Shown piece by piece: positions 1-60,983 of a stretch of DNA of 60,983 nucleotides (the first letter of the stretch is position 1; every line of letters starts with the position of its first letter). The notes under the pieces were generated by a model. It searched no databases, was not told where the DNA came from, and was given only the letters and a program-made list of their open reading frames with translations. Source of the stretch: Candidatus Omnitrophota bacterium (GTDB taxonomy: Bacteria; Omnitrophota; Gorgyraeia; Zapsychrales; Zapsychraceae); the NCBI GenBank assembly GCA_015233115.1, contig JADFYJ010000016.1, forward strand, positions 499 through 61,481, read 5' to 3'. A program made the position numbers and the translations under genes.

Positions 1-1
1 A

Positions 2-283
2 TGCCCGTGGATAGCGCAAGCACAGTATACTGGTGGTAATCATAGCGGTTCTGCTGATTCCACGGTTGGCTCCGGTATTTACGTTGGAGGTCCTGAGCAG
101 GGAAATTTTGCCAGCTCATCCAATAGCGGTATTTTAGCTAGCGGCGAAGCCGCATATTTAGTTTTTAAACTGAGTCCTTCTTCTGAAAAACACTCCACAG
201 CTTTTACCCGTCAGCCTATTGTTGAAATACGTGACTCAAGCGGGAACAATACTCGTTGTACCCCAAGCAAACTCTCCTTCTAA
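2..283 (+). CDS. Partial unidentified ORF at window edge
   Basis: An open reading frame enters from the left edge in frame 2 and runs about 93 codons to a TAA at 281-283. The translation looks protein-like: rich in Gly, Ser and Asn early on (for example GSGIYVGGPEQGNF), then a more mixed stretch (AAYLVFKLSPSSEKHS). It resembles the low-complexity surface of an exported beta-rich protein, but I recognise no family. It overlaps the 3' end of the convergent SUMF1-type gene by about 48 bases, which is unusual for two intact genes. It may be a genuine gene tail, a chance frame, or the product of an assembly join. Confidence is low. Confidence 0.3.
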   Translation, partial: CPWIAQAQYTGGNHSGSADSTVGSGIYVGGPEQGNFASSSNSGILASGEAAYLVFKLSPSSEKHSTAFTRQPIVEIRDSSGNNTRCTPSKLSF

Positions 284-1291
284 TGGATAAACTGGGCCGC
301 GCGCCATTTTTTCATATTCTAATTCTGTGATCGGACGTAAGGTCATCCAGTCTAAAAATGCAGCCAAATCTTGCCACGATAAATAACTTAAAGCACGGTT
401 AGGCCTATCTGATCCACACACTAAAGGCGAACCTGAGCATTGCACTGTATTCCGAAATTTAACCGAATCTGAACCCTTATGTTGATTATCTGTAATATCC
501 CGGTTAGCCCGTGCTGACGCGGCAAGAGAATTAACAAAACCAGTCCACTCTCCTTCATTAACTTCATATTTCATAACATAAAACGAGTTGTAACCTTTAG
601 GATATTCATCAGAAATATCAAAACTGGAACCGGTTGCGTTCTCTCCATCATTTCCACTTGAAACATAATAATATCCATTATTAGCCACACCTGTCACTGG
701 TATTAGTGAGGCGCTGGTAATGTACCATGGGTTTAAATCAGCTGATCCTTTTTTCAATGATCCCGTACTTAGTTTGTCGCCAGCATAAAAAGCACCTTGA
801 GGGATATAAACCATTTCTAATCCAAAAATATTAGCTTTGATCTCATCGCTGTCCGTAAACCCGCAGGCGCCATAATTGACAGTTACCTGAACACCGGTCG
901 AAGAAATTTTAGAAAAAGGGCCAAATTTGGCAGGACGGACAAAAACACCGAGCAGATCTTTAGGAACAACAATATCAATATTTGAAGAACTTCCGGTGGA
1001 TAATCCTATCGGAACTGCTCCAGTAACGGCGATAGGACATAATTTTTTCTCAGAGGAAAGATCACTCGATTTATTCAAACGGATGGTCAGCCAAGCGGCA
1101 TCGTGATTAATCTTGGTTTTCCAAGAATTTTCCCAAGAAATATCAAATTGCACAGATACAGTTTTATTGACTGGATTGCGGCTGCCTAATTTGACATTTG
1201 TAATAGTCAAATTATTAGCTAATACAGGTAACGAAGTAATTAGTAATATTACTAATGTAGTATATATAATTTTTACAATTTTATTATGCAT
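236..1291 (-). CDS. Exported SUMF1/formylglycine-generating-enzyme-like protein, probably truncated
   Basis: 351 residues. Residues 1-25 form a signal peptide (hydrophobic core ending near VLANN). Residues 28-150 are a beta-rich region of unknown function. From about 155 the SUMF1/FGE-sulfatase fold begins (GLEMVYIPQGAFYAGD), followed by FYVMKYEVNEGEW near 240 and LSWQDLAAFLDWM near 305. The SUMF1 core normally continues roughly 80-120 residues beyond the ELEYEKMARG motif, but here a TGA follows GTTSIVPA within about 20 residues. The C-terminal part with the usual Trp-Glu and Arg-Gly-Gly motifs is therefore missing. Members of this family lacking the copper-site cysteines often act as carbohydrate- or surface-associated proteins rather than true sulfatase activators. 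Its role here is unknown. It may be a broken gene or lie beside an assembly join. Confidence 0.7.
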   Translation of the reverse strand: MHNKIVKIIYTTLVILLITSLPVLANNLTITNVKLGSRNPVNKTVSVQFDISWENSWKTKINHDAAWLTIRLNKSSDLSSEKKLCPIAVTGAVPIGLSTGSSSNIDIVVPKDLLGVFVRPAKFGPFSKISSTGVQVTVNYGACGFTDSDEIKANIFGLEMVYIPQGAFYAGDKLSTGSLKKGSADLNPWYITSASLIPVTGVANNGYYYVSSGNDGENATGSSFDISDEYPKGYNSFYVMKYEVNEGEWTGFVNSLAASARANRDITDNQHKGSDSVKFRNTVQCSGSPLVCGSDRPNRALSYLSWQDLAAFLDWMTLRPITELEYEKMARGPVYPLEGEFAWGTTSIVPA

Positions 1292-1339
1292 TTTTTAATC
1301 AACCACCCTGCCGTGAACTTAAATGATTAAGTTGATAAT

Positions 1340-2089
1340 TTACGGATGCTGCTTCTCGAGCGGAGAATCAACCATGCTTCTTAATTGCAATTCCGCGTCA
1401 GTCACCTTGCCGTCAACGAAAGGCTTATCTTTCGAATTCGGGTTCAAATAAAGGTACATTTTATAGTGTTTCAAGGCAGTTTTATAATCATGCAAATATT
1501 CACCACTAACAAAAGCTAAATTATAATGCGCATCTGGATCATCCGGCATTAGCGTCACAGCTTGGTAATATTCACGCGCGGCAATTTCATATTCGCCCCG
1601 TTGAAAATAAATATTGCCCATGTTGTAATGCGCCCGTGCCGCATCCATGCCCAGCTTTTCATCTTTTTCAGCGTAAGCATCGATCTTATATAACAGATCT
1701 AAAGTTTTCTCTTCCCGGTCAACAATATTACCCGTTGATGGGGCGGGTACGTTAACAGCATCCGCAACTTTGATTGACGCGTCCATAGAGCCAAATTGGT
1801 TTTGTGATCCAGCTAATTTTTTTTCTAATTCTGTGACTTGACTGTTAAGTTTTTCAATTTCCTGTGAATATTGTCGATTAGCACTGCGTGTTTTACCCAC
1901 GGTATCAACCAAGTTATCCCGGTCATGTTTTAAAGTTTCTATTTCACTCTTCAATTTTTCCGCATCATCTCCGGTTGAAGCGCTTTCACTATGCGCTAAA
2001 CCTGTACCAATCAAAAACATGATACAAAACACAACTATGAACGCCGCCCCCGCCTTAATAGTTTGTTTATTATTTGATATCGTTATCAT
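1340..2089 (-). CDS. Exported coiled-coil/TPR protein
   Basis: 249 residues from the ATG at 2089, chosen because an AGAGAGGA ribosome-binding site lies just upstream. A longer frame from 2158 would run into the secretin gene. Residues 12-32 are a signal peptide or membrane anchor (IVVFCIMFLIGTGLA). Residues about 40-95 are a predicted coiled coil (EKLKSEIETLKHDRDNL). From about 150 there are two or three tetratricopeptide repeats (AHYNMGNIYFQRGEYEIAA, then DAHYNLAFVSGEY). TPR lipoproteins or periplasmic proteins commonly act as pilotins or assembly factors for secretins, and this gene directly follows the secretin gene on the same strand. A pilotin/assembly role is inference; the TPR and coiled-coil architecture is seen directly. 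Confidence 0.8.
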   Translation of the reverse strand: MITISNNKQTIKAGAAFIVVFCIMFLIGTGLAHSESASTGDDAEKLKSEIETLKHDRDNLVDTVGKTRSANRQYSQEIEKLNSQVTELEKKLAGSQNQFGSMDASIKVADAVNVPAPSTGNIVDREEKTLDLLYKIDAYAEKDEKLGMDAARAHYNMGNIYFQRGEYEIAAREYYQAVTLMPDDPDAHYNLAFVSGEYLHDYKTALKHYKMYLYLNPNSKDKPFVDGKVTDAELQLRSMVDSPLEKQHP

Positions 2090-2111
2090 CGCGCAATCCT
2101 CTCTGATTAAA

Positions 2112-3692
2112 TTAAATATCACTGCTATATGATTTAAACGGCTTGATACCACCCTCATATGCTTTGTAATCAGCCTCGCTTTTTATAATAGTTGGAGTAA
2201 TGAAAATGACGATTTCGGTTTGTGTAATGGTATCTGACGTGCGTCCAAACAATACTCCGAGCAAAGGAATATCTTTTAATACCGGCAATCCACTTTTGCT
2301 ATGATTTTTGTCATTCTTTTTTAACCCGCCTAATATAATAGTGTAGCCGTCTTTAACCATCACTGTCGTTTCCACCAAAGTTTTATTAACCTGAGGAATG
2401 CCCCCTGACTTGGTTTCCAAACGGGCAGAAACTGTAGAAATTTCTGGCTGGAGCCTCATAGTCACAAATCCATTATCGTTAATGACAGGTGTTACATTTA
2501 ATTTCAGACCAACATCCACGAAACGGACGTCCTCACTCGTGATTGCGTTATCCCCAGTGCCTGATGTTGTTGAAACAATATAAGGAACAGTATCACCAAT
2601 ATGGATCTTCGCTTCTTCATTGTTGGTAACTAATAGCTTGGGATTGGAAATAATTTTTGTGTCACTAACTTTTTCCAGTGCCCTAATATCTGCCTGAATT
2701 ACATCTTTGGAGAAATTCCCTACCATCATATCGCCAAATATATTCTTTAAATTATCAGCGCCACTCATGTTGGCTATATTCGCATAATTATTGTTCACCA
2801 CAAATTTATTTTTGCTGCCAAAATCTGTTTTCCAATCAATACCGACATCATATTGAGGATTAAAAGTAATCTGTAAAACACGGGCATCAACCAAAACTTC
2901 TTTAGTCGGCGTATCTAGTTTGGCAATAATTTGTTCAACTTCTTTAGCTCGTCCGGGTAATGCCCGAACAATGACCTGGTTAGATCTTTCATCAGCTGTT
3001 ACAGAACCTACAGCTTTAGCATCAATACGCGCTTTTAACTTTTCAGCCACTACATCCGCTTTCGCGTATTGGAGGGTATACACAAATGTTTCTAACGGCT
3101 TTTCAACATCTTCGATCGCTTTGATCATGCGTGCCAATGCTTCTTTGGTATCAATCATGACAACTGAACCAGTATCTTCATCGATAATGACTTTGCCCAC
3201 GTTGCTCTTCAGATTATCCAGTGCAGCTAACACATAACTTGGTTTTGAATATTGTAAACGAACAATTTTCACTTCAGCTTTATTCCCAAACCGTTCGCCA
3301 TACATGGATTCATATTCCGCATTAGGCATAATATGAACGATATTGCCTTCGACCTTATAGGCCAAATTGTTTGAAATCACAATAATATCCAAAGAATCTT
3401 TAATTTTGACGTTATTCAATAAAACCGTAGAACGGCCTTGAACAGTAGGACTGACAACAACATTGAATTCGCCTTTGAGCGCCAAAAATTTAATCACATC
3501 GACGACATTCATATCCCGAACGTCTAAGGTGATTTCACGATCCATGCGCTGGGCAATGGCTTCTTCGTCTTTGGTGATCACGATTTGTTTGTTCTCCGCT
3601 AAAATTTTAGCGGCAAAAACAAAACTGAAAACCAAAAGGTAAGCTAAAAAACAAGCACCAATTTTTTGGGTTTTATGGTTTAGGCGTATCAT
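2112..3692 (-). CDS. Secretin, outer-membrane channel of a type II secretion/type IV pilus-like system
   Basis: 526 residues. A signal peptide covers about 1-31. An N0/STN-like domain follows (ITLDVRDMNVVDVIKFLAL), then N1-type modules at about 135-275 (VKIVRLQYSKPSYVLAALDN and VYTLQYAKADVVAEKLKAR). The C-terminal secretin barrel runs from about 290, with the typical GLKLNVTPVINDNGFVTM, the ILGGL motif near 460 and the closing signature IPLLGVLFGRT...ETEIVIFITP-type end (here QTEIVIFITP). The protein forms the multimeric outer-membrane pore through which pilins or folded exoproteins pass. Its start overlaps the upstream GspC/PilP-like gene by 20 bases, indicating translational coupling. GspD versus PilQ cannot be decided: there are no AMIN domains (favouring GspD), but only a small set of partner genes is present. 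Confidence 0.93.
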   Translation of the reverse strand: MIRLNHKTQKIGACFLAYLLVFSFVFAAKILAENKQIVITKDEEAIAQRMDREITLDVRDMNVVDVIKFLALKGEFNVVVSPTVQGRSTVLLNNVKIKDSLDIIVISNNLAYKVEGNIVHIMPNAEYESMYGERFGNKAEVKIVRLQYSKPSYVLAALDNLKSNVGKVIIDEDTGSVVMIDTKEALARMIKAIEDVEKPLETFVYTLQYAKADVVAEKLKARIDAKAVGSVTADERSNQVIVRALPGRAKEVEQIIAKLDTPTKEVLVDARVLQITFNPQYDVGIDWKTDFGSKNKFVVNNNYANIANMSGADNLKNIFGDMMVGNFSKDVIQADIRALEKVSDTKIISNPKLLVTNNEEAKIHIGDTVPYIVSTTSGTGDNAITSEDVRFVDVGLKLNVTPVINDNGFVTMRLQPEISTVSARLETKSGGIPQVNKTLVETTVMVKDGYTIILGGLKKNDKNHSKSGLPVLKDIPLLGVLFGRTSDTITQTEIVIFITPTIIKSEADYKAYEGGIKPFKSYSSDI

Positions 3693-4296
3693 ATTTTATC
3701 ACGATCTCCTCATTTTGATAGCCGAGTTCGACGCTGTCGGCATAAATGGTTTTAACAAAAATATCACCTATTTTTTCCCCTTTCATCAGGAAATAGGTTT
3801 GATTCTTCTCGGTATCTTCAATCATAACTGAGGCAGAATCGACGGAATCTAACCAGGAAACCCCGACTAAACGAAGGCTTTTTGTGGCCCGGGCAATGTC
3901 TCTATTCGCGGAAACTTCCGCAGACCCCGTGGCGTGTGGTTTTTCATATGGATAAAAGAAATTACGCTTGTGAATATTCGATATATAAACGTCCAAATTT
4001 TTTGAATTATTTTTGGCAAGTAAGCCTGAAATTTTAGGAGCGGCAATTTTAGGTTCAGTAAAAGCAACGGCACGTTTTACCATTTCATTGCCCGCCCTGA
4101 ACTGGCCGAAAATAAGGGCGATGCCCAGCACAATTAACAAAACCAACAACCCATTAACACAACGGATCATAATCAAAAGGTTTTGTTTTTGTTTAACGTC
4201 TTGTTGGGCTTTAGATGAGACGGCTCCGGAACCTGAAGAGGTCTCGATCATCTTAAGCAACTTTTGTTCAGCTGTTTCGTTATTTTTCCCCGCCAT
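3673..4296 (-). CDS. GspC/PilP-like inner-membrane secretion component
   Basis: 207 residues. A cytoplasmic N-terminus (about 1-42) is followed by one transmembrane helix (LLVLLIVLGIALIFGQF, about 50-67) and a periplasmic part. The C-terminal block (about 140-205: LRLVGVSWLDSVDSASVMIE, then YFLMKGEKIGDIFVKTI and YADSVELGYQNEEIVI) has the pattern of the GspC homology region and PilP: a small beta-sandwich that links the inner-membrane platform to the secretin N-domains. The ATPase gene is upstream and the secretin gene overlaps its 3' end, which fits. I infer the family from topology and pattern, not from a strong signature motif. Functional assignment is moderate. Confidence 0.65.
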   Translation of the reverse strand: MAGKNNETAEQKLLKMIETSSGSGAVSSKAQQDVKQKQNLLIMIRCVNGLLVLLIVLGIALIFGQFRAGNEMVKRAVAFTEPKIAAPKISGLLAKNNSKNLDVYISNIHKRNFFYPYEKPHATGSAEVSANRDIARATKSLRLVGVSWLDSVDSASVMIEDTEKNQTYFLMKGEKIGDIFVKTIYADSVELGYQNEEIVIKYDTPKP

Positions 4297-4369
4297 ATGT
4301 TCTCATTCTAGTTTGTGTTATCACAACTTCAAGTTAAAAAATATTTTTTTTATAAAATATTTTACAATT

Positions 4370-5251
4370 TTACCGTCGGATATCAAACATAACATCCCGC
4401 TCTGAGATTTCCTGGACCAAATTACGGTCTACGCTTTTTTTATCTTTGATAACCACCTCTTTTAAAACCTTATGACACAACATATTGATCTTCCGCGGAT
4501 AACCTTTAGTTTGAACATAAATTTCACTTATAGCTTCATCACTAAACAACTGCTCGTATCCCCGATAGCCGGCCCGCTGCATTCTAAAATCAATCAACGC
4601 TTTCGTGTCCATGACATCTAACGGGTTCAATGTATATCGAAAACTGATACGGTCCATAAAATTGTCCATGCCAATAATTTTTGGATACAATTCAAGCTGA
4701 CCCATCAAAACAATCTGAATCAATTTATGGTCATTCGTTTCAAAATTTAGTAAAATCCTTAACGCCTCTAAGGTGGCCGGGTCTAATTTTTGAGCTTCAT
4801 CGACAATCAGCATGACTGTTTTATTTTCTTCAATAGTCTTGCGGATCAAAAACTGTTCGATCAGATCCCGGAGCTCGGTCACATCCAAATCCTTCAATTT
4901 GACTTTCGAAGATATTTCAATATTGAAATTTTGTATTAAAGTGACTAAGAACTGTTCCTCACTCGCAAAATACGGATTCAAAATCATGTGAAAGATCATG
5001 TCTCGACGTTGATTCAATTCGTGCAGCAACTTGCGGCACATCGTCGTTTTACCCGTCCCCACATCCCCCAAAATCACGCTTAAACCCCGCCTGAGCCTGA
5101 GCTCAATCAACAACATGGTCAATGCTTTATCGTGTTCTTGAGACGGATAAAAAAAATCAGGATCCGGACTGGTCGCGAACGGCTCCCGTTCGAAGCCTAA
5201 AAGCGAATAATAACCCACATGATATTTTTTTTCGATTGCAACTGTCATCAT
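4370..5251 (-). CDS. AAA ATPase of the ExeA/GspA type
   Basis: 293 residues. The N-terminus has the family hallmark FEREPFATSPDPDFFYPSQEH. The Walker A motif GDVGTGKTT lies near residue 62 and Walker B (VMLIVDEAQ) near 148, with sensor-like GYPRKINMLCHKVL in the C-terminal part. ExeA/GspA ATPases help insert or assemble the secretin across peptidoglycan. Canonical ExeA also carries a C-terminal membrane segment and peptidoglycan-binding domain, absent here, so this is the short cytoplasmic form common beside secretin genes. Two tandem ATG codons lie at 5251 and 5248 behind a GGGGGG ribosome-binding site. Both sit within a perfect hairpin described separately. Confidence 0.92.
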   Translation of the reverse strand: MMTVAIEKKYHVGYYSLLGFEREPFATSPDPDFFYPSQEHDKALTMLLIELRLRRGLSVILGDVGTGKTTMCRKLLHELNQRRDMIFHMILNPYFASEEQFLVTLIQNFNIEISSKVKLKDLDVTELRDLIEQFLIRKTIEENKTVMLIVDEAQKLDPATLEALRILLNFETNDHKLIQIVLMGQLELYPKIIGMDNFMDRISFRYTLNPLDVMDTKALIDFRMQRAGYRGYEQLFSDEAISEIYVQTKGYPRKINMLCHKVLKEVVIKDKKSVDRNLVQEISERDVMFDIRR

Positions 5252-5286
5252 ATCCCCCCGGATATGAAACTTTTTTAAGTTTCATA
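5248..5286 (-). promoter_or_regulatory. Two mutually exclusive leader hairpins over the ExeA-type gene start
   Basis: On the minus-strand transcript, hairpin 1 has perfect 10-bp arms TATGAAACTT/AAGTTTCATA (5277-5286 with 5263-5272) and an AAAA loop. Hairpin 2 has perfect 8-bp arms TCATATCC/GGATATGA (5260-5267 with 5248-5255) around a GGGG loop. It covers the GGGGGG ribosome-binding site and the start codon at 5251. The arms share 5263-5267, so only one hairpin can form at a time. Hairpin 1 would free the start site and hairpin 2 would sequester it. A weak promoter candidate (TTGTCT at 5308-5313, TATATT at 5287-5292, 15-bp spacer) lies directly upstream. The switch function is inference. Confidence 0.55.
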
Positions 5287-5337
5287 AATATATTCTACTT
5301 TTCAAAAAGACAACCGCAATATAATTCTAATTTATTA

Positions 5338-6312
5338 TTAATTTTTTTTAATAAAAAAATTAAAAATTCCCGACGCTAATCCAAAAAACCGGTAAAAAGT
5401 TCTCACCCCCATCACGCCAATGTAACTAATTCCATCTGCATTAAATCCATTGAACTTAAAACTGTAGTAAGCTTCCATGATCAATAAACTGACCAGGCAT
5501 AAAAGCTCGACGATAAAAATCCCCCAAGCCAACAACACAAAAGGCAAGCATAGGACTAACATCCCACAGACAAAAATTTCCGCAATATCTTTCAAAAAAG
5601 TATAATCATCACCCCGTGCCATATGTATATGCCGGCCGTAAAGTTTTGCTCTCCAAAATCCATGGCGGTATTGCTCATTTAAATATTTAAAAAATTTTGT
5701 CGGATGATAGTGGTCAACTAACGCCTCCCGGGAAAAATAAATTTTATATCCGGCTTTGCTCACTTTATAACTCAAATCATTATCTTCTCCACTGGCCCGT
5801 CGGTATGATTCATCAAAACCTCCGGCGTCTTCAAACGTTTTCCGGCGGATGGCAAAATTATAACTGCCGAACGCGCGGGGATAATCAGGCATTAAATGCT
5901 GGTGACGAAAAAGAATTTCTTTCCAAACACAACGCGCCAGACGGGATTCGGGATTCGCGATCCCGTAACTTCCAGCCACCACGCCGATATCCGAAGCTAA
6001 AAAATTTTTCATTAATAATTCGACCCAATGGTCTTGCGGCACACAATCCGAATCCGTGAAAATAAAGAATTCTCCCCGGGCGATCCTTGCGCCATGATTG
6101 CGCGCGGACGCAGGACCGGCATTTTCTTGACGGGCATAATGGACATTGGGAAAGGTCCGAATGATTTCAGCTGTTTGGTCTGTAGAGCCATCATCGACGA
6201 CAATGATTTCGAAACACGGGTATGATTGACGAATGATCGCTTCCAGGCAGGGCGCGATCGTCTGAGAACTATTATAGGCAGGCACAATAATACTGACCAA
6301 AGGTTGATTCAT
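5338..6312 (-). CDS. Family 2 glycosyltransferase with C-terminal membrane segments
   Basis: 324 residues from the ATG at 6312, which overlaps the TGA of the methyltransferase gene (TGATG), a coupled start. A longer frame from 6378 would lie inside that gene. The GT-A domain shows VSIIVPAYNSSQTI at the start, VVDDGSTDQTAEII near 36, FTDSDCVP (the DxD-like metal/nucleotide-sugar site) near 85, and GGFDESYRRASGEDNDLSYK near 170, the acceptor-site ED motif. Two hydrophobic stretches follow (about 238-285), so the enzyme is probably membrane-attached. It likely adds a sugar to a lipid-linked or surface glycan; the sugar cannot be read from sequence. It belongs to a compact surface-glycan gene group with the next three genes. 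Confidence 0.88.
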   Translation of the reverse strand: MNQPLVSIIVPAYNSSQTIAPCLEAIIRQSYPCFEIIVVDDGSTDQTAEIIRTFPNVHYARQENAGPASARNHGARIARGEFFIFTDSDCVPQDHWVELLMKNFLASDIGVVAGSYGIANPESRLARCVWKEILFRHQHLMPDYPRAFGSYNFAIRRKTFEDAGGFDESYRRASGEDNDLSYKVSKAGYKIYFSREALVDHYHPTKFFKYLNEQYRHGFWRAKLYGRHIHMARGDDYTFLKDIAEIFVCGMLVLCLPFVLLAWGIFIVELLCLVSLLIMEAYYSFKFNGFNADGISYIGVMGVRTFYRFFGLASGIFNFFIKKN

Positions 6313-6983
6313 CAGGGCCTCGCGATTACAAAAAGGAGCATTCCCCATTTTTTGCCGAATAATTTTTCCGGAGAGCACTTGATGGGCAATACATTAACAC
6401 CGCCGGAACGAATGACTTTTAATCCGTTGCGTTCATGCAAGGAATCCAGTTGCGACAATATAAATGGGGTCTCTTTTATTCCCGGCATATAAAACGGCCG
6501 GATAATCTGCCACGGCGACCATTGATTCGGCACAAACGTAACTATCACTCCGTCGGATTTTAAAACAGAACGGAGATTAGTCAAAATCCGGTTTTGCTCT
6601 TCGCCCGAAAAATGTTCCAAAAGGCCGTCAGAAAATATCACGTCGAATTTCCGATCTATCGAAGTGGAGAAATCCGGCGACAACAAATCTTTCTGCCACG
6701 CCTCCACCCGGCCTTGGGTCAAACGCTTAACAATTTCCAAGGCTTCCGACGAGTAATCCAGAGCCACAGTTTGCGCGCCCCGGTCGGCAAAATATTGAGA
6801 AAAAAATCCACTGCCGCATCCGGCATCCAAAACGGATTTACCCGGCTTTATAAAAGGGTCCAAAACTGTCATGATCCGTTGTTTGGAGCAGCTGATTTGA
6901 GTGAATCTTTTCGTCTGATCCAGACTCCAGAAATGATCCCAATCTTCTGCTTGCGGCCGGAGGTTCGTCATGTTATTTGCCAT
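6312..6983 (-). CDS. Class I SAM-dependent methyltransferase
   Basis: 223 residues. Motif I is VLDAGCGSGFFSQYF near 50, the acidic end of strand 2 is VALDYSSEA near 72, and motif IV-like DVIFSDGLLEHFSGEEQ lies near 115, all typical of methyltransferase family 11/25. The upstream N-terminal EDWDHFWSLDQTKRF is similar to methyltransferases encoded in glycan clusters. The start at 6983 overlaps the end of the DUF2304 gene, and its stop overlaps the next glycosyltransferase start, so all three are probably cotranslated. The substrate is unknown; a lipid-linked sugar or glycan intermediate is likely from context. Confidence 0.85.
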   Translation of the reverse strand: MANNMTNLRPQAEDWDHFWSLDQTKRFTQISCSKQRIMTVLDPFIKPGKSVLDAGCGSGFFSQYFADRGAQTVALDYSSEALEIVKRLTQGRVEAWQKDLLSPDFSTSIDRKFDVIFSDGLLEHFSGEEQNRILTNLRSVLKSDGVIVTFVPNQWSPWQIIRPFYMPGIKETPFILSQLDSLHERNGLKVIRSGGVNVLPIKCSPEKLFGKKWGMLLFVIARP

Positions 6984-7335
6984 CCTGCCCGCCGGGTTTT
7001 TGCTGTAAATCCTTCAACATTTTTTCAAGTATGCCAATTTTTTGCGCCATGATTTCATTACGCCGGTTTTGCTGACATAAAAATATGGTCATCATCAAAG
7101 ACAACAAAACTAAAACACCGAGGATGCAGAAGAACACGAAATTACTGGGGATTTCAAATCCCACCCAACGGGATACAGAAAAAATTGTTTTAGGAAACAT
7201 GGTCACCAAAACCGCGGCGAAACTGGCTATAAGCCAGCCAAACGCGTACTTAAAAGTCAATTTTTCCCGGCGGACAAGGTCGACCACAAATAAAAAAATC
7301 ACCACCGAAACCACCAAAGCAAATATCATCGGCAT
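6973..7335 (-). CDS. DUF2304 small membrane protein
   Basis: 120 residues with three hydrophobic helices (about 3-20, 31-50 and 66-85), a charged loop after the first (DLVRREKLTFKYAFGWLIAS) and a cytoplasmic coiled-coil-like tail (KIGILEKMLKDLQQK). The motif pattern after helix 1, with LTFKYAFGWL, is typical of DUF2304, a family almost always next to a DPM1-like glycosyltransferase. The start overlaps the stop of that glycosyltransferase gene by about 10 bases, which fits. It may act as a membrane partner of the transferase. No catalytic role is known. Confidence 0.82.
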   Translation of the reverse strand: MPMIFALVVSVVIFLFVVDLVRREKLTFKYAFGWLIASFAAVLVTMFPKTIFSVSRWVGFEIPSNFVFFCILGVLVLLSLMMTIFLCQQNRRNEIMAQKIGILEKMLKDLQQKPGGQDGK

Positions 7336-8054
7336 GACACCAGCTCCTTGGACGTGTGTTTGAATTTATCCAGTAAAATCGCGAAAGTGACTTTGATCAT
7401 ATAATACAGCGTCTTTATGTCGCGGATGGAACTTTTCCCGCCGGAGCGTTTCCGCATGATAACCGGCACTTCCCGGATGACGGCTTTGTATCGGCTGGCT
7501 ACGGCAATGGCTTCTGGTTCGGGAAAATCCTGCGGATAATATCGCGCGAATACATTAATTAATTTTTTATTAAACGCTCTAAATCCCGAGGTAGGATCAG
7601 TGATTTTATGGCCAGTTAACATGCTGATCAAACCCACAAAAAAATTGATCCCGATCCGGCGGGCAAAGGAAGATTGAAAACCTTTTTGAACGGATAAAAA
7701 CCGGCTGCCAATCGTCATATCCGCTTCACCGGTGATAACCGGAGCTAAAAGATCTTTAAGATAAGCGGCATCATGCTGATTATCCCCGTCGACCTGAATC
7801 ATAATATCAAAACCATTATCCCGGGCATACTTAAATCCCGTCTGCACAGCGCCGCCGATCCCCAAATTAAACGGCAGTCTGACCACTTCAGCGCCGGCCA
7901 AAGCTGCCTCTGCCGAGGTAAGATCAGCTGAGCCATCGTCGACGACCAAAACTGAAACAGCCTGGCCGCAATGAAAAACTTCAGCCACAGTTTTTTGGAT
8001 ATTTTCCGCTTCGTTAAAAGCCGGAATCACGACTAAAATTTTGTCCGCAGTCAT
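7326..8054 (-). CDS. Family 2 glycosyltransferase, DPM1/polyprenyl-phosphate type
   Basis: 242 residues. ILVVIPAFNEAENIQKTV opens a GT-A fold, followed by VLVVDDGSADLTSAEA, the QVDGDNQHDAAYL metal-site motif near 91 and MTIGSRFL near 117. The signature TDPTSGFRAFNKKLI near 155 is typical of dolichyl/polyprenyl-phosphate mannose or glucose synthases. It probably moves a hexose from a nucleotide sugar to polyprenyl phosphate at the inner face of the cytoplasmic membrane. No C-terminal membrane domain is present; the DUF2304 partner may supply it (inference). It follows the S41 protease gene by only 2 bases. Confidence 0.88.
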   Translation of the reverse strand: MTADKILVVIPAFNEAENIQKTVAEVFHCGQAVSVLVVDDGSADLTSAEAALAGAEVVRLPFNLGIGGAVQTGFKYARDNGFDIMIQVDGDNQHDAAYLKDLLAPVITGEADMTIGSRFLSVQKGFQSSFARRIGINFFVGLISMLTGHKITDPTSGFRAFNKKLINVFARYYPQDFPEPEAIAVASRYKAVIREVPVIMRKRSGGKSSIRDIKTLYYMIKVTFAILLDKFKHTSKELVSCR

Positions 8055-8056
8055 TT

Positions 8057-9388
8057 TTATATTTTTATTTTCTTAACATTAATATATTCGATATATTTCA
8101 AAGAATTTTCCATCAATTCATCGTCCGTCTCTCCGGTTTTATCAGGCGTTAAACCCTCGAAACTAAAGGGGATTCCGTCCGCGTGATATCCGCGCGCTGT
8201 AATTAAAAGCAGCATAGAGCCATCATCCAAGTTAAACATACTTTTTAACATTACCTGACCCGCGGAATTGGCTCCCATGAGTACAGCTCTGCCTTTTCGC
8301 TGTAAAATTCCAGAAAATAATTCTGAAGCACTGCCGGATTGTTTGTTGATCCATATCACCAGCGGCCCATGATACTTAAAACGCTCCGGGATAACCGGCA
8401 CGTCCATAATGCCAGGCTCAAAACCTTTTTTATGAAAATACGCGAATTGATCGCCTCCGGGCAGAAAAAACGAAGAAATTTCCCGGGCAGAAAGCGGCGG
8501 GCCGCCCGGATTATTCCGCATATCAAGGATCAAACCTTTAATCTCCCCTTTTTGGCGGAAATATTCCATAAATCTCAGCATGTCTTCTGATGTCATACGG
8601 TTAAAATTTTCGACTTTAAGCCCATAAACTTGGGGCAAAATCGTCGGAAACGGAAACACCGTTTGCTTAAAATATTCCTGGCTTTTAACTTTAATCTGTT
8701 TGCATTGCTGATCTGCCGCGCATTGATAATCGATTCTCACTTCACTATTAATCAATGGATTTAAAAAATCATGTATTTTCGCATCTTCCAATCCGCTGAC
8801 TTTTTGGGTTTCCAACGCGAGAATCATATCCTGCTCCCGCAAGCCTTTGATGTAAGAATCAGAACGCGGCTCAATCTTATCCACCACATAACCTTGCGGT
8901 GTTTTATGGCCTTCGATCCCAATGTCAATTCTCTGGCCTAAAGCTGTTTGTTTATATTCTTTGGCAGGCGCCGGAGGGAACAAAGCAGAAAATATGTCTT
9001 CCTTGCTCTTTAAAAAATCCACTAAAAACGCAGCACTGCGCCATTTAATAAAATCAATAGACTTACCGGTTTCTTTTAACTGCGCGTAAATTTTCTTATT
9101 AAAAACTCCCACAAAACGGTCAAATTCTTCCTGCTTAACCGGCTGGTAATAATTATCTTGCATTACTTTATAAATCTGTTCAAAAAAAGCGATATAGTTT
9201 TTATAGGCAGGATCAGACATAAGCGGATTAACTGATTCTTTGGATTTCTGAGCCGAAATGACTGGCGAAGGCGCTTTTTTAACTGCTTTTGTTCCAGCCG
9301 CTTCGCTTCCTGACGAAAACAAGAATGGAATTAAAACTGTCAGAAATAAGATAGATAATTTTTGATTCATATATTCAAAACGTTTCAC
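8057..9388 (-). CDS. S41-family (CtpA-like) periplasmic protease with PDZ domain
   Basis: 443 residues. The listed start is a GTG at 9388; the ATG at 9370 (MNQKLSILFLTVLI) begins directly at the signal peptide and is a good alternative. A PDZ domain lies at about 155-235 (GIEGHKTPQGYVVDKIEP, then LREQDMILALETQKVSG). The S41 core runs from about 255: LRNNPGGPPL-type motif (here LDMRNNPGGPP) near 288 and the nucleophile in NKQSGSASELFSG near 345. The position of the dyad lysine in the usual FGKG motif reads SAGQVMLK: Gln replaces Lys, with a Lys four residues on. The protein may use a tricorn-like triad or be altered in activity. It probably trims envelope proteins. Confidence 0.85.
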   Translation of the reverse strand: MKRFEYMNQKLSILFLTVLIPFLFSSGSEAAGTKAVKKAPSPVISAQKSKESVNPLMSDPAYKNYIAFFEQIYKVMQDNYYQPVKQEEFDRFVGVFNKKIYAQLKETGKSIDFIKWRSAAFLVDFLKSKEDIFSALFPPAPAKEYKQTALGQRIDIGIEGHKTPQGYVVDKIEPRSDSYIKGLREQDMILALETQKVSGLEDAKIHDFLNPLINSEVRIDYQCAADQQCKQIKVKSQEYFKQTVFPFPTILPQVYGLKVENFNRMTSEDMLRFMEYFRQKGEIKGLILDMRNNPGGPPLSAREISSFFLPGGDQFAYFHKKGFEPGIMDVPVIPERFKYHGPLVIWINKQSGSASELFSGILQRKGRAVLMGANSAGQVMLKSMFNLDDGSMLLLITARGYHADGIPFSFEGLTPDKTGETDDELMENSLKYIEYINVKKIKI

Positions 9389-9474
9389 AAATTGGTCTAA
9401 TCAGATTTAATATAAGATTATACCTATATTCTTATTAAAGAGAACAATTTTTTATAATTGTTGAAAATATTTAT

Positions 9475-10182
9475 TTAAGGAAGCTTTCTGGTAAGAAATT
9501 GTTGTAATAACTGATTCTCAAGACCAAAAACTTGATCTATGGTTTGAATGGCACTAAACTCTTGCGCCATAAGGCGTTTGAATTCTATTACAGAAATAGG
9601 GATATTGCTAACAAAATCAGTATGCGGACGGTTTTGGCGATATGAGGGGATGTCTTTGGGCATTTTTAGATATTGGGGAATTTGGTTTAAATCAAAGTCA
9701 TAGAGAATTGTGCCGTGATGCAGAATGAAATGGCGGCCACGTTTTTGGGCGTTACCGGAAAATTTTTTCTCAGAATCAAGCAAAGCAATATCGGAAATGG
9801 GGAAATATTGGCAGGGACAGCCAAATTGGCTGATAACTTTAACGACTTTATTTAAAATAAAATCATAAGACTTTCGAATATCAGGTAGTTTTGCGTCTAA
9901 ATTTTTGGGCAAAATCAAAGAATAATTTAAGCACCCGGGGCCTTGAACGACTGTACCTCCGCCGGAGGCGCGGCGCAAAACCGGTATCTGATCTTTTTGC
10001 GCGGCTATGAGGTCAATATCCTGTTCAGGCTTTCCGATACGGCCCAAAACGATAAAATAAACCGAGGATTCCCAGAAACGCAAGCAGGCTTCGCCTTGGC
10101 CTGATTCTGCCAGGGACCATAAAACCTCATCAAATAAGATATTTTCCTGGGGAGATTGAAAAGAAATATCGCGAACAATCAT
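9475..10182 (-). CDS. Lipoate/octanoate-protein ligase (LplA/LipM family)
   Basis: 235 residues, a biotin/lipoate A/B ligase fold. Key motifs are PVLRRASGGGTVVQGPG near 67-83 (the RRxSGGG lipoyl-AMP binding loop), YDFILNKVVKVISQFG near 105, and SGNAQKRGRHFILHHGTIL near 140, where the Lys corresponds to the catalytic lysine of LplA/LipM. It attaches lipoate or octanoate to the lysine of lipoyl domains; its probable partner is GcvH, encoded 3 kb upstream on the same strand. The gene lies 15 bases after gcvPB and ends the gcv cluster. LplA lacking its C-terminal accessory domain and LipM are both about this length, so ligase versus octanoyltransferase is open. Confidence 0.88.
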   Translation of the reverse strand: MIVRDISFQSPQENILFDEVLWSLAESGQGEACLRFWESSVYFIVLGRIGKPEQDIDLIAAQKDQIPVLRRASGGGTVVQGPGCLNYSLILPKNLDAKLPDIRKSYDFILNKVVKVISQFGCPCQYFPISDIALLDSEKKFSGNAQKRGRHFILHHGTILYDFDLNQIPQYLKMPKDIPSYRQNRPHTDFVSNIPISVIEFKRLMAQEFSAIQTIDQVFGLENQLLQQFLTRKLP

Positions 10183-10197
10183 AACATTGTCAGGGAA

Positions 10198-11661
10198 TTA
10201 ACCCCGATAACAGGTATTGATGTCTTTAGCTGCCTTAACTTCGTCCGGACGGGAAATGGGCATGGTTTTGGGCATGTCATGAAAACTTTCCGGAGCTGTC
10301 TTGGATAATTCGTCCGCTTTGATCATAACCTGAATAAATTCGTCGATACTCTGCTTTGATTCAGTTTCTGTCGGTTCGACCATGATCGCTTCTTTGACGG
10401 TCATCGGGAAGTAAACGGTCGGAGGATGATAGCCTTTATCAATCAAAAATTTAGCCACATCAATTGCGTGGACACCACGGGCAACTTGCTTTTCAGCAGA
10501 AAACACGACTTCGTGCATGCAAATGCGATCATACGGGACTGTATAATAATCTTTTAAACACGCGCGGATGTAATTGGCGTTTAAAACCGCGTGGTCGCTG
10601 GTTTGTTTCAAGCCATCTCCGCCGAGGATCAAGGTATAGGCAAAAGCTTTTAATAAAACGCTAAAGTTGCCGTAAAATGAAGAAATATATCCGACAGATT
10701 GCGGATAATCGTAATTTAACGCGAAACTTCCATCCGCACGTTTAATAACCCGTGATATTGGTAGAAAAGGCAATAAACGGTCGCTGACCCCAACCGGACC
10801 GGATCCAGGCCCGCCTCCCCCATGCGGGGCGGAAAAAGTTTTATGGATATTAATGTGCATAACATCAAAGCCGACATCTCCGGGACGGCAGCGTCCTAAA
10901 ATAGCATTCAAATTCGCGCCGTCGTAATACATTAATCCGTCGACAGCGTGAATAATCTCCGCGATTTTATCAATATCAGAATGGAAAATACCGTGCGTGT
11001 CCGGACAAGTCAACATTAAACCTGCCACATCATTATTCACTTTGGATTTAAGATCATCAAGATCCAAAATTCCCTGCGGCGTGGTTTTAACAGAAAGGAT
11101 TTCATAACCTACAATCGAAGCTGTCGCAGGATTCGTTCCATGCGCCGCATCCGGCACAATAATATATTTTTTCTTATTCCCTTTGGCCCTATGATACGCG
11201 GCAATCATCATGACACCGGCTAGTTCGCCGTGCGCGCCTGCCAAAGGCTGAAGGGTAAAAGCTTTCATGCCTGTAATTTCACAGAGCCATTCTTCCATTT
11301 CAAACAAAACCTGTAAAGCGCCTTGCGTAAATTTCTCTCCTTGAAGAAGCTGGGGTAATAAAGGATGCAGATCTGTAAACCCGGACAATTGAGCGATCTT
11401 CTCAGTAATGCGCGGATTGTATTTCATGGTACAGGAACCCAGAGGATAAAAATTCGTATCCACCGAATAATTGAGACGGGACAATAAAGTAAAATGACGA
11501 ACGACATCCAGTTCAGACACTTCCGGCCAATTGCATTCGCTTTTACGCATAAAAGCTTGCGGAATCGGGGCATGCGCATCCACACCCACAGGCGGATTCA
11601 CATAGCCTCTACGGCCTTTGACGCTTTTATTAAAAATTAAGTCTACAGGTTGATTTAGCAT
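10198..11661 (-). CDS. gcvPB: Glycine dehydrogenase (decarboxylating) subunit 2
   Basis: 487 residues, the usual length for the C-terminal half of split P-protein. The PLP-lysine motif HINIHKTFSAPHGGGGPGSG lies near 265-285, and PLGSCTMKYNPRI near 70 is diagnostic. With GcvPA it decarboxylates glycine and transfers the aminomethyl group to lipoyl-GcvH. The reading frame starts at an ATG with the family N-terminus MLNQPVDLIFNKSVKGRRG. It is separated from gcvPA by 259 bases holding a dispersed repeat, instead of being directly joined as is usual. The lipoate ligase gene follows. Confidence 0.97.
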   Translation of the reverse strand: MLNQPVDLIFNKSVKGRRGYVNPPVGVDAHAPIPQAFMRKSECNWPEVSELDVVRHFTLLSRLNYSVDTNFYPLGSCTMKYNPRITEKIAQLSGFTDLHPLLPQLLQGEKFTQGALQVLFEMEEWLCEITGMKAFTLQPLAGAHGELAGVMMIAAYHRAKGNKKKYIIVPDAAHGTNPATASIVGYEILSVKTTPQGILDLDDLKSKVNNDVAGLMLTCPDTHGIFHSDIDKIAEIIHAVDGLMYYDGANLNAILGRCRPGDVGFDVMHINIHKTFSAPHGGGGPGSGPVGVSDRLLPFLPISRVIKRADGSFALNYDYPQSVGYISSFYGNFSVLLKAFAYTLILGGDGLKQTSDHAVLNANYIRACLKDYYTVPYDRICMHEVVFSAEKQVARGVHAIDVAKFLIDKGYHPPTVYFPMTVKEAIMVEPTETESKQSIDEFIQVMIKADELSKTAPESFHDMPKTMPISRPDEVKAAKDINTCYRG

Positions 11662-11763
11662 ATATATTTGTCCATTTAAGTACGCCGCTCGCAGGAGCTC
11701 CCGGCACTACTCGGACATTACGTCCTCGGTCGCCGTGTAATTATCTCTTCGCGTTAATTTTCA
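11662..11763. other. GC-rich gap segment between gcvPA and gcvPB beside the repeat
   Basis: About 100 bases upstream of gcvPB that are not part of the shared repeat. It holds short palindromes (GGAGCTCC; GGAC-ATTAC-GTCC) but no reading frame or clear promoter. I see no function for it. Confidence 0.35.
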
Positions 11764-11921
11764 AACCGCGTGCCCATACACAAGGTTTGTGTTTAAACCG
11801 AATCCCAGAGCGAGTTTCCTTGGCGGTTCGGTCGTCATCCCAACTTCATCATGCCATCGCTTCGCCAAGGTTGTTTGAGCGAAAGATTTGGTTTAAATGC
11901 AAACCGCCCTACCGCGCGCTT
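11764..11921 (-). repeat. Stop-codon-adjacent structured repeat, copy 1 (long central loop)
   Basis: Copy 1 of a three-copy family. On the plus strand it begins AACCGCGTGCCCATACACAA and ends CCGCGCGCTT, abutting the TGA of gcvPA. Long inverted arms carry GTTTAAACCGAATCC and GGATTTGGTTTAAATGC-like blocks (here AGATTTGGTTTAAATGC). The centre is a CCTTGGCG/CGCCAAGG stem with a loop of more than 30 bases, larger than in the other two copies. On the gcvPA transcript it forms a long imperfect hairpin in the gcvPA-gcvPB gap. Confidence 0.8.
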
Positions 11922-13261
11922 CATGATACCAAGACTGCTGCTAATGCTTTTGTATAGGCGTCAATTTCTGCTTTGGTTCTTTTTTCAGTTACGGCAATAA
12001 TCATGTAATTATCCATACCCGGATAATAACGGCTCAACGGGAAACCAGCGGCGAAACCTTTTTTGATCATGGCTTCGACCACAGTTGACGCGTCTTTGGG
12101 CAAACAGACGGTAAATTCATTGAATGTCGGAGAACTGCGTTTGACTTGTACGCCTTTGATTTTTTCCAGACATTGCTTCATATATTCGGCTTTATCCGCG
12201 TTAATTCTCGCCAGCTCTTTAAATCCTTCTTTCCCAACCAAAGACATAAAAATCACAGCCTGAAGCGCGCACAAGGCCACATTGGTGCAAATATTTGATG
12301 TGGCTTTTTCCCGGCGGATATGTTGTTCTCTCGCCTGCAAAGTATTCACGTAGCAGCGCCGTCCTTCTTTATCCACAGTCTGTCCGACAATACGTCCGGG
12401 CATCTTTCTGACAAATTCTTTACGTGTGGCCATAAATCCTAAATACGGCCCGCCAAAATTTAAAGCCAAACCTAAACTCTGCCCTTCACCCGTCACAATA
12501 TCCACACCCATTTCACCCGGGGTTTTTAAAAGACCCAAAGAAATCGGGTACACGCTTTCCACGACCAGCGCGCCAGCTTGATGCGCCAGGTCAACAATAT
12601 CAGAATAATCATCAATCGCGCCAAAAAAATTCGGGTTCTGCACCACGACAGCAGCGGTATTTTTATCCAATAAATTTTTGATAGCTGAACGGCTGGCCTG
12701 TCCATGCACCACCGGAGTTTCCACAAATTCAAAATGCAAATTCGTCGTATACGAGCGGATGATTTTTTTATAAATCGGGCTCACTCCGCCGTCAACCAGA
12801 ACCTTTTTACGGTTTGTGGTTCGGATGGCCATCATAACAGCTTCATACAATGCTGTCCCGCCTTCATACAAGGATGCGTTCGCCACTTCCATGTCGGTCA
12901 TCGCACAGATCGCGCTTTGATATTCGAATAAAGCTTGTAATGTCCCCTGCGAGCATTCCGGTTGGTACGGTGTATACGCGGTAAAGAATTCACCCCGGGA
13001 TGTTAATGCGGCAACGACCGCCGGGACATAATGATCATAAAATCCTCCACCGATAAAAGGAACGAGCTGACTAGAATTCTTGGCCGCTAAGGTTTTCAAA
13101 TATTCCAGGACTTCAAACTCAGACTTGCCCTGAGGCAAATTAAACGATTTTGGACGATGTTGCGTTTTAATATCCACAAAAAGATCATCGATGCTTTTGA
13201 CACCGATTTTTTGCAACATTTTCTGCACATCTTCCGCTGTATTGGAAATGTATGGATTCAA
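11921..13261 (-). CDS. gcvPA: Glycine dehydrogenase (decarboxylating) subunit 1
   Basis: 446 residues, normal for the N-terminal half of split P-protein. The start is TTG at 13261. The N-terminus YISNTAEDVQKMLQKIGV is conserved in the family, so no later ATG would keep it; a rare start codon is therefore used. Motifs include PFIGGGFYDHYVPAVV, FFTAYTPYQPECSQGTLQ and ALFEYQSAICAMTDMEVANAS. It pairs with GcvPB to form the P-protein. It follows gcvH by 11 bases, and a structured repeat begins immediately after its stop codon. Confidence 0.97.
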   Translation of the reverse strand: MNPYISNTAEDVQKMLQKIGVKSIDDLFVDIKTQHRPKSFNLPQGKSEFEVLEYLKTLAAKNSSQLVPFIGGGFYDHYVPAVVAALTSRGEFFTAYTPYQPECSQGTLQALFEYQSAICAMTDMEVANASLYEGGTALYEAVMMAIRTTNRKKVLVDGGVSPIYKKIIRSYTTNLHFEFVETPVVHGQASRSAIKNLLDKNTAAVVVQNPNFFGAIDDYSDIVDLAHQAGALVVESVYPISLGLLKTPGEMGVDIVTGEGQSLGLALNFGGPYLGFMATRKEFVRKMPGRIVGQTVDKEGRRCYVNTLQAREQHIRREKATSNICTNVALCALQAVIFMSLVGKEGFKELARINADKAEYMKQCLEKIKGVQVKRSSPTFNEFTVCLPKDASTVVEAMIKKGFAAGFPLSRYYPGMDNYMIIAVTEKRTKAEIDAYTKALAAVLVS

Positions 13262-13272
13262 GGATAACTTTC

Positions 13273-13665
13273 TTATTCTTCTTTTTCTGCTTCCAGGAAA
13301 CTTTGGTATTCTTCGGCGTTCATGAGATTGCCGAGCTGATCCAAATCAGCGGCAACGATCTTCGCGATCCAGCCCCGTTCATACGGCGAACGGTTGATCA
13401 ATCCCGGATCAGAATCCAAATTGTGGTTCACATCCACGATGCGGCCGCCGAGCGGTGAAAAAATATCGCTGGCTGCTTTAACGGATTCGACTGAAGCGAG
13501 CTCTTCAAATTGTTCCACTTCAGTATCGACGGTAGGCAATTCCACAAACGTAATATCTCCCAATGATGACTGCGCGTAATCCGTGATTCCGACCATAGCC
13601 GATTCTTCTTCCATGCAAACCCATTCATGATCTTTCGTATAATAGTAATGTTCAATGATCTCCAT
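13273..13665 (-). CDS. gcvH: Glycine cleavage system H protein
   Basis: 130 residues. The lipoyl-lysine lies in ASVESVKAASDI near 60, in the ESVKA context typical of GcvH. YTKDHEWVCMEEESAMVGIT at the N-terminus and GDITFVELPTVDTEVEQ are also diagnostic. It shuttles the aminomethyl group between P-, T- and L-proteins on its lipoyl arm. The gene lies 30 bases after gcvT and 11 bases before gcvPA in one operon. No lpd/gcvL gene is in the window. Confidence 0.97.
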   Translation of the reverse strand: MEIIEHYYYTKDHEWVCMEEESAMVGITDYAQSSLGDITFVELPTVDTEVEQFEELASVESVKAASDIFSPLGGRIVDVNHNLDSDPGLINRSPYERGWIAKIVAADLDQLGNLMNAEEYQSFLEAEKEE

Positions 13666-13695
13666 TGTTTCCCTTTCTTCTTACCACCATATTCC

Positions 13696-14790
13696 CTATA
13701 ATTTTAATGAACCTTTTTTATAAAATATCCGACTTGAAACAATGGCCGGGTTTTTTGATTTTTCATCGCCGAAAAATATTGTCTGCCCTTGTTCCCCGTA
13801 ACCGGTATTCACAAATCCTAGTCCAATACCTTTGGTTAATGCCGGCGAAAAACTGCCGCTGGTCACCACACCGATTAAAGAACCATCCTCAGAAAATAAT
13901 TTTTGTTCTGCCCGGGGAGAACGACGATCCAAAGCCGTAAAACCAACCACCTTTTCCTTAATGCCACCCACTTGTTGCGCTAAAAGCGCGTGTTTCCCTA
14001 TAAAATCCTTATCAAAATTGACAAACCTTGTCAAGCTTGATTCTAACGGAGTTTTTTTCTCGTTTAATTCATGACCGTATAAACTGTAGCCCACCTCGAG
14101 CCTCAAGACATCGCGCGCTCCTAAACCCGCGGGTTTTACGCGGGAGTCTTTCAACAGCGCTTTCCAAAAATCCGCGGCTTTGGACCATGGCATATAAATT
14201 TCATAACCTAATTCGCCCGTATAACCGGTGCGGCTGATGAGGACTTCTTCCTCTAAAAAACGGAACATGCCGAAAGAATAAAATTCTAATTTTTCTATAC
14301 CGGGCACCATTTGTTTTAAAACATCCCTCGACAACGGGCCTTGAATATCAATTTTTCCGGTCTGGGAGGACAGGTCTTTAAACTGCGCTTTAGCTGACAA
14401 ATGCGCGCGGAAATGCGCCGCGTCTTTTTCTGTAGTCGAGGCATTCACGACGATAAACCATTCCTGCTGAGCTTTGCGGAAGACAATGAGGTCATCCATG
14501 ATCCCGCCGTGTTCGTTGAGCATGCAGCCATAACGGCAAGTCCCCACTGGCATATCAATTATTTTTTGCGTGACTAAATGATCTAATCCGCTTTCAACGG
14601 CATCGCCGGTTACCAAAAATTCGCCCATATGGCAAATATCAAAAATAGCCGCGCCTTGGCGGGCATAGTCATATTCTTTTAAAATGCCGTCATACTGCAC
14701 CGGCATATCCCATCCGCCAAAAGGAACCATTTTCGCTTTTAAGGCGAGGTGTTCTTCATAAATTGGAGTTCGTTTTAGATTTGTGTCCAT
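13696..14790 (-). CDS. gcvT: Glycine cleavage system T protein (aminomethyltransferase)
   Basis: 364 residues. Family motifs are [18 protein letters not shown] near 20, [17 protein letters not shown] near 47, [18 protein letters not shown] near 190 and [18 protein letters not shown] near 223. It takes the aminomethyl group from GcvH, releases ammonia and makes 5,10-methylene-tetrahydrofolate. It is the first gene of the gcvT-gcvH-gcvPA-gcvPB-ligase run. The upstream 130 bases hold a MITE-like palindrome, with no recognisable glycine riboswitch. Confidence 0.97.
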
Positions 14791-14813
14791 AAAATTAAAA
14801 TTTATAAAATGTT

Positions 14814-14922
14814 TAAAAAATGGTGTCAGACCTCGACTTGAAACAATTTGCTCGAAATAAAAAAATATAGCTGGTTAACTGCCGACCGCCCATTCTCAGT
14901 CGAGTTCAGACACCATTTTTAA
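14814..14922. repeat. MITE/REP-like palindromic element
   Basis: About 109 bases with terminal inverted arms: the left reads AAATGGTGTCAGACCTCGAC (near 14818-14837) and the right TCAGTCGAGTTCAGACACCA (14896-14915), near-perfect reverse complements, both flanked by A/T runs. The interior is AT-rich with no reading frame. GGTGTCAGACACC-like ends are typical of REP-type elements mobilised in trans by Y1 (IS200-like) transposases. It sits between tRNA-Arg and gcvT. Confidence 0.7.
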
Positions 14923-14924
14923 TA

Positions 14925-14998
14925 CGCGCCTAGAGGGAGTCGAACCCCCGACACCTGATTCCGAAGACCAGTGCTCTATCCAACTGAGCTATAGGCGC
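14925..14998 (-). tRNA. tRNA-Arg(UCG)
   Basis: The minus strand folds into a full cloverleaf. The acceptor stem GCGCCTA pairs with TAGGCGC, the D arm is GCTCAGTTGGATAGAGC, and the anticodon arm CTGGT-CTTCGGA-ATCAG has anticodon TCG, reading CGA. The T arm carries GGTTCGACTCC. The discriminator base is G and CCA is not encoded. It stands alone between a MITE-like element and the isomerase gene. Confidence 0.95.
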
Positions 14999-15052
14999 AT
15001 AAAACGTTTTTATATTAAACCTATATTTTGAAATGTCAAAAAATAGAATAAA

Positions 15053-15955
15053 TTATTTTTTAAATCTCTGCACGGCTGACTTCATGTCTTCTGCGGATGA
15101 TGCTGTTGTTTCTATTACTTTAATGACATGCTTATCAAAAAATTTTATGAGCGGGCTCAAATCTAAGTCTCCGCTAAAGGGTACTTGATGATCCCGTTTT
15201 CCGGTCATCCCGTGCAAATGAACTCCGATTAAATATTTGCCATACGCTTCCAAAAAATCCAAATGATCTGTAATCCCCAGCCGGCTGTTCATCTCGGCAT
15301 GTCCCACATCGTGCCAATAACCCAGGCCTTTACGTTCAAACAAATTCAGGAACATTCCGATTTCCTGAAAATCCGGTATTTCCGTCGGATAATAGCGGGT
15401 TTCTAAGCCAACCTTGATTTTTTTTCTGAACGCATAATCCATGACGTCCGTTAAGCTTTCTTCAAGCGCAGCAATATACGGCTCACGATTTTTCTTCCTA
15501 AAATTTAAAATTCGCTTTCGCTCCTGATAAAATTCCGCAGAATCTTTTTGGCCATCCATATAAAGTTCGAATAATTTTTTGGATCGGATATCGTCAGAAT
15601 CAATCATGCCCGCATGTAAGACAATCGCTTTGGCCTTAAATTCTACAGCCGTATCAATGGTGTAACAGGTCCAGCCAACTGCTTTTTTACGCTCCCATTC
15701 ATCCAGCGCAGATAACCGATAGTAATTGGAAAGATGCCGCGGTGAAGGATCATCATCAGGAGTGGGACAAAAGTTGTGAACACTCGAAATCGCCAGCCCC
15801 AATTTCGGTAAAGTTTTATGAATTTGCTGTAAATGCGGACGGGACAAATGATAGTCCAATTCAATAGCATTAAAACCTAACTCCTTGACCTGAATCAGCC
15901 AGTCATGAATATCAATATCCGGCGAATAATTCCAGCATGAAGAAAGTGATAACAT
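15053..15955 (-). CDS. Sugar phosphate isomerase/epimerase-like TIM-barrel protein
   Basis: 300 residues, AP endonuclease family 2/xylose isomerase-like barrel. Likely metal ligands are visible on the strands: Glu in KVGLETRYYPTE near 183, His/Glu in YWHDVGHAEMNS near 215, His in IGVHLHGMTG near 248, and Glu in VIKVIETTASS near 285. SVHNFCPTPDDDPSP near 60 is a common feature of this subgroup. Substrate unknown; family members act on sugars, inositols or hydroxypyruvate. It is followed closely (by 3 bases or more) by no same-strand partner that defines a pathway. Confidence 0.82.
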   Translation of the reverse strand: MLSLSSCWNYSPDIDIHDWLIQVKELGFNAIELDYHLSRPHLQQIHKTLPKLGLAISSVHNFCPTPDDDPSPRHLSNYYRLSALDEWERKKAVGWTCYTIDTAVEFKAKAIVLHAGMIDSDDIRSKKLFELYMDGQKDSAEFYQERKRILNFRKKNREPYIAALEESLTDVMDYAFRKKIKVGLETRYYPTEIPDFQEIGMFLNLFERKGLGYWHDVGHAEMNSRLGITDHLDFLEAYGKYLIGVHLHGMTGKRDHQVPFSGDLDLSPLIKFFDKHVIKVIETTASSAEDMKSAVQRFKK

Positions 15956-15972
15956 GTTTTTTATCCCTGCGT

Positions 15973-16170
15973 TTATTTGTCTTTATCCAAATCTTCGACT
16001 ACTTTTTTTACTTCCAATTCCGCCTTTTCGATTTTCTCTTTACAGGTCTTAATCAATTTAACGGCTTCTTTCACATGAGCTGATAATTCATCCACATCAA
16101 CATTTTCATCTTCGATCCGTTCAATAATTTCGGTTAAACGGCTCATGGAATCTTTATACGTGTCTTTCAT
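15973..16170 (-). CDS. xseB: Exodeoxyribonuclease VII small subunit
   Basis: 65 residues from the ATG at 16170, chosen because AAGGAG lies six bases upstream. The helical hairpin matches the family: SRLTEIIERIEDENVDVDEL, then AVKLIKTCKEKIEKAELEV. It binds in several copies to the C-terminal helices of XseA. The gene lies 14 bases after xseA and on the same strand, as in most genomes. Confidence 0.93.
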   Translation of the reverse strand: MKDTYKDSMSRLTEIIERIEDENVDVDELSAHVKEAVKLIKTCKEKIEKAELEVKKVVEDLDKDK

Positions 16171-16184
16171 GTACAACTCCTTAT

Positions 16185-17489
16185 TTATTTTACCGTGCTC
16201 TCCACATTCCCATCGCCTAATTGCGTCATTATATCATCATCTTTTTTTACATGCTGAACACTTTTTAAGGCTCGACCAGTACTGTCGCGGGTGATGCTGA
16301 ATCCGCGTTTTAACGTGTTTTCGGGATGCAAAGCTCTGACTACTTTTTCAAAATTGATGAGGCGGTCATTTTCTTTTCGAAAGCGGATCTTTATTTCCCT
16401 CGTTAAATTTTCTTCGGTCCGCAGAACTTTTTGTTTTTCAGCCGACAATCCTTTTCCTGCCGCTTGCCGGACAGTTTCTTCCAATCGTGTAATAAAATCA
16501 TGATGCGCCTTAAAAAACATGTGGGTTTTCGTTTGAACAGACATGGCGTCATTCATCAATTGTTTCTTTTTCCGATCCAACAATGTCGTGCTTCCCCGCA
16601 AAACTGTATCCAAACCCTCATTCAGGCTATCCACAAATTCCTGCACCCGCCCTACAATAAACTGCGCGATGGCTGTCGGTGTTTTTGCAAACGTATGTGC
16701 GGCCAAGTCCGTAATGGTAATATTGATCTCGTGCCCTATGCCGCTTAAAACCGGAATAGTTGACGCCGCGATAGCCTCCGCGATCAGCTGACTGTCAAAG
16801 CAACTAAGATCCGCGATAGATCCGCCGCCGCGGGTAATCACAATCACGTCCAGCCCTTTGATCTCCTGCAATTCTTTAAGGCCGTAAACATTTTCCGCTT
16901 CAGCCCGTTTGCCTTGCATCAAGGTATTGCGCACATGAATTTTAAACCCGAATCCGCTTTTTTTAAGCTCTGAAATAAAATCATTGTACGCTGCCGAATC
17001 AGCTGAGGTGATCAACCCAATATTGAGCGGTACAGTCGGCAAAACCAAATGTTTATTCTTATCCAATACGCCTTTGGCTTTTAGTGCCGCGATTAACTTC
17101 TGTTTTTCCTGTGCCAGTTTACCGAGTGTATAAACCGGATCAATGCTTTCCACCACTAAACGCACTGCGCCGTGGGGAACATAATAATCCACTTTGCACG
17201 CGAATTTGACTTCAATATCATCTTTCAGTTCAAAGGCATTCTCGCTCTTTTTCAAAATTTGATTGATCTGTGCTTTTTTCCCCTCCCAAATCACCACGCC
17301 CACCCGCGCTTTTACATCTTTTGACCGTTCATCTTTTTCAACCAGTTCGAAAAAAATATGGCTCTTCCCTTTGTTCCGGTCAAAACCCTGAATTTCGCCG
17401 CAGACCCAGACAGTTTGCGGGAATCCAGCGTTGAGCACGTCTTTGATGAAACCGTTTAATTCTGAAATAGTAAAAAGGTTATCCGGCAC
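16185..17489 (-). CDS. xseA: Exodeoxyribonuclease VII large subunit
   Basis: 434 residues. The N-terminal OB-fold has VWVCGEIQGFDRNKGKSHIF near 27-46. The catalytic domain has GLITSADSAAYNDFISEL near 158 and VIVITRGGGSIADLSCFD near 213, followed by ALPVLSGIGHE-type motif (here IPVLSGIGHEINITITDLAA) and a long C-terminal coiled coil. It degrades single-stranded DNA in both directions. The start is GTG at 17489, overlapping the stop of the upstream membrane-protein gene, so translation is probably coupled. Confidence 0.95.
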   Translation of the reverse strand: MPDNLFTISELNGFIKDVLNAGFPQTVWVCGEIQGFDRNKGKSHIFFELVEKDERSKDVKARVGVVIWEGKKAQINQILKKSENAFELKDDIEVKFACKVDYYVPHGAVRLVVESIDPVYTLGKLAQEKQKLIAALKAKGVLDKNKHLVLPTVPLNIGLITSADSAAYNDFISELKKSGFGFKIHVRNTLMQGKRAEAENVYGLKELQEIKGLDVIVITRGGGSIADLSCFDSQLIAEAIAASTIPVLSGIGHEINITITDLAAHTFAKTPTAIAQFIVGRVQEFVDSLNEGLDTVLRGSTTLLDRKKKQLMNDAMSVQTKTHMFFKAHHDFITRLEETVRQAAGKGLSAEKQKVLRTEENLTREIKIRFRKENDRLINFEKVVRALHPENTLKRGFSITRDSTGRALKSVQHVKKDDDIMTQLGDGNVESTVK

Positions 17490-18147
17490 TTTGTTCCTTT
17501 TTCAAATCATTCAATGAAATGTACATCTGCACTTGGCAAAGATAAATGTACGGCGCGGCTATGGCAGTCCAAACAGAAATGAGGCTGTCCGCGTATTTGA
17601 AATTTATATACTTCAAGACCAAAACCGGGACGGAAATAATTATGGCAGTTAAAAACAACATGGTTAACGTAGGCCAAAAAAATCCTTTAACTAATTTTGC
17701 GCTTTGTTTAAATGATTCTGAAAACCAAGCTTCTTCATGTTTAAGATCAAGAACCAGGATCGGCGCGAACCAAAAAATTCCCAGGAAAAAAAATCCTGGA
17801 ATAACCAGCAGTAACAGCCCGGAAAAAATCATTATCTGAAAAGCGAACACAGTCGCCAAATATGCTCCCCAGAGGGCAGACAACCCCTGTTGAAAATCTT
17901 CCGGTGTGTCTCCGTTGCGGATGACATGTAAACACCACAAATATAAAATCATCTGCGGCCAACTGGTAAATATGGTTCCAATAATGACGCCCCAAAACAT
18001 CATCATGGTTTCATTTTGAGCAATTTTCATCACAAAGGCATTGCCAATAGCCGCGGCTACGGCCAAAAAAAATCCCCACGGCAAAAGCCGCCGGTAATAT
18101 TTTTTATATAAAATAAAAGATTGTTTAAGAATCCAAGATATATTCAT
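17479..18147 (-). CDS. Predicted multi-pass membrane protein
   Basis: 222 residues with about six hydrophobic segments (for example LLPWGFFLAVAAAIGNAFV near 22, FWGVIIGTIFTSWPQMILYL near 50, VFAFQIMIFSGLLLLVIPGF near 99). The N-terminal amphipathic ISWILKQSFILYKKYYRRLL resembles YciC/DUF975-like integral membrane proteins of unknown function. The middle segment FFFLGIFWFAPILVLDL precedes EEAWFSESFKQSAKLVKG, a pattern common in that superfamily. It starts 2 bases from purU and overlaps xseA, suggesting a shared transcript. I cannot assign a function. Confidence 0.75.
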   Translation of the reverse strand: MNISWILKQSFILYKKYYRRLLPWGFFLAVAAAIGNAFVMKIAQNETMMMFWGVIIGTIFTSWPQMILYLWCLHVIRNGDTPEDFQQGLSALWGAYLATVFAFQIMIFSGLLLLVIPGFFFLGIFWFAPILVLDLKHEEAWFSESFKQSAKLVKGFFWPTLTMLFLTAIIISVPVLVLKYINFKYADSLISVWTAIAAPYIYLCQVQMYISLNDLKKEQSAG

Positions 18148-18149
18148 AA

Positions 18150-19001
18150 TTAATCAAAAATAACTGTTTTATTACCATAACCTAAAATCTTTTTTTGTAA
18201 ATGCCAACGTACCGCTCTGCTCAAGACCATTTTTTCCAAATCTTCGCCCTTACGGATTAAGTCCTCTAATTCATCACGGTGACTGATGCGTACCGTATCC
18301 TGCTCAATAATGGGTCCTTGATCTAAATCAGCGGTGACATAATGGCTCGTTGCTCCAATGATCTTTACCCCTTTACGAAACGCTTGTTCATACGGTTTCT
18401 GCCCGACGAAAGCCGGCAAAAAAGAGTGATGAATATTAATGATACGGTTATGGTACGATTGCACAAATTGCGGGCTTAAAATTTGATGATACCTGGCCAG
18501 CACAATCGTATCTATTTTTTCCTGAGTTAAAATTTCCAATTGCCGGTGTTCTTGTTCTGTTTTATTTTCGGCAAAAACCGGAAAATGACAAAAACGGATC
18601 CCAAACTGTTTAGCTAATGGTTCAGCGTCCTGATGATTACTGACAATCAAAGGGATATCACAATCAAAATGCCCGGCCTGTCGGCGGTATAACAGATCAA
18701 ATAAACAATGCAGTTGACGGGAAACAAAAATAGCCATCCGGCTTTTCTGGTCAGAAAAATTAAGTGACCACTCCATATGGAAATTTTGCGCGATAGGGGC
18801 AAATATTTGTTTGATATCATCCCGAGGAATATCAAAACCAGTCAAGTCCCATTCAACCCGCATGAAAAATGTATTAGTCTGATCATCCGTATGCTGGTCA
18901 GCATGAAGAATATTCCCGTTATGCTGATAAATAAAATGAGTGATCGCGGCAGTAATCCCACGATGATCCGGGCAGGAAATCAGCAGAACTGCTTTAGGCA
19001 T
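18150..19001 (-). CDS. purU: Formyltetrahydrofolate deformylase
   Basis: 283 residues from the ATG at 19001, chosen for its AAGGAG ribosome-binding site; a longer frame to 19055 lies in a repeat. An N-terminal ACT domain (VLLISCPDHRGITAAITHFI) precedes a formyltransferase-like hydrolase domain with catalytic residues in INIHHSFLPAFVG, then GATSHYVTADLDQGPIIEQD near 230 (Asn, His, Asp triad). It hydrolyses 10-formyl-tetrahydrofolate to formate and tetrahydrofolate, balancing one-carbon pools. Its presence a few kb from the glycine cleavage operon suggests active one-carbon metabolism. Confidence 0.95.
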   Translation of the reverse strand: MPKAVLLISCPDHRGITAAITHFIYQHNGNILHADQHTDDQTNTFFMRVEWDLTGFDIPRDDIKQIFAPIAQNFHMEWSLNFSDQKSRMAIFVSRQLHCLFDLLYRRQAGHFDCDIPLIVSNHQDAEPLAKQFGIRFCHFPVFAENKTEQEHRQLEILTQEKIDTIVLARYHQILSPQFVQSYHNRIINIHHSFLPAFVGQKPYEQAFRKGVKIIGATSHYVTADLDQGPIIEQDTVRISHRDELEDLIRKGEDLEKMVLSRAVRWHLQKKILGYGNKTVIFD

Positions 19002-19037
19002 AGACAACTCCTTAAAATAAAATATAATCAAATTTAT

Positions 19038-19162
19038 AACCGCGTGCCCATGCACAAGGTTAGCATTGAAACCGAATCCCAGAGCGAGTTCAGCGACGCC
19101 GAGTCGCTGCTGTTTGAGCGAAGGATTTGGTTTAAATGCAAACCGCCCAACCGCGCGCTTTA
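19038..19162 (-). repeat. Stop-codon-adjacent structured repeat, copy 2
   Basis: Copy 2 of the family, 125 bases. It shares AACCGCGTGCCCAT at one end and CCCAACCGCGCGCTTT at the other with copies 1 and 3. The central hairpin is CAGCGAC/GTCGCTG, quite different in sequence from the CCTTGGGC stem of copy 3, yet perfectly paired. It begins 2 bases after the TAG of the helicase gene, on the helicase transcript side. Confidence 0.85.
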
Positions 19163-19164
19163 AA

Positions 19165-20505
19165 CTATTCGATATTTGTTATTTTTATGATTTCTTCTAC
19201 AAATCGTAGCACATGGGCATCTATCAGTATATCTTTTTTTGCAATAGGGCGCTTTAAAATAATCCCTTCAAAATGCGTGCATCGGCTTAACGCGACATAA
19301 ATCTGTCCGCACGCGAACGCGCCCCATCCAACGTCAACGATCACTTTTGAAAAAGTTTTTCCCTGGCTTTTGTGTATGGTCACAGCCCAGGCCAGACGCA
19401 GGGGATATTGTTTGAACAGGCCCACACTTTCCGATTGCAAACGGTCTAATTCTTCATCGTAATAAAAACGATACATGTCCCATTGATGCGGATTTACATC
19501 AACGATCCGGCCGTCTTCCAATTCGACCACAACTTTGTCTTCTTCATCCGCAATTCTGATCACCCGGCCCACAGTTCCGTTCACCCACCGGCTTTCCGGA
19601 TCATTATTCAGCATCATCACTTGCGCGCCGACCTTTAATTCAAGGTCTTCTTTCGTGGGATAACTTTTCGGATCAAACTTGCCGGAAACTTCCGCGGAAA
19701 ACCGGCGTTTAGGGCCGATGAGCTTAGAGAGCTCTTTTTCATTCACTTCGTCGGCCAGCCGGTTAGTCGTAGTTAAATATATAAAAAAATCATTATCCGG
19801 CGGGACAAAATCACGGGCCACCCGGCTGTTGATCAGGTTCATATCCTCTCCACTCAATTTCCCTTCGCGGATATGTGCCAAAAGCTGAATAAAATCATCA
19901 TCTTTTTGACGGTAAATTTTGTCCAGTTCAATAAAATTAATCTTTTTTTCCTTGATCAAATCCTGGAACACTTTTGAATCAAAAAAATACGCGCTTTTGT
20001 AGGACGATTTAAAAATGGATTCCTCAGGGGAACTCACCACCGGCGGAAGCTGTAACAGGTCGCCGATAAAAACCATTTGCACTCCACCAAACGGCAGATC
20101 AGGGTTTTTGCCAAAAGCGCGCAAGAAATTATCCACGCAGTCCAAAAGATCTGCTCTCACCATGGATATTTCATCAATGACAATAGTTTCTAAATTCTTG
20201 TATAATTCTTTTTGCGCTTTGCGCAGGCGGATATCATAAACACTCTCGGGAGTGGTGTCTGGCCTCAGGCAAAAAAACGAATGGATGGTCTGCCCTTGAA
20301 TATTGACCGCGGCTACTCCGGTGGGAGCTAACACCACGGCATTTTTCAGAGTGTGTTCTCGGAAATATTTCAGCAGAGTGGATTTTCCCGTTCCGGCTTT
20401 CCCGGTAATGAGGGCATTTTGGCTGGTATTTTCCAGCAGATCAATAGTAAAAACAAACCGCTCGTTAAACTCGAGCGGTTCGCGAAAAGTCGATTTTAAA
20501 ATCAT
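19165..20505 (-). CDS. Pif1/RecD-like ATP-dependent DNA helicase
   Basis: 446 residues, superfamily 1B. Walker A GKAGTGKSTLLKYF lies near 37, followed by VLAPTGVAAVNIQGQTIHSF (motif Ia), VIDEISMVRADLLDCVD near 108 (motif II), FIGDLLQLPPV near 146 (motif III), and AWAVTIHKSQGKTFSKVIVD near 373 and YVALSRC (motifs V/VI). Pif1-like helicases unwind DNA 5' to 3' and act on G-quadruplexes and recombination intermediates. The short length, with no extra C-terminal domain, matches the common bacterial Pif1-like form. A structured repeat begins right after its stop codon. Confidence 0.92.
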   Translation of the reverse strand: MILKSTFREPLEFNERFVFTIDLLENTSQNALITGKAGTGKSTLLKYFREHTLKNAVVLAPTGVAAVNIQGQTIHSFFCLRPDTTPESVYDIRLRKAQKELYKNLETIVIDEISMVRADLLDCVDNFLRAFGKNPDLPFGGVQMVFIGDLLQLPPVVSSPEESIFKSSYKSAYFFDSKVFQDLIKEKKINFIELDKIYRQKDDDFIQLLAHIREGKLSGEDMNLINSRVARDFVPPDNDFFIYLTTTNRLADEVNEKELSKLIGPKRRFSAEVSGKFDPKSYPTKEDLELKVGAQVMMLNNDPESRWVNGTVGRVIRIADEEDKVVVELEDGRIVDVNPHQWDMYRFYYDEELDRLQSESVGLFKQYPLRLAWAVTIHKSQGKTFSKVIVDVGWGAFACGQIYVALSRCTHFEGIILKRPIAKKDILIDAHVLRFVEEIIKITNIE

Positions 20506-20539
20506 ATATTATTTTCTAGTGTCTGATCTCCACTATTGG

Positions 20540-21028
20540 TTATTCTTCTAATATTCCAGCTAAATAAAGCAAAATGTTGTGATCTGTGACCAGGCCTTTA
20601 ACTTTCATCTTTTCATCCACAATAGGAATACAAGATAAATTTTTTTGTGCTATATCGATCAGGGCTGTTGTCATCTTATCTTCCGGATGTAAAAAATATG
20701 GATTTTTTTTCATGACATATTCGAGAATATAACGATCCAAAGAGGATTTATCATACAAACCATCCGCTCCATCCGTCATTAATCCGGAATCATAAAGCAC
20801 ATCATCGCTCAGAAGCTTACGCGGAGATTGCGTCCGATACAAATATTTATGGCTAAATGTTCCGACCAGCCGGTGACTGCGGTCAATGACAACTAAATGA
20901 CTAATATTGTACGAAGAAAATTTAGTTAAAGCATCACTCAAATTTTCATCCGAATAAATTGTCACCACCGGAGTCCGCATAATATCCCGGACTTTCAAAT
21001 TTTCAAATATCTTTTGAAACTGCTCCAT
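20540..21028 (-). CDS. CBS-domain pair protein
   Basis: 162 residues from the ATG at 21028; a longer frame from 21142 would overlap the upstream gene. Two CBS motifs are visible: VRDIMRTPVVTIYSDENLSD with SSYNISHLVVIDRSHRLVG, and YVMKKNPYFLHPEDKMTTAL with NLSCIPIVDEKMKVKGLVTD near 130-150. Such stand-alone pairs bind adenosine nucleotides and act as energy sensors, partner unknown. The gene is 19 bases downstream of a small Cys-containing protein gene and downstream of glycogen phosphorylase, so it may report energy state for glycogen use (inference). Confidence 0.88.
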   Translation of the reverse strand: MEQFQKIFENLKVRDIMRTPVVTIYSDENLSDALTKFSSYNISHLVVIDRSHRLVGTFSHKYLYRTQSPRKLLSDDVLYDSGLMTDGADGLYDKSSLDRYILEYVMKKNPYFLHPEDKMTTALIDIAQKNLSCIPIVDEKMKVKGLVTDHNILLYLAGILEE

Positions 21029-21047
21029 AAATTTTTTTCCCTTATCT

Positions 21048-21422
21048 TTACATATATGATTTAGCACTGCGTTTTTTGACCACAATTTTTTCATCTTTAG
21101 GAATAGATGTACCGCAGCATCCCGATTTTTCGCATGAACCATTATTCGCTGGTTTGACGATTGCCTCGGTATTAATCGGTTTTACGCATGACTCGGTACT
21201 GGCTGGTTTAGCACAGCATTCTGCCGGTTTACCATTTTTCTTTAAATCAGGTTTAAAATACGCAATCCATCCGTCCGCGTAATTATCCAGCCAATCCTGT
21301 TTGGCTTTTTCAAAACCAATATCATACCCTTTTTTTTCACTTTCCAGCCAAAGATGCCGTTTGATCTCTTCGATCACCGCCGGAAGTTGTAGTAATTGTT
21401 TTTCATCAAAATTACGTGCCAC
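21048..21422 (-). CDS. Small protein with Cys-containing repeat tail
   Basis: 124 residues, not recognised. The N-terminal half (about 1-65) is helical and charged (LQLPAVIEEIKRHLWLESEK, then DWLDNYADGWIAYFKPDLKK). The C-terminal half is a low-complexity stretch of repeats of the type KPA-x-TES-C-VKP-x-NTE, with cysteines in ECCAKPA, SCVKP, SCEKSGCCGTS, ending in a basic KKRSAKSY. CC and CxxxCC spacing suggests metal or disulfide chemistry. Helix plus Cys-tail proteins are sometimes metal-binding accessory proteins. It lies 48 bases after glgP and just before the CBS gene. Confidence 0.6.
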   Translation of the reverse strand: MARNFDEKQLLQLPAVIEEIKRHLWLESEKKGYDIGFEKAKQDWLDNYADGWIAYFKPDLKKNGKPAECCAKPASTESCVKPINTEAIVKPANNGSCEKSGCCGTSIPKDEKIVVKKRSAKSYM

Positions 21423-21470
21423 GTGAACCCTCCTTGTTTATAAGTAAAAAATCAAATATTCGTTTTTAAA

Positions 21471-23951
21471 TTATCGTGCCGGTACTTTCCATATTTCTTT
21501 AGCATACTCACCAATGGTCCGATCGCTGGAAAACATGCCTGACCTCGCCACGTTCATGATGGATTTTGCATTCCACCCGTCTTTATCCTGATACTGCTTG
21601 GACACCACGTCTTGCATTTTTAAGTACGCATCAAAATCCGCGCAGACCATATAATGATCATTATAAAAAATATTCTGCACGATTGGATCAAAAATCCCTA
21701 ATTCATATTGCGAAAAGAAATTATCTGATAATAACCCGTTAATTTCTTTTAATATCGGTGAACGCTGAACAAAATCCTGCGGATGATATCCCTGTTGTTT
21801 GAGCGCATCCACTTCTGGTGTCTTCATCCCGAAAATAAAGATATCATCTTTATTGAGCGCTTCCGCCATCTCGACATTCGCGCCATCCAAAGTCCCAATG
21901 GTTAAAGCGCCGTTCATCATGAACTTCATGTTCCCAGTGCCGGACGCTTCCGTACCTGCCGTTGATATCTGCTCAGATAACTCGCTGGCTGGAAAGATTT
22001 TTTCCGCCAAGGAAACCCGGTAATTCTCCAAAAAGATCAGTTTAATCTTATCGGACACGGATTTATCGTTATTGATCACGCACGACACATTATTGATAAA
22101 CTTGATGATCAATTTTGCCATAAAATAACCCGGTGCCGCTTTTCCTCCGAGCATAAAGGTGCGAGGCTGGACAAACGCTTTCGGATTATGTTTGATCTTT
22201 AAATACTCCGAAATAATGTAGAAGGTAAATAACAACTGACGCTTATACTCATGGATTCTTTTGACCTGAATATCAAACATCGAATACGGGTCAATTTGCA
22301 CCCCGGTGGTCTTTAAAATATAATCCGCAAAATCTTTTTTATTCGCAACCTTTACTTCTGCCCACTGATCCCGGAAAGTTTTTTTCTCTCTAAATTTTTC
22401 TAATTTCTTAATCTCACTCATGTCTGTTGCCCAGCCGTCACCAATAGCTTCGTTGATGACTTTACACAAGCGCGGATTCGCTTTCAGGAGCCAGCGGCGG
22501 GGATTGATCCCGTTTGTTTTATTGTTAAACTTATTGGGATCCATGTCATAAAAATCTTTAAACAATCTTTCCTTTAACAAATCCGAATGAAGGCGGGATA
22601 CTCCATTAACAGAATGGCTTCCCACAATGCATAAATTCGCCATGCGGATTCTTTTTTCCCCGTCTTCAGCGACTAAGGACATTCTTTCCACTTTCGCAGG
22701 GTCATTAATATAACGGCGGTGCACTTCATCTAAAAACCGGGCATTAATCTCATAAATGATCTGCAAATGCCGGGGCAAAACTCTCTGCAAGAGTTCCACG
22801 GACCAGCATTCAAGGGCTTCAGGCATTAATGTATGATTGGTGTACGCGAACGTTTTTTGAGTGGCTTGCCAGGCAGAGTCCCAATCAATGTTATACTCAT
22901 CGATCAAAACCCGCATCAGCTCAGCTATCGCCAAAGCAGGATGAGTATCATTCAGCTGAATGGCTGCTTGATCCGGCAATTTCGTAAGATCTTTATTTTC
23001 CGAGAAATACCGGCGGATAATATCCCTAATAGACGCGGCTGTAAAGAAATATTCCTGCTTTAAACGCAATTCTTTTCCAAAGCTTTGCTTATCGTTCGGA
23101 TAAAGCACTTTGGAAATATTTTCAGAAAAAATCTTTCGATAAACCGCCTGTTCGTAATCCCCGTTATTGAAATAATCAAAATCAAATTCTTCCGTACTGC
23201 GCGCTGACCACAAACGCAAAGTATTCACTATGTCATTCTTATATCCGACAATCGGCGTATCATAAGGTACGGCTAATATATCCTGCGTATCTACCCAGGT
23301 TTGTCGCATAACACCTTTATCATCTTTCCTTGGTTCAACCCGGCCATAAAACTTAATCTTTACTGTATATTCTGGACGCGGAAATTCCCATGGACAGCCG
23401 TGACGCAGCCATTCATCCGGAATTTCAACCTGATTACCGTTGATGATCTTCTGATGAAAAATACCATAATCATAACGGATTCCATAACCATGAGCCGGAA
23501 TATCTAAACTCGCCATCGATTCCAAGAAACACGCGGCTAAACGTCCTAAACCGCCATTACCCAAACCAGCATCTACCTCTTCTTCGCGCAATTCTTCCAG
23601 TTTATATCCCAAGGTTTCCAGCGATTCCTTACTTTCATTTTCAATCCCTAAATTGTAAAGGTACATTCCCAGTAAACGTCCAATTAAAAATTCCATGGAA
23701 AAGTAGTAAACACGCTTTAAATTATTTTTGTGGTAATATTGCTGAGTTTCAATCCAGCGTTCGACAATGCGGTCCCGGATGGATAAAGCCAAACCCCAAT
23801 AATTATCCCGCTGAGTAGCTGTGTATTGGTCCTTGGCTAAAACATATTCACGGTTAGCCTTGAAAGAAAGCTCTAAACCATGAACAGACATGTCTTTATA
23901 GATATTTAACCAATCGTGTTGATTTTCCGCGACTTTACGTACTCTTGCCAT
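21471..23951 (-). CDS. glgP: Glycogen/alpha-glucan phosphorylase
   Basis: 826 residues, full length for the classical GT35 family. The N-terminus has VYYFSMEFLIGRLLGMYLYN near 81 and EEEVDAGLGNGGLGRLAACF near 119. The PLP-lysine motif is EASGTGNMKFMMNGALTIGT near 670. It phosphorolyses alpha-1,4 glucan to glucose-1-phosphate. The start codon is the ATG at 23951. The window shows no glycogen synthase or branching enzyme, so the rest of the pathway is elsewhere. The PilZ gene lies 20 bases upstream on the same strand. Confidence 0.97.
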   Translation of the reverse strand: MARVRKVAENQHDWLNIYKDMSVHGLELSFKANREYVLAKDQYTATQRDNYWGLALSIRDRIVERWIETQQYYHKNNLKRVYYFSMEFLIGRLLGMYLYNLGIENESKESLETLGYKLEELREEEVDAGLGNGGLGRLAACFLESMASLDIPAHGYGIRYDYGIFHQKIINGNQVEIPDEWLRHGCPWEFPRPEYTVKIKFYGRVEPRKDDKGVMRQTWVDTQDILAVPYDTPIVGYKNDIVNTLRLWSARSTEEFDFDYFNNGDYEQAVYRKIFSENISKVLYPNDKQSFGKELRLKQEYFFTAASIRDIIRRYFSENKDLTKLPDQAAIQLNDTHPALAIAELMRVLIDEYNIDWDSAWQATQKTFAYTNHTLMPEALECWSVELLQRVLPRHLQIIYEINARFLDEVHRRYINDPAKVERMSLVAEDGEKRIRMANLCIVGSHSVNGVSRLHSDLLKERLFKDFYDMDPNKFNNKTNGINPRRWLLKANPRLCKVINEAIGDGWATDMSEIKKLEKFREKKTFRDQWAEVKVANKKDFADYILKTTGVQIDPYSMFDIQVKRIHEYKRQLLFTFYIISEYLKIKHNPKAFVQPRTFMLGGKAAPGYFMAKLIIKFINNVSCVINNDKSVSDKIKLIFLENYRVSLAEKIFPASELSEQISTAGTEASGTGNMKFMMNGALTIGTLDGANVEMAEALNKDDIFIFGMKTPEVDALKQQGYHPQDFVQRSPILKEINGLLSDNFFSQYELGIFDPIVQNIFYNDHYMVCADFDAYLKMQDVVSKQYQDKDGWNAKSIMNVARSGMFSSDRTIGEYAKEIWKVPAR

Positions 23952-23971
23952 ATTTTCCCCCTATTGTTGCG

Positions 23972-24451
23972 CTAATTTTTTGCTTTTTGCATCAGAATCC
24001 GATATTTCCCAAAAACCGACTCCAAGACCGAACTCCACTCCAAATGATACTTCTCATCAAAATAAACCGTGTTACTGACTGGCTGATTATTTACTACCAC
24101 TAATTGCACCCCAATATCGTATTTTCGATGATCTCCTGAGGAAGCTAACGGCGCAACCCAGCGGACTTCCCCCTGCATTTGCACTTGATCAGCATCTTTG
24201 GGTAAAAAAACATTCAAATTTAAACAATCGCCTATCTTAAGATCAGTATCAGCGGTAAAACATAATCCTTCAACGCTCATATTTTTAATTAAACCATTAA
24301 AAGGCGTCCCACTGGCCTGATTGCTCCATTTATCAAATTTCTGAAAAATGACTTTAGTCGCAATTTCATAGAGAAAATGCGATCCTAATTTCTCTTGAAT
24401 CGAATGCCGGGGATGAATTCTGCGGTCACTCTGCTGAGATGCCATATTCAT
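23972..24451 (-). CDS. PilZ-domain protein
   Basis: 159 residues from the ATG at 24451; an upstream TTG at 24466 is less likely. The c-di-GMP motif pair is present: RRIHPRH (RxxxR-type) near residues 10-16 and IKNMSVEGLCF (D/NxSxxG) near 65-75. The remainder is a beta-barrel pattern with EVRWVAPLASSGDHRKYDIG. It probably binds cyclic di-GMP and acts on motility, secretion or polysaccharide output. The gene lies directly upstream of glgP, which might mean linked control of storage and lifestyle (inference). Confidence 0.85.
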   Translation of the reverse strand: MNMASQQSDRRIHPRHSIQEKLGSHFLYEIATKVIFQKFDKWSNQASGTPFNGLIKNMSVEGLCFTADTDLKIGDCLNLNVFLPKDADQVQMQGEVRWVAPLASSGDHRKYDIGVQLVVVNNQPVSNTVYFDEKYHLEWSSVLESVFGKYRILMQKAKN

Positions 24452-24585
24452 ACGGTCATCTTTCAAAAATTATTAAAATAAAATTTATGTCCTAAGTGTA
24501 CATCATATTTTAAATGAGAATAGGTTTATGTCAAGTTAAATACTTGTCGTATAAGAACTTGGGACACAAAACTAATTTTAAATTA

Positions 24586-24675
24586 TTTCTGGTTGATAGT
24601 TAATGGTTTTTAGTTTTTGGAAAAAGCAAATCTTTTCAACAACCAAAAACCAACAACCAACAACTAAAAACTAAT
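24586..24675. repeat. Inverted low-complexity repeat (CCAAAAACCAACAACC words)
   Basis: The left part reads GGTTGATAGTTAATGG and TTTTTAGTTTTTGG, the right part CCAAAAACCAACAACCAAC and TAAAAACTAAT, an imperfect inverted pair around a 16-base AT-rich loop. A second copy of this word family lies at 50727-50800. It may fold as a transcript hairpin between the exported-protein gene and the PilZ gene. Confidence 0.6.
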
Positions 24676-24685
24676 ATATGTTTAT

Positions 24686-25336
24686 TTATTCTTCTCCTGT
24701 TAATTCTCGAATAACTCCTGCTTCAGCCTGTTGTTTGACGTAAACTCCGTCATATTTTCTAAACCAGTAGTTCCGGCTAAAAAATTTTGCCCATCCTTCC
24801 GGAGCCCACCAAATTTGGTAACATTCCATTTTTTGACCGTTAACTTCAATAATATCAATGCCTTTCTTAACTGTTTTCATTTTTAAAAAATCTAAATTAT
24901 CAGACCTGACACCCCAAAATATCAAAGAATTTTCCTGGGACAACGCAAAACCCATCAGCCCTAATTTGGGGTTGAAATAAAAAGGCCGAGCATCAATGTT
25001 AATCACTTTTGATATAGACCGTCCTTTAAACATTCCAGTTATAACTATTTTATTTCCAATACGTTCCCCTTTGTACTCCGTATTATCCCCGGTGATTTTA
25101 ACAGCCCAGGACAAGGTAGCATAATTGGGATCTAAGACATATTCTTCATCTTCAACCCGATCTTTAATCTTACGCTGCCACTGAACCCGCCTGGACGAAT
25201 CCTTGAGCGGTCCGATGGCACATGAAAATTCATTAATGATACCTTTCGCGCTAAACGAGCGATAATGATAGGTCTTGGCCCACACCGGAACCGCGCAGGT
25301 CAGCATAAACAGCATTAAAAAGATTTTTTTTATCAT
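24686..25336 (-). CDS. Exported protein of unknown function
   Basis: 216 residues. The signal peptide is clear (KKIFLMLFMLTCAVPVWAKT, cleavage after WAK-like site near 20). The mature part is beta-rich, with strands such as FSAKGIINEFSCAIG, YATLSWAVKITGDNTEYKG and IGNKIVITGMFKGRSISKVI, and ends WWAPEGWAKFFSRNYWFRKY. The pattern recalls small lipocalin-like/DUF3108-like periplasmic proteins, but I cannot name a family. The start is 42 bases from the divergent lipoprotein start, so both may share a control region. Confidence 0.7.
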   Translation of the reverse strand: MIKKIFLMLFMLTCAVPVWAKTYHYRSFSAKGIINEFSCAIGPLKDSSRRVQWQRKIKDRVEDEEYVLDPNYATLSWAVKITGDNTEYKGERIGNKIVITGMFKGRSISKVINIDARPFYFNPKLGLMGFALSQENSLIFWGVRSDNLDFLKMKTVKKGIDIIEVNGQKMECYQIWWAPEGWAKFFSRNYWFRKYDGVYVKQQAEAGVIRELTGEE

Positions 25337-25339
25337 GGA

Positions 25340-25365
25340 TTGACTTTTACCGAAAATAATTTAAT
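25340..25365 (+). promoter_or_regulatory. Possible promoter of the EEP lipoprotein gene
   Basis: TTGACT at 25340-25345, then TTTACC with AATACT near 25363, about 17 bases apart, a weak match to a sigma-70 promoter. Transcription would start within a few bases of the ATG at 25379, giving a very short leader. It lies within the 42-base gap of a divergent pair, so it would overlap the control region of the other gene. Confidence 0.3.
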
Positions 25366-25378
25366 ACTAATGTTAAAT

Positions 25379-26200
25379 ATGAAACTTGAAAATTTATATA
25401 TTTCCTTGATCTGTATATTCGCATTAAGCGGCTGTAGTGTCAAAAACTATCTGTTCAATTATAGCCAGCCCAACCGCCCCCGTTTTGCCCAACTCAACAC
25501 GTTCACTCCTCCTTCAGAAATTAAAGATACGATCAAAGTCGTTTCCTATAATATCAAATTCTCGCGAAAAATCGAACTAGCCATCCAATTACTGACTACT
25601 GATCCGGACTTAAAGAACGCGGATATTTTATTATTACAAGAAATGGATGAAACCGGGGCACAAACAATTGCCCTCGCTTTAAAATGCAATTACGTTTATT
25701 ATCCAGCCGTGATCTACCCACGTAAAGGAAAAGATTTTGGTAATGCTATTCTTTCCAAATGGGAAATGTCTGATGATGAAAAAATTATTTTGCCAAACTT
25801 TTCCATCAATCAACGTGAACGGATAGCCGTTGGAGCGACAATCCAAATCCAAGATAAAAAAATCCGGGTCTATTGTGTGCATTTAGGAGTTTTTGTTAAA
25901 CCCACAGACCGTAAAATGAGAATTTCCCGGGTAGTGGATAGAATACCCGCGGACATAAAATATGCCGTTATAGGAGGAGATTTTAACAGTTTTACTAAAA
26001 AAGACCGCAAAGAAATCAATGAAGCATTCACAAAAAATAATTTTGATAACAGCACTTCCGGCATTGGGTGGACGCATGCCTTAGGCAAAAAAATCCAGCT
26101 CGATCATATCTACACCAAAGGCTTTACGGTTGTATCAAAAGGAAAAGTTATCAATAGAAAGCCGAGCGATCATTTGCCGGTATGGATAGAAATTAAATAA
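25379..26200 (+). CDS. Endonuclease/exonuclease/phosphatase-family lipoprotein
   Basis: 273 residues; the only well-supported plus-strand gene. The start is taken at the ATG at 25379 (another ATG at 25370). The N-terminus ends in a lipobox FALSGCS near 17, so it is probably a lipoprotein. EEP-fold motifs follow: IKVVSYNIKFS near 45, LLLQEMDETG near 85 (catalytic Glu), VIGGDFNSFTKKD near 205 and KPSDHLPVWIEI at the end (catalytic His). This fold cleaves phosphodiesters in DNA, lipids or nucleotides. Its 3' end overlaps the convergent phospholipase D gene by 8 bases. Confidence 0.88.
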   Translation: MKLENLYISLICIFALSGCSVKNYLFNYSQPNRPRFAQLNTFTPPSEIKDTIKVVSYNIKFSRKIELAIQLLTTDPDLKNADILLLQEMDETGAQTIALALKCNYVYYPAVIYPRKGKDFGNAILSKWEMSDDEKIILPNFSINQRERIAVGATIQIQDKKIRVYCVHLGVFVKPTDRKMRISRVVDRIPADIKYAVIGGDFNSFTKKDRKEINEAFTKNNFDNSTSGIGWTHALGKKIQLDHIYTKGFTVVSKGKVINRKPSDHLPVWIEIK

Positions 26201-28016
26201 GCGGCTTGGCAAGACCGACAAAGGCCTTTAACAAAATAACCTGAACTTGCCCTTGCGTTACCGGGACTTCGGGGAATTGTCCGACTTCATGGTAGTTTTG
26301 ATAAAAACGTTTATCATAAAAAGGCACAGGATCTGCACCATCTTTGAGCTCGAACATGGCAATATGTTGAAACGGCCACACATCGCCAATAGGCAGGGTC
26401 GTCATGACTTTATCGACAATCATATTTAGCTGTTTGATAATAGGAAAACCTGATTTACGTCCCACCACCCAGCTGTTGCCTAGAGCAATATCTAGATCCA
26501 TATTTTCTTTCAACGCGCGGGTAAACGCCTCATCCCAGACGATCAAACCTGCCTCCGTATTCAAATGCGCGGAACGCGGATCCAAATTGAATGATCCCAC
26601 CCAGGCAATTTTATCATCAATGACAAAAGATTTAGCGTGGAGGCAGACATGACGCTTGTTCTGCGGCAAGGTTATCGAATCAACAGCCCATTCCAGAAGA
26701 GAGTCCTTATGTGAAGGAAAAAATTCTTCAGGATGCTGATTATAATCGGGAAGCATGGAGGAAATATCTTTTGGGACAGGTTTTAATTCAAAAATCCGAA
26801 AATGTAACGCATCCACAAAAAAACTTTTTTGTTTATAAGACTGCGCGTAGGCCGTGATGTGATCTGTCGCAGCCAGGCTATTGGTCGATATGAGAATATC
26901 CAAACCCTTATTTTGCTTTTGAATTTTTCTAATGCCTTTCACTAAATAAGTGTCTAAGATGAGATACGGCGTTTGAAAAATAATTTGCTTCTGCGCTTTG
27001 CCCATAATATCTAACAATTCTTCTGTTGCCCGGCTGCCGGTTGCGCACCCTGGCAGTTTGTTTTTTCCTGGAAGATCAACGGACAATTTCACATGCTCGA
27101 CGCGAAAAGCTTTTTGGACAAAATGCTGTTCAATAAATTGAGGCGCAGCAAGTTGGTCCTCAAAATCTTTAAACAAATTGCCAAATTCAAAAGTTTTATC
27201 TGTAATTTTAGATAGATAATTTTTATTTTTAATCAACGCATCAATATCCGTCATATCTTTTGCACTAACCGATTGTTGAAAAGCCCAATATTTAGTGAAT
27301 GAATCGGTCATCTGCTTTACGACCGGACCGACTAACAGGACATCCCGATCTTTAAAATTTCGAAACCGATTTAAGTCAAAATAATCATTCTGATAATTAC
27401 GGCCGCCCATGATCGCGATCTGATCATCCATGATCAAAGTTTTATTGTGCATCCGTTTGTTCATATCATCGAAACGAAAAGCGCATTGTCCGGCCATTTG
27501 CAGAGCCAAAGGATTAATCCGTTTCACATGCGGATTATAAAATTTCACTTCTAAATTCGGGCTGACATCGGCAAAATACGCCCAAAAATCCAAATCTTTA
27601 TTCGCGCCTAAGGCATCAATCAATACCCGCACTTTAACTCCGCGCTGAGCCGCAGCAACCAGTTCTTTCATGAAAAACCTGCCGGTTTCATCTTTGTCCC
27701 AAATATAAGTCTGCAATAAAATATATTTTTTAGCATTCCGGATCAAGTGCACCCTCGCCCAAAACGCGTCCTCGCCAGTATTGAGCAAGTTTACATAATG
27801 GGGGGCAAATCCTGCCATAACAGGAACCTGACCGTTAAATGTTTCATCGACTAACCGGCTATACGCCGAATTCTCATAAGAAATTTTCTCATAAACATGC
27901 AGGTCTTCAAAAGCGCAAAACATATTCTTCCCCTGCCCTATCCCCAAAAAAGAACAGGAAGAAATAAAAGTTGCAACCAAAACTGTCAGGAAAATTTTTA
28001 ACAAATGTTTTTGCAT
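26193..28016 (-). CDS. Phospholipase D / cardiolipin synthase-like lipoprotein
   Basis: 607 residues from the ATG at 28016. The frame extends to 28058, but those extra codons are translated from an intergenic repeat (see repeat at 28018). A lipobox lies in FISSCSFLG near 19. Two HKD motifs are visible: RMHNKTLIMDDQIAIMGGRN near 195 and CLHAKSFVIDDKIAWVGSFN near 480, giving the paired catalytic sites of the family. It resembles cardiolipin synthase-like phosphatidyltransferases, but lipid identity is unknown. It overlaps the stop of the convergent EEP gene. Confidence 0.92.
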   Translation of the reverse strand: MQKHLLKIFLTVLVATFISSCSFLGIGQGKNMFCAFEDLHVYEKISYENSAYSRLVDETFNGQVPVMAGFAPHYVNLLNTGEDAFWARVHLIRNAKKYILLQTYIWDKDETGRFFMKELVAAAQRGVKVRVLIDALGANKDLDFWAYFADVSPNLEVKFYNPHVKRINPLALQMAGQCAFRFDDMNKRMHNKTLIMDDQIAIMGGRNYQNDYFDLNRFRNFKDRDVLLVGPVVKQMTDSFTKYWAFQQSVSAKDMTDIDALIKNKNYLSKITDKTFEFGNLFKDFEDQLAAPQFIEQHFVQKAFRVEHVKLSVDLPGKNKLPGCATGSRATEELLDIMGKAQKQIIFQTPYLILDTYLVKGIRKIQKQNKGLDILISTNSLAATDHITAYAQSYKQKSFFVDALHFRIFELKPVPKDISSMLPDYNQHPEEFFPSHKDSLLEWAVDSITLPQNKRHVCLHAKSFVIDDKIAWVGSFNLDPRSAHLNTEAGLIVWDEAFTRALKENMDLDIALGNSWVVGRKSGFPIIKQLNMIVDKVMTTLPIGDVWPFQHIAMFELKDGADPVPFYDKRFYQNYHEVGQFPEVPVTQGQVQVILLKAFVGLAKPLI

Positions 28017-28017
28017 A

Positions 28018-28055
28018 TTTACTTTGTACTCTGTACTCTCTACTCTGTACTTTTT
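28018..28055. repeat. Low-complexity GTACTCT word repeat
   Basis: The plus strand reads as repeats of TTTGTACTCTGTACTC and CTACTCTGTACTTT. On the minus strand it is open upstream of the PLD gene and yields a false N-terminal extension. It belongs to the set of intergenic word repeats seen elsewhere in the window. Confidence 0.65.
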
Positions 28056-28058
28056 CAA

Positions 28059-29219
28059 TTATCCACGCTTTATCGCGCCTTCACCAAATTTATTTTTTAT
28101 TTTATCAACGGCCAAATGGACACGTTCTTTTTTAAGGCTGCCGGGTTTTTCAAACAAACTGTCTTGCACGAACAGGTCTTCAAAATTTGATACTTTAACC
28201 CCCAAAAGCCGAATCACTTCCCGCCCGCCGATAGAAGCATAAAATTCGTCAAACAATTCTTTCGCAGGGTGATAAATATCATCAAAATAATTAGTCCGCC
28301 GATCCAGGGTCCGCGCCCGAGTCACGGTTTTAAACCCACCGGTACGGATCTTTACAGTTAATGTTTTTCCTTTTAAATCATCCTGCCGTAAACGGTATGA
28401 CACTTTTTCAGCCAGCCAGGAAAGCGTCTGGTGCAAAATATTTATATCCCGGGTATCTTCATCAAACGTGTGCTCATTGCTCACGGATTTCACTTCATGA
28501 TCTAAAGTCACTTCCCGGTAATCGCGGCCATGAGCTAATTCATAAAGAGCCAGGCCGTGCTCCCCCAAGCGGTGATGCAATTGCTCTAAAGAAGCGTGCG
28601 CAATATCACCAACTGTAAACATGCCCAGCCGGTTCAATGTCTCTTTGGTTTTTTCACCCACGCCCCAAATCTTATTGACAGACAAAGGCCACAAAAAATC
28701 CAAAAGTTTTCCCGCGGTAATTTCTAATAGTCCATCCGGCTTGCAATAGTCTGAGGCAATCTTCGCGATCATTTTATTCGGAGCTATGCCGACCGAACAA
28801 TTGAGATTCAAATCTTTTTTTATACGGTCCTTAATAGTTTGCCCGACGGATAACGGCGTTTTCCATAAATGGTATGAGCCGGTAATGTCTAAAAAAGCCT
28901 CATCAATACTCACCGGTTCCACATCAGGAGTAAAATCACGCAAAATGGTAAACACTTGTTCTGAAACTTCGCTATATTTATTCATATCCGGATGCAAATA
29001 AAATCCTGCCGGACATTTCCGGTACGCCAAAGAAATCGGCATGGCGGAATGAACGCCAAATTTACGCGCCTCATACGAGCAAGTTGAAACGACTCCCCGG
29101 CCCTTCCCGCCCATTGGATCCGCGCCGATAATTACGGGTTTTCCTCGCAACGCGGGATTATCCCGCTGTTCTACGGCAGCAAAAAAGGCGTCCATGTCGA
29201 CATGAAGAATAAATTTCAT
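28059..29219 (-). CDS. dinB: DNA polymerase IV (Y family)
   Basis: 386 residues. The catalytic core begins LHVDMDAFFAAVEQRDNPAL; the palm motif is VSIDEAFLDITG near 103, with Asp and Glu of the active site. The helix-hairpin-helix region VNKIWGVGEKTKETLNRLG lies near 183 and the little finger domain follows. It makes error-prone bypass of DNA lesions. It starts only 6 bases after the SPFH gene and is 42 bases from the PLD start. Confidence 0.96.
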   Translation of the reverse strand: MKFILHVDMDAFFAAVEQRDNPALRGKPVIIGADPMGGKGRGVVSTCSYEARKFGVHSAMPISLAYRKCPAGFYLHPDMNKYSEVSEQVFTILRDFTPDVEPVSIDEAFLDITGSYHLWKTPLSVGQTIKDRIKKDLNLNCSVGIAPNKMIAKIASDYCKPDGLLEITAGKLLDFLWPLSVNKIWGVGEKTKETLNRLGMFTVGDIAHASLEQLHHRLGEHGLALYELAHGRDYREVTLDHEVKSVSNEHTFDEDTRDINILHQTLSWLAEKVSYRLRQDDLKGKTLTVKIRTGGFKTVTRARTLDRRTNYFDDIYHPAKELFDEFYASIGGREVIRLLGVKVSNFEDLFVQDSLFEKPGSLKKERVHLAVDKIKNKFGEGAIKRG

Positions 29220-29225
29220 ACATCT

Positions 29226-30095
29226 TTATTTTTTATCCGGAGTTTTAACAGGAAGCACCCCAGCCATTTCTCCGATCACATTCACCAAGTCGCTTCCGGT
29301 TGGAACAACGATTTTGGCATTTGCTCTTAAAGCATTCTCCACCATCTCAAGTTTTCTTAAGATTTGGGCATTGCCCACAAAGTACTTTTCTGCCGCCTCA
29401 TTAACCAATTGAATCGCTGCTGCCTCACCCTCAGCCGCGAGAATCTTAGCCTGCTTAATACCTTCAGCTTTCTTAATCTCCGCGCGTTTAGCACCGTCAG
29501 CTGCAGTTTCAGTAGCCGTCGCGAAATCAATTGCCGCGATTTTTTCATTCTCAGCTTTGACAACTTTGTTCATCGTTTCCTGAACATCTTTAGGAGGATC
29601 AATCTCTTTAAGTTCTGTACGCACAATCTGAATGCCCCAGCTTTCTGTCTCACGCAATAAAACGGCATGTAGATCCGAATTAATTCTTCCCCGTTCGCTG
29701 TTGGCGGTCTTCAGCGTCATGGTTCCGATAATATTACGCAAAGTCGTCCGGGCCAGATTGACAATCTGATACTGACAATTCTGAACATTGTATACAGCAT
29801 TTTTCACACTGGCTTCGTCAGAACGAATTTTAAAATAAACCTGGGCGTCCACCTTGGCATTCAAATTATCATTTGTGATGATTTCCTGCGGATTGGCTTC
29901 AATCATTTGCTCCGTGATATTTAACATATAAATAGTCTCAACACCCGGCAAGACCCAGTTAAATCCCGGATTCGCGAAACGGTTATATTTACCGAACCGC
30001 TCAATTAAACCGCGCTGAGTAGGACGAACAATCCTGATCCCTAACAAAAACAACACCACAACTCCGATTACGACCATTAACATGACTTCCGGCAT
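29226..30095 (-). CDS. SPFH/band-7 protein (QmcA/paraslipin-like)
   Basis: 289 residues. One N-terminal membrane helix (VVIGVVVLFLLGIRI) is followed by the SPFH domain: RPTQRGLIERFGKYNRF near 25, LARTTLRNIIGTMTL near 116, and the helical stalk AAIDFATATETAADGAKRAE near 190. The C-terminal coiled region ends at GEMAGVLPVKTPDKK. QmcA/stomatin-like proteins form membrane rings that organise proteases or lipids. The usual NfeD partner is not adjacent. RBS AGGAGG precedes the ATG. Confidence 0.9.
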   Translation of the reverse strand: MPEVMLMVVIGVVVLFLLGIRIVRPTQRGLIERFGKYNRFANPGFNWVLPGVETIYMLNITEQMIEANPQEIITNDNLNAKVDAQVYFKIRSDEASVKNAVYNVQNCQYQIVNLARTTLRNIIGTMTLKTANSERGRINSDLHAVLLRETESWGIQIVRTELKEIDPPKDVQETMNKVVKAENEKIAAIDFATATETAADGAKRAEIKKAEGIKQAKILAAEGEAAAIQLVNEAAEKYFVGNAQILRKLEMVENALRANAKIVVPTGSDLVNVIGEMAGVLPVKTPDKK

Positions 30096-30178
30096 ACATC
30101 CTCCTCTTTAAAATAAAAATTAAAGGTTAAAAGTAAAACAAAAGCCAACAACAAAAATATCCCCAATAACAGCGCGAA

Positions 30179-30802
30179 CTAAATGCGAGTATAATAAATC
30201 ACTTCCCTCGCCTTTTCCGGATTAATCTTGTAGACGTACGTATGCAACAACCCCCGACTCGTAGTTCGCTTTACCCCTTCAGTACTTTTATTCGGATCAA
30301 CGTCTTTCGCGTTAGTCTCAACAAATTGACGCTCTTTTTTAAATATGGGCGGATCGTTAATAGCGTCAATTTTCGCTTCCGACTGCTTATAAGATAGGGA
30401 CATAGACAATTGATAGGCATCTTTACTTTTTACGCTATTTATAAAAATACTATTAGTTGTCTCCATGATAATAATGCGGTTAACTTCATTAAGAAAATAG
30501 CTTACTGGCGGTTGCTTTTCTAACTGAAAAACGATTTTTTCTTGATCGATGGAAAAATCAAAGGCCTGCTTTTCCGGGAACAACACCATCATAATTATTC
30601 CAATTGTCCGCGCCATAACAATAAATACAGACGCCGCGCTCCCAATGGCTGAGATTAAAAAAACAGAAAAAACAAAAATATTTTTGTTTATGTGAAACAT
30701 ATAAGTAATTATACCAATGGTTACGAAACCGCCCAAAACCAACAGGCTCCTCACCCATTCGAAAAACCATTGCGCCTTACTTTTATCACTTGAAGACATC
30801 AT
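30179..30802 (-). CDS. Predicted two-helix membrane protein
   Basis: 207 residues, not recognised. Hydrophobic helices lie at about 18-36 (LLVLGGFVTIGIITYMF) and 44-76, followed by a cytoplasmic or periplasmic beta-rich domain (FDFSIDQEKIVFQLEKQPPV, YFLNEVNRIIIMET, KDAYQLSMSLSYKQSEAK). The domain resembles a PH-like or bPH2-type domain only loosely. The gene has an AGGAG ribosome-binding site before a doubled ATG and lies between rhomboid and SPFH genes. Confidence 0.65.
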   Translation of the reverse strand: MMSSSDKSKAQWFFEWVRSLLVLGGFVTIGIITYMFHINKNIFVFSVFLISAIGSAASVFIVMARTIGIIMMVLFPEKQAFDFSIDQEKIVFQLEKQPPVSYFLNEVNRIIIMETTNSIFINSVKSKDAYQLSMSLSYKQSEAKIDAINDPPIFKKERQFVETNAKDVDPNKSTEGVKRTTSRGLLHTYVYKINPEKAREVIYYTRI

Positions 30803-30830
30803 CCTTCTCCTTTTATTTAGAGGAAAATCT

Positions 30831-31526
30831 TTATAGATAACTATATATCCACTTTCGAATTAAAAATAATAGAAAAAATGAGACAATATTAATGATCAAA
30901 CCGGTGGTCATTTTTTTGTGTTCTTTGGCAGAGAGCCAATAGACGAGGACGGTGATAGACAAAAAGCCGAACAAATGAGCGAAATGGCTTACGCCGTCAT
31001 TGACCCGGTTTAGCACACCCCGAAAATCCGCGTAGAAAAACAGCCAGGCTTTGAGCATGACCGGCAGAGGGATAATCATTTCCCAGGTGATGCTGAACGG
31101 CTCTAATAACATCGCCGTGGAAATCAAGCCCATTAAAGCGCCGGAGGCGCCCATCAAGGCTACGTTTTTTTGCAGGATCATATACGCGATCATGGAACAC
31201 AGCATGGAGATAAACAAAGCGCCGAAATATATATAAAAAGTTTTCGCGATGCCTAATTGCCGTTCGACGATGCGGCCAAAAACCAGGACGCCCAGCATAT
31301 TGAAAAATATATGCGAAAAGTCCCGGTGCATGAAGGCAGAGGTAAGAATAGTCCACACATAGCCGCGCAGTAGATTTCCAGGATACAAAACCAGATCCTG
31401 AATCGGTGGCTTAGGAAGGTGCGAATAATAGTAATACCAGAAAACGAGGAAGTTTAAAAAAATAATAACCAATGCGGCTTGCGCTTGGCTGAAAAAATTA
31501 ATAAAAACATTCTTGGATTTTTTCAT
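30831..31526 (-). CDS. Rhomboid-family intramembrane serine protease
   Basis: 231 residues with six or seven membrane helices. The active site is visible as GASGALMGLIS near 128 (Ser) and GVSHFAHLFGFL near 185 (His). YVWTILTSAFMHRDFSHIFF near 54 carries the family HxxxN-like helix (SHIFFNMLG). It cuts transmembrane proteins within the bilayer. No clear Shine-Dalgarno lies before the ATG at 31526, because a palindromic repeat begins four bases upstream. Confidence 0.88.
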   Translation of the reverse strand: MKKSKNVFINFFSQAQAALVIIFLNFLVFWYYYYSHLPKPPIQDLVLYPGNLLRGYVWTILTSAFMHRDFSHIFFNMLGVLVFGRIVERQLGIAKTFYIYFGALFISMLCSMIAYMILQKNVALMGASGALMGLISTAMLLEPFSITWEMIIPLPVMLKAWLFFYADFRGVLNRVNDGVSHFAHLFGFLSITVLVYWLSAKEHKKMTTGLIINIVSFFLLFLIRKWIYSYL

Positions 31527-31530
31527 ATGT

Positions 31531-31620
31531 TGTTTGGGCTCGCTACGGGGATACGTCTGTGCTCAAACAGGCCTGGCGGCAAACTGCGCGCAGCCATATC
31601 CCCTCCGTTCGCACAAACAA
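31531..31620. repeat. Palindromic element, full copy, abutting the rhomboid start codon
   Basis: Arms TGTTTGGGCTCGCTACGGGG at the left and CCCCTCCGTTCGCACAAACA at the right are imperfect reverse complements, around a centre containing CTCAAACAGGCCTGGCGGCA and CTGCGCGCAG. The left arm begins only four bases from the rhomboid ATG on its upstream side. Confidence 0.7.
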
Positions 31621-31720
31621 CGTTTACTTTAATCTCTATCACGTTTACACCCCTGTACTTTTATCCATCGTATCTCATTACGACGCTACCGTGTGGCACA
31701 TCCTGAGCAAAGTCGAAGGA

Positions 31721-31780
31721 CTCAAACAGGCCTGGCGGCGAACTGCGCGCGCTCATATCCCCTCCGTTCATTCAAACAAC
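31721..31780. repeat. One-armed copy of the 31531 palindromic element
   Basis: CTCAAACAGGCCTGGCGGCG and CATATCCCCTCCGTTCATTC with AACAACGTT follow the same order as in the 31531 element, but the left arm is missing and replaced by a TCCTGAGCAAAGTCGAAGGA palindrome at 31701-31720. It looks like a decayed copy or a recombination remnant. Confidence 0.65.
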
Positions 31781-31868
31781 GTTAATTTTACCTTTATCCC
31801 CTTTACATTTAACGCTTTTCATCCTTCGTCCCTCGTCCATCGTTTCACCACATACTACATACCACGCA

Positions 31869-33383
31869 CTACATACTGCTTTTAGGTCCCCACGTCCCTG
31901 ATTGATAATTCGGAAAATCCTGGGGTACATTTTTATTCCAATATTGGATAATCGGGTCAACGATCGACCACATAACCTCCACTTCGTCTTGACGCGCAAA
32001 TAGCATGGCATCGCCCCTGATGCAGTCAATAAGCAAGCGTTCATAAGGCGGCAAGCGCCGGTCTTTGAACATAGCGTCATAATCAAATATCATGGGAACA
32101 GTTTGCGGCTGATTCAGAATGCCCGGGCGTTTGATATTTAATTGCCAGCAAATTTTTTCTTCCGGCTGAATCCGGAAGCTGAGGACATTGGGTTCTAATT
32201 CCCGGCATTGATTTCCGAATAAATGCAACGGCGGAAATTTAAAATGCACGGATATTTCCGTTTCCCGTGAGGCTAAACGTTTTCCCGCGCGAATATAAAA
32301 CGGCACGTCGACCCAGCGGCCATTATCTATAAAAAATTTTCCAGCAAAATAAGTCGGGATCTTGGAATCCGGCGCAACATTCGCTTCCTGACGATAACCA
32401 GGCACGTTCTGACCATTCACGACTCCCTGACCATATTGACCAGCTGTCATAAATTGCTGGATATGATCATCTGTGACAGGGCGGATATGCCGCAGGACAT
32501 TCACTTTCTCATCACGGATATATTCGGCTTCAAATCCTACCGGAGGTTCCATAGCGATTAAAGACAAAAGTTGCAAAGCATGATTCTGAACCACGTCCCG
32601 CATAATGCCCGACTGTTCGTATAATTTCCCCCTGCTCTCAATTCCGATATCTTCAGCGACGGTAATTGTGACATGATCAATATAATTTCTGTTCCATAAC
32701 GGCTCTAAAATACTGTTGCCAAAACGGAAAAACAAAATATTCTGGACTGTGTCTTTTCCTAAATAATGGTCCATACGATAGATTTGATCTTCGTCAAACA
32801 CTTTGGTCAATTGCTTATTCAGCGCAATGGCCGAGGCCCGATTATGGCCGAATGGTTTCTCAATTATGACCTTGCTGTTAGGCGCGTTCTGACACAATTC
32901 AACTTTGCGCAAGCGTTCAATGACTTCAGGAACCATGTCAGGATGGACGGCCAAATAATATATGGTGTGTTTAACTTCATGCGTGTGGGAGGCGTAAATA
33001 GCGGAGATCCGGTCACACAATTCACCGTAATGCCCAGCCTGGTTAAGATCATGGCTGTGATAATATAAATGCTTTAGAAAATCATTGGCTTTTTGATCAT
33101 CATACAATGGATTGCTGTTTTCACGAATAGACGCCAAAGCCATAGACCGGTATTCTTCATCCGTGATTTGACGAGAACCGACGGACAATACGGAAAATTC
33201 ATCGACCAGTTTTGCTTCAGCAAATAAATTATAAAGCGATGGGAGAAGCTTTTTACGGCTCAAATCGCCGGTTCCGCCAAAAATAACCAATACAAAAGGC
33301 GAGACTTTTTCCACTTGAGACTCATCGCAAGGCTCCGGGCGGATAATCTTTAGCATTGCGGGATCGAATTTAAATTCGACCAT
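31869..33383 (-). CDS. zwf: Glucose-6-phosphate 1-dehydrogenase
   Basis: 504 residues, full length. [20 protein letters not shown] near 33 is the NADP-binding glycine motif. [19 protein letters not shown] near 200 holds the active-site His and Lys (usually RIDHYLGKE). It oxidises glucose-6-phosphate in the first step of the oxidative pentose phosphate pathway. It follows gnd by 3 bases on the same strand; the lactonase gene is not in between. Confidence 0.97.
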
Positions 33384-33386
33384 AGT

Positions 33387-34289
33387 TTACCCCTGTTTTT
33401 TAACCGCATGGCCACCAAATTCATTCCTCAACGCGGCAATAAATTTATTTCCGAATGATTGATCTTGACGGGAACGGAAACGTTCAAACAAAGCTAAGGC
33501 AATCGTCGGAGCAGGCACATCCATGTCAATCGCTTCTTTCGCGCTCCAGCGGCCTTCGCCGGAATCTTCCACAAAACCTTTGATACTTTCCAAACGAGGA
33601 TCTTTTTTGAGCGCGTCTTCTGCCAATTCCAAAAGCCAAGACCTGACCACACTACCCTGATTCCACAAGTGCGCGATAGCCGGAAGATCCAAATTAAATT
33701 CTTTTTTAGCGTTTAAAATTTCAAATCCTTCGGCATAAGCCTGAAGCAGCGCGTATTCAATACCGTTATGCATCATTTTTACAAAATGGCCAGAGCCGTT
33801 TGGCCCTACATGCAAATATCCGTCTTTAGGCGCTAAAGTTTTGAATACGGGTTCCAACTGAGAAACTATTTCTTTCTCGCCGCCGTACATGAGACAATAC
33901 CCAATCTTAAGCCCCCAGATCCCGCCGCTGGTTCCGCAATCAATATATCCCATATCTTTTTGTTTATACCATTTCGCCCGGCGCGCAGAATCCTTATAAT
34001 TCGAATTCCCGCCGTCAATGACTGTATCGCCTTTAGATAACAAATTCCATAACTCACGGATTGTTTCTTCCGTTGCCTCCCCTTCCGGCACCATGACCCA
34101 AACTTTGCGGGGAGCTTCTAACTGATCGACCAGCTCTTCCAAGGAAGCCACAGTGGTTGCGCCCATAGCTTTAGCCGGTTCACGAGAAGATTCTTTACGC
34201 GCATAAGCCACAATATCGTGACCATCATTACGCAATCGCTGGACCATATTCAATCCCATGCGGCCTAGACCTACGAATCCTATTTTCAT
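33387..34289 (-). CDS. gnd: 6-Phosphogluconate dehydrogenase, short decarboxylating type
   Basis: 300 residues from the ATG at 34289, behind an AGGAG site; an upstream codon at 34313 would overlap ychF. The Rossmann motif GFVGLGRMGLNMVQRL is at the start, the substrate loop IDCGTSGGIWGLK near 120 and HFVKMMHNGIEYALLQAYAE near 178 carries the catalytic Lys and Asn. This 300-residue form is the GndA/YqeC-like class, which is often NAD-linked. It makes ribulose-5-phosphate and CO2. Confidence 0.95.
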   Translation of the reverse strand: MKIGFVGLGRMGLNMVQRLRNDGHDIVAYARKESSREPAKAMGATTVASLEELVDQLEAPRKVWVMVPEGEATEETIRELWNLLSKGDTVIDGGNSNYKDSARRAKWYKQKDMGYIDCGTSGGIWGLKIGYCLMYGGEKEIVSQLEPVFKTLAPKDGYLHVGPNGSGHFVKMMHNGIEYALLQAYAEGFEILNAKKEFNLDLPAIAHLWNQGSVVRSWLLELAEDALKKDPRLESIKGFVEDSGEGRWSAKEAIDMDVPAPTIALALFERFRSRQDQSFGNKFIAALRNEFGGHAVKKQG

Positions 34290-34305
34290 ACTGATCTCCT
34301 CTTTC

Positions 34306-35379
34306 TCACACACTAAATCTAAAATTCACCACGTCTCCGTCTTGCATGACGTATTCTTTTCCTTCGAGGGTGATAAGTTTGTTGTCGACAATGGCTTTGT
34401 AGGAACCTAAGCGTTCGAAATCTTTGTATTTATAAATTTCCGCGCGGATGAAACCGCGTTCTATGTCAGAATGGATTTTGCCTGCGGCTTGTGGCGCTTT
34501 AGTGCCTTCGGAAATGATCCATGAACGGGTTTCTTTGTCCCCGGCAGTTAAGAAACAAATTTGTTTTAACAATTTTTGCCCTTCACGCGCCAGACGGTGT
34601 AAACCTGGTTCAGTAATTCCGGCAGTTTGGTAAAATTCTTCCCGTTCTTCAGGCGGAAGCTGAATAATTTCGGCTTCGATTTTAGTGCATAAAACCACGA
34701 TGCCGGCATTTTCCCTGGCCGCGCGTTCTTCTAACGCTTTCACTAAATCAGGACGGGAATTATTTTCGTCAACATTTGCCACATACATCATAGGTTTCGC
34801 GGTCAAGAGTTGATATTCCCGAATCATGTCCATGTCCACTTTTTGCCTACGGACAGGGATTCCCTTACCCAATTCAGCGACTACCATATCTAATATTTCA
34901 CATTTTTTCTGAGCTTCGCGGTCGCCGGCTTTAGCTGTCTTTCTAACTCGTTCGATGCTTTTTTCAATCTGTTGCAAATCTGCCAATAATAATTCAGTTT
35001 CAATGGTTTCCGCGGCGGAAATCGGATCCAGCTCTGCCATCACATTCACCACATTGTCATCTTCAAAACAACGGACCACATGAGCCACAGCTTCCACGGA
35101 GCGGATATTTCCCAAAAATTTATTTCCCAAACCCTCACCCTTACTCGCGCCTTTAACCAAACCCGCGATGTCCACAAAACGGATTCCGGATGGCGTAATT
35201 TTCTGCGTATTAAATTCTTTTCCTAAATGCTCCAGACGCGGATCAGGAATCGGCACCACGCCGACATTCGGCTCGATCGTCGTAAACGGAAAATTTTCCG
35301 CGGCAACGCCTGCCCCGGTCAAAGCATTAAACAAAGAAGACTTCCCGACATTTGGTAAACCTACAATACCTATTTCCAT
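34306..35379 (-). CDS. ychF: Ribosome-binding GTPase/ATPase YchF
   Basis: 357 residues. Obg-type G1 GIVGLPNVGKSSLFNALTG at the start, G3 DIAGLVKGASKGEGLGNKFL near 68 and MYVANVDENN near 200. A TGS domain ends the protein (KEYVMQDGDVVNFRFSV). YchF prefers ATP, binds ribosomes and regulates stress response. Its start overlaps the stop of the coiled-coil membrane protein gene. Confidence 0.96.
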   Translation of the reverse strand: MEIGIVGLPNVGKSSLFNALTGAGVAAENFPFTTIEPNVGVVPIPDPRLEHLGKEFNTQKITPSGIRFVDIAGLVKGASKGEGLGNKFLGNIRSVEAVAHVVRCFEDDNVVNVMAELDPISAAETIETELLLADLQQIEKSIERVRKTAKAGDREAQKKCEILDMVVAELGKGIPVRRQKVDMDMIREYQLLTAKPMMYVANVDENNSRPDLVKALEERAARENAGIVVLCTKIEAEIIQLPPEEREEFYQTAGITEPGLHRLAREGQKLLKQICFLTAGDKETRSWIISEGTKAPQAAGKIHSDIERGFIRAEIYKYKDFERLGSYKAIVDNKLITLEGKEYVMQDGDVVNFRFSV

Positions 35380-36674
35380 TAAATTCCCTTCGGTTCTTGT
35401 TCCACTTCTTTTAAATTTCCCAAATCATTTAAAATCCGTATTAATCTTGATTTAATTTCTGATGTATCAACAGCTACCCCTAAGATACGTTGATTAAACG
35501 CGTGCTGGCGGTCTGCCCAATCCGTCACAATATCCGACGCCGTACCCTGCGGACGATATACAGTACCAAAGAATGACCAAGCACTGGCCATCATTTCATC
35601 TAAAGCCTGGTTTTGAATATTATCTTGAAGCGCCAAATCAGCGATCAATTGTTCTGAAATAATTTTATTCTGAATGTGTTGTTTAAGCAGTTTCCCCGTT
35701 TCTCCCATTAATTTTTCATCAACAGCGTCAGCCATCAGATCTGTGCCATCCCAAAACACTTTACTGTTTTGTAAAAACCGTTCCTGGTTCAGGCGTAAAT
35801 TACTCCAATAATCTTCTTCCTGAGTCAGCCAGCCATTCAACCGGTTCAACACCCCGCCTGGGTGTTTGGCCTTGATCAAATTTATATCATTATTCACCTG
35901 TTCACTCATGCTCAAAAGCGCTTGTTCTGTGGCCTTGGTATTATTTTTCAATAATTCAAACTCATGATTCAAGGTTTCCCACATCTCGCCCCAAACTTTG
36001 ACAATGGCGGATTTCTTGATGAGTATATCCAAGTCATACGTCCGGATATTCTGCTCAAAATTTTCAAACACTTTTTTGCTGCAGCTGATCTGATCTGTGC
36101 AGTCAGCGCTGTCCAATAATTTTTTATTCAGGATCACTTGATCCAGTTGGCCAGTCAAGACAGACAAACGCCCGTCTAATTTCGGGATATCAATCTTTAA
36201 CGGTTCAAATAAACCATTAACCTGCTTTTTAAAATCCGTATATTTCAAAGAAATATCCGCAGCCGAGTTTTCCGACAACAACAATAAAAATTGACTGCTG
36301 GCAGATTTATAATCCAACAAAGCATTTTCCAAAATTTTCTGGTCTTTATCCAACTTGACCAACAAAGACTTGCTTTCCTGCAAACTTGAGCCAAAAATTT
36401 CTCCCAGCTTTTTAAAATCCTCACCCCGTTTTTGGTCAACGACTTCTGTTTTCGACACAAAATTACGGTACGTCCCGTCAACATCGATGTCCGCGGCATT
36501 TTTGCTGGCAATCGGCACCGCAGGTATCTGCCCTTTTAGATTATTCGCTAAACGGACCATCTGATCATTAAGCTGTTTTGTGTTTTCAGGATTCAACGCC
36601 CGGCTAATAAAATAAACCCCGACGACCAAGACTGCAAAAATAAACAGATATTGTACTTTGTCATCTTTTTTCAT
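35379..36674 (-). CDS. Membrane-anchored coiled-coil protein of unknown function
   Basis: 431 residues, not recognised. One membrane helix near 9-25 (LFIFAVLVVGVYFISRAL) places the rest outside the cytoplasm. From about 80 the sequence is mainly helical with heptad-like spacing (GSSLQESKSLLVKLDKDQKI, LDKDQKILENALLDYKSAS). Two cysteines lie in DSADCTDQISCSKKVF near 196, possibly a disulfide. It has no clear signature of a known family. It is cotranscribed with ychF (overlap of stop and start). Confidence 0.7.
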   Translation of the reverse strand: MKKDDKVQYLFIFAVLVVGVYFISRALNPENTKQLNDQMVRLANNLKGQIPAVPIASKNAADIDVDGTYRNFVSKTEVVDQKRGEDFKKLGEIFGSSLQESKSLLVKLDKDQKILENALLDYKSASSQFLLLLSENSAADISLKYTDFKKQVNGLFEPLKIDIPKLDGRLSVLTGQLDQVILNKKLLDSADCTDQISCSKKVFENFEQNIRTYDLDILIKKSAIVKVWGEMWETLNHEFELLKNNTKATEQALLSMSEQVNNDINLIKAKHPGGVLNRLNGWLTQEEDYWSNLRLNQERFLQNSKVFWDGTDLMADAVDEKLMGETGKLLKQHIQNKIISEQLIADLALQDNIQNQALDEMMASAWSFFGTVYRPQGTASDIVTDWADRQHAFNQRILGVAVDTSEIKSRLIRILNDLGNLKEVEQEPKGI

Positions 36675-36705
36675 TTCAGTCTTCTCTCACCCATCGCTTT
36701 TTCCT

Positions 36706-36752
36706 TTACCACCTTTACCACCTTTACCACCTCTACCACGTTTATCACTTTT
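36706..36752. repeat. TTTACC word repeat
   Basis: The plus strand reads CCTTTACCACCTTTACCACC repeated, ending CTCTACCACGTTTATCAC. The same words recur near 41857-41893, 44889-44925 (reversed) and 45022-45072. It fills the gap between the TrpB2-like gene and the coiled-coil protein gene. Confidence 0.6.
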
Positions 36753-36754
36753 TC

Positions 36755-38146
36755 TTACCATTTCCCCGTTTTATGAATTTTGGCTTTTGGTAATTTTTTT
36801 AATACTTCCATCGATGCTTTTAATTCTTCATCTGGCAAAGTATAACCTTCCAGTTGGCCAGTCAGATATTTATCATATCCCATTAAATCTAAAAGTCCAT
36901 GGCCGCTGTATGAGAACAAAATAACCTTTTCTTTTCCTTCTTCGCGCGCCTTGATTGCTTCATCAATCGTCGCGGCGATCGCGTGGCTGGTTTCCGGCGC
37001 GCAGATCATGCCCTCGGTTTTCGCCCATATCATCGCGGATTTATAGGCATTAAGCTGGTCACACGCGCGCGGCGCGAGTAAACCTTCCACAACAGCCTGA
37101 CTGACCAAAGGCGCCATACCGTGATACCGCAATCCTCCGGCGTGAACCGGAGCTGGAACAAATTGATGGCCCAGCGTATTCATGGGTAGTAACGGTGTCA
37201 TCTCCGCTGTATCGCCAAAATCATAAGCAAATTCTCCCCGGGTCATTTTCGGGCAAGAGGCAGATTCCACAGGAATAATTTCGATCTTTTTCCCGTGAAT
37301 TTTATCCGCCACAAATGGAAAAGATATTCCCGCGAAATTACTTCCGCCGCCCGCGCATCCGATCACCACATCCGGCCCTTTTTCTCCGGCAATTTCTAAT
37401 TGCTTCTTGGCTTCCAAACCAATGATCGTCTGATGCAAAAGCACATGATTTAAAACACTGCCCAAAGCGTAACGGGTCGTGCCGCTTGGGTCAGATACGG
37501 CTTCTTCAATCGCTTCGCTGATCGCGATTCCCAAACTCCCCGGAGTATTGGGGTCTTTTTTCAAAATTTCCCGTCCGGCATGCGTATATTCACTCGGGCT
37601 GGACACGCAATGCCCTCCCCAGATCTGCATCAATATTTTACGCATAGGTTTCTGATCAAAACTAACGCGCACCATGTACACTTTACATTCCAGACCAATC
37701 ATATTACACGCCAAAGCTAAAGCCGTTCCCCACTGACCCGCGCCTGTTTCTGTCACCAATCGCTTGATCCCGAATTGTTTATTATACCAAGCCTGAGGAA
37801 TAGCGGAATTGGTCTTGTGGCTGCCTGCGGGACTGATGCTTTCATCTTTATAATAAATCCTCGCCGGAGTTTTTAAATAAGCTTCCAAACCAGTTGCGCG
37901 GCGCAAGGGTACCGGCCGCCAATGGCATAACAAATCCAACACCTCTTCAGGAATATCAATCCAGCGTTCCCTGCTCATTTCCTGGTCGATTAAATTCATC
38001 GGAAACACCGGAGCTAATTTTTCCGGCGTAATCGGTTTCCCATCCTTACCCAACGGCGGCAGCATCGGCGTAGGCAAATCCGCGGCTAAATTGTACCATT
38101 GACGCGGCATATCTTTGGGGCTGAGATGGATGTTGATTTCTTTCAT
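36755..38146 (-). CDS. TrpB2-type tryptophan synthase beta-like protein
   Basis: 463 residues, longer than the usual TrpB1 and typical of TrpB2. It begins MKEINIHLSPKDMPRQWYNL; the PLP-lysine lies in KDESISPAGSHKTNSAIPQA near 105, and the phosphate loop is VVIGCAGGGSNFAGIS near 236. It joins indole and serine to tryptophan, often independently of TrpA. No trp operon neighbour is present. GGAGG stands before the ATG. Confidence 0.92.
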   Translation of the reverse strand: MKEINIHLSPKDMPRQWYNLAADLPTPMLPPLGKDGKPITPEKLAPVFPMNLIDQEMSRERWIDIPEEVLDLLCHWRPVPLRRATGLEAYLKTPARIYYKDESISPAGSHKTNSAIPQAWYNKQFGIKRLVTETGAGQWGTALALACNMIGLECKVYMVRVSFDQKPMRKILMQIWGGHCVSSPSEYTHAGREILKKDPNTPGSLGIAISEAIEEAVSDPSGTTRYALGSVLNHVLLHQTIIGLEAKKQLEIAGEKGPDVVIGCAGGGSNFAGISFPFVADKIHGKKIEIIPVESASCPKMTRGEFAYDFGDTAEMTPLLPMNTLGHQFVPAPVHAGGLRYHGMAPLVSQAVVEGLLAPRACDQLNAYKSAMIWAKTEGMICAPETSHAIAATIDEAIKAREEGKEKVILFSYSGHGLLDLMGYDKYLTGQLEGYTLPDEELKASMEVLKKLPKAKIHKTGKW

Positions 38147-38159
38147 GCGAATTCCTCCA

Positions 38160-39374
38160 TTATTTTTTTTTCCATAAATAAACCTTATCCTGCGGATTGG
38201 CGATAAAGGGCAATTTCACGCCGATATCGGTTCCGCGCACGGCTTTATCAATATACACATTATCTTTTTGAATTTCATCAGCCACCACATACTCGGCAGC
38301 AGTTGATTTTCCGATAATAATTAAAGTATCGCCTTTAGACAAATCACCGGCCTGCAAACGGATCTGGGCTACGCTGATCTGCTTAAAAAATTTCATGACA
38401 TAGCCGATATAAATTTTTTCATAAATATGTTCAAACGTCCGGCTGTTTTCATCCTGAGGCTGGCCAAAATAAAAACCGGTTGAAAGCCCGCGGTTATAAA
38501 CAGTCTTCAATTGCTCTTTAAGTTCCAGTTTTAAAGGCGCATCCAAATTGCCTTCATAAAACGCGTCAATAGCCCGACGGTAAGCGCTCACCACCACCCG
38601 CGCGTATTCTGGAGAACGCATCCGGCCTTCAATTTTAAAAGAATCAATTCCCGCCTTGATCATCTCATCGATAAAATCCATGGTACACAAATCTTTGGGA
38701 CTCAACACATAATCCTGGCCCAGGACAAATTCCGCTTGCTGGTTGACATCTTTAATAAAATATTCCCGCCGGCAAGGCTGAATACACTGACCCTGATTCG
38801 CGGACTTGCCATGCGCATATTGGGACAGAAAACACCGGCCGCTAATGCTCACGCACATAGCGCCATGAATAAAGGTTTCGATCTCACACGGAATATTTTC
38901 TCTGCGTTTCAGCTGAACCATACGGCTGATATCATCAAGGGTGCACTCTCTCGCCAACACCACCCGGCTGACGCCCAATCCCTGATAAAACTTCAAGGCT
39001 TCAAAATTCGCCACGCTGGCCTGGGTCGACAAATGAATATCTAACCCTTTTTCCTTAGCCATTTTCAAAGCCGCCATATCCCACAAAATCACCGCGTCAA
39101 CGCCGACCTTCTTCGCTTCCGTCAAAATATTTTCAGCCTTGGCTAAATCATCCTCCATTAAAATTGTATTGAGCGTTAAATAACCTTTCCGTCCTGACTG
39201 GCGCAATAGGTCCATGACCTTTCCTAATTCCAACATATCAAAATTAGAGGCCAAATGACGCATGTTAATACTTTTCACGCCAAAATAAACACTATCCGCG
39301 CCGCAATCAACGGCCGCTTTTAAAGAAGGCCAATCGCCGGCCGGAGCTAATAATTCAGGAGTTCGATTTATCAT
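38160..39374 (-). CDS. U32 family peptidase (TrhP/RlhA type)
   Basis: 404 residues. The N-terminal TIM-barrel part is PELLAPAGDWPSLKAAVDCG. The cysteine motif SGRCFLSQYAHGKSANQGQC and IQPCRREY near 180-205 is typical of this family and is now linked to tRNA/rRNA hydroxylation with an iron-sulfur cofactor rather than proteolysis. A small C-terminal beta barrel follows (from about 330). Function as RlhA (23S rRNA) or TrhP (tRNA) cannot be decided by sequence alone. Confidence 0.9.
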   Translation of the reverse strand: MINRTPELLAPAGDWPSLKAAVDCGADSVYFGVKSINMRHLASNFDMLELGKVMDLLRQSGRKGYLTLNTILMEDDLAKAENILTEAKKVGVDAVILWDMAALKMAKEKGLDIHLSTQASVANFEALKFYQGLGVSRVVLARECTLDDISRMVQLKRRENIPCEIETFIHGAMCVSISGRCFLSQYAHGKSANQGQCIQPCRREYFIKDVNQQAEFVLGQDYVLSPKDLCTMDFIDEMIKAGIDSFKIEGRMRSPEYARVVVSAYRRAIDAFYEGNLDAPLKLELKEQLKTVYNRGLSTGFYFGQPQDENSRTFEHIYEKIYIGYVMKFFKQISVAQIRLQAGDLSKGDTLIIIGKSTAAEYVVADEIQKDNVYIDKAVRGTDIGVKLPFIANPQDKVYLWKKK

Positions 39375-39431
39375 AAATTTTTATACGTTAAAATTCTCAA
39401 ATAACAAAACCAAATCTTTTTTGTACATACT

Positions 39432-39556
39432 AACCGCGTGCCCATACACAAGGTTAGCGTTTAAACTGAATCCCCGAGCGAGTTTCCTTGGGCAACGCCC
39501 AAGGTTGTTTGAGCGAAGGATTCGGTTTAAATGCCAACCGCCCAACCGCGCGCTTT
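39432..39556 (-). repeat. Stop-codon-adjacent structured repeat, copy 3
   Basis: Copy 3 of the family, 125 bases, starting one base after the TGA of the 86-residue gene. It shares the outer ends AACCGCGTGCCCAT and CCGCGCGCTTT with copies 1 and 2. Its central hairpin is CCTTGGGC-AAC-GCCCAAGG, perfectly paired but different from that in copy 2. Confidence 0.85.
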
Positions 39557-39557
39557 A

Positions 39558-39818
39558 TCACTTTTTAGTAATACTTCTTTCCAATTCTTCCACATCCTTC
39601 TGAGCCGCATCATGATTGACCTTAAAAATTTCACAATACGTTTTTATGGCTAATTCTTTCCTTCCGGCGATCAAATATTGACGGACCTGGAATAAAGTTT
39701 TAATATTTTTATTATCAACCGGCGCCGGATTATTTTTCCTGCGGTGAAAAAACCAGGCTAATTGCACAAATAGATAAAAAGCTGCCACTCCGGCTAAAAA
39801 AATAATAAATCGATTCAT
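39558..39818 (-). CDS. Small membrane protein with TPR-like/helical tail
   Basis: 86 residues from the ATG at 39818, behind a TAGGAG site; a longer frame exists but starts within the response regulator gene. One membrane helix lies near 3-20 (FIIFLAGVAAFYLFVQLAWF). The tail is helical (LFQVRQYLIAGRKELAIKTY and DVEELERSITKK). Not recognised. It is 7 bases after the response regulator gene and probably cotranscribed. Confidence 0.7.
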   Translation of the reverse strand: MNRFIIFLAGVAAFYLFVQLAWFFHRRKNNPAPVDNKNIKTLFQVRQYLIAGRKELAIKTYCEIFKVNHDAAQKDVEELERSITKK

Positions 39819-39825
39819 AAATCTC

Positions 39826-40197
39826 CTATTGATTAGGGCCCAAGCATTGCACAATTTTCTGCTGCAGCGCATTCAGGTCATTAATTGGCTTCACAAAATA
39901 TCCTTTAACCCCTTCCAGACGGAACACATCTTCCATGGTTTCATTAGCCGTCAACATGATCACCGGCGTAATATCAAAGCCCTGCATGCGTTTGAGCTCA
40001 TTCATGAATTCAAATCCATTCATTTTCGGCATTAAAACATCCAGCACAATCAGATCCGGTTTGTCTTTTTCGACTGAAGCCAGCCCTTGCTCTCCGTCTG
40101 CCGCCGTAATGATTGTATACCCATGTTCAGCTAAACCAAATTTAATCAATGCCGTATTAACCCGGTCATCATCCACCAATAAAATCTTATGCGGCAT
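39826..40197 (-). CDS. Single-domain response regulator (CheY-like)
   Basis: 123 residues, receiver domain only. The acidic pair is in LLVDDDRVNTAL near 6-17, the phosphoacceptor Asp in DLIVLDVLMPKMNGFEFM near 52, and Thr/Lys near PVIMLTANE and GYFVKPI complete the site. No output domain and no histidine kinase gene beside it, so its partner is elsewhere. It forms a small unit with the membrane protein downstream. Confidence 0.93.
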   Translation of the reverse strand: MPHKILLVDDDRVNTALIKFGLAEHGYTIITAADGEQGLASVEKDKPDLIVLDVLMPKMNGFEFMNELKRMQGFDITPVIMLTANETMEDVFRLEGVKGYFVKPINDLNALQQKIVQCLGPNQ

Positions 40198-40567
40198 TAT
40201 GGTCTCCTAATGTTTTGAACATTTGTATAGGTCACAAGAGCACACAAAAGGTTGCACATAAAGTCACAAGGTCACAAAGACAAAAAATATAAATCGATCA
40301 ATTAAAATGTTAAATAACAAAAAAATAATTCTAATAATTTAAATTCTTATCGTATTTATTATTTTTTTATCATTTTTTGAAATTTTTCTTTGTGACATTG
40401 TGACCTTGTGACTTTGTGACCTTTTGTATCTTACCACGAGCCTATTTTTTTCAAAACTGTTAATTAGTCTTAATATATTTATTGATAAATGGTAAAGAGG
40501 CTAAAGGTCTGTTACTTGGCGAAAATTGTGGCCGGTAAGTTATTTTGCATTCAAACTCTTTTTTAAA
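40198..40567. other. 370-base gap with long inverted word repeat, no gene
   Basis: Between the response regulator gene and the DUF4143 ATPase gene. It holds GTCACAAGGTCACAAAG words at about 40229-40283 and the reverse-complement words CTTTGTGAC, TTGTGACCTTGTGAC at 40388-40428, separated by about 105 AT-rich bases. The rest is AT-rich with no reading frame or clear promoter. Confidence 0.65.
40229..40430. repeat. Long inverted repeat of GTCACAAGG words
   Basis: Left words GTCACAAGGTCACAAAG near 40263-40279 and right words CTTTGTGACATTGTGACC near 40390-40407, with several more degenerate copies on each side. The stem would close a roughly 105-base AT-rich loop. Confidence 0.6.
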
Positions 40568-41725
40568 TTATGATAATTCAAACATCGCCTTCATCCCGTT
40601 CATGATCAGATGAAACGGAACGACGGAAACTTTCTTATGAAGCTCATACCGCTTCTGACCGGGGTAAATAACCGCAATACGCTCAAGTTTTAAATCTTCC
40701 AGAGCAATTCGCATGGACGGCGTCATGGTCGGTGCGTCTTGACGCTTGATCTCAACGCCATACATCCGCCCGCCTTTAAACAAAATCAGATCGATCTCCG
40801 CGCCTTGATGAGTCGCCCAAAAATACACATCATCCGGCTCAATCGCGTGGATGACCTCTTCGATCACAAACCCTTCCCAAGACGCGCCGCAACTAGGGTG
40901 ACGCGGAACATCCGCTGCGGTCTTTATCCCAAGCAATGAATTAAGAATCCCCGTGTCTCGAATATAAATTTTCGGTGCCTTGACCTGACGCTTTTTGATA
41001 TTCGCATACCACGGCTGGATCTGGCGAATCATGAACAAACCCGTCAAAATATCCAAATACTTCCGCACGGTCGGCTGGCTTAATCCAAGAGAGGTCGCAA
41101 AAGGCGCAGCATTCCATATTTGTCCGTGACTGTGCGCGAGCATGGTCCAAAACCGATGCAAAGCAACCGTCGGTACATCAATCCCCTGCTGGCGAAGATC
41201 CCGCTCAAGAAATGTCTTTATAAAACTGTTCCGCCAAGCAAAGCTATCCGCATCGCTCTTGGCAAGGAACGACAACGGAAATCCGCCCCGTGACCAAAGA
41301 GATGATGATTTCTTCTCTCCCACCTCGGACAGATTGAACCCGTCCATTTCGATCAATTCAAGACGTCCGGCAAGAGATTCGGAAGATTGTCTTAATAGGT
41401 CAGGTGAAGCGCTTCCAAGGATCAGAAACTTAGCAGGTAACGGCGTACGATCTAACAATACTCGCAGGATTGGAAATATTTCTGGACGCCGCTGAACTTC
41501 ATCAATAACAACCAGTCCCTTTAAAGGGGCAAGCGCGGTCTTAGGATCAGCCAAACCGATCAGGTTGGAATTGTCTTCAAGGTCAAAATAATTGGGAGAA
41601 TCAATATCAACAAACTCCCGCGCCAAGGTGGTCTTGCCGCACTGACGCGGCCCCAATAAGGCTACTGCTCGGCTTCGGCCTATCGCCTTCTCAATATACT
41701 CTTTGTAAGCGTATCGTTTTATCAT
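40568..41725 (-). CDS. DUF4143 AAA ATPase
   Basis: 385 residues. Walker A is ALLGPRQCGKTTLAREF near 25, Walker B LVVIDEVQRRPE near 72. The C-terminal DUF4143 region has the restriction-like fold GAEIDLILFKGGRMYGVEIK near 326. These ATPases are frequent accessory genes of unknown function, linked to genome plasticity. Its position after ftsA, where ftsZ is commonly found, suggests insertion. A perfect inverted repeat lies upstream of its start. Confidence 0.92.
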   Translation of the reverse strand: MIKRYAYKEYIEKAIGRSRAVALLGPRQCGKTTLAREFVDIDSPNYFDLEDNSNLIGLADPKTALAPLKGLVVIDEVQRRPEIFPILRVLLDRTPLPAKFLILGSASPDLLRQSSESLAGRLELIEMDGFNLSEVGEKKSSSLWSRGGFPLSFLAKSDADSFAWRNSFIKTFLERDLRQQGIDVPTVALHRFWTMLAHSHGQIWNAAPFATSLGLSQPTVRKYLDILTGLFMIRQIQPWYANIKKRQVKAPKIYIRDTGILNSLLGIKTAADVPRHPSCGASWEGFVIEEVIHAIEPDDVYFWATHQGAEIDLILFKGGRMYGVEIKRQDAPTMTPSMRIALEDLKLERIAVIYPGQKRYELHKKVSVVPFHLIMNGMKAMFELS

Positions 41726-41738
41726 GTCTCAAGCATAC

Positions 41739-41773
41739 CATGAAATAAGAAAAAGTCAATTTCTTATTTCATG
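41739..41773. promoter_or_regulatory. Perfect 14-bp inverted repeat upstream of the DUF4143 ATPase
   Basis: CATGAAATAAGAAA at 41739-41752 and TTTCTTATTTCATG at 41760-41773 are exact reverse complements, separated by AAGTCAA. It ends 14 bases before the ATG of the ATPase gene at 41725, where an operator would cover the promoter and ribosome-binding region. It is AT-rich and lacks a G/C core, so DNA binding is more likely than a strong RNA stem. The cognate regulator is unknown. Confidence 0.6.
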
Positions 41774-41788
41774 CAATAAAAATCCGTG

Positions 41789-41829
41789 AAAAAGCCCCTC
41801 TCCGACGATATCTCGAAGCAGGGCTTTCG
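41789..41829 (-). terminator. Rho-independent terminator after ftsA
   Basis: On the minus strand, GAAAGCCC pairs with GGGGCTTT around a loop containing CTTCGAGATATCGTCGG, followed by TTTTTC. It sits about 65 bases after the stop of ftsA and so marks the end of the cell-division operon, before the DUF4143 gene. Confidence 0.65.
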
Positions 41830-41893
41830 CCAACACAGTATACGCACCGCGATCTTTATCACCTTTACTCCGTTTATCACCTTTACCACTTTA

Positions 41894-43138
41894 TTAGAAA
41901 TATTCCTGATACAAATCCAGCAGTTTCGAAGCGAAATTTTTGACGCCGCGGTTATCTTTACCTAAGCCGTCCCACAGGTGGGGTTTGGTTCGGAAACCCT
42001 GCATGGAAAGGCCGACTGCGGAAATGAGTTCTGAGACGTAAGCGGCTTGAGGGTGATGGATATGGCGCAAACGGCCGGCATTCGCGGGCGTAGCTATAGC
42101 GAGGCCGATCCGTTCAATGAGACCGGGCAAAAGTGAACCTCCGCCGATTACGACCATACCGTCAGACATATCATCGTATAAATGTTCTTTAAAAATAAAT
42201 TCTTTAAGCGCTGTATTATACGCTTCCACCTTTGGATCCAAAGCATCGAATATCGCGCTGCGTTTAATAGGCTTATAAGCATTGCTTTGTTTAATTAAAA
42301 TTTCTTCCTGCCCATCCTGCTCCCCTGCCACGACATAACCATGCGAACGTTTAATGCTTTCCGCCAAATCAAAAGATACGCCCAAGCCATCCGCGATGGC
42401 CTGGCTGAAATCATCGCCGCCCATGGCCATCTTGTCAAAAAATTTCAAAATGCCGTTTTTAAAAACTAATAAATTGGTGGATTGCGCGCCGATATCGAGC
42501 ACTGCACAGCCACGCATACTGTCCTGATCGCGCAAAACCACAGAGGCTGAAGCATAAGTATTAAACATCACATGGGCGATCTCATATCCGGCCTGGCTGA
42601 CTGCTTTAAATATATTTTTTAAACGGTTCGCGTTGACTAGAATCATGAGAGTATTAATCTCACATTTCCGGGCATACAAACCAATCGGGTTCAAAGCCTG
42701 ATTACTATCATCCACAACATAATGCTGCGGAATATCATGAATCAATTCTTCGTCGATCTTCGCGCTTAACATTTTCGCTAAATCGCGGAGTTTATAAAGA
42801 TCGCGCTGGGTGATCACTTTATGGCCTCTTTCCACTAAAGGTATTGTGGTGGAAGTCCGGCGGCTCACGACCAAATCGCTTCCTAATCCTAAATTTAATT
42901 CCTTAACCTTCACCTGTGCTTTTTGCGAAGCAGACTGAACAGCAGAGCGGATGCTTTCCGATAGTTCGGCTATATCCGTCACAGAGGCTTTCTTAAAGCC
43001 ATGCACTTTGCTGATCGAATCGCCGATCAATTCATACTCTCCGTCAACCGAAGAAGATTTTAAAATCGCGACCTTGATCCGGTTTGCGCCCAGATCCAGA
43101 CCGCAGAATATTTTTTGTTTTAAAAATTTTTTGACCAT
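41894..43138 (-). CDS. ftsA: Cell division protein FtsA
   Basis: 414 residues, actin-like ATPase. FCGLDLGANRIKVAIL near 11-26 is phosphate 1; CAVLDIGAQSTNLLVFKNGI near 213 is phosphate 2 and GMVVIGGGSLLPGLIERIGL near 332 the adenosine motif. It tethers FtsZ to the membrane. It follows ftsQ by 2 bases. The expected ftsZ is not downstream; a terminator and an unrelated ATPase are found. Confidence 0.95.
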   Translation of the reverse strand: MVKKFLKQKIFCGLDLGANRIKVAILKSSSVDGEYELIGDSISKVHGFKKASVTDIAELSESIRSAVQSASQKAQVKVKELNLGLGSDLVVSRRTSTTIPLVERGHKVITQRDLYKLRDLAKMLSAKIDEELIHDIPQHYVVDDSNQALNPIGLYARKCEINTLMILVNANRLKNIFKAVSQAGYEIAHVMFNTYASASVVLRDQDSMRGCAVLDIGAQSTNLLVFKNGILKFFDKMAMGGDDFSQAIADGLGVSFDLAESIKRSHGYVVAGEQDGQEEILIKQSNAYKPIKRSAIFDALDPKVEAYNTALKEFIFKEHLYDDMSDGMVVIGGGSLLPGLIERIGLAIATPANAGRLRHIHHPQAAYVSELISAVGLSMQGFRTKPHLWDGLGKDNRGVKNFASKLLDLYQEYF

Positions 43139-43140
43139 TA

Positions 43141-43947
43141 TTATCCTGCCTTGTTAACCATTTTTTTCGCGCCTTTGGGCTCAGGTTTACTTTTTAGAAC
43201 CGGTTCCTTAAAACGCAAATCAATATACTCTATCTGTTCCGGCTTTAAATCTTTTTGCTGAAGCATGATAGCCAGATCGCCGATCTTTTCCGGAATTTGA
43301 TCCCTGGATAAATAAATTAATAAATTATTACTTAACACCATCTCAACTTTAGATGTGTTGGTAACATCCATCGCTTTAATCGTCAAACTGGCCAAGCGCG
43401 GCTCCATGGCAAACTCCCGGAACAAAGCCACAGCCACAAAAGCGTTATCTGAATGCAGCCGGTATCCCAAAGTGATCGTCGGGCCAGAGACCTTCAATCC
43501 TTTAATCAAAGGCAATTTATCATTGCGCAATTGATCATAAAACAAAATATATCCATTACGATCCAAAGTGATCAACTTGCGGTTATATTCAAACTGCAAA
43601 TACGGATCACGTTTTTGTGCCGCGATCATAATTTCATCCGGAAAACGCCGCTCTACACGCAAGTTGGCCAATTGCGGATAACGCAATTCCAAACCCTGCT
43701 TTAAGCGCGGCATATCCACATCAAAAATACTTTTCCCGACCATGTAGGAAAAATCAGTTCTCTGGATAAAATCCAAAGACTGCTCTACTACCACCCGGCG
43801 GACTTTAAAATAAGGAGCGTGAACAACAAAATCTAACACAGATTTTGAAACCCAAAACCCCAAGCCGAACAAGACGATAAGTATGACGATATCCCGAATG
43901 AGAGCAACCGGAATTTTTTGTTTAGTTTTCTTTGCCGCTTTTCCCAT
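43141..43947 (-). CDS. ftsQ: Cell division protein FtsQ (DivIB)
   Basis: 268 residues. A short basic N-terminus (KAAKKTKQK), one membrane helix (IVILIVLFGLGFWVS near 20-36), then a POTRA-like domain (FKVRRVVVEQSLDFIQRTD) and FtsQ beta domain with RRFPDEIMIAAQKRDPYLQF near 105. It overlaps ddl by 26 bases. It is part of the FtsQLB divisome complex. Its length is normal. Confidence 0.92.
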   Translation of the reverse strand: MGKAAKKTKQKIPVALIRDIVILIVLFGLGFWVSKSVLDFVVHAPYFKVRRVVVEQSLDFIQRTDFSYMVGKSIFDVDMPRLKQGLELRYPQLANLRVERRFPDEIMIAAQKRDPYLQFEYNRKLITLDRNGYILFYDQLRNDKLPLIKGLKVSGPTITLGYRLHSDNAFVAVALFREFAMEPRLASLTIKAMDVTNTSKVEMVLSNNLLIYLSRDQIPEKIGDLAIMLQQKDLKPEQIEYIDLRFKEPVLKSKPEPKGAKKMVNKAG

Positions 43948-44884
43948 ATGCCATCTCTGTTAATCTCAGACACAATGACTGAAAATCCATCCCTGATTGA
44001 CGAGCCGCTTTAGGCAGCAAGCTGGTCTCTGTGAAACCGGGTATGGTATTGATCTCTAATACATAAGCGTTATTATTCTGATCCAGCATCACATCGACCC
44101 GCGACACATCCGCGCAACCCAACGCCTTATGCGCTGACAAAGCCAGCTGTTGAACCTTAACCGCCACATCCTCGGGAATTGGCGCGGGAATTAAATAATC
44201 CGTCAAACCTTTTTGATATTTCGCCGTATAATCAAAAAAATCCCGTTTCGGCCTGATCTCAATGACTGGCAGACAGCTGTCTCCCAAAATTCCCACAGTT
44301 AATTCACGGCCCCGGATAAATCTTTCGATCAAAACCTGATCACCAAAAGACCATGATGATTCAATGGCACCGATCAACGCTTCTTTACTGACCGCGAAAT
44401 ACACGCCAATCGACGATCCTTCACATGCCGGCTTGACCACTAGAGGAAATAAACCGCCTAATTTTTTAATAATTTCATCTGCGGAAAAATCGTCGCCTTG
44501 ATGTAAAGAAATATAATCCGGTGACTTGATCCCGTTCTGAGTAAAAATCATGTGAGACAAGACTTTATTCAAAGATAACTGGCTCGCCTGAACGCCAGAA
44601 CCGGTATAAGAAATTGCCAATTCTTCCAAAATTTTCTGAATCTGACCATCTTCGCCGAGTCTACCGTGCAGCGCGATAAAAGCCAGATCAATTTTCTCAT
44701 CTTGGATTTGTTTAGTAATGACTCTTTCATCATTGGACACAATATCCACACCCTTAGCATCGCACCCTGCCGCCACCAAAGCCTCTAAAATAGCCTTTCC
44801 CGAACGCAAAGAAACGTCGCGCTCCGACGAATACCCCCCCATCAAAACACCTACACAACCGAATTTCTTAAATTTTTGATCCAT
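43922..44884 (-). CDS. ddl: D-alanine--D-alanine ligase
   Basis: 320 residues, ATP-grasp fold. VGVLMGGYSSERDVSLRSG at the start, DLAFIALHGRLGEDGQIQKI near 68, PLVVKPACEGSSIGVYFAVS near 148 and YVLEINTIPGFTETSLLPKA near 278, all typical of Ddl. It joins two D-Ala for murein synthesis. The gene follows murC; murB, usually between them, is absent. Confidence 0.97.
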   Translation of the reverse strand: MDQKFKKFGCVGVLMGGYSSERDVSLRSGKAILEALVAAGCDAKGVDIVSNDERVITKQIQDEKIDLAFIALHGRLGEDGQIQKILEELAISYTGSGVQASQLSLNKVLSHMIFTQNGIKSPDYISLHQGDDFSADEIIKKLGGLFPLVVKPACEGSSIGVYFAVSKEALIGAIESSWSFGDQVLIERFIRGRELTVGILGDSCLPVIEIRPKRDFFDYTAKYQKGLTDYLIPAPIPEDVAVKVQQLALSAHKALGCADVSRVDVMLDQNNNAYVLEINTIPGFTETSLLPKAARQSGMDFQSLCLRLTEMAYGKSGKEN

Positions 44885-45075
44885 ATTTATTGAGTAGTAA
44901 ACGTGGTAAAGGTGATAAAGGTGCTAAACGCAAAAAAACAAAAAAATAAATTTTTTAACACCATTTGTGTTTAATGATGAGCCAAGATGCCATTGGTTTT
45001 AAACCATCGCTTTTCTCACCATTCGTTTTTTCCTTTACCACATTTACCGCCTTTACCTCCTTTACCACTATTAAT
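44885..45075. repeat. Inverted TTTACC word repeats between murC and ddl
   Basis: The left part has GGTAAAGGTGATAAAGGTG (44902-44920) and the right part CCTTTACCACATTTACCGCC with more copies (45034-45070), giving a long imperfect inverted pair. The middle, 44930-45020, is AT-rich without a frame. It stands where murB would be expected. Confidence 0.65.
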
Positions 45076-46437
45076 TTATATTTTTGCCAACACTTCTTTC
45101 CCTAATTTTGTGATATCTCCGGCGCCTAGGGTTAAAACCAGGTCTCCCGGACGCGCCAAACCCAAAATACATTCTAATAATTTATCACGATTGACGTAGA
45201 TTACTTCATTTTTTGTAATTTTTTTCATGGAGTCCACAAAAACCTCTGCGCGGATGCCTTCTATCGGCTGTTCACTGGCCGCGTAAACATCCGTAACCAG
45301 TAAAACATCGCATCCTTCGAAACATGTGAGGAATTCATTCCATAAATGCTTCAAACGGGTGTACCGGTGCGGTTGAAACACGGCCACCACTCTTTGGATC
45401 TTCTCCCCCTTTAGCGAACTGGCTACTTGGCAGGTGGCTTTAATTTCCGTCGGGTGATGGGCATAATCATCGTAAACCGTTATGCCGTTTTTTTCTCCGA
45501 TCAGCTGAAATCTCCGCTCAACTCCGCGGAAACTTTCCAAGGCCTTTACAATATCGTCAAATTTAATGCCAATTTCCAAACAGACAGCCATGCACGCCAG
45601 CGCGTTGATAATATTATGCCGGCCCGGAACATTTAAAATAACCTGCCCCAAAACTTCATTATCCAGCACGCAATCAAACTGGCTTTGCAGTTTATTGATC
45701 CATACATTCTCCGGATGGATTAAATTTTCTTTATTAAGCCCAAAAGTAACAAATGACCGGCCGCTTTTTTTCGCGATTGCCATTAAATTCGCGTCATCCC
45801 CGCAGAGAAAAATCATGCCCTGTTTGCTAGTCTGTTCTAAATATTGTTGATACAATTCACCGATATGATCGAGATCCCGGTAAAAATCCATATGTTCCCG
45901 GTCCATATTGGTGATCACGGAATAATCCGGATGAAAAAATAAATGAGTGCCATCGCTGTCATCCACTTCTGCGACAAAATAATTTCCTTCTCCCAATGCG
46001 ATATTAGTCGAAAGCGTACGGACAATCCCGCCGATAGCGCCTGTAGGCGATAAGTTATTCACCTGCAGAGTATGCAATATCATCGACGAAGTGGTTGTTT
46101 TGCCATGCGCGCCAGTCACCGCAATATTTTTGTAATCTTTCATCAATTGCGCCAACAACTGCGCGCGGCGCAGAACTGGAATATTTTTTTCCCTAGCAAC
46201 AACGATTTCCGGATTATCCGCTTTGATCGCTGTGGATACAGCTACGAAATCCGGATTTCCCACATGGGACGCCTGATGCCCAATGGTAATCTCTGCCCCC
46301 TGCTTGCGCAGCATCACAATCATGTCATTTTCTTTCACATCCGACCCCGTGACTTTATATCCCGCCGCCAAAAGTAATCCAGCCAACCCACCCATCCCTA
46401 TACCGCCAACACCTACCAAATGATAATGCTGTTTCAT
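45076..46437 (-). CDS. murC: UDP-N-acetylmuramate--L-alanine ligase
   Basis: 453 residues from the ATG at 46437, which overlaps the TGA of the peptidase gene (ATGA). The N-terminus HLVGVGGIGMGGLAGLLLAA binds the UDP-sugar; IAVTGAHGKTTTSSMILHTL near 105 is the ATP loop, and EVDDSDGTHLFFHPDYSVIT near 158 with YDDYAHHPTEIKAT near 326 are typical. It adds L-Ala to UDP-MurNAc. The coupling to the metallopeptidase gene is unusual. Confidence 0.97.
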   Translation of the reverse strand: MKQHYHLVGVGGIGMGGLAGLLLAAGYKVTGSDVKENDMIVMLRKQGAEITIGHQASHVGNPDFVAVSTAIKADNPEIVVAREKNIPVLRRAQLLAQLMKDYKNIAVTGAHGKTTTSSMILHTLQVNNLSPTGAIGGIVRTLSTNIALGEGNYFVAEVDDSDGTHLFFHPDYSVITNMDREHMDFYRDLDHIGELYQQYLEQTSKQGMIFLCGDDANLMAIAKKSGRSFVTFGLNKENLIHPENVWINKLQSQFDCVLDNEVLGQVILNVPGRHNIINALACMAVCLEIGIKFDDIVKALESFRGVERRFQLIGEKNGITVYDDYAHHPTEIKATCQVASSLKGEKIQRVVAVFQPHRYTRLKHLWNEFLTCFEGCDVLLVTDVYAASEQPIEGIRAEVFVDSMKKITKNEVIYVNRDKLLECILGLARPGDLVLTLGAGDITKLGKEVLAKI

Positions 46438-47228
46438 TTTCTCTCCAAATAATCGACCCAATTGTCATTTAGTCGCTTGATACTGCGCACCTGAGGATAT
46501 ACTTTTTCCAGTACCGGTTCAAAAGAAAATCCTTCCTTAAGTTTTTTACACAGCCGAAAAAATCGGACATCTTCGTATTCATTAATTAAAAAATTAACCG
46601 CACTGGCAGATTCTTCGTAAAACAAATCCACCTCTGTTTTGGATATCTCATGGGTTAACTGCATTTGTGATAATTGTGCCAAAGTTTTAAATCGTTTATT
46701 TTTTATCGCCTCTTTCACATATTGATCTGAACCATACCGTTTAGCCTTTTCCTGATTCATCGCTACACCTTCTTCCAGCCATAAAGGAATTTCCGTCTCA
46801 AACCCGATCACTTCCCGAAAAATAATGTGCCCTAATTCATGAGGCAGGACCGAATCAAAAAAACCATTTTCAGCCGGAAAGGTGCGAATTGTTTTATCCT
46901 TTGCGTGCGCCACTCCGCTCGACCATGGAAAACCTTTTAAAGCCGCCACATAGTCATCATGGTTCGGGTAAATATAAATTTTGGCCCGATCATCCAAAGT
47001 CCAGGGCACTTCACTGCTCATCCCCAAATTTTCTTTAATCGTTCTAAAACACTCTTCTGCCGACTCTTGAACAGTTTTAACCAAATCATAAGGAACATTT
47101 TTGTAATAAACTAAAAAATGCCGCGTCCGTTCTACAGACCAGCCTTCAGGAACGTCCACCCGCGCCCATGCCTGGATAGTCATGGAAAAAAATAAAATTA
47201 ATAATAAGATTAAACTGCATTTATACAT
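46434..47228 (-). CDS. Exported gluzincin-type metallopeptidase (peptidase MA-like)
   Basis: 264 residues. A signal peptide covers 1-22 (SLILLLILFFSMTIQAWA). The zinc motif HELGH is in DSVLPHELGHIIFREVIG near 131, and the third ligand Glu probably lies in IPLWLEEGVAMNQEKAKR near 153, giving a HExxH...E gluzincin site. Proteins of this kind (peptidase_MA) are often found in uncultured bacteria; substrate unknown. Its end overlaps the start of murC, so it may act in cell-wall or envelope processing (inference). Confidence 0.85.
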   Translation of the reverse strand: MYKCSLILLLILFFSMTIQAWARVDVPEGWSVERTRHFLVYYKNVPYDLVKTVQESAEECFRTIKENLGMSSEVPWTLDDRAKIYIYPNHDDYVAALKGFPWSSGVAHAKDKTIRTFPAENGFFDSVLPHELGHIIFREVIGFETEIPLWLEEGVAMNQEKAKRYGSDQYVKEAIKNKRFKTLAQLSQMQLTHEISKTEVDLFYEESASAVNFLINEYEDVRFFRLCKKLKEGFSFEPVLEKVYPQVRSIKRLNDNWVDYLERK

Positions 47229-47253
47229 TTAGATTAATAATTTTGATTGTTAG

Positions 47254-47721
47254 TTAAAAATTAAAATGTCCTTGCGGATGTTCTTTTTTGATTTCCTCTT
47301 TAATAATTTTAATAAATTCACAAGCTGATTCTAAAGCGCTTTTCGCGTCAGTCATAGAAACATGAAACTTCCAAGGCTCATAAATAAAATTATTACGGTT
47401 TTTACGCATATAATCAAACTTCTCAGTCAACGCTTTATATCTATTCCCTAAAAAGTAGGACGCAAAACTAACAACTGTTTTATGCTGGAAATTAGTTGTA
47501 GGCCGAAAACCTTTCACAAACACAAAGGCCCTTGCCGCATGAAGCATCGCGGTATAAGCCGTTTCGTAAGCATGCCCTTCATCAATCGAAAGCAATTTTT
47601 CTGAAACCTGAAGATTTTTTTCAGCGCTGTTCATGACTTTCTCTATCTGATCAAAGCCTATCTTCTCCGGCTTTATCAGATTCTTTTCTGTATATTCATT
47701 TAAAAATTCTTTAGAGGTCAT
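47254..47721 (-). CDS. HEPN-domain protein, partner of the nucleotidyltransferase
   Basis: 155 residues. The helical HEPN pattern is visible: AYETAYTAMLHAARAFVFVK near 51, then KALTEKFDYMRKNRNNFIYE near 95-115. The usual RX4-6H ribonuclease motif appears as RNNFIYEPW, with Tyr where His is expected, so RNase activity may be lost. It overlaps the end of the nucleotidyltransferase gene by 11 bases. MNT-HEPN pairs act as toxin-antitoxin modules in which the nucleotidyltransferase modifies the HEPN toxin. Confidence 0.82.
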   Translation of the reverse strand: MTSKEFLNEYTEKNLIKPEKIGFDQIEKVMNSAEKNLQVSEKLLSIDEGHAYETAYTAMLHAARAFVFVKGFRPTTNFQHKTVVSFASYFLGNRYKALTEKFDYMRKNRNNFIYEPWKFHVSMTDAKSALESACEFIKIIKEEIKKEHPQGHFNF

Positions 47722-48283
47722 CTTTGCTTCCTTTAATAAATATTTTCTTGCCCTTTATGACCTCTAAAACAAAAGAATTTTTTTTCTTTTTCTCTTTTTG
47801 ATACTCGCCATTTGTATAACGGGTATAATTAATTTCTTTAAACAATTTTTTCTCAAGATTACTAATATTGATCACCAACTTATCTTCATCAATGTCATCG
47901 CCGATCAAAAATATATCTATATCGCTATCCTGCCGCTCTTCCCCCTTAGCAAAAGACCCGTATATAAAAGCAGCCTTGACTCCGTTTATCTTAATTAAAC
48001 AGTCTTGTACCAGTTTTATCACGCCTGCTGTTTTATAAACGATATTTTTTAATTCTTCATAAACCGGATTTTGCTTATTCAAATAAAAAAGCTTAATGTT
48101 GCCAACCTCCCGCACATTAAGGATCCCTAAAAAAATAAGTTTCTTAATCTCCCGATGCAGAGTCCCTACAGACATTTTGTGCATCGACGCCAGTTGTCTT
48201 GTGTAGTACTCATTTCCCGGATTGCTAAAAAAAGTATTTAATAAAACTTGCCGCGTTTTTGATCCTAATAGACCAGACAACAT
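47711..48283 (-). CDS. Winged-helix nucleotidyltransferase (MNT type), antitoxin-like
   Basis: 190 residues. The N-terminal winged helix (about 1-75) has EYYTRQLASMHKMSVGTLHR and EIKKLIFLGILNVREVGNIK. The nucleotidyltransferase core has AFIYGSFAKGEERQDSDIDI near 104-123, the GSx10DxD motif. MNT proteins AMPylate HEPN partners. The fused DNA-binding domain would let it bind its own promoter, where tandem repeats lie. It sits between murG and the metallopeptidase-murC genes. Confidence 0.87.
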   Translation of the reverse strand: MLSGLLGSKTRQVLLNTFFSNPGNEYYTRQLASMHKMSVGTLHREIKKLIFLGILNVREVGNIKLFYLNKQNPVYEELKNIVYKTAGVIKLVQDCLIKINGVKAAFIYGSFAKGEERQDSDIDIFLIGDDIDEDKLVINISNLEKKLFKEINYTRYTNGEYQKEKKKKNSFVLEVIKGKKIFIKGSKDDL

Positions 48284-48293
48284 AATGTTCCCC

Positions 48294-48332
48294 TTTTGAG
48301 AACAATTGTATCAATTTTGAGAACATAATCAA
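48294..48332 (-). promoter_or_regulatory. Promoter and tandem operators of the MNT-HEPN pair
   Basis: On the minus strand, -35 TTGATT (48327-48332) and -10 TACAAT (48305-48310) are separated by 16 bases. Two exact TGTTCTCAAAA repeats lie at 48315-48325 (in the spacer) and 48294-48304 (over the start site), 21 bases apart, two helical turns. An AGGGG ribosome-binding site follows. This is a typical layout for autorepression by the winged-helix protein encoded next (inference). Confidence 0.7.
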
Positions 48333-48354
48333 TAAATATTGATGATTTTTCGTC

Positions 48355-48374
48355 CCTGCCTACCGGCAGGCAGG
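48355..48374. repeat. CCTGCC/GGCAGG palindrome
   Basis: CCTGCCTACCGGCAGGCAGG forms a 6-7 bp GC-rich hairpin in the gap between murG and the MNT gene. It is followed by a CATCCCTCGTCCC word repeat. Short palindromes of this type are scattered in genomes of uncultured bacteria. No U-tract follows, so it is not a clear terminator. Confidence 0.55.
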
Positions 48375-48397
48375 CTTCATCCCTCGTCCCGCATCCC

Positions 48398-49465
48398 TCA
48401 CCTACAAATAAATATTTCCCTCGCCAATTTTTTCGCTGCGTCAGGCTGATAAATACCCGCTTCGCTTAATTGCGATAAACTGGAACTGCCTTGTAAAAAT
48501 CCTTCAATAGCGCCGCTCACTTCTCCAGAATTAAAATATTTTTCGTCAATCACTTTCGCCCAGCCGGCTTTAGCCAAGGCTTGAGCATTAAATTTTTGAT
48601 GGCCGCCGGCATGCGGATAAGGAATTAATACTGATGGACGTTTAAACATGGCTAATTCAAAAACAGTCATAGCGCCCGAACGTCCAATAACTAAATCCGC
48701 CATGGTATAAAGTTCCGCCATTTTGTTGGAAAAATTGAATACTTGCACGGGGATTCCGGTCTTCAGATATCGATCCTTAACGTCTGAAAAATCCTTGTAT
48801 CCGCTGACATGAATTATTTGGAAAGAATACTGGGCTTTTAACTTTTCCAGGATGCTAACCAAGTCACGATTAAATTTCTGACTGCCCTGACTTCCGCCAA
48901 AAATCAAAATAGTTTGACGATTCGCATCCAGACCATACTCAGACAAAAGATCATTTTTGCTTTTGGCGGGAAATTGAATCGTGACCGGACAGCCGGTAAG
49001 AACAGTTTTTTGCGGCGGAAAATAAAGGGTGCTTTCCTGAAAACTGACAGCAATTTTGGAAACCAAATACGCTAAAATTTTATTCGCTTTCCCAGGTTTC
49101 ACATTTTGTTCATGCAATAGACACGGGATTCTTAAAATCACGGCAGCTAACACTATGGGAAATGCGCTATAACAACCAAACCCGCAGACCACATCCGGCT
49201 TGATATCATAAAGTTTTTTTCCAGCTCTAAATACCGCCGTCATCGCCCGGCCCATGGCACTCAGTATCTTAATTGGATTTAAAGACGTGATTCCCCGGCT
49301 GTCAATATTAACCACTGTGTAGCCATCATCTTCAATCAATTTCTGATTTTTCCGGAAGTCCCCGCAAAATATAACCCGATGGCCCACAGCCGTCAACTCC
49401 CGCGCCGTTGCCAGCGCCGGAAACAAATGCCCACCCGTCCCCCCGGTAGCTAATACAATTTTCAT
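48398..49465 (-). CDS. murG: MurG, UDP-GlcNAc:lipid I N-acetylglucosaminyltransferase
   Basis: 355 residues from the ATG at 49465, where the family N-terminus KIVLATGGTGGHLFPALATA starts; a longer frame to 49534 lies in a repeat. LLHEQNVKPGKANKILAYLV near 118 and FGGSQGSQKFNRDLVSILEK near 185 are typical, and DLVIGRSGAMTVFELAMFKR near 255 closes the donor site. It makes lipid II. Confidence 0.96.
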   Translation of the reverse strand: MKIVLATGGTGGHLFPALATARELTAVGHRVIFCGDFRKNQKLIEDDGYTVVNIDSRGITSLNPIKILSAMGRAMTAVFRAGKKLYDIKPDVVCGFGCYSAFPIVLAAVILRIPCLLHEQNVKPGKANKILAYLVSKIAVSFQESTLYFPPQKTVLTGCPVTIQFPAKSKNDLLSEYGLDANRQTILIFGGSQGSQKFNRDLVSILEKLKAQYSFQIIHVSGYKDFSDVKDRYLKTGIPVQVFNFSNKMAELYTMADLVIGRSGAMTVFELAMFKRPSVLIPYPHAGGHQKFNAQALAKAGWAKVIDEKYFNSGEVSGAIEGFLQGSSSLSQLSEAGIYQPDAAKKLAREIFICR

Positions 49466-49486
49466 TAAATTTATGTTTTCGGTTGT

Positions 49487-49612
49487 TGTAGGGGCGATCT
49501 CCCGATCGCCCGCATCAATAAAATTGTTTTTCAATCATTCGTGTCTAAAATCAATTGTTTATAACAAAAAAACGACAATTTTGTAACGGGAGATCAGGAG
49601 ATCTCCCCTACA
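49487..49612. repeat. MITE-like inverted repeat with TGTAGGGG ends
   Basis: The left arm TGTAGGGGCGATCTCCCGAT (from 49487) and the right arm ATCAGGAGATCTCCCCTACA (to 49612) are near-perfect reverse complements over 26 bases. The interior (49513-49586) is AT-rich. TGTAGGGGCGA-ended palindromes are common small mobile elements or REP-like sequences in many bacteria. It lies between ftsW and murG. Confidence 0.7.
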
Positions 49613-49619
49613 GATCTGG

Positions 49620-50708
49620 TTATAAGTCTTCTGTTCTCGAAATATTCAATAACAATCCTACAGCAACCATATTAAAAATTAAGGCTGAACCTCCATAGCT
49701 GATAAAAGGCAGAGGCAATCCTTTAGTTGGCAATGCTCCCATGCTCACACCGACATTTACCATAGCTTGTGTCCCCAGCATCGCGACAATACCGCTGGCC
49801 AGATAATAACCGAACGGGTCTTGAGTCCGTTTGGCAATCCGCGCGCCTTGCCAAACAAAAATTATAAACAGCATAATCACCGTAAAAGCGCCTAACAATC
49901 CCAGTTCTTCTCCGATAATTGACATAATAAAATCTGTGTGCGCCGCAGGTAAATAAAATAATTTTTGAACACTTTTTCCCAAGCCTAATCCGAATATTCC
50001 GCCCGAACCAAACGCGATGTGCGATTGGGTTAATTGAAAACCCGCGCCCAAACTGTCTTTCCATGGATCCAAAAATGCCACCATGCGCCGCATACGATAA
50101 GGTTCAAATTTAATCAACACAATAATTGCACCCAACGCCATAATAGCGATCGACATCACATGGCTTAATTTCGCGCCGCCGATAAACATCAGCACCCACA
50201 CCATAAGACCGATCAACACCGCATTCCCCATATCTGGCTCTTTTAATATGAGTAAACAAGTTATTCCCATGACCATCATTAAGGGAAAGAATCCCCTGCT
50301 CAAACTGCGGATCTCATTTTTCTTTCTGGCTAAAAAATCTGCCACATAAATCAGCATGGTTAATTTGGCTAACTCCGAAGGCTGAAAATTGATCGGCCCA
50401 ATCTTAAACCACCGGCGGGCGCCAAAGCTGGATTTTCCTAGATGGGGGATTAAAACCAGGACTAATAACACAATCGAAATCAACATCATAGGCTTGGCAT
50501 ATTTCCGAAGTTCCCGGTAGTCGATCAGCATAACCGGTATAGTGGCGATCACGCCCATTAATACAAATAATAAATGCCGGGTTAAAAAATATGTAGAATT
50601 TTTTAATTCCTGCTGAGCATAAATCCCGCTGGCACTATAGATCATAATGATCCCAATGCACAAAAACAAAATCACCACCATAGCTAAAGAAACTCTGAGT
50701 TCTTTCAT
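49620..50708 (-). CDS. ftsW: FtsW, SEDS-family peptidoglycan polymerase
   Basis: 362 residues with about ten membrane helices. LCIGIIMIYSASGIYAQQEL near 17, WFKIGPINFQPSELAKLTML near 101 and the loop FIMSIIGEELGLLGAFTVIM near 250 are typical; the C-terminal GLPLPFISYGGSALIFNMVA is diagnostic. It polymerises glycan strands with FtsI at the septum. FtsW versus RodA is decided by cluster position. Confidence 0.95.
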   Translation of the reverse strand: MKELRVSLAMVVILFLCIGIIMIYSASGIYAQQELKNSTYFLTRHLLFVLMGVIATIPVMLIDYRELRKYAKPMMLISIVLLVLVLIPHLGKSSFGARRWFKIGPINFQPSELAKLTMLIYVADFLARKKNEIRSLSRGFFPLMMVMGITCLLILKEPDMGNAVLIGLMVWVLMFIGGAKLSHVMSIAIMALGAIIVLIKFEPYRMRRMVAFLDPWKDSLGAGFQLTQSHIAFGSGGIFGLGLGKSVQKLFYLPAAHTDFIMSIIGEELGLLGAFTVIMLFIIFVWQGARIAKRTQDPFGYYLASGIVAMLGTQAMVNVGVSMGALPTKGLPLPFISYGGSALIFNMVAVGLLLNISRTEDL

Positions 50709-50726
50709 AATAAATAAAATAATTTG

Positions 50727-50800
50727 GTTGATGGTTTTTGGTTGTTGGTTTTTGGTTAAAAAAAACGAATAATTGTTTGGTTGTTAGTTTTGGATAATTG
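50727..50800. repeat. GGTTGTTGGTTTTTGG word repeat
   Basis: GGTTGATGGTTTTTGG, TTGTTGGTTTTTGGTT and GGTTGTTAGTTTTGG follow each other between murD and ftsW. It is the reverse of the words found at 24640-24672. Confidence 0.6.
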
Positions 50801-50876
50801 TTTTTTGTGTTGATTAAAATATTATTCGTTTTTCAAAAATTAAAAGCCATAAACTTATATAATCAATTTGTTAATT

Positions 50877-52163
50877 TCATAATTCATTAACAATTCTTTT
50901 GAATTCTTCCCCCCGATGTTCAAAATTATTGAACATATCAAAACTCGCGGTCATCGGACTTAACAAAACACAATCTCCCGGCTGAGCTAATTTCCGGGCG
51001 CAATCGATTGACTGCTTAAAATCCTCTGCCAGAGTCAACGGCACTACATCAGCAAAAGCTTCTTTTATTTTCATCCGGATCGCGCCCATGGCGACCACAT
51101 GTTTGACTTTGCGGCTCACCAAATCACGAAGCGGAGTATAATCCAAATTTTTATCCGACCCGCCGCAAATCATAATAAACGGCTTGGTCATATTTTTAAT
51201 CGCCCATTCCCCGGCTTCAACGGTCGTAGATTTGGAGTCATTAATATAATCAACCCCGTCTAAATTCCTCACCCATTCCAGCCGGTGTGGGATCCCCTTA
51301 AACTCATGAAATACTTCCCGGCACACATCCGGTTTAATATTTAAAATTTGCGCCACTTTCATAACTGCCAATTGATTATCATTCAAAGCCTCATTGGGCG
51401 TAACCGCGTATTTATCATAAAATTCTATTTTCGACGGTAAACGCTGGGCCAGGCCGCGCAGACGGGGAGAATTCCCGCTTAATACCGCGAATTCCTCAGC
51501 CGTATGATTTAAAAATATCTGCGCTTTGGCGTCAAAATATTCATCAATGTCTTTATGCCGGTCTAAATGATTAGGATTAAAATTGAGAATGACCCCAATA
51601 TAGGGCTTAAAACCTTTGAACCCCTCGCTCCCAGGTTTCATCAAAGATTCCATCTGAAACGAACTGACCTCCAACACCACATAATCATTTTTATTCACAT
51701 CTATCGCGTACTCACAAAAAGGCGTTCCCACATTGCCGCACAAACACGCTTTGTATCCGGCTTTTAATAAAACATTTTTAATCAAATTAACCGTCGTGGT
51801 CTTGCCATTACTGCCCGTGACCGCAATCACCGGAATATCGCAAAACTGAAACGCGAATTCAATCTCCCCCAATACCGGAATTTTTTTCTCATGCGCCCAT
51901 TGAACCGGCTGTGCATCATAACGCACTCCGGGGCTGAGCACCACCAAATCCGCATCCTGCACAAATTCTTGAGTATGCCCGCCCCATTCCAGCTCTATCC
52001 CGAAATCTTTAAAAAACTGATGCACATCCGCGCCAAATTTCTCAGGCATGGCTGTTTCAGAAATTTTCACACAAGCCGCGCCAGCTCGCTTAGCCAATTT
52101 AGCAGCAGCCAACCCGCTTTTCTGGGCACCTACAATAACCACTCGTTTATTGATTAAATTCAT
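50877..52163 (-). CDS. murD: UDP-N-acetylmuramoylalanine--D-glutamate ligase
   Basis: 428 residues. The N-terminal Rossmann motif is VVIVGAQKSGLAAAKLAKRA, the ATP loop VIAVTGSNGKTTTVNLIKNV near 112. ILNFNPNHLDRHKDIDEYFD near 192 and YINDSKSTTVEAGEWAIKNM near 308 are typical. It adds D-Glu to UDP-MurNAc-L-Ala. The order mraY-murD-ftsW-murG is canonical. Confidence 0.97.
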   Translation of the reverse strand: MNLINKRVVIVGAQKSGLAAAKLAKRAGAACVKISETAMPEKFGADVHQFFKDFGIELEWGGHTQEFVQDADLVVLSPGVRYDAQPVQWAHEKKIPVLGEIEFAFQFCDIPVIAVTGSNGKTTTVNLIKNVLLKAGYKACLCGNVGTPFCEYAIDVNKNDYVVLEVSSFQMESLMKPGSEGFKGFKPYIGVILNFNPNHLDRHKDIDEYFDAKAQIFLNHTAEEFAVLSGNSPRLRGLAQRLPSKIEFYDKYAVTPNEALNDNQLAVMKVAQILNIKPDVCREVFHEFKGIPHRLEWVRNLDGVDYINDSKSTTVEAGEWAIKNMTKPFIMICGGSDKNLDYTPLRDLVSRKVKHVVAMGAIRMKIKEAFADVVPLTLAEDFKQSIDCARKLAQPGDCVLLSPMTASFDMFNNFEHRGEEFKRIVNEL

Positions 52164-52177
52164 AAGTTAATCCTGAT

Positions 52178-52272
52178 AGTATGTGGTTCGTAGTATGTCG
52201 TATGTAGTAAAACAACAAAACGAATAATTCGCATTTTGCCACATACTACATGCCACATACCACGTACTGCTT
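52178..52272. repeat. Inverted CATACTACATACC word repeat
   Basis: The left part reads AGTATGTGGTTCGTAGTATG and TCGTATGTAGT (52178-52210); the right part CCACATACTACATGCCACAT and ACCACGTACTGC (52240-52271), reverse-complement words around an AT-rich loop. Similar words occur at 31850-31880. It lies between mraY and murD. Confidence 0.6.
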
Positions 52273-52277
52273 TAAAG

Positions 52278-53363
52278 TTATCTAATTTTCAAAGTAGTCA
52301 AAGCTACAAGTGCAAAAATTACCGCTAAAATCCAAAACCTCACAATAATTTTCGATTCTTTCCACCCGCTTAATTGCAAATGATGATGAAACGGCGCCAT
52401 TTTGAAAATTCTTTTGCCGGTCATTTTAAACGACGCCACCTGCAAAATAACGGACAATGCTTCCAATACAAAAACTCCGCCCATGATCGGCAGTAATAAT
52501 TCTTTTTTAATAAACACCGCAATCACACCCAATGTTCCGCCTAAAGCCAATGAACCCACATCCCCCATAAACACATTCGCCGGATGGCAATTAAACCACA
52601 AAAATCCTAAGCTCGCGCCCGCAATCGCGGCGCAAAAAACTGTCAATTCCCCAGTACCCGGAATATATGGTAAAAGCAAATAGTTAGAAAACAAAGCGTG
52701 GCCAGTGATATAGCATAAAACGGCTAACGTCAAACTGGTGAACAACACGCACCCGATCGCCAAACCATCCAGCCCATCGGTAAAATTGACCGCGTTGCTC
52801 GTTCCGATAATAACCACCGCCGCGAAAATAATATAACCCCACCCTATATTCACCGCGATCTTGGTAAACGGAAACGTAATGTCAGCCGGAATGAACGGAC
52901 TAAAATACACATATGATCCTAAAAAACAACCTAAAAGCACCTGCCACATAAATTTCGTGCGCATGGATAACCCGCGGTGCTTGCCAATCCCTTTTAATTT
53001 CACATAATCATCAATCCCGCCTAAAATTCCTAAATATAAACATGTAAACGTCGTAAAAAGAATATAGCAATTCGTCATGTCTCCCCATAACAGCACAGAG
53101 ATTAAAATGCTAATGACAATAAAAATACCGCCCATCGTGGGCGTGCCTTCTTTAACTACCTGAAATTTATCCAAACCCGGAGCATCATTGCGTTTAGCGA
53201 TCTCTTGAACCCGAAGCGCATTCAGCCATTTGATAAACATCGGGCCAAAAATCAAACAAAATAAAAAAGTTGTAATTCCAGCCATCCCGGCGCGGAACGT
53301 AATATAACGAAATATGTTAAATCCGAAGAAAAATTCTTTAAATTGACTTAAATAAAAAAACAT
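52278..53363 (-). CDS. mraY: Phospho-N-acetylmuramoyl-pentapeptide transferase
   Basis: 361 residues with about ten membrane helices. VKEGTPTMGGIFIVISILIS near 70, LGGIDDYVKLKGIGKHRGLS near 115 (Asp-Asp motif), NAVNFTDGLDGLAIG near 190 and NCHPANVFMGDVGSLALGGT near 258 with MAPFHHHLQLSGWKESKI near 320 are all diagnostic. It makes lipid I at the cytoplasmic face. Confidence 0.97.
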   Translation of the reverse strand: MFFYLSQFKEFFFGFNIFRYITFRAGMAGITTFLFCLIFGPMFIKWLNALRVQEIAKRNDAPGLDKFQVVKEGTPTMGGIFIVISILISVLLWGDMTNCYILFTTFTCLYLGILGGIDDYVKLKGIGKHRGLSMRTKFMWQVLLGCFLGSYVYFSPFIPADITFPFTKIAVNIGWGYIIFAAVVIIGTSNAVNFTDGLDGLAIGCVLFTSLTLAVLCYITGHALFSNYLLLPYIPGTGELTVFCAAIAGASLGFLWFNCHPANVFMGDVGSLALGGTLGVIAVFIKKELLLPIMGGVFVLEALSVILQVASFKMTGKRIFKMAPFHHHLQLSGWKESKIIVRFWILAVIFALVALTTLKIR

Positions 53364-53372
53364 GGCTCTGTT

Positions 53373-54737
53373 CTATAATGTTTTAAAATATTGTTTTAAG
53401 AAATCCACCACGCGTTCCATTTTCATGCCGCGTGAACCCTTCACCAACACGACGGCATTTGATTTCGCGCATAATAATTTCAACCGTGCTTCGATTTGTT
53501 GGAGTGTCTGGCAAATATAAACTTTTTTTGAATTCAACTTCTTTACAGCCTGGCCAATGAAAGCCGCCCCTTCACCTAAAGTGACGACCGCGTCAATATC
53601 CGTCTCATTAATCGCTTCACCAACCGAACGGTGCTGCTCCGCGCTGCCTTCCCCTAACTCCAGCATGTCCCCGCACACCATGATCTTTTTTAACCCCGCG
53701 GGCCATTGTCCTAATGTGGCAACAGCACTGCGATAAGATACGGGATTGGCATTATACGTATCATCAATCACCATACTCTTGTTTATAGCATAAAAATTCT
53801 GCCGTCCGTCAGGATTCTTAAATTTTTTTAGTCCGTTCTGAATCGCGTCATCCGGCACTTTCAACAATTTTCCGCACACCAAAGCCGCTAAGGCGTTATA
53901 AACGTTGTGAATCACCGGATCATTCAGAATAAATTTTTTATTTTGGACCGTAAAAGAAATATTTTCTTGCTGTTGAATGTGTTCCGCCTGATAATCGCTT
54001 TTTTGTGCCACGGAATAGCTCACTCGAGAAAAATGATATTTGTCTGAAGCCAATTTCCGTAAAAATTTATTATCCGCGTTATAGACGACCACACCGTTTG
54101 ACCGCATAAATTTAACCATCTGACTTTTTTCCCGGAACACGCCGAGTTCGCTGCCCAAGCCTTCCAAATGAGATTCTCCAATCGCGGTAAAAACACATAT
54201 TGTGGGCGCTGCTATCCGCGCTAAACCCGCGATCTCTCCTTTATGGTTAGTCCCCAGCTCTAATATAAGGACGCGGTATTCTTTCCGTAATTTCAAAATG
54301 GTCAAAGGCACGCCAAATTGATTATTAAAACTTTTCGCGCTCTTTAACGCCTGATACCGCGTTGATAAAACCTCCGCGATCATATCTTTCGTCGTAGTTT
54401 TCCCCACGCTCCCTGTAACCGCGATCACTGGAATATCAAATTTACTCCGGTAATAACGGGCTAAATCGCCGAGAGCTTGAGTCGTATCTTTCACTTTAAT
54501 GACCACAATCTTACGCGGACATACCACATCCTCAGACACCAGCATGACAGACACACCTTTTTGCGCCACTTCATTAACAAACGCATGCCCGTCGAATTTC
54601 TCCCCTTTAATCGCGATAAATAATTCACCAGGTTGAACAGTTCGTGAATCCGTCGATACCCCCGCCACCAAGCCGGTCTTTACCTCACTGATCACTTGAC
54701 CATTAACCGCTTTAATAATTTCTCTAATTGTTAACAT
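53373..54737 (-). CDS. murF: UDP-N-acetylmuramoyl-tripeptide--D-alanyl-D-alanine ligase
   Basis: 454 residues. VIAVTGSVGKTTTKDMIAEV near 104 is the ATP loop; LILELGTNHKGEIAGLARIA near 155 and MVIDDTYNANPVSYRSAVAT near 318 are typical. It adds D-Ala-D-Ala to UDP-MurNAc-tripeptide. It lies 44 bases after the inserted Abi gene instead of directly after murE. Confidence 0.97.
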   Translation of the reverse strand: MLTIREIIKAVNGQVISEVKTGLVAGVSTDSRTVQPGELFIAIKGEKFDGHAFVNEVAQKGVSVMLVSEDVVCPRKIVVIKVKDTTQALGDLARYYRSKFDIPVIAVTGSVGKTTTKDMIAEVLSTRYQALKSAKSFNNQFGVPLTILKLRKEYRVLILELGTNHKGEIAGLARIAAPTICVFTAIGESHLEGLGSELGVFREKSQMVKFMRSNGVVVYNADNKFLRKLASDKYHFSRVSYSVAQKSDYQAEHIQQQENISFTVQNKKFILNDPVIHNVYNALAALVCGKLLKVPDDAIQNGLKKFKNPDGRQNFYAINKSMVIDDTYNANPVSYRSAVATLGQWPAGLKKIMVCGDMLELGEGSAEQHRSVGEAINETDIDAVVTLGEGAAFIGQAVKKLNSKKVYICQTLQQIEARLKLLCAKSNAVVLVKGSRGMKMERVVDFLKQYFKTL

Positions 54738-54781
54738 ACCAACCCAATCTTAAATTAAATTTGAATTTATTAATAAAAAAA

Positions 54782-55678
54782 TCATTTTCCACTTTTCCAC
54801 AATGGCGACTCTTTCCAGTTATTTAAAAATCCCATAACCTCATAAAAGTTAGGAATAGCAACAGGTTGACTTAATAATGAATTCACCTCAAAATGCCACT
54901 CATCCCTAATCCGTTGTTCTATAGGTAATTTGGATAAAAAATTGTTAACCGCGAAAACAACTGACCCCACACGCTTTGTATTTATATCATGCCACCCATC
55001 ATGTTTAGGAACAACCATAGCAATGGCTAGTTCCCTATTCCATATTCTGCTATGATGCGCGCAAATATTACGGATATAAGTAAAAGTATGAAGCCACGAG
55101 GATACAACGGTAGAATGGTACCCGATAATTTGAGCTAAAGCGATCTGATCATCCCGAAGCAGATTGTGGTAAAGCTGAGATAAAGACCCAAACGACATAA
55201 CTTCAACGGCCATCCATAAAGGCAAATGCGGAAATTCTTCATATTTATTCTTATAATGATCAATAAATGTTTCTTTCGACCGGACAGTCTCGTCATGAAT
55301 CTTGGTAATCCATTCCGCGTGCTTGGATTTATCAAAAAAAATTTTAGCGTCCTCGTGAACAAAAGCCCCATATTTACGCGCCAAATAATACGAAATAGTC
55401 GAACGCACAGAAATTTCAATAACTTCGAGAGCTTCGTCAATCAAAAAACGTAACCGGCGATCAAATTCGTAAAGTTGTTGTATTCGTTCAAATGTAACGC
55501 CAGAATGGAATTGGTGACGTTTCAATTCAAAAGGCAGACAATACGCGCTGAAACGATAATAACTAACCTGACTCAAAAATTTCTCAGACTTTGACGGATT
55601 GGCAATTATAAGGCCGCGGCTGGCAAGTAGATTTATTTGTTTATCATACGAAAGAGGGGGCTTGTTATATTTTTCCAT
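54782..55678 (-). CDS. Abi_2 (AbiD/AbiF) family abortive-infection protein
   Basis: 298 residues. The N-terminus has the family pattern PLSYDKQINLLASRGLII and YYRFSAYCLPFE near 45. QLYEFDRRLRFLIDEALEVI near 85 and VRSTISYYLARKYG near 110 follow. The HEPN ribonuclease motif RX4H is in FTYIRNICAHHSRIWNREL near 205. Proteins of this family block phage growth and probably cut RNA. It interrupts murE-murF. The start has an AAGGGAG ribosome-binding site. A structured RNA lies just upstream, resembling the noncoding RNAs reported with AbiF proteins. Confidence 0.92.
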   Translation of the reverse strand: MEKYNKPPLSYDKQINLLASRGLIIANPSKSEKFLSQVSYYRFSAYCLPFELKRHQFHSGVTFERIQQLYEFDRRLRFLIDEALEVIEISVRSTISYYLARKYGAFVHEDAKIFFDKSKHAEWITKIHDETVRSKETFIDHYKNKYEEFPHLPLWMAVEVMSFGSLSQLYHNLLRDDQIALAQIIGYHSTVVSSWLHTFTYIRNICAHHSRIWNRELAIAMVVPKHDGWHDINTKRVGSVVFAVNNFLSKLPIEQRIRDEWHFEVNSLLSQPVAIPNFYEVMGFLNNWKESPLWKSGK

Positions 55679-55691
55679 AACACTCCCTTAA

Positions 55692-55749
55692 GAAAAGAAA
55701 AACCCGCCCAAAATGCGCACTAAGCCGAAGCTCAGGAGGCGTGGCGGGT
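55692..55749 (-). terminator. Rho-independent terminator between ncRNA and Abi gene
   Basis: The 7-bp ACCCGCC/GGCGGGT stem closes the RNA structure and is followed by TTTTTCTTTTCTT on the transcript. Transcripts from both the RNA promoter and the upstream cell-wall operon must pass it to reach Abi and murF. Confidence 0.75.
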
Positions 55750-55754
55750 ATGTT
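55692..55754 (-). ncRNA. Structured RNA upstream of the Abi gene, ending in a terminator
   Basis: About 63 nt on the minus strand, from a predicted start near 55754 to the U-tract ending near 55692. Outer stem ACCCGCC (55743-55749) with GGCGGGT (55702-55708); inner stem CTGAGC (55730-55735) with GCTTAG (55720-55725), capped by a TTCG tetraloop. Unpaired GCGCAT and ACGCCTC segments could form a further tertiary contact. The GC-rich outer stem is followed by TTTTTCTTTT, a rho-independent terminator, and 14 bases later by the Abi ATG. This fits an RNA antitoxin or regulator of the Abi protein (inference). Confidence 0.75.
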
Positions 55755-55760
55755 GATCAT

Positions 55761-55789
55761 AATATACCCGATCTTGTTAAAGAAGGCAA
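55761..55789 (-). promoter_or_regulatory. Promoter of the Abi-associated RNA
   Basis: -35 TTGCCT at 55784-55789 and -10 TATATT at 55761-55766 with an exact 17-base spacer. Transcription would begin about 55754, only five bases from the outer stem of the RNA. It lies in the 128-base gap between murE and the Abi gene. Confidence 0.7.
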
Positions 55790-55806
55790 CCTCTTTTATT
55801 TTTCTT

Positions 55807-57264
55807 TTAACCATTTTTCAGAATTTCCCTTACGACCAACCGTTCATCATAATCAATCGTCTTATCTCTAAATATCTGATACGTTTCATGACCTTTGCCG
55901 GCCAAGAGAACAATATCCCCCTTTTTCGCTGACCCTAAAGCTTTTCGTATCGCTTCAGTACGATCAACTTCAATCATAAAATTTTCTTTCGCAAAACCTT
56001 TCACCACTTCATCAATAATTTGCCGTGGTTCTTCACTGCGCGGATTATCTGAAGTCACAACACAAATATCCGCCAATTCTCCGGCGATTTTTGCCATTTT
56101 AGGGCGTTTGATTTTATCCCGGTCTCCGCCGCAGCCAAAAACCAGAATAATTTTTCCATGAGGTAAACGGCGGACGGATTCCAGCACATTTTTTAACGCG
56201 TCGTCCGTGTGAGCGTAATCAATAAAAATCAAATAATCTGTCCCGCATTCTACCTTTTCCAGCCGGCCCTTAACCAGATCACATTTCAAAATACCCTGCT
56301 GTATAAATTTTGGATCAATATTTTCATTGAGCGCGGCTGACGCGGCTGCCAGAATATTATAAATATTATGTTTCCCAATTAAACGTGTTTCAAGCGGAAA
56401 AGTCCCTCGAGAATGAGCAAGATTAAACTTGGATCCGGACGCGTCCATTTGAATATCAACCGCCATCACTTCCGCCTTATGATCAATGGCATATCCCATA
56501 ACTTTGGCTTGAGTCATACGGCCTAACCGTTCGCCCATCTTATCATCCATATTAATAACCGCGAATGATTTGGGGTGCAAGTGTGTAAAGAGCTTTGATT
56601 TTGCCAAAAAATATTCTTCTTCCGTCTTGTGATAATCCATATGATCCTGCGTCAAATTCGTAAACAACGCTTGACGAAAATCGATCAGATCGACGCGTCC
56701 TTGGGCCAATCCATGAGACGAAACTTCCATGGCGCAATATTTCATCCTGTGATCGCGCATGAGAGCAACATATTTTTGAATATCCACCAGCCCCGGTGTA
56801 GTATTTTTTGCCTCAATCACATCATCGCCGATCACATGCTGAATCGTCCCCATAATCCCACAAGGCTGTCCTGCTTCCTGAAAAATTGACCGCAATAAAT
56901 ATGTGATGGTCGTTTTGCCATTGGTTCCGGTAATCCCTAAACAGCACACTTGGCCTGACGGATGGCCGTAAAATCTGTCTACAGCCTGGCGCAAAATTTG
57001 CCCGGGATTTGACACATGAACATACAAAATGCCGTCTTCAACCCGATACCCGGCAATCCCATTCTGAACCACAGTTTTGGCGCCGCGGAGCACCGCATCT
57101 TTAATAAATTGTTCCCCGTTCTTCACGCTCCCTTCCACCGCAAAAAATAAACAATCCGTCTCTGCCAGCCGCGAATCACAGACCACCACAGAAATTTCCC
57201 GCGCCCCCAAATCATGAGGCAATTGACAGGTAATTTCTGCTGGTAATATTTTTTTTAATTTCAT
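55807..57264 (-). CDS. murE: UDP-N-acetylmuramoyl-tripeptide synthetase, meso-DAP type
   Basis: 485 residues from the ATG at 57264; an upstream ATG at 57288 lies inside ftsI. CLGITGTNGKTTITYLLRSI near 105 is the ATP loop, ALFTNLTQDHMDYHKTEEEY near 205 the carbamylated-lysine region, and VVTSDNPRSEEPRQIIDEVV near 400 carries DNPR, which selects meso-diaminopimelate rather than lysine. It supports a Gram-negative-type wall. Downstream the operon is interrupted by the RNA-Abi module. Confidence 0.96.
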   Translation of the reverse strand: MKLKKILPAEITCQLPHDLGAREISVVVCDSRLAETDCLFFAVEGSVKNGEQFIKDAVLRGAKTVVQNGIAGYRVEDGILYVHVSNPGQILRQAVDRFYGHPSGQVCCLGITGTNGKTTITYLLRSIFQEAGQPCGIMGTIQHVIGDDVIEAKNTTPGLVDIQKYVALMRDHRMKYCAMEVSSHGLAQGRVDLIDFRQALFTNLTQDHMDYHKTEEEYFLAKSKLFTHLHPKSFAVINMDDKMGERLGRMTQAKVMGYAIDHKAEVMAVDIQMDASGSKFNLAHSRGTFPLETRLIGKHNIYNILAAASAALNENIDPKFIQQGILKCDLVKGRLEKVECGTDYLIFIDYAHTDDALKNVLESVRRLPHGKIILVFGCGGDRDKIKRPKMAKIAGELADICVVTSDNPRSEEPRQIIDEVVKGFAKENFMIEVDRTEAIRKALGSAKKGDIVLLAGKGHETYQIFRDKTIDYDERLVVREILKNG

Positions 57265-57265
57265 G

Positions 57266-59008
57266 TTAATCTTTAAATTTTGGTTCATTTTTCGTTTCGT
57301 CCGGGCTTGTGGCGATTACTTTACCTTGCCATTCGCCCTTCGCCTGCAAATATCTTAATGAATCTTCGACTATTCTTTGAAATACTGGCGCGCTGACTGT
57401 ACCGCCGTAATAACTCGGATGCGGCTCATCATATACCACAATGCAGGCCAAAAGCGGGTTATCCGCCGGGGCAAAACCCATAAACGTCGCATAAAATTTA
57501 CTGTGCGTATACTGGCCGTTTTCTACTTTTTGAGCGGTTCCAGTTTTTCCAGCAACTCGAATACCTTTGATCTTCGCTTTTGTCGCAGTACCACGCTCCA
57601 CAACTCCGACCAAAATTTCCGTCATCCGGCGGGCAATATCCACGCCGATCACGCGCTCTTCCGCTTGCGGTTCAAATGATTTAATAACTTTATTGTCCGC
57701 ATCCCGTATAGCCTTGACGACGAACGGTTTCATATAAACACCATCATTTCCTATTGAAGCGATTGCGGATACCAATTGCAAAGGCGTCACAGTGACTTCT
57801 TGCCCAATCGGGATCGCGCCTATAGAAGTTTTAGACCATAAACGGGGCGGCTTCACCATCCCGCGTACCTCCCCTTTTAGATCGATTCCCGTCGCTCTCC
57901 CAAACCGGAATTTCTGTATATATTCATAAACTTTATCTGGTCCGACCTTTTGAGCAATCTTGGTGACACCAATGTTGCTGGACACTTCAATGACTTGTTG
58001 AAAAGTTATAATTCCCGACGGGTGATGATCATGCAAAATGTGATTCCCTACTTTGTACTGACCATTTTCACAATTTATTTTATCCGTTTCCGTGAACACT
58101 CCTTCAGACAAGGCCGCTGACGCGGTTACGATTTTAAAAACCGAGCCTGGTTCATACGTAAAACTGATCGCCCGATCCGTCCGGCTGGCTACGTCGCTTT
58201 GGGCATACGCGGAAAGGTCATAAGTCGGCCGGTTGGCTAATGCCAGAATTTCTCCGGTTCTCACATTCATCACAATAGCTGATCCGCCTTTGGCATTGTT
58301 TTTGCGATAACCTTCTTCCAAGGCTTTTTCAGCAATATATTGGATTGTCTCGTCGATGGTTAACTCAATGGAATTTCCATTTTTAGGCACTAAATATTCA
58401 TCGTCAATCTGCAGTTCTCTCAAACGGGCATCCCGCAAAACATTCATCCAGCCCGCAGTCCCTTTCAACTCATTGTTAAATTGTAATTCCACCCCTTCCA
58501 TCCCCTGGTTATCCACACTCGCAAAGCCAAGGATGTGAGACGCTAAATACGCGTTAGGATAAAACCGTTTCGATTCTTTTCGAAATCCGATGCCATGGAT
58601 TTTAAGCGCTTTAATCTTTTCTGTTACATCCCAATCCATCTTCCGTTTTAACCATATAAAATAACGGCTCTTGGCTAAATGATCATCGATGTATTCTGTC
58701 GACTCACCCATCAAACCCGGAAGCTCTGCCCTGGCCCGGACTTTATCAGCTTCTTTCATCTGCCGGGTATTGGCGAAGACGGAATAAACAGTCGTATTGA
58801 ATGCTAAGGGACGGAGATTTCGATCATAAACAGTGCCGCGGATAGGCTCCAAATCAACCATATGACGCTGTTGCCGGTCAGCCATTTCCGTAAGGTAAGA
58901 TGAACTAAAAGCATAGAGGAGAATGAGGCGGATGGCAAAATAAATGAACAGGCTGATTAAGCCTAAGAAAATAACGCCAAACCTTATGACATATCTTTGA
59001 TTATGCAC
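57266..59008 (-). CDS. ftsI: Penicillin-binding protein, FtsI-type transpeptidase
   Basis: 580 residues, from a GTG at 59008. One N-terminal membrane helix (FGVIFLGLISLFIYFAIRLI) and a dimerisation domain (RGTVYDRNLRPLAFNTTVY near 54) precede the transpeptidase with SxxK in YEPGSVFKIVTASAAL near 290, SxN in VIEVSSNIGVTKIAQ near 342 and KTGT in VAGKTGTAQKVENGQ near 485. It crosslinks septal peptidoglycan with FtsW. No PASTA domains. Confidence 0.96.
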   Translation of the reverse strand: MHNQRYVIRFGVIFLGLISLFIYFAIRLILLYAFSSSYLTEMADRQQRHMVDLEPIRGTVYDRNLRPLAFNTTVYSVFANTRQMKEADKVRARAELPGLMGESTEYIDDHLAKSRYFIWLKRKMDWDVTEKIKALKIHGIGFRKESKRFYPNAYLASHILGFASVDNQGMEGVELQFNNELKGTAGWMNVLRDARLRELQIDDEYLVPKNGNSIELTIDETIQYIAEKALEEGYRKNNAKGGSAIVMNVRTGEILALANRPTYDLSAYAQSDVASRTDRAISFTYEPGSVFKIVTASAALSEGVFTETDKINCENGQYKVGNHILHDHHPSGIITFQQVIEVSSNIGVTKIAQKVGPDKVYEYIQKFRFGRATGIDLKGEVRGMVKPPRLWSKTSIGAIPIGQEVTVTPLQLVSAIASIGNDGVYMKPFVVKAIRDADNKVIKSFEPQAEERVIGVDIARRMTEILVGVVERGTATKAKIKGIRVAGKTGTAQKVENGQYTHSKFYATFMGFAPADNPLLACIVVYDEPHPSYYGGTVSAPVFQRIVEDSLRYLQAKGEWQGKVIATSPDETKNEPKFKD

Positions 59009-59056
59009 GGTGAAACGATTCTTAAGCGAATAGAAAAGTTAGAGGTTAGATTAAAA

Positions 59057-59416
59057 TTATTTCTTAATACCATTATTCAGCATACTTAAAAGTGAACCCG
59101 CCAGGTCTTTTTTTTCCGGGGCAGCAGGTTCCGCCGCGGTTGCCACTGGCACGCTGGAAACAGTAATCACATTGGCCTGATCAACAAATTTCATATCCGA
59201 TTTATCAGCAAAAATTTTATCGCCGATATAATTGGCGGATTTTAAATGCAGAATCGCGTAACGCATGTTGCCGTTAGTTTCTGATAATTCTTTGATGCGC
59301 TGGTCTTGTCTCTCTTGAATATAAGCGTTGTCAATGATGCTCATCTGCATATGAATGTAGATTAACGCTAAAAACGTCAGAAATCCAACCCATTTGACGA
59401 ATTTAAATAAATTCAT
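59057..59416 (-). CDS. ftsL: FtsL-like divisome protein
   Basis: 119 residues. A membrane helix near 8-22 (WVGFLTFLALIYIHMQM) is followed by a short helical region (QERQDQRIKELSETNGNMRY) expected to form the coiled coil with FtsB. The sequence is poorly conserved, and the identification rests on topology and its place between rsmH and ftsI. Its ATG overlaps the rsmH stop (TAATG). Confidence 0.75.
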   Translation of the reverse strand: MNLFKFVKWVGFLTFLALIYIHMQMSIIDNAYIQERQDQRIKELSETNGNMRYAILHLKSANYIGDKIFADKSDMKFVDQANVITVSSVPVATAAEPAAPEKKDLAGSLLSMLNNGIKK

Positions 59417-60342
59417 TAATTTCTTTCTGCGGCGCGCAATTTCGCGCTGCGGGACCGCGGATTACCTTGGGCCTCTTCGTCGGAGGGGGTCAAAGGTTTC
59501 TTGGTCAAAATTTGTAAATGACCCGCTAAAGCTTCTTCTTTAAAAATATTTTTTACGATCCGGTCTTCCAAAGAATGAAAAGAAATCACCACGATCCGTC
59601 CACCGCGCTTCAACCTCGGAATCAACGCTCTTAAACCTATATTCAACACATCCAATTCCTGATTAACGGCAATACGAAAAGCTTGAAAAGTTCTGGTTGC
59701 TGGGTGAATCTTCTGCCATGCCCGGCCCGGCGGCATTGCTTTACTGACCACCCGGCGGAGATCTTCTGTCGTCGCAATCGGCGCAATTGCCCGGTGATAA
59801 CAAATTGACTTCGCGATCCGTTTACTGAAACGGTCTTCGCCATATTCCCTGATAATGCGCTCCAACTCCGCCTCTGGCAAAGAATTCACCAATTCATAAG
59901 CGGAAACGGGCCCTTGGCTATTCATACGCATATCCAACGGCCCATCACCTTTTATGCTGAAGCCCCGAAGCGCTTCATCTAACTGATAACTGGAAACCCC
60001 CAAATCCAGCAGAGCCCCATCTATTGTCTGCTCCCCCCGAGCATTCAAAATCGCGTCAATATTTTTAAAATTATCATGAACAAAAACACAGCGGTCTTTA
60101 TAATCCACTAACCGCTTTTGGGCTTGATCTAACGCCCCTAGATCCTGGTCGATAGCGATTAGACGGCCACTCCCCCCTAATGACTTTAAAATCATTTCGG
60201 CATGACCGCCTAATCCTAGCGTACCATCAACGTAAACTCCCCCCGGAGTTACAGATAAAAACTCGCAAACTTCTTTCGGCATGACTGATACATGTCCGAA
60301 GAGTGCCTCCCCCCGAGTCGAGTTTTTATCATTAATATCCAA
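59416..60342 (-). CDS. rsmH: 16S rRNA (cytosine1402-N4)-methyltransferase
   Basis: 308 residues. VYVDGTLGLGGHAEMILKSL near 31 is the SAM motif; GALLDLGVSSYQLDEALRGF near 103 and SFKGDGPLDMRMN-type motif (here SIKGDGPLDMRM) near 123 are diagnostic, with RIVVISFHSLEDRIVKNIFK near 255. It modifies C1402 of 16S rRNA. It lies 31 bases after mraZ. Confidence 0.97.
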   Translation of the reverse strand: MDINDKNSTRGEALFGHVSVMPKEVCEFLSVTPGGVYVDGTLGLGGHAEMILKSLGGSGRLIAIDQDLGALDQAQKRLVDYKDRCVFVHDNFKNIDAILNARGEQTIDGALLDLGVSSYQLDEALRGFSIKGDGPLDMRMNSQGPVSAYELVNSLPEAELERIIREYGEDRFSKRIAKSICYHRAIAPIATTEDLRRVVSKAMPPGRAWQKIHPATRTFQAFRIAVNQELDVLNIGLRALIPRLKRGGRIVVISFHSLEDRIVKNIFKEEALAGHLQILTKKPLTPSDEEAQGNPRSRSAKLRAAERN

Positions 60343-60373
60343 TAGCTTTATCCGATATGCGCGTCATTCGCAT

Positions 60374-60811
60374 TTATAGATCGATCATACTTTCAGCAAT
60401 TTGTTCAAACGACTCATTCGACGCAGCATAAAAAGTATCCCAGGTCTTACGATCCCAAATCTCAATGCGATTAGATACCCCAATCAACACTGTATCTTTA
60501 TCAATCGCGGCATAATCTTTTAAATATTGCGGAACTATAAAACGCCCTTGTTTGTCAGGAATCGTATCTACGGCTCCGGAAAAAAACAAACGGTTAAACA
60601 TACGCGTTTCTTTTTTCGTAAATGGCTTAGCCCGGAATTTTTGTTCCTGAATGCGCCATTCTTCTTCCGTAAACATAAAAACGCATTTATCCAGCCCGCG
60701 TGTAAGAAAGAACTTTTCAATGCCATGCTCAGTACAAGTTTCCCTGAACTTGGAGGGGAGGATGATGCGTCCTTTTTCATCTAAACTGTGTCGAAATTCA
60801 CCGTAAAACAT
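60374..60811 (-). CDS. mraZ: Transcriptional regulator MraZ
   Basis: 145 residues, two SpoVT/AbrB-like halves. FRHSLDEKGRIILPSKFRET near 6 and SGAVDTIPDKQGRFIVPQYL near 77 carry the DxxGR motifs. It forms a ring and represses its own operon by binding GTGG-type repeats. Three such boxes spaced 10 bases lie just upstream. It is the first gene of the dcw cluster. Confidence 0.96.
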   Translation of the reverse strand: MFYGEFRHSLDEKGRIILPSKFRETCTEHGIEKFFLTRGLDKCVFMFTEEEWRIQEQKFRAKPFTKKETRMFNRLFFSGAVDTIPDKQGRFIVPQYLKDYAAIDKDTVLIGVSNRIEIWDRKTWDTFYAASNESFEQIAESMIDL

Positions 60812-60835
60812 AGTTTTTGAAATCTCTTCCTTTAA

Positions 60836-60860
60836 ACCACTTTACTCCACATCCCCCCAC
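60836..60860 (-). promoter_or_regulatory. MraZ operator: three GTGG boxes
   Basis: On the minus strand: GTGGG, five bases, GTGGA, five bases, GTGGT, an exact 10-base period. This matches the direct-repeat MraZ box layout. It lies directly downstream of the predicted start site, so binding would block transcription. Confidence 0.75.
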
Positions 60861-60870
60861 CACGTATTCA

Positions 60871-60899
60871 AATATACTCACCGAGCCCTCCCTTGTCAA
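60871..60899 (-). promoter_or_regulatory. Near-consensus sigma-70 promoter of the dcw cluster
   Basis: -35 TTGACA at 60894-60899 (consensus) and -10 TATATT at 60871-60876, spacer 17. Transcription would start near 60864, just before the MraZ boxes. Confidence 0.8.
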
Positions 60900-60963
60900 T
60901 AAAAAAATGTGGAGAAATTATATTTCCAAAAACGATTTTAAATTATTTAAGGGAGTGACACTG

Positions 60964-60983
60964 ATGATCATTGGAAAAAAACC
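60964..60983 (+). CDS. Possible start of a divergent gene, cut by the window edge
   Basis: An ATG at 60964 is preceded by AAGGGAG and a spacing of eight bases, a good ribosome-binding site on the plus strand. Only about six codons (MIIGKK) are visible. It would be divergent from mraZ. No family can be seen. Confidence 0.3.

Follow-up and report, generated by a model that had tools for sequence, protein, structure and literature searches.

A divergent abiF RNA with its AbiF protein between murE and murF of an Omnitrophota bacterium: a probable type III-like toxin–antitoxin unit

Introduction

AbiF systems are experimentally proven type III-like toxin–antitoxin pairs (PMC12373285, PMC12737573). 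In C. difficile, AbiFCd is toxic and its R202/H207 mutants are non-toxic; the RNA RCd22 neutralises the protein in cis and in trans through direct binding and, in cis, also brings down the amount of abiF transcript (PMC12373285). Mutations which break the stems of RCd22 abolish neutralisation, whereas those which keep the stems preserve it (PMC12373285). PbAbiF cleaves single-stranded RNA and is inhibited by bulge nucleotides of its RNA, AbiFr (PMC12737573). The PbAbiF–AbiFr structure 8VZ6 is cited here as Zilberzwige-Tal et al. 2025 (through PMC12737573 and PMC12373285), and the abiF RNA motif is credited to Weinberg et al. 2017 in PMC12373285.

Here we describe a locus of this kind in a bacterium of the little-studied phylum Candidatus Omnitrophota (GenBank assembly GCA_015233115.1, contig JADFYJ010000016.1); the whole stretch of 60,983 nt that was analysed is referred to as the window. 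A first-pass annotation had proposed an RNA-antitoxin/protein-toxin architecture of a class that "may be known". The architecture is upheld: the parts stand in the same order as in the characterised AbiF relatives, the RNA pairing is conserved and the RNA aligns with the Rfam abiF RNA family. The class, however, is firmly known, and the kind of system is experimentally established. The RNA subgroup lies below Rfam detection, and the location in the dcw cluster is unusual.

Results

The gap between murE (55807–57288) and the Abi gene (54782–55678) holds the promoter and the RNA on the minus strand, and all the elements named by the first-pass annotation were present there with unchanged coordinates. 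The features are as follows:

54782–55810, minus strand: mobile cassette (promoter, RNA, toxin) of ~1.03 kb, delimited by how far DNA homology to the other copies reaches; inserted at the murE/murF junction
55784–55789, minus strand: −35-like hexamer TTGCCT (TTGCAT in the closest homologues; TTGC kept in loci L003, L014 and L004)
55761–55766, minus strand: −10 box TATATT, 11 nt 5′ of the RNA stem
55692–55754, minus strand: divergent abiF RNA (putative antitoxin), 63 nt; covariance model R1 matches 55754–55694 with 89.1 bits, RF03085 matches 55748–55702 with 21.4 bits
55743–55749, minus strand: outer stem 5′ arm ACCCGCC (covariation; 100% of cells paired in the alignment of the seven closest loci)
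55739–55741, minus strand: 5′ arm CGC of the inner 3-bp helix (first pair C-G, A-U or G-C across the family)
55720–55735, minus strand: apical hairpin CTGAGC-TTCG-GCTTAG (double changes at all six pairs in homologues)
55716–55718, minus strand: inner helix 3′ arm GCG (structural alignment and covariation)
55709–55715, minus strand: single-stranded linker CAUUUUG (specific to the subgroup; standard abiF RNAs read CAAAU)
55702–55708, minus strand: outer stem 3′ arm GGCGGGT, leading into the U-tract (covariation)
about 55690–55702, minus strand: U-rich tract (read from the sequence)
55683–55689, minus strand: ribosome-binding site AAGGGAG (read from the sequence)
54782–55678, minus strand: predicted AbiF/Abi_2 HEPN ribonuclease toxin, 298 aa (Pfam Abi_2, match to 8vz6, motif R203-N-I-C-A-H208)

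The proposed promoter TTGCCT-17-TATATT was found with both hexamers and the 17-nt spacer (55789–55784 to 55766–55761). A consensus scan of the region returned 36 promoter sites versus 30.7 expected, so that the window promoter is not significant by consensus alone, and it was therefore weighed by its conservation. A −10-like hexamer ends 10–13 nt 5′ of the stem in 17 of the 22 abiF-RNA loci, compared with a mean of 1.7 and a maximum of 6 in shuffles. It follows from this conserved position that the RNA would start at about 55754.

The expected RNA of about 63 nt was located in full, with its outer stem, apical hairpin and U-tract. The outer stem running into the U-tract has the form of an intrinsic terminator, and the same arrangement is seen in nearly all homologous loci. 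Because a simple terminator scan admits only loops of 3–8 nt, the compound stem was absent from its output, and the predicted termination is judged from the GC stem, the U-tract and homology. The GC stem and U-tract, which are present and conserved, would place a terminator between RNA and toxin on a shared transcript. The abiF start codon ATG at 55678, found behind AAGGGAG as annotated, lies 24 nt past the RNA stem and 12–14 nt past the end of the U-tract. An 11-pair inverted repeat CGGGTATatt...AACATACCCG (55745–55770), which takes in the −10 box together with the stem's 5′ arm, was considered as an anti-terminator letting murE transcripts through and rejected for now: the 128-nt read-through RNA keeps the abiF stem in both the MFE and centroid folds, and among the homologous loci the repeat was found only in L003 and partly in L005.

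A third helix, CGC 55741–55739 with GCG 55718–55716, had been overlooked in the first-pass annotation and is the most diagnostic part of the RNA. The MFE of the 63-nt RNA is −22.3 kcal/mol (z = −3.1), and a single one of 200 dinucleotide shuffles was equally stable. The covariance-model search against Rfam that had been suggested as a check aligned the RNA (cmscan) with RF03085, the abiF RNA, end to end (model positions 1–37), although the score stayed below the gathering threshold of 37; the other loci of the subgroup with a listed match to RF03085 scored 22.8–28.3 bits. The window RNA has the consensus structure of this family together with its GCCUC / GCxCA sequence, and it lies at the expected place just upstream of the abiF gene. 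Judged by these sequence features, the RNA at 55754–55692 (minus strand) is a divergent abiF RNA. It shares with RF03085 an outer stem of 6–7 bp, the GCCUC segment, the inner xGC/GCx helix, CA in the 3′ linker, the U-tract and the position directly upstream of abiF. The apical arm of the window RNA, in contrast, is 10 nt longer and carries a 6-bp hairpin, the inner pair is C-G instead of A-U, and the linker is CAUUUU instead of CAAAU. No second abiF RNA or Abi_2 gene was found elsewhere in the genome. An Rfam CRISPR-DR2 match inside abiF (18.4 bits, E 3.7) was dismissed as chance.

Homologous loci were gathered from GTDB contigs and 384 Omnitrophota genomes, and the same RNA was present in the stretch upstream of the homologous abiF genes. 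The first-pass annotation had made its proposal depend on conserved pairing in such loci, and this pairing was found. When the seven closest loci were aligned by MAFFT without structure, 99.1% of the pair cells were standard and 9 of the 16 pairs had changes on both sides, which none of 500 shuffles equalled; sliding the partner strand reduced pairing to at most 41%. A structural alignment of 19 loci, standard and divergent members together, had 189 of 190 stem cells paired, a count somewhat favoured by the picking of the 3′ arm for complementarity; column shuffles gave 159 ± 3 (maximum 169). Across these loci, position 5 of the outer stem carries G-C, C-G, A-U or G-U, and A-U, C-G and G-C all occur as the first pair of the inner helix. 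The R1 model, built from the seven closest loci, recovered loci outside its building set (L058, L060–L064) at 46–79 bits. Double changes occur in 14 of 16 pairs among 28 matches fitted to R1, an alignment which leans to structure by construction.

The window RNA and those of L003, L014, L004, L016, L005 and L006 form a subgroup with CGC...GCG, the CAUUUU linker and an extended apical arm, mostly a 6-bp hairpin capped by a tetraloop. L017, L007, L009, L010 and L022 have AGC...GCUCAAAU instead, and L018 and L019 have CGC...GCGAAAU. The AbiF proteins that accompany the subgroup RNAs are no less than 48% identical to that of the window, whereas those encoded beside the other RNA types reach at most 42%. 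In Omnitrophota and Margulisbacteria, this RNA subgroup missed by Rfam thus travels with an AbiF subgroup of its own. RF03085 finds 4 of 285 genomes of the phylum, two of them over the cut-off, and R1 finds 19 of 384, about 15 of which are credible; the weak R1 matches in genomes G259, G310, G071 and G123 (24–28 bits) were treated as chance. Rfam's abiF model consequently overlooks a whole RNA subgroup. Since the inner base pair and the linker change together with the protein lineage, these loci represent natural swap experiments. In L003, tandem abiF motifs of two subgroups (57–117 and 124–179), window-type followed by L018-type, precede an AbiF gene that contains a TAG in frame.

The protein encoded downstream matches Pfam Abi_2 (PF07751) with 186.9 bits, compared with a curated cut-off of 25.6, over the whole profile (1–184/184); PADLOC called it AbiD. 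By sequence it matches 8vz6, the PbAbiF dimer bound to its ncRNA, with E 8.9e-41, and its structure model (pLDDT 88) matches the same entry with a TM of 0.85 over 304 columns. This is the only significant fold match and the only strong PDB relative by sequence. On both its sequence and its modelled fold, the downstream protein is an AbiF. The first-pass annotation had noted that the RX4H motif is retained; indeed, R203-NICA-H208 (RX4-6H HEPN motif) aligns with the same motif in 8vz6 and R203-x4-H208 is kept in 12 of 12 homologues. R203, N204, C206, A207, H208, H209, R211, W213 and R215 are invariant in these homologues, and all are kept in the window AbiF, which is a full-length open frame. 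With 298 aa and one HEPN domain, it lacks the two HEPN domains per chain by which Cas13 is recognised, and neither a CRISPR array nor a second RNA copy was seen at the window locus. A 159-residue phage protein, gp79 (PDB 9zd7 chain G), matches the active-site segment of AbiF weakly (RGIRGHHTRVFNRDL; E 0.13) and is perhaps a small relative of the motif.

The likeness to the named systems varies. The window protein is homologous over its full length to PbAbiF of 8VZ6, with the same RX4H site and an RNA, here a putative antitoxin, encoded beside it; the protein identity is ~30%, the host and RNA subgroup differ, and the likeness is judged on the protein. The AbiFCd–RCd22 locus of prophage phi027 in C. 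difficile has a sigma-A-type promoter, RNA, terminator and abiF in the same order and an RX4H protein. There, abiF shares one transcript with the RNA, as is predicted for the window. Two abiF motifs and a separate terminator are found there, in contrast to the one motif of the window that doubles as a terminator-like stem. That pair lies in a prophage lysis module, whereas the window unit lies in the chromosomal dcw cluster; the window AbiF is ~33% identical to the phage copies. In the type III systems ToxIN, CptIN and TenpIN, a short or processed RNA binds an RNase toxin directly and so neutralises it, as would be the case here by analogy. Their toxin fold and RNAs are unrelated to those of the window, which has a HEPN/AbiF toxin rather than the ToxN fold and a single stem-loop motif rather than tandem pseudoknot repeats.

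In genome G357 of the same genus, murE shares a few bases with murF, and most of the examined members of the family show such an overlap (gap −7 or −8), whereas 1.07 kb separates the two genes in the window. The DNA homology to L003, L014 and L004 spans ~55810 to 54782 and stops at both ends, the L003 contig itself ending at the upstream border. The L003 copy adjoins a type III restriction system and the L014 copy a helix-turn-helix gene and an ATPase; elsewhere the neighbours are unrelated genes. AbiF is far more similar than MurF to the counterpart in the same genome: 87 versus 36% identity for G274, 73 versus 41% for G373, 71 versus 40% for G152 and 56 versus 45% for G308, and the closest copy (87%) belongs to another family. 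The GC content is 38.2% in abiF and 43.3–43.7% in murE and murF. Given the homology borders, the empty site in relatives, the identity of AbiF and its lower GC, the sequence comparisons indicate that the cassette is a recent horizontal insertion exactly at the murE/murF junction, which broke their overlap. No close relative was found in viral contigs, and the AbiF copies of phages and plasmids are all less than 60% identical, so that none of them points to a vector.

All 12 intact aligned AbiF genes have the RNA directly upstream, and the sole AbiF fragment without the RNA, L020, is itself truncated. The RNA is intact where the toxin is interrupted by TAG (L003 in G274), cut short (G303 and G047) or reduced to a remnant (one copy in G187). 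In eight genomes (G131, G114, G218, G032, G223, G327, G217 and G163) the RNA occurs without an Abi_2 match in the assembly, single absences being weak evidence in incomplete assemblies. Such asymmetric decay, with the toxin broken and the RNA kept, is what an antitoxin predicts, because the toxin can be lost safely and the RNA cannot go first.

At L058 (G131), L060 (G114), L062 (G032), L063 (G223), L064 (G327), L022 (G217) and L067 (G163), an abiF RNA whose stems are intact stands free, lacking an AbiF gene. L022 is located after an AbiEi-like antitoxin gene, and at L067 the toxin is down to the start codon and a few codons ahead of a GmrSD restriction gene. At L061/L023 1501–2775 in G218, a genome without any Abi_2 gene, an abiF-type RNA with a good −10 box lies ~50 nt ahead of an AAA_21 ATPase gene, which together with its partner matches PADLOC HEC-01 (681 bits).

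Discussion

Conserved RNA structure, promoter position, protein family, fold and catalytic motif, cassette borders, the empty site and horizontal transfer were all observed here. The window locus is very probably an AbiF RNA–protein toxin–antitoxin unit of the type III-like kind, its antitoxin mechanism being deduced from homology. Transcription, termination, read-through, binding, toxicity, neutralisation and phage defence would proceed here by analogy with the relatives. The small RNA would be transcribed from its own promoter and would usually end at its own stem and U-tract, and AbiF would be translated only from the minority of transcripts reading through the stem. The RNA would bind the dimer of the HEPN ribonuclease and hold it inactive. 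Should the RNA decay faster than the protein, or should phage infection or cassette loss displace or degrade it, AbiF would be freed, cut single-stranded RNA and arrest the cell, providing addiction and abortive defence. The cassette itself was acquired horizontally and came to lie in the dcw cluster, between murE and murF. Points against this reading are the RF03085 score under the curated cut-off and the single RNA motif, where the RNA of C. difficile has two. Moreover, the linker, a segment which may contact the active site, reads CAUUUU in the window and not CAAAU, so there is no guarantee that the RNA inhibits through the contacts used in relatives.

Since AbiF has been proposed as the ancestor of Cas13, a CRISPR enzyme, the range of RNAs it accepts bears on the transition from antitoxin RNA to CRISPR guide.

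We consider it unlikely that the RNA acts mainly in cis, as a leader or terminator (attenuator) of abiF, with no antitoxin role in trans at this locus. That reading would account for the U-tract just ahead of the abiF start codon, for several free-standing copies which follow an upstream gene stop without a promoter like a plain terminator (L062, L064), and for the parallel with the C. difficile RNA, which also reduces abiF transcript levels in cis (PMC12373285). A terminator, however, requires neither GCCUC nor the inner helix nor the linker CA, all of which are also conserved; the RNA has its own conserved promoter, and in relatives it acts in trans and binds the protein. Slightly less probable still is a decayed or domesticated unit, in which AbiF would have no activity or would do some other job in the cell-wall operon. 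Broken copies of AbiF occur frequently across the phylum, but the frame in the window is full-length with complete invariant residues, the RNA, promoter and ribosome-binding site are intact, and the insertion is recent, as seen from the AbiF identity to a copy in another family. A chance hairpin beside an Abi_2 gene would agree with the simple promoter and terminator scans of the region, which were not enriched over shuffles; its probability is negligible, as it is refuted by covariation across 7, 19 and 28 sequences, and the Rfam alignment and the conserved placement also speak against it.

The toxin–antitoxin unit lies inside an essential operon, which raises the question of how murF is still transcribed past an antitoxin resembling an intrinsic terminator; the genes needing transcription past the stem are murF-mraY-murD-ftsW. 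Transcripts of murE may also cross the RNA and the toxin, so the earlier view, in which the toxin comes solely from transcripts that start at the RNA promoter and read through, may not be the full picture. For the free-standing toxin-less abiF RNAs in Omnitrophota, it is conceivable, though rather doubtful, that selection keeps them beside other defence genes, either for protection in trans against incoming AbiF elements or for re-use in regulating another defence system; most of these RNAs would stem from the subgroup of the window.

A second toxin–antitoxin-like pair is present in the same dcw cluster (47254–48283, minus strand), between murG and the Peptidase_MA/murC genes. It consists of a winged-helix nucleotidyltransferase (GSFAKGEERQDSDIDIF) and a HEPN protein (RNNFIY) and matches the PADLOC candidate PDC-M05A/B. 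The dcw clusters of G357, G245, G128 and G195, syntenic in other respects, lack the pair; G357 has a short DUF559-like ORF, recognised by eye, at this site.
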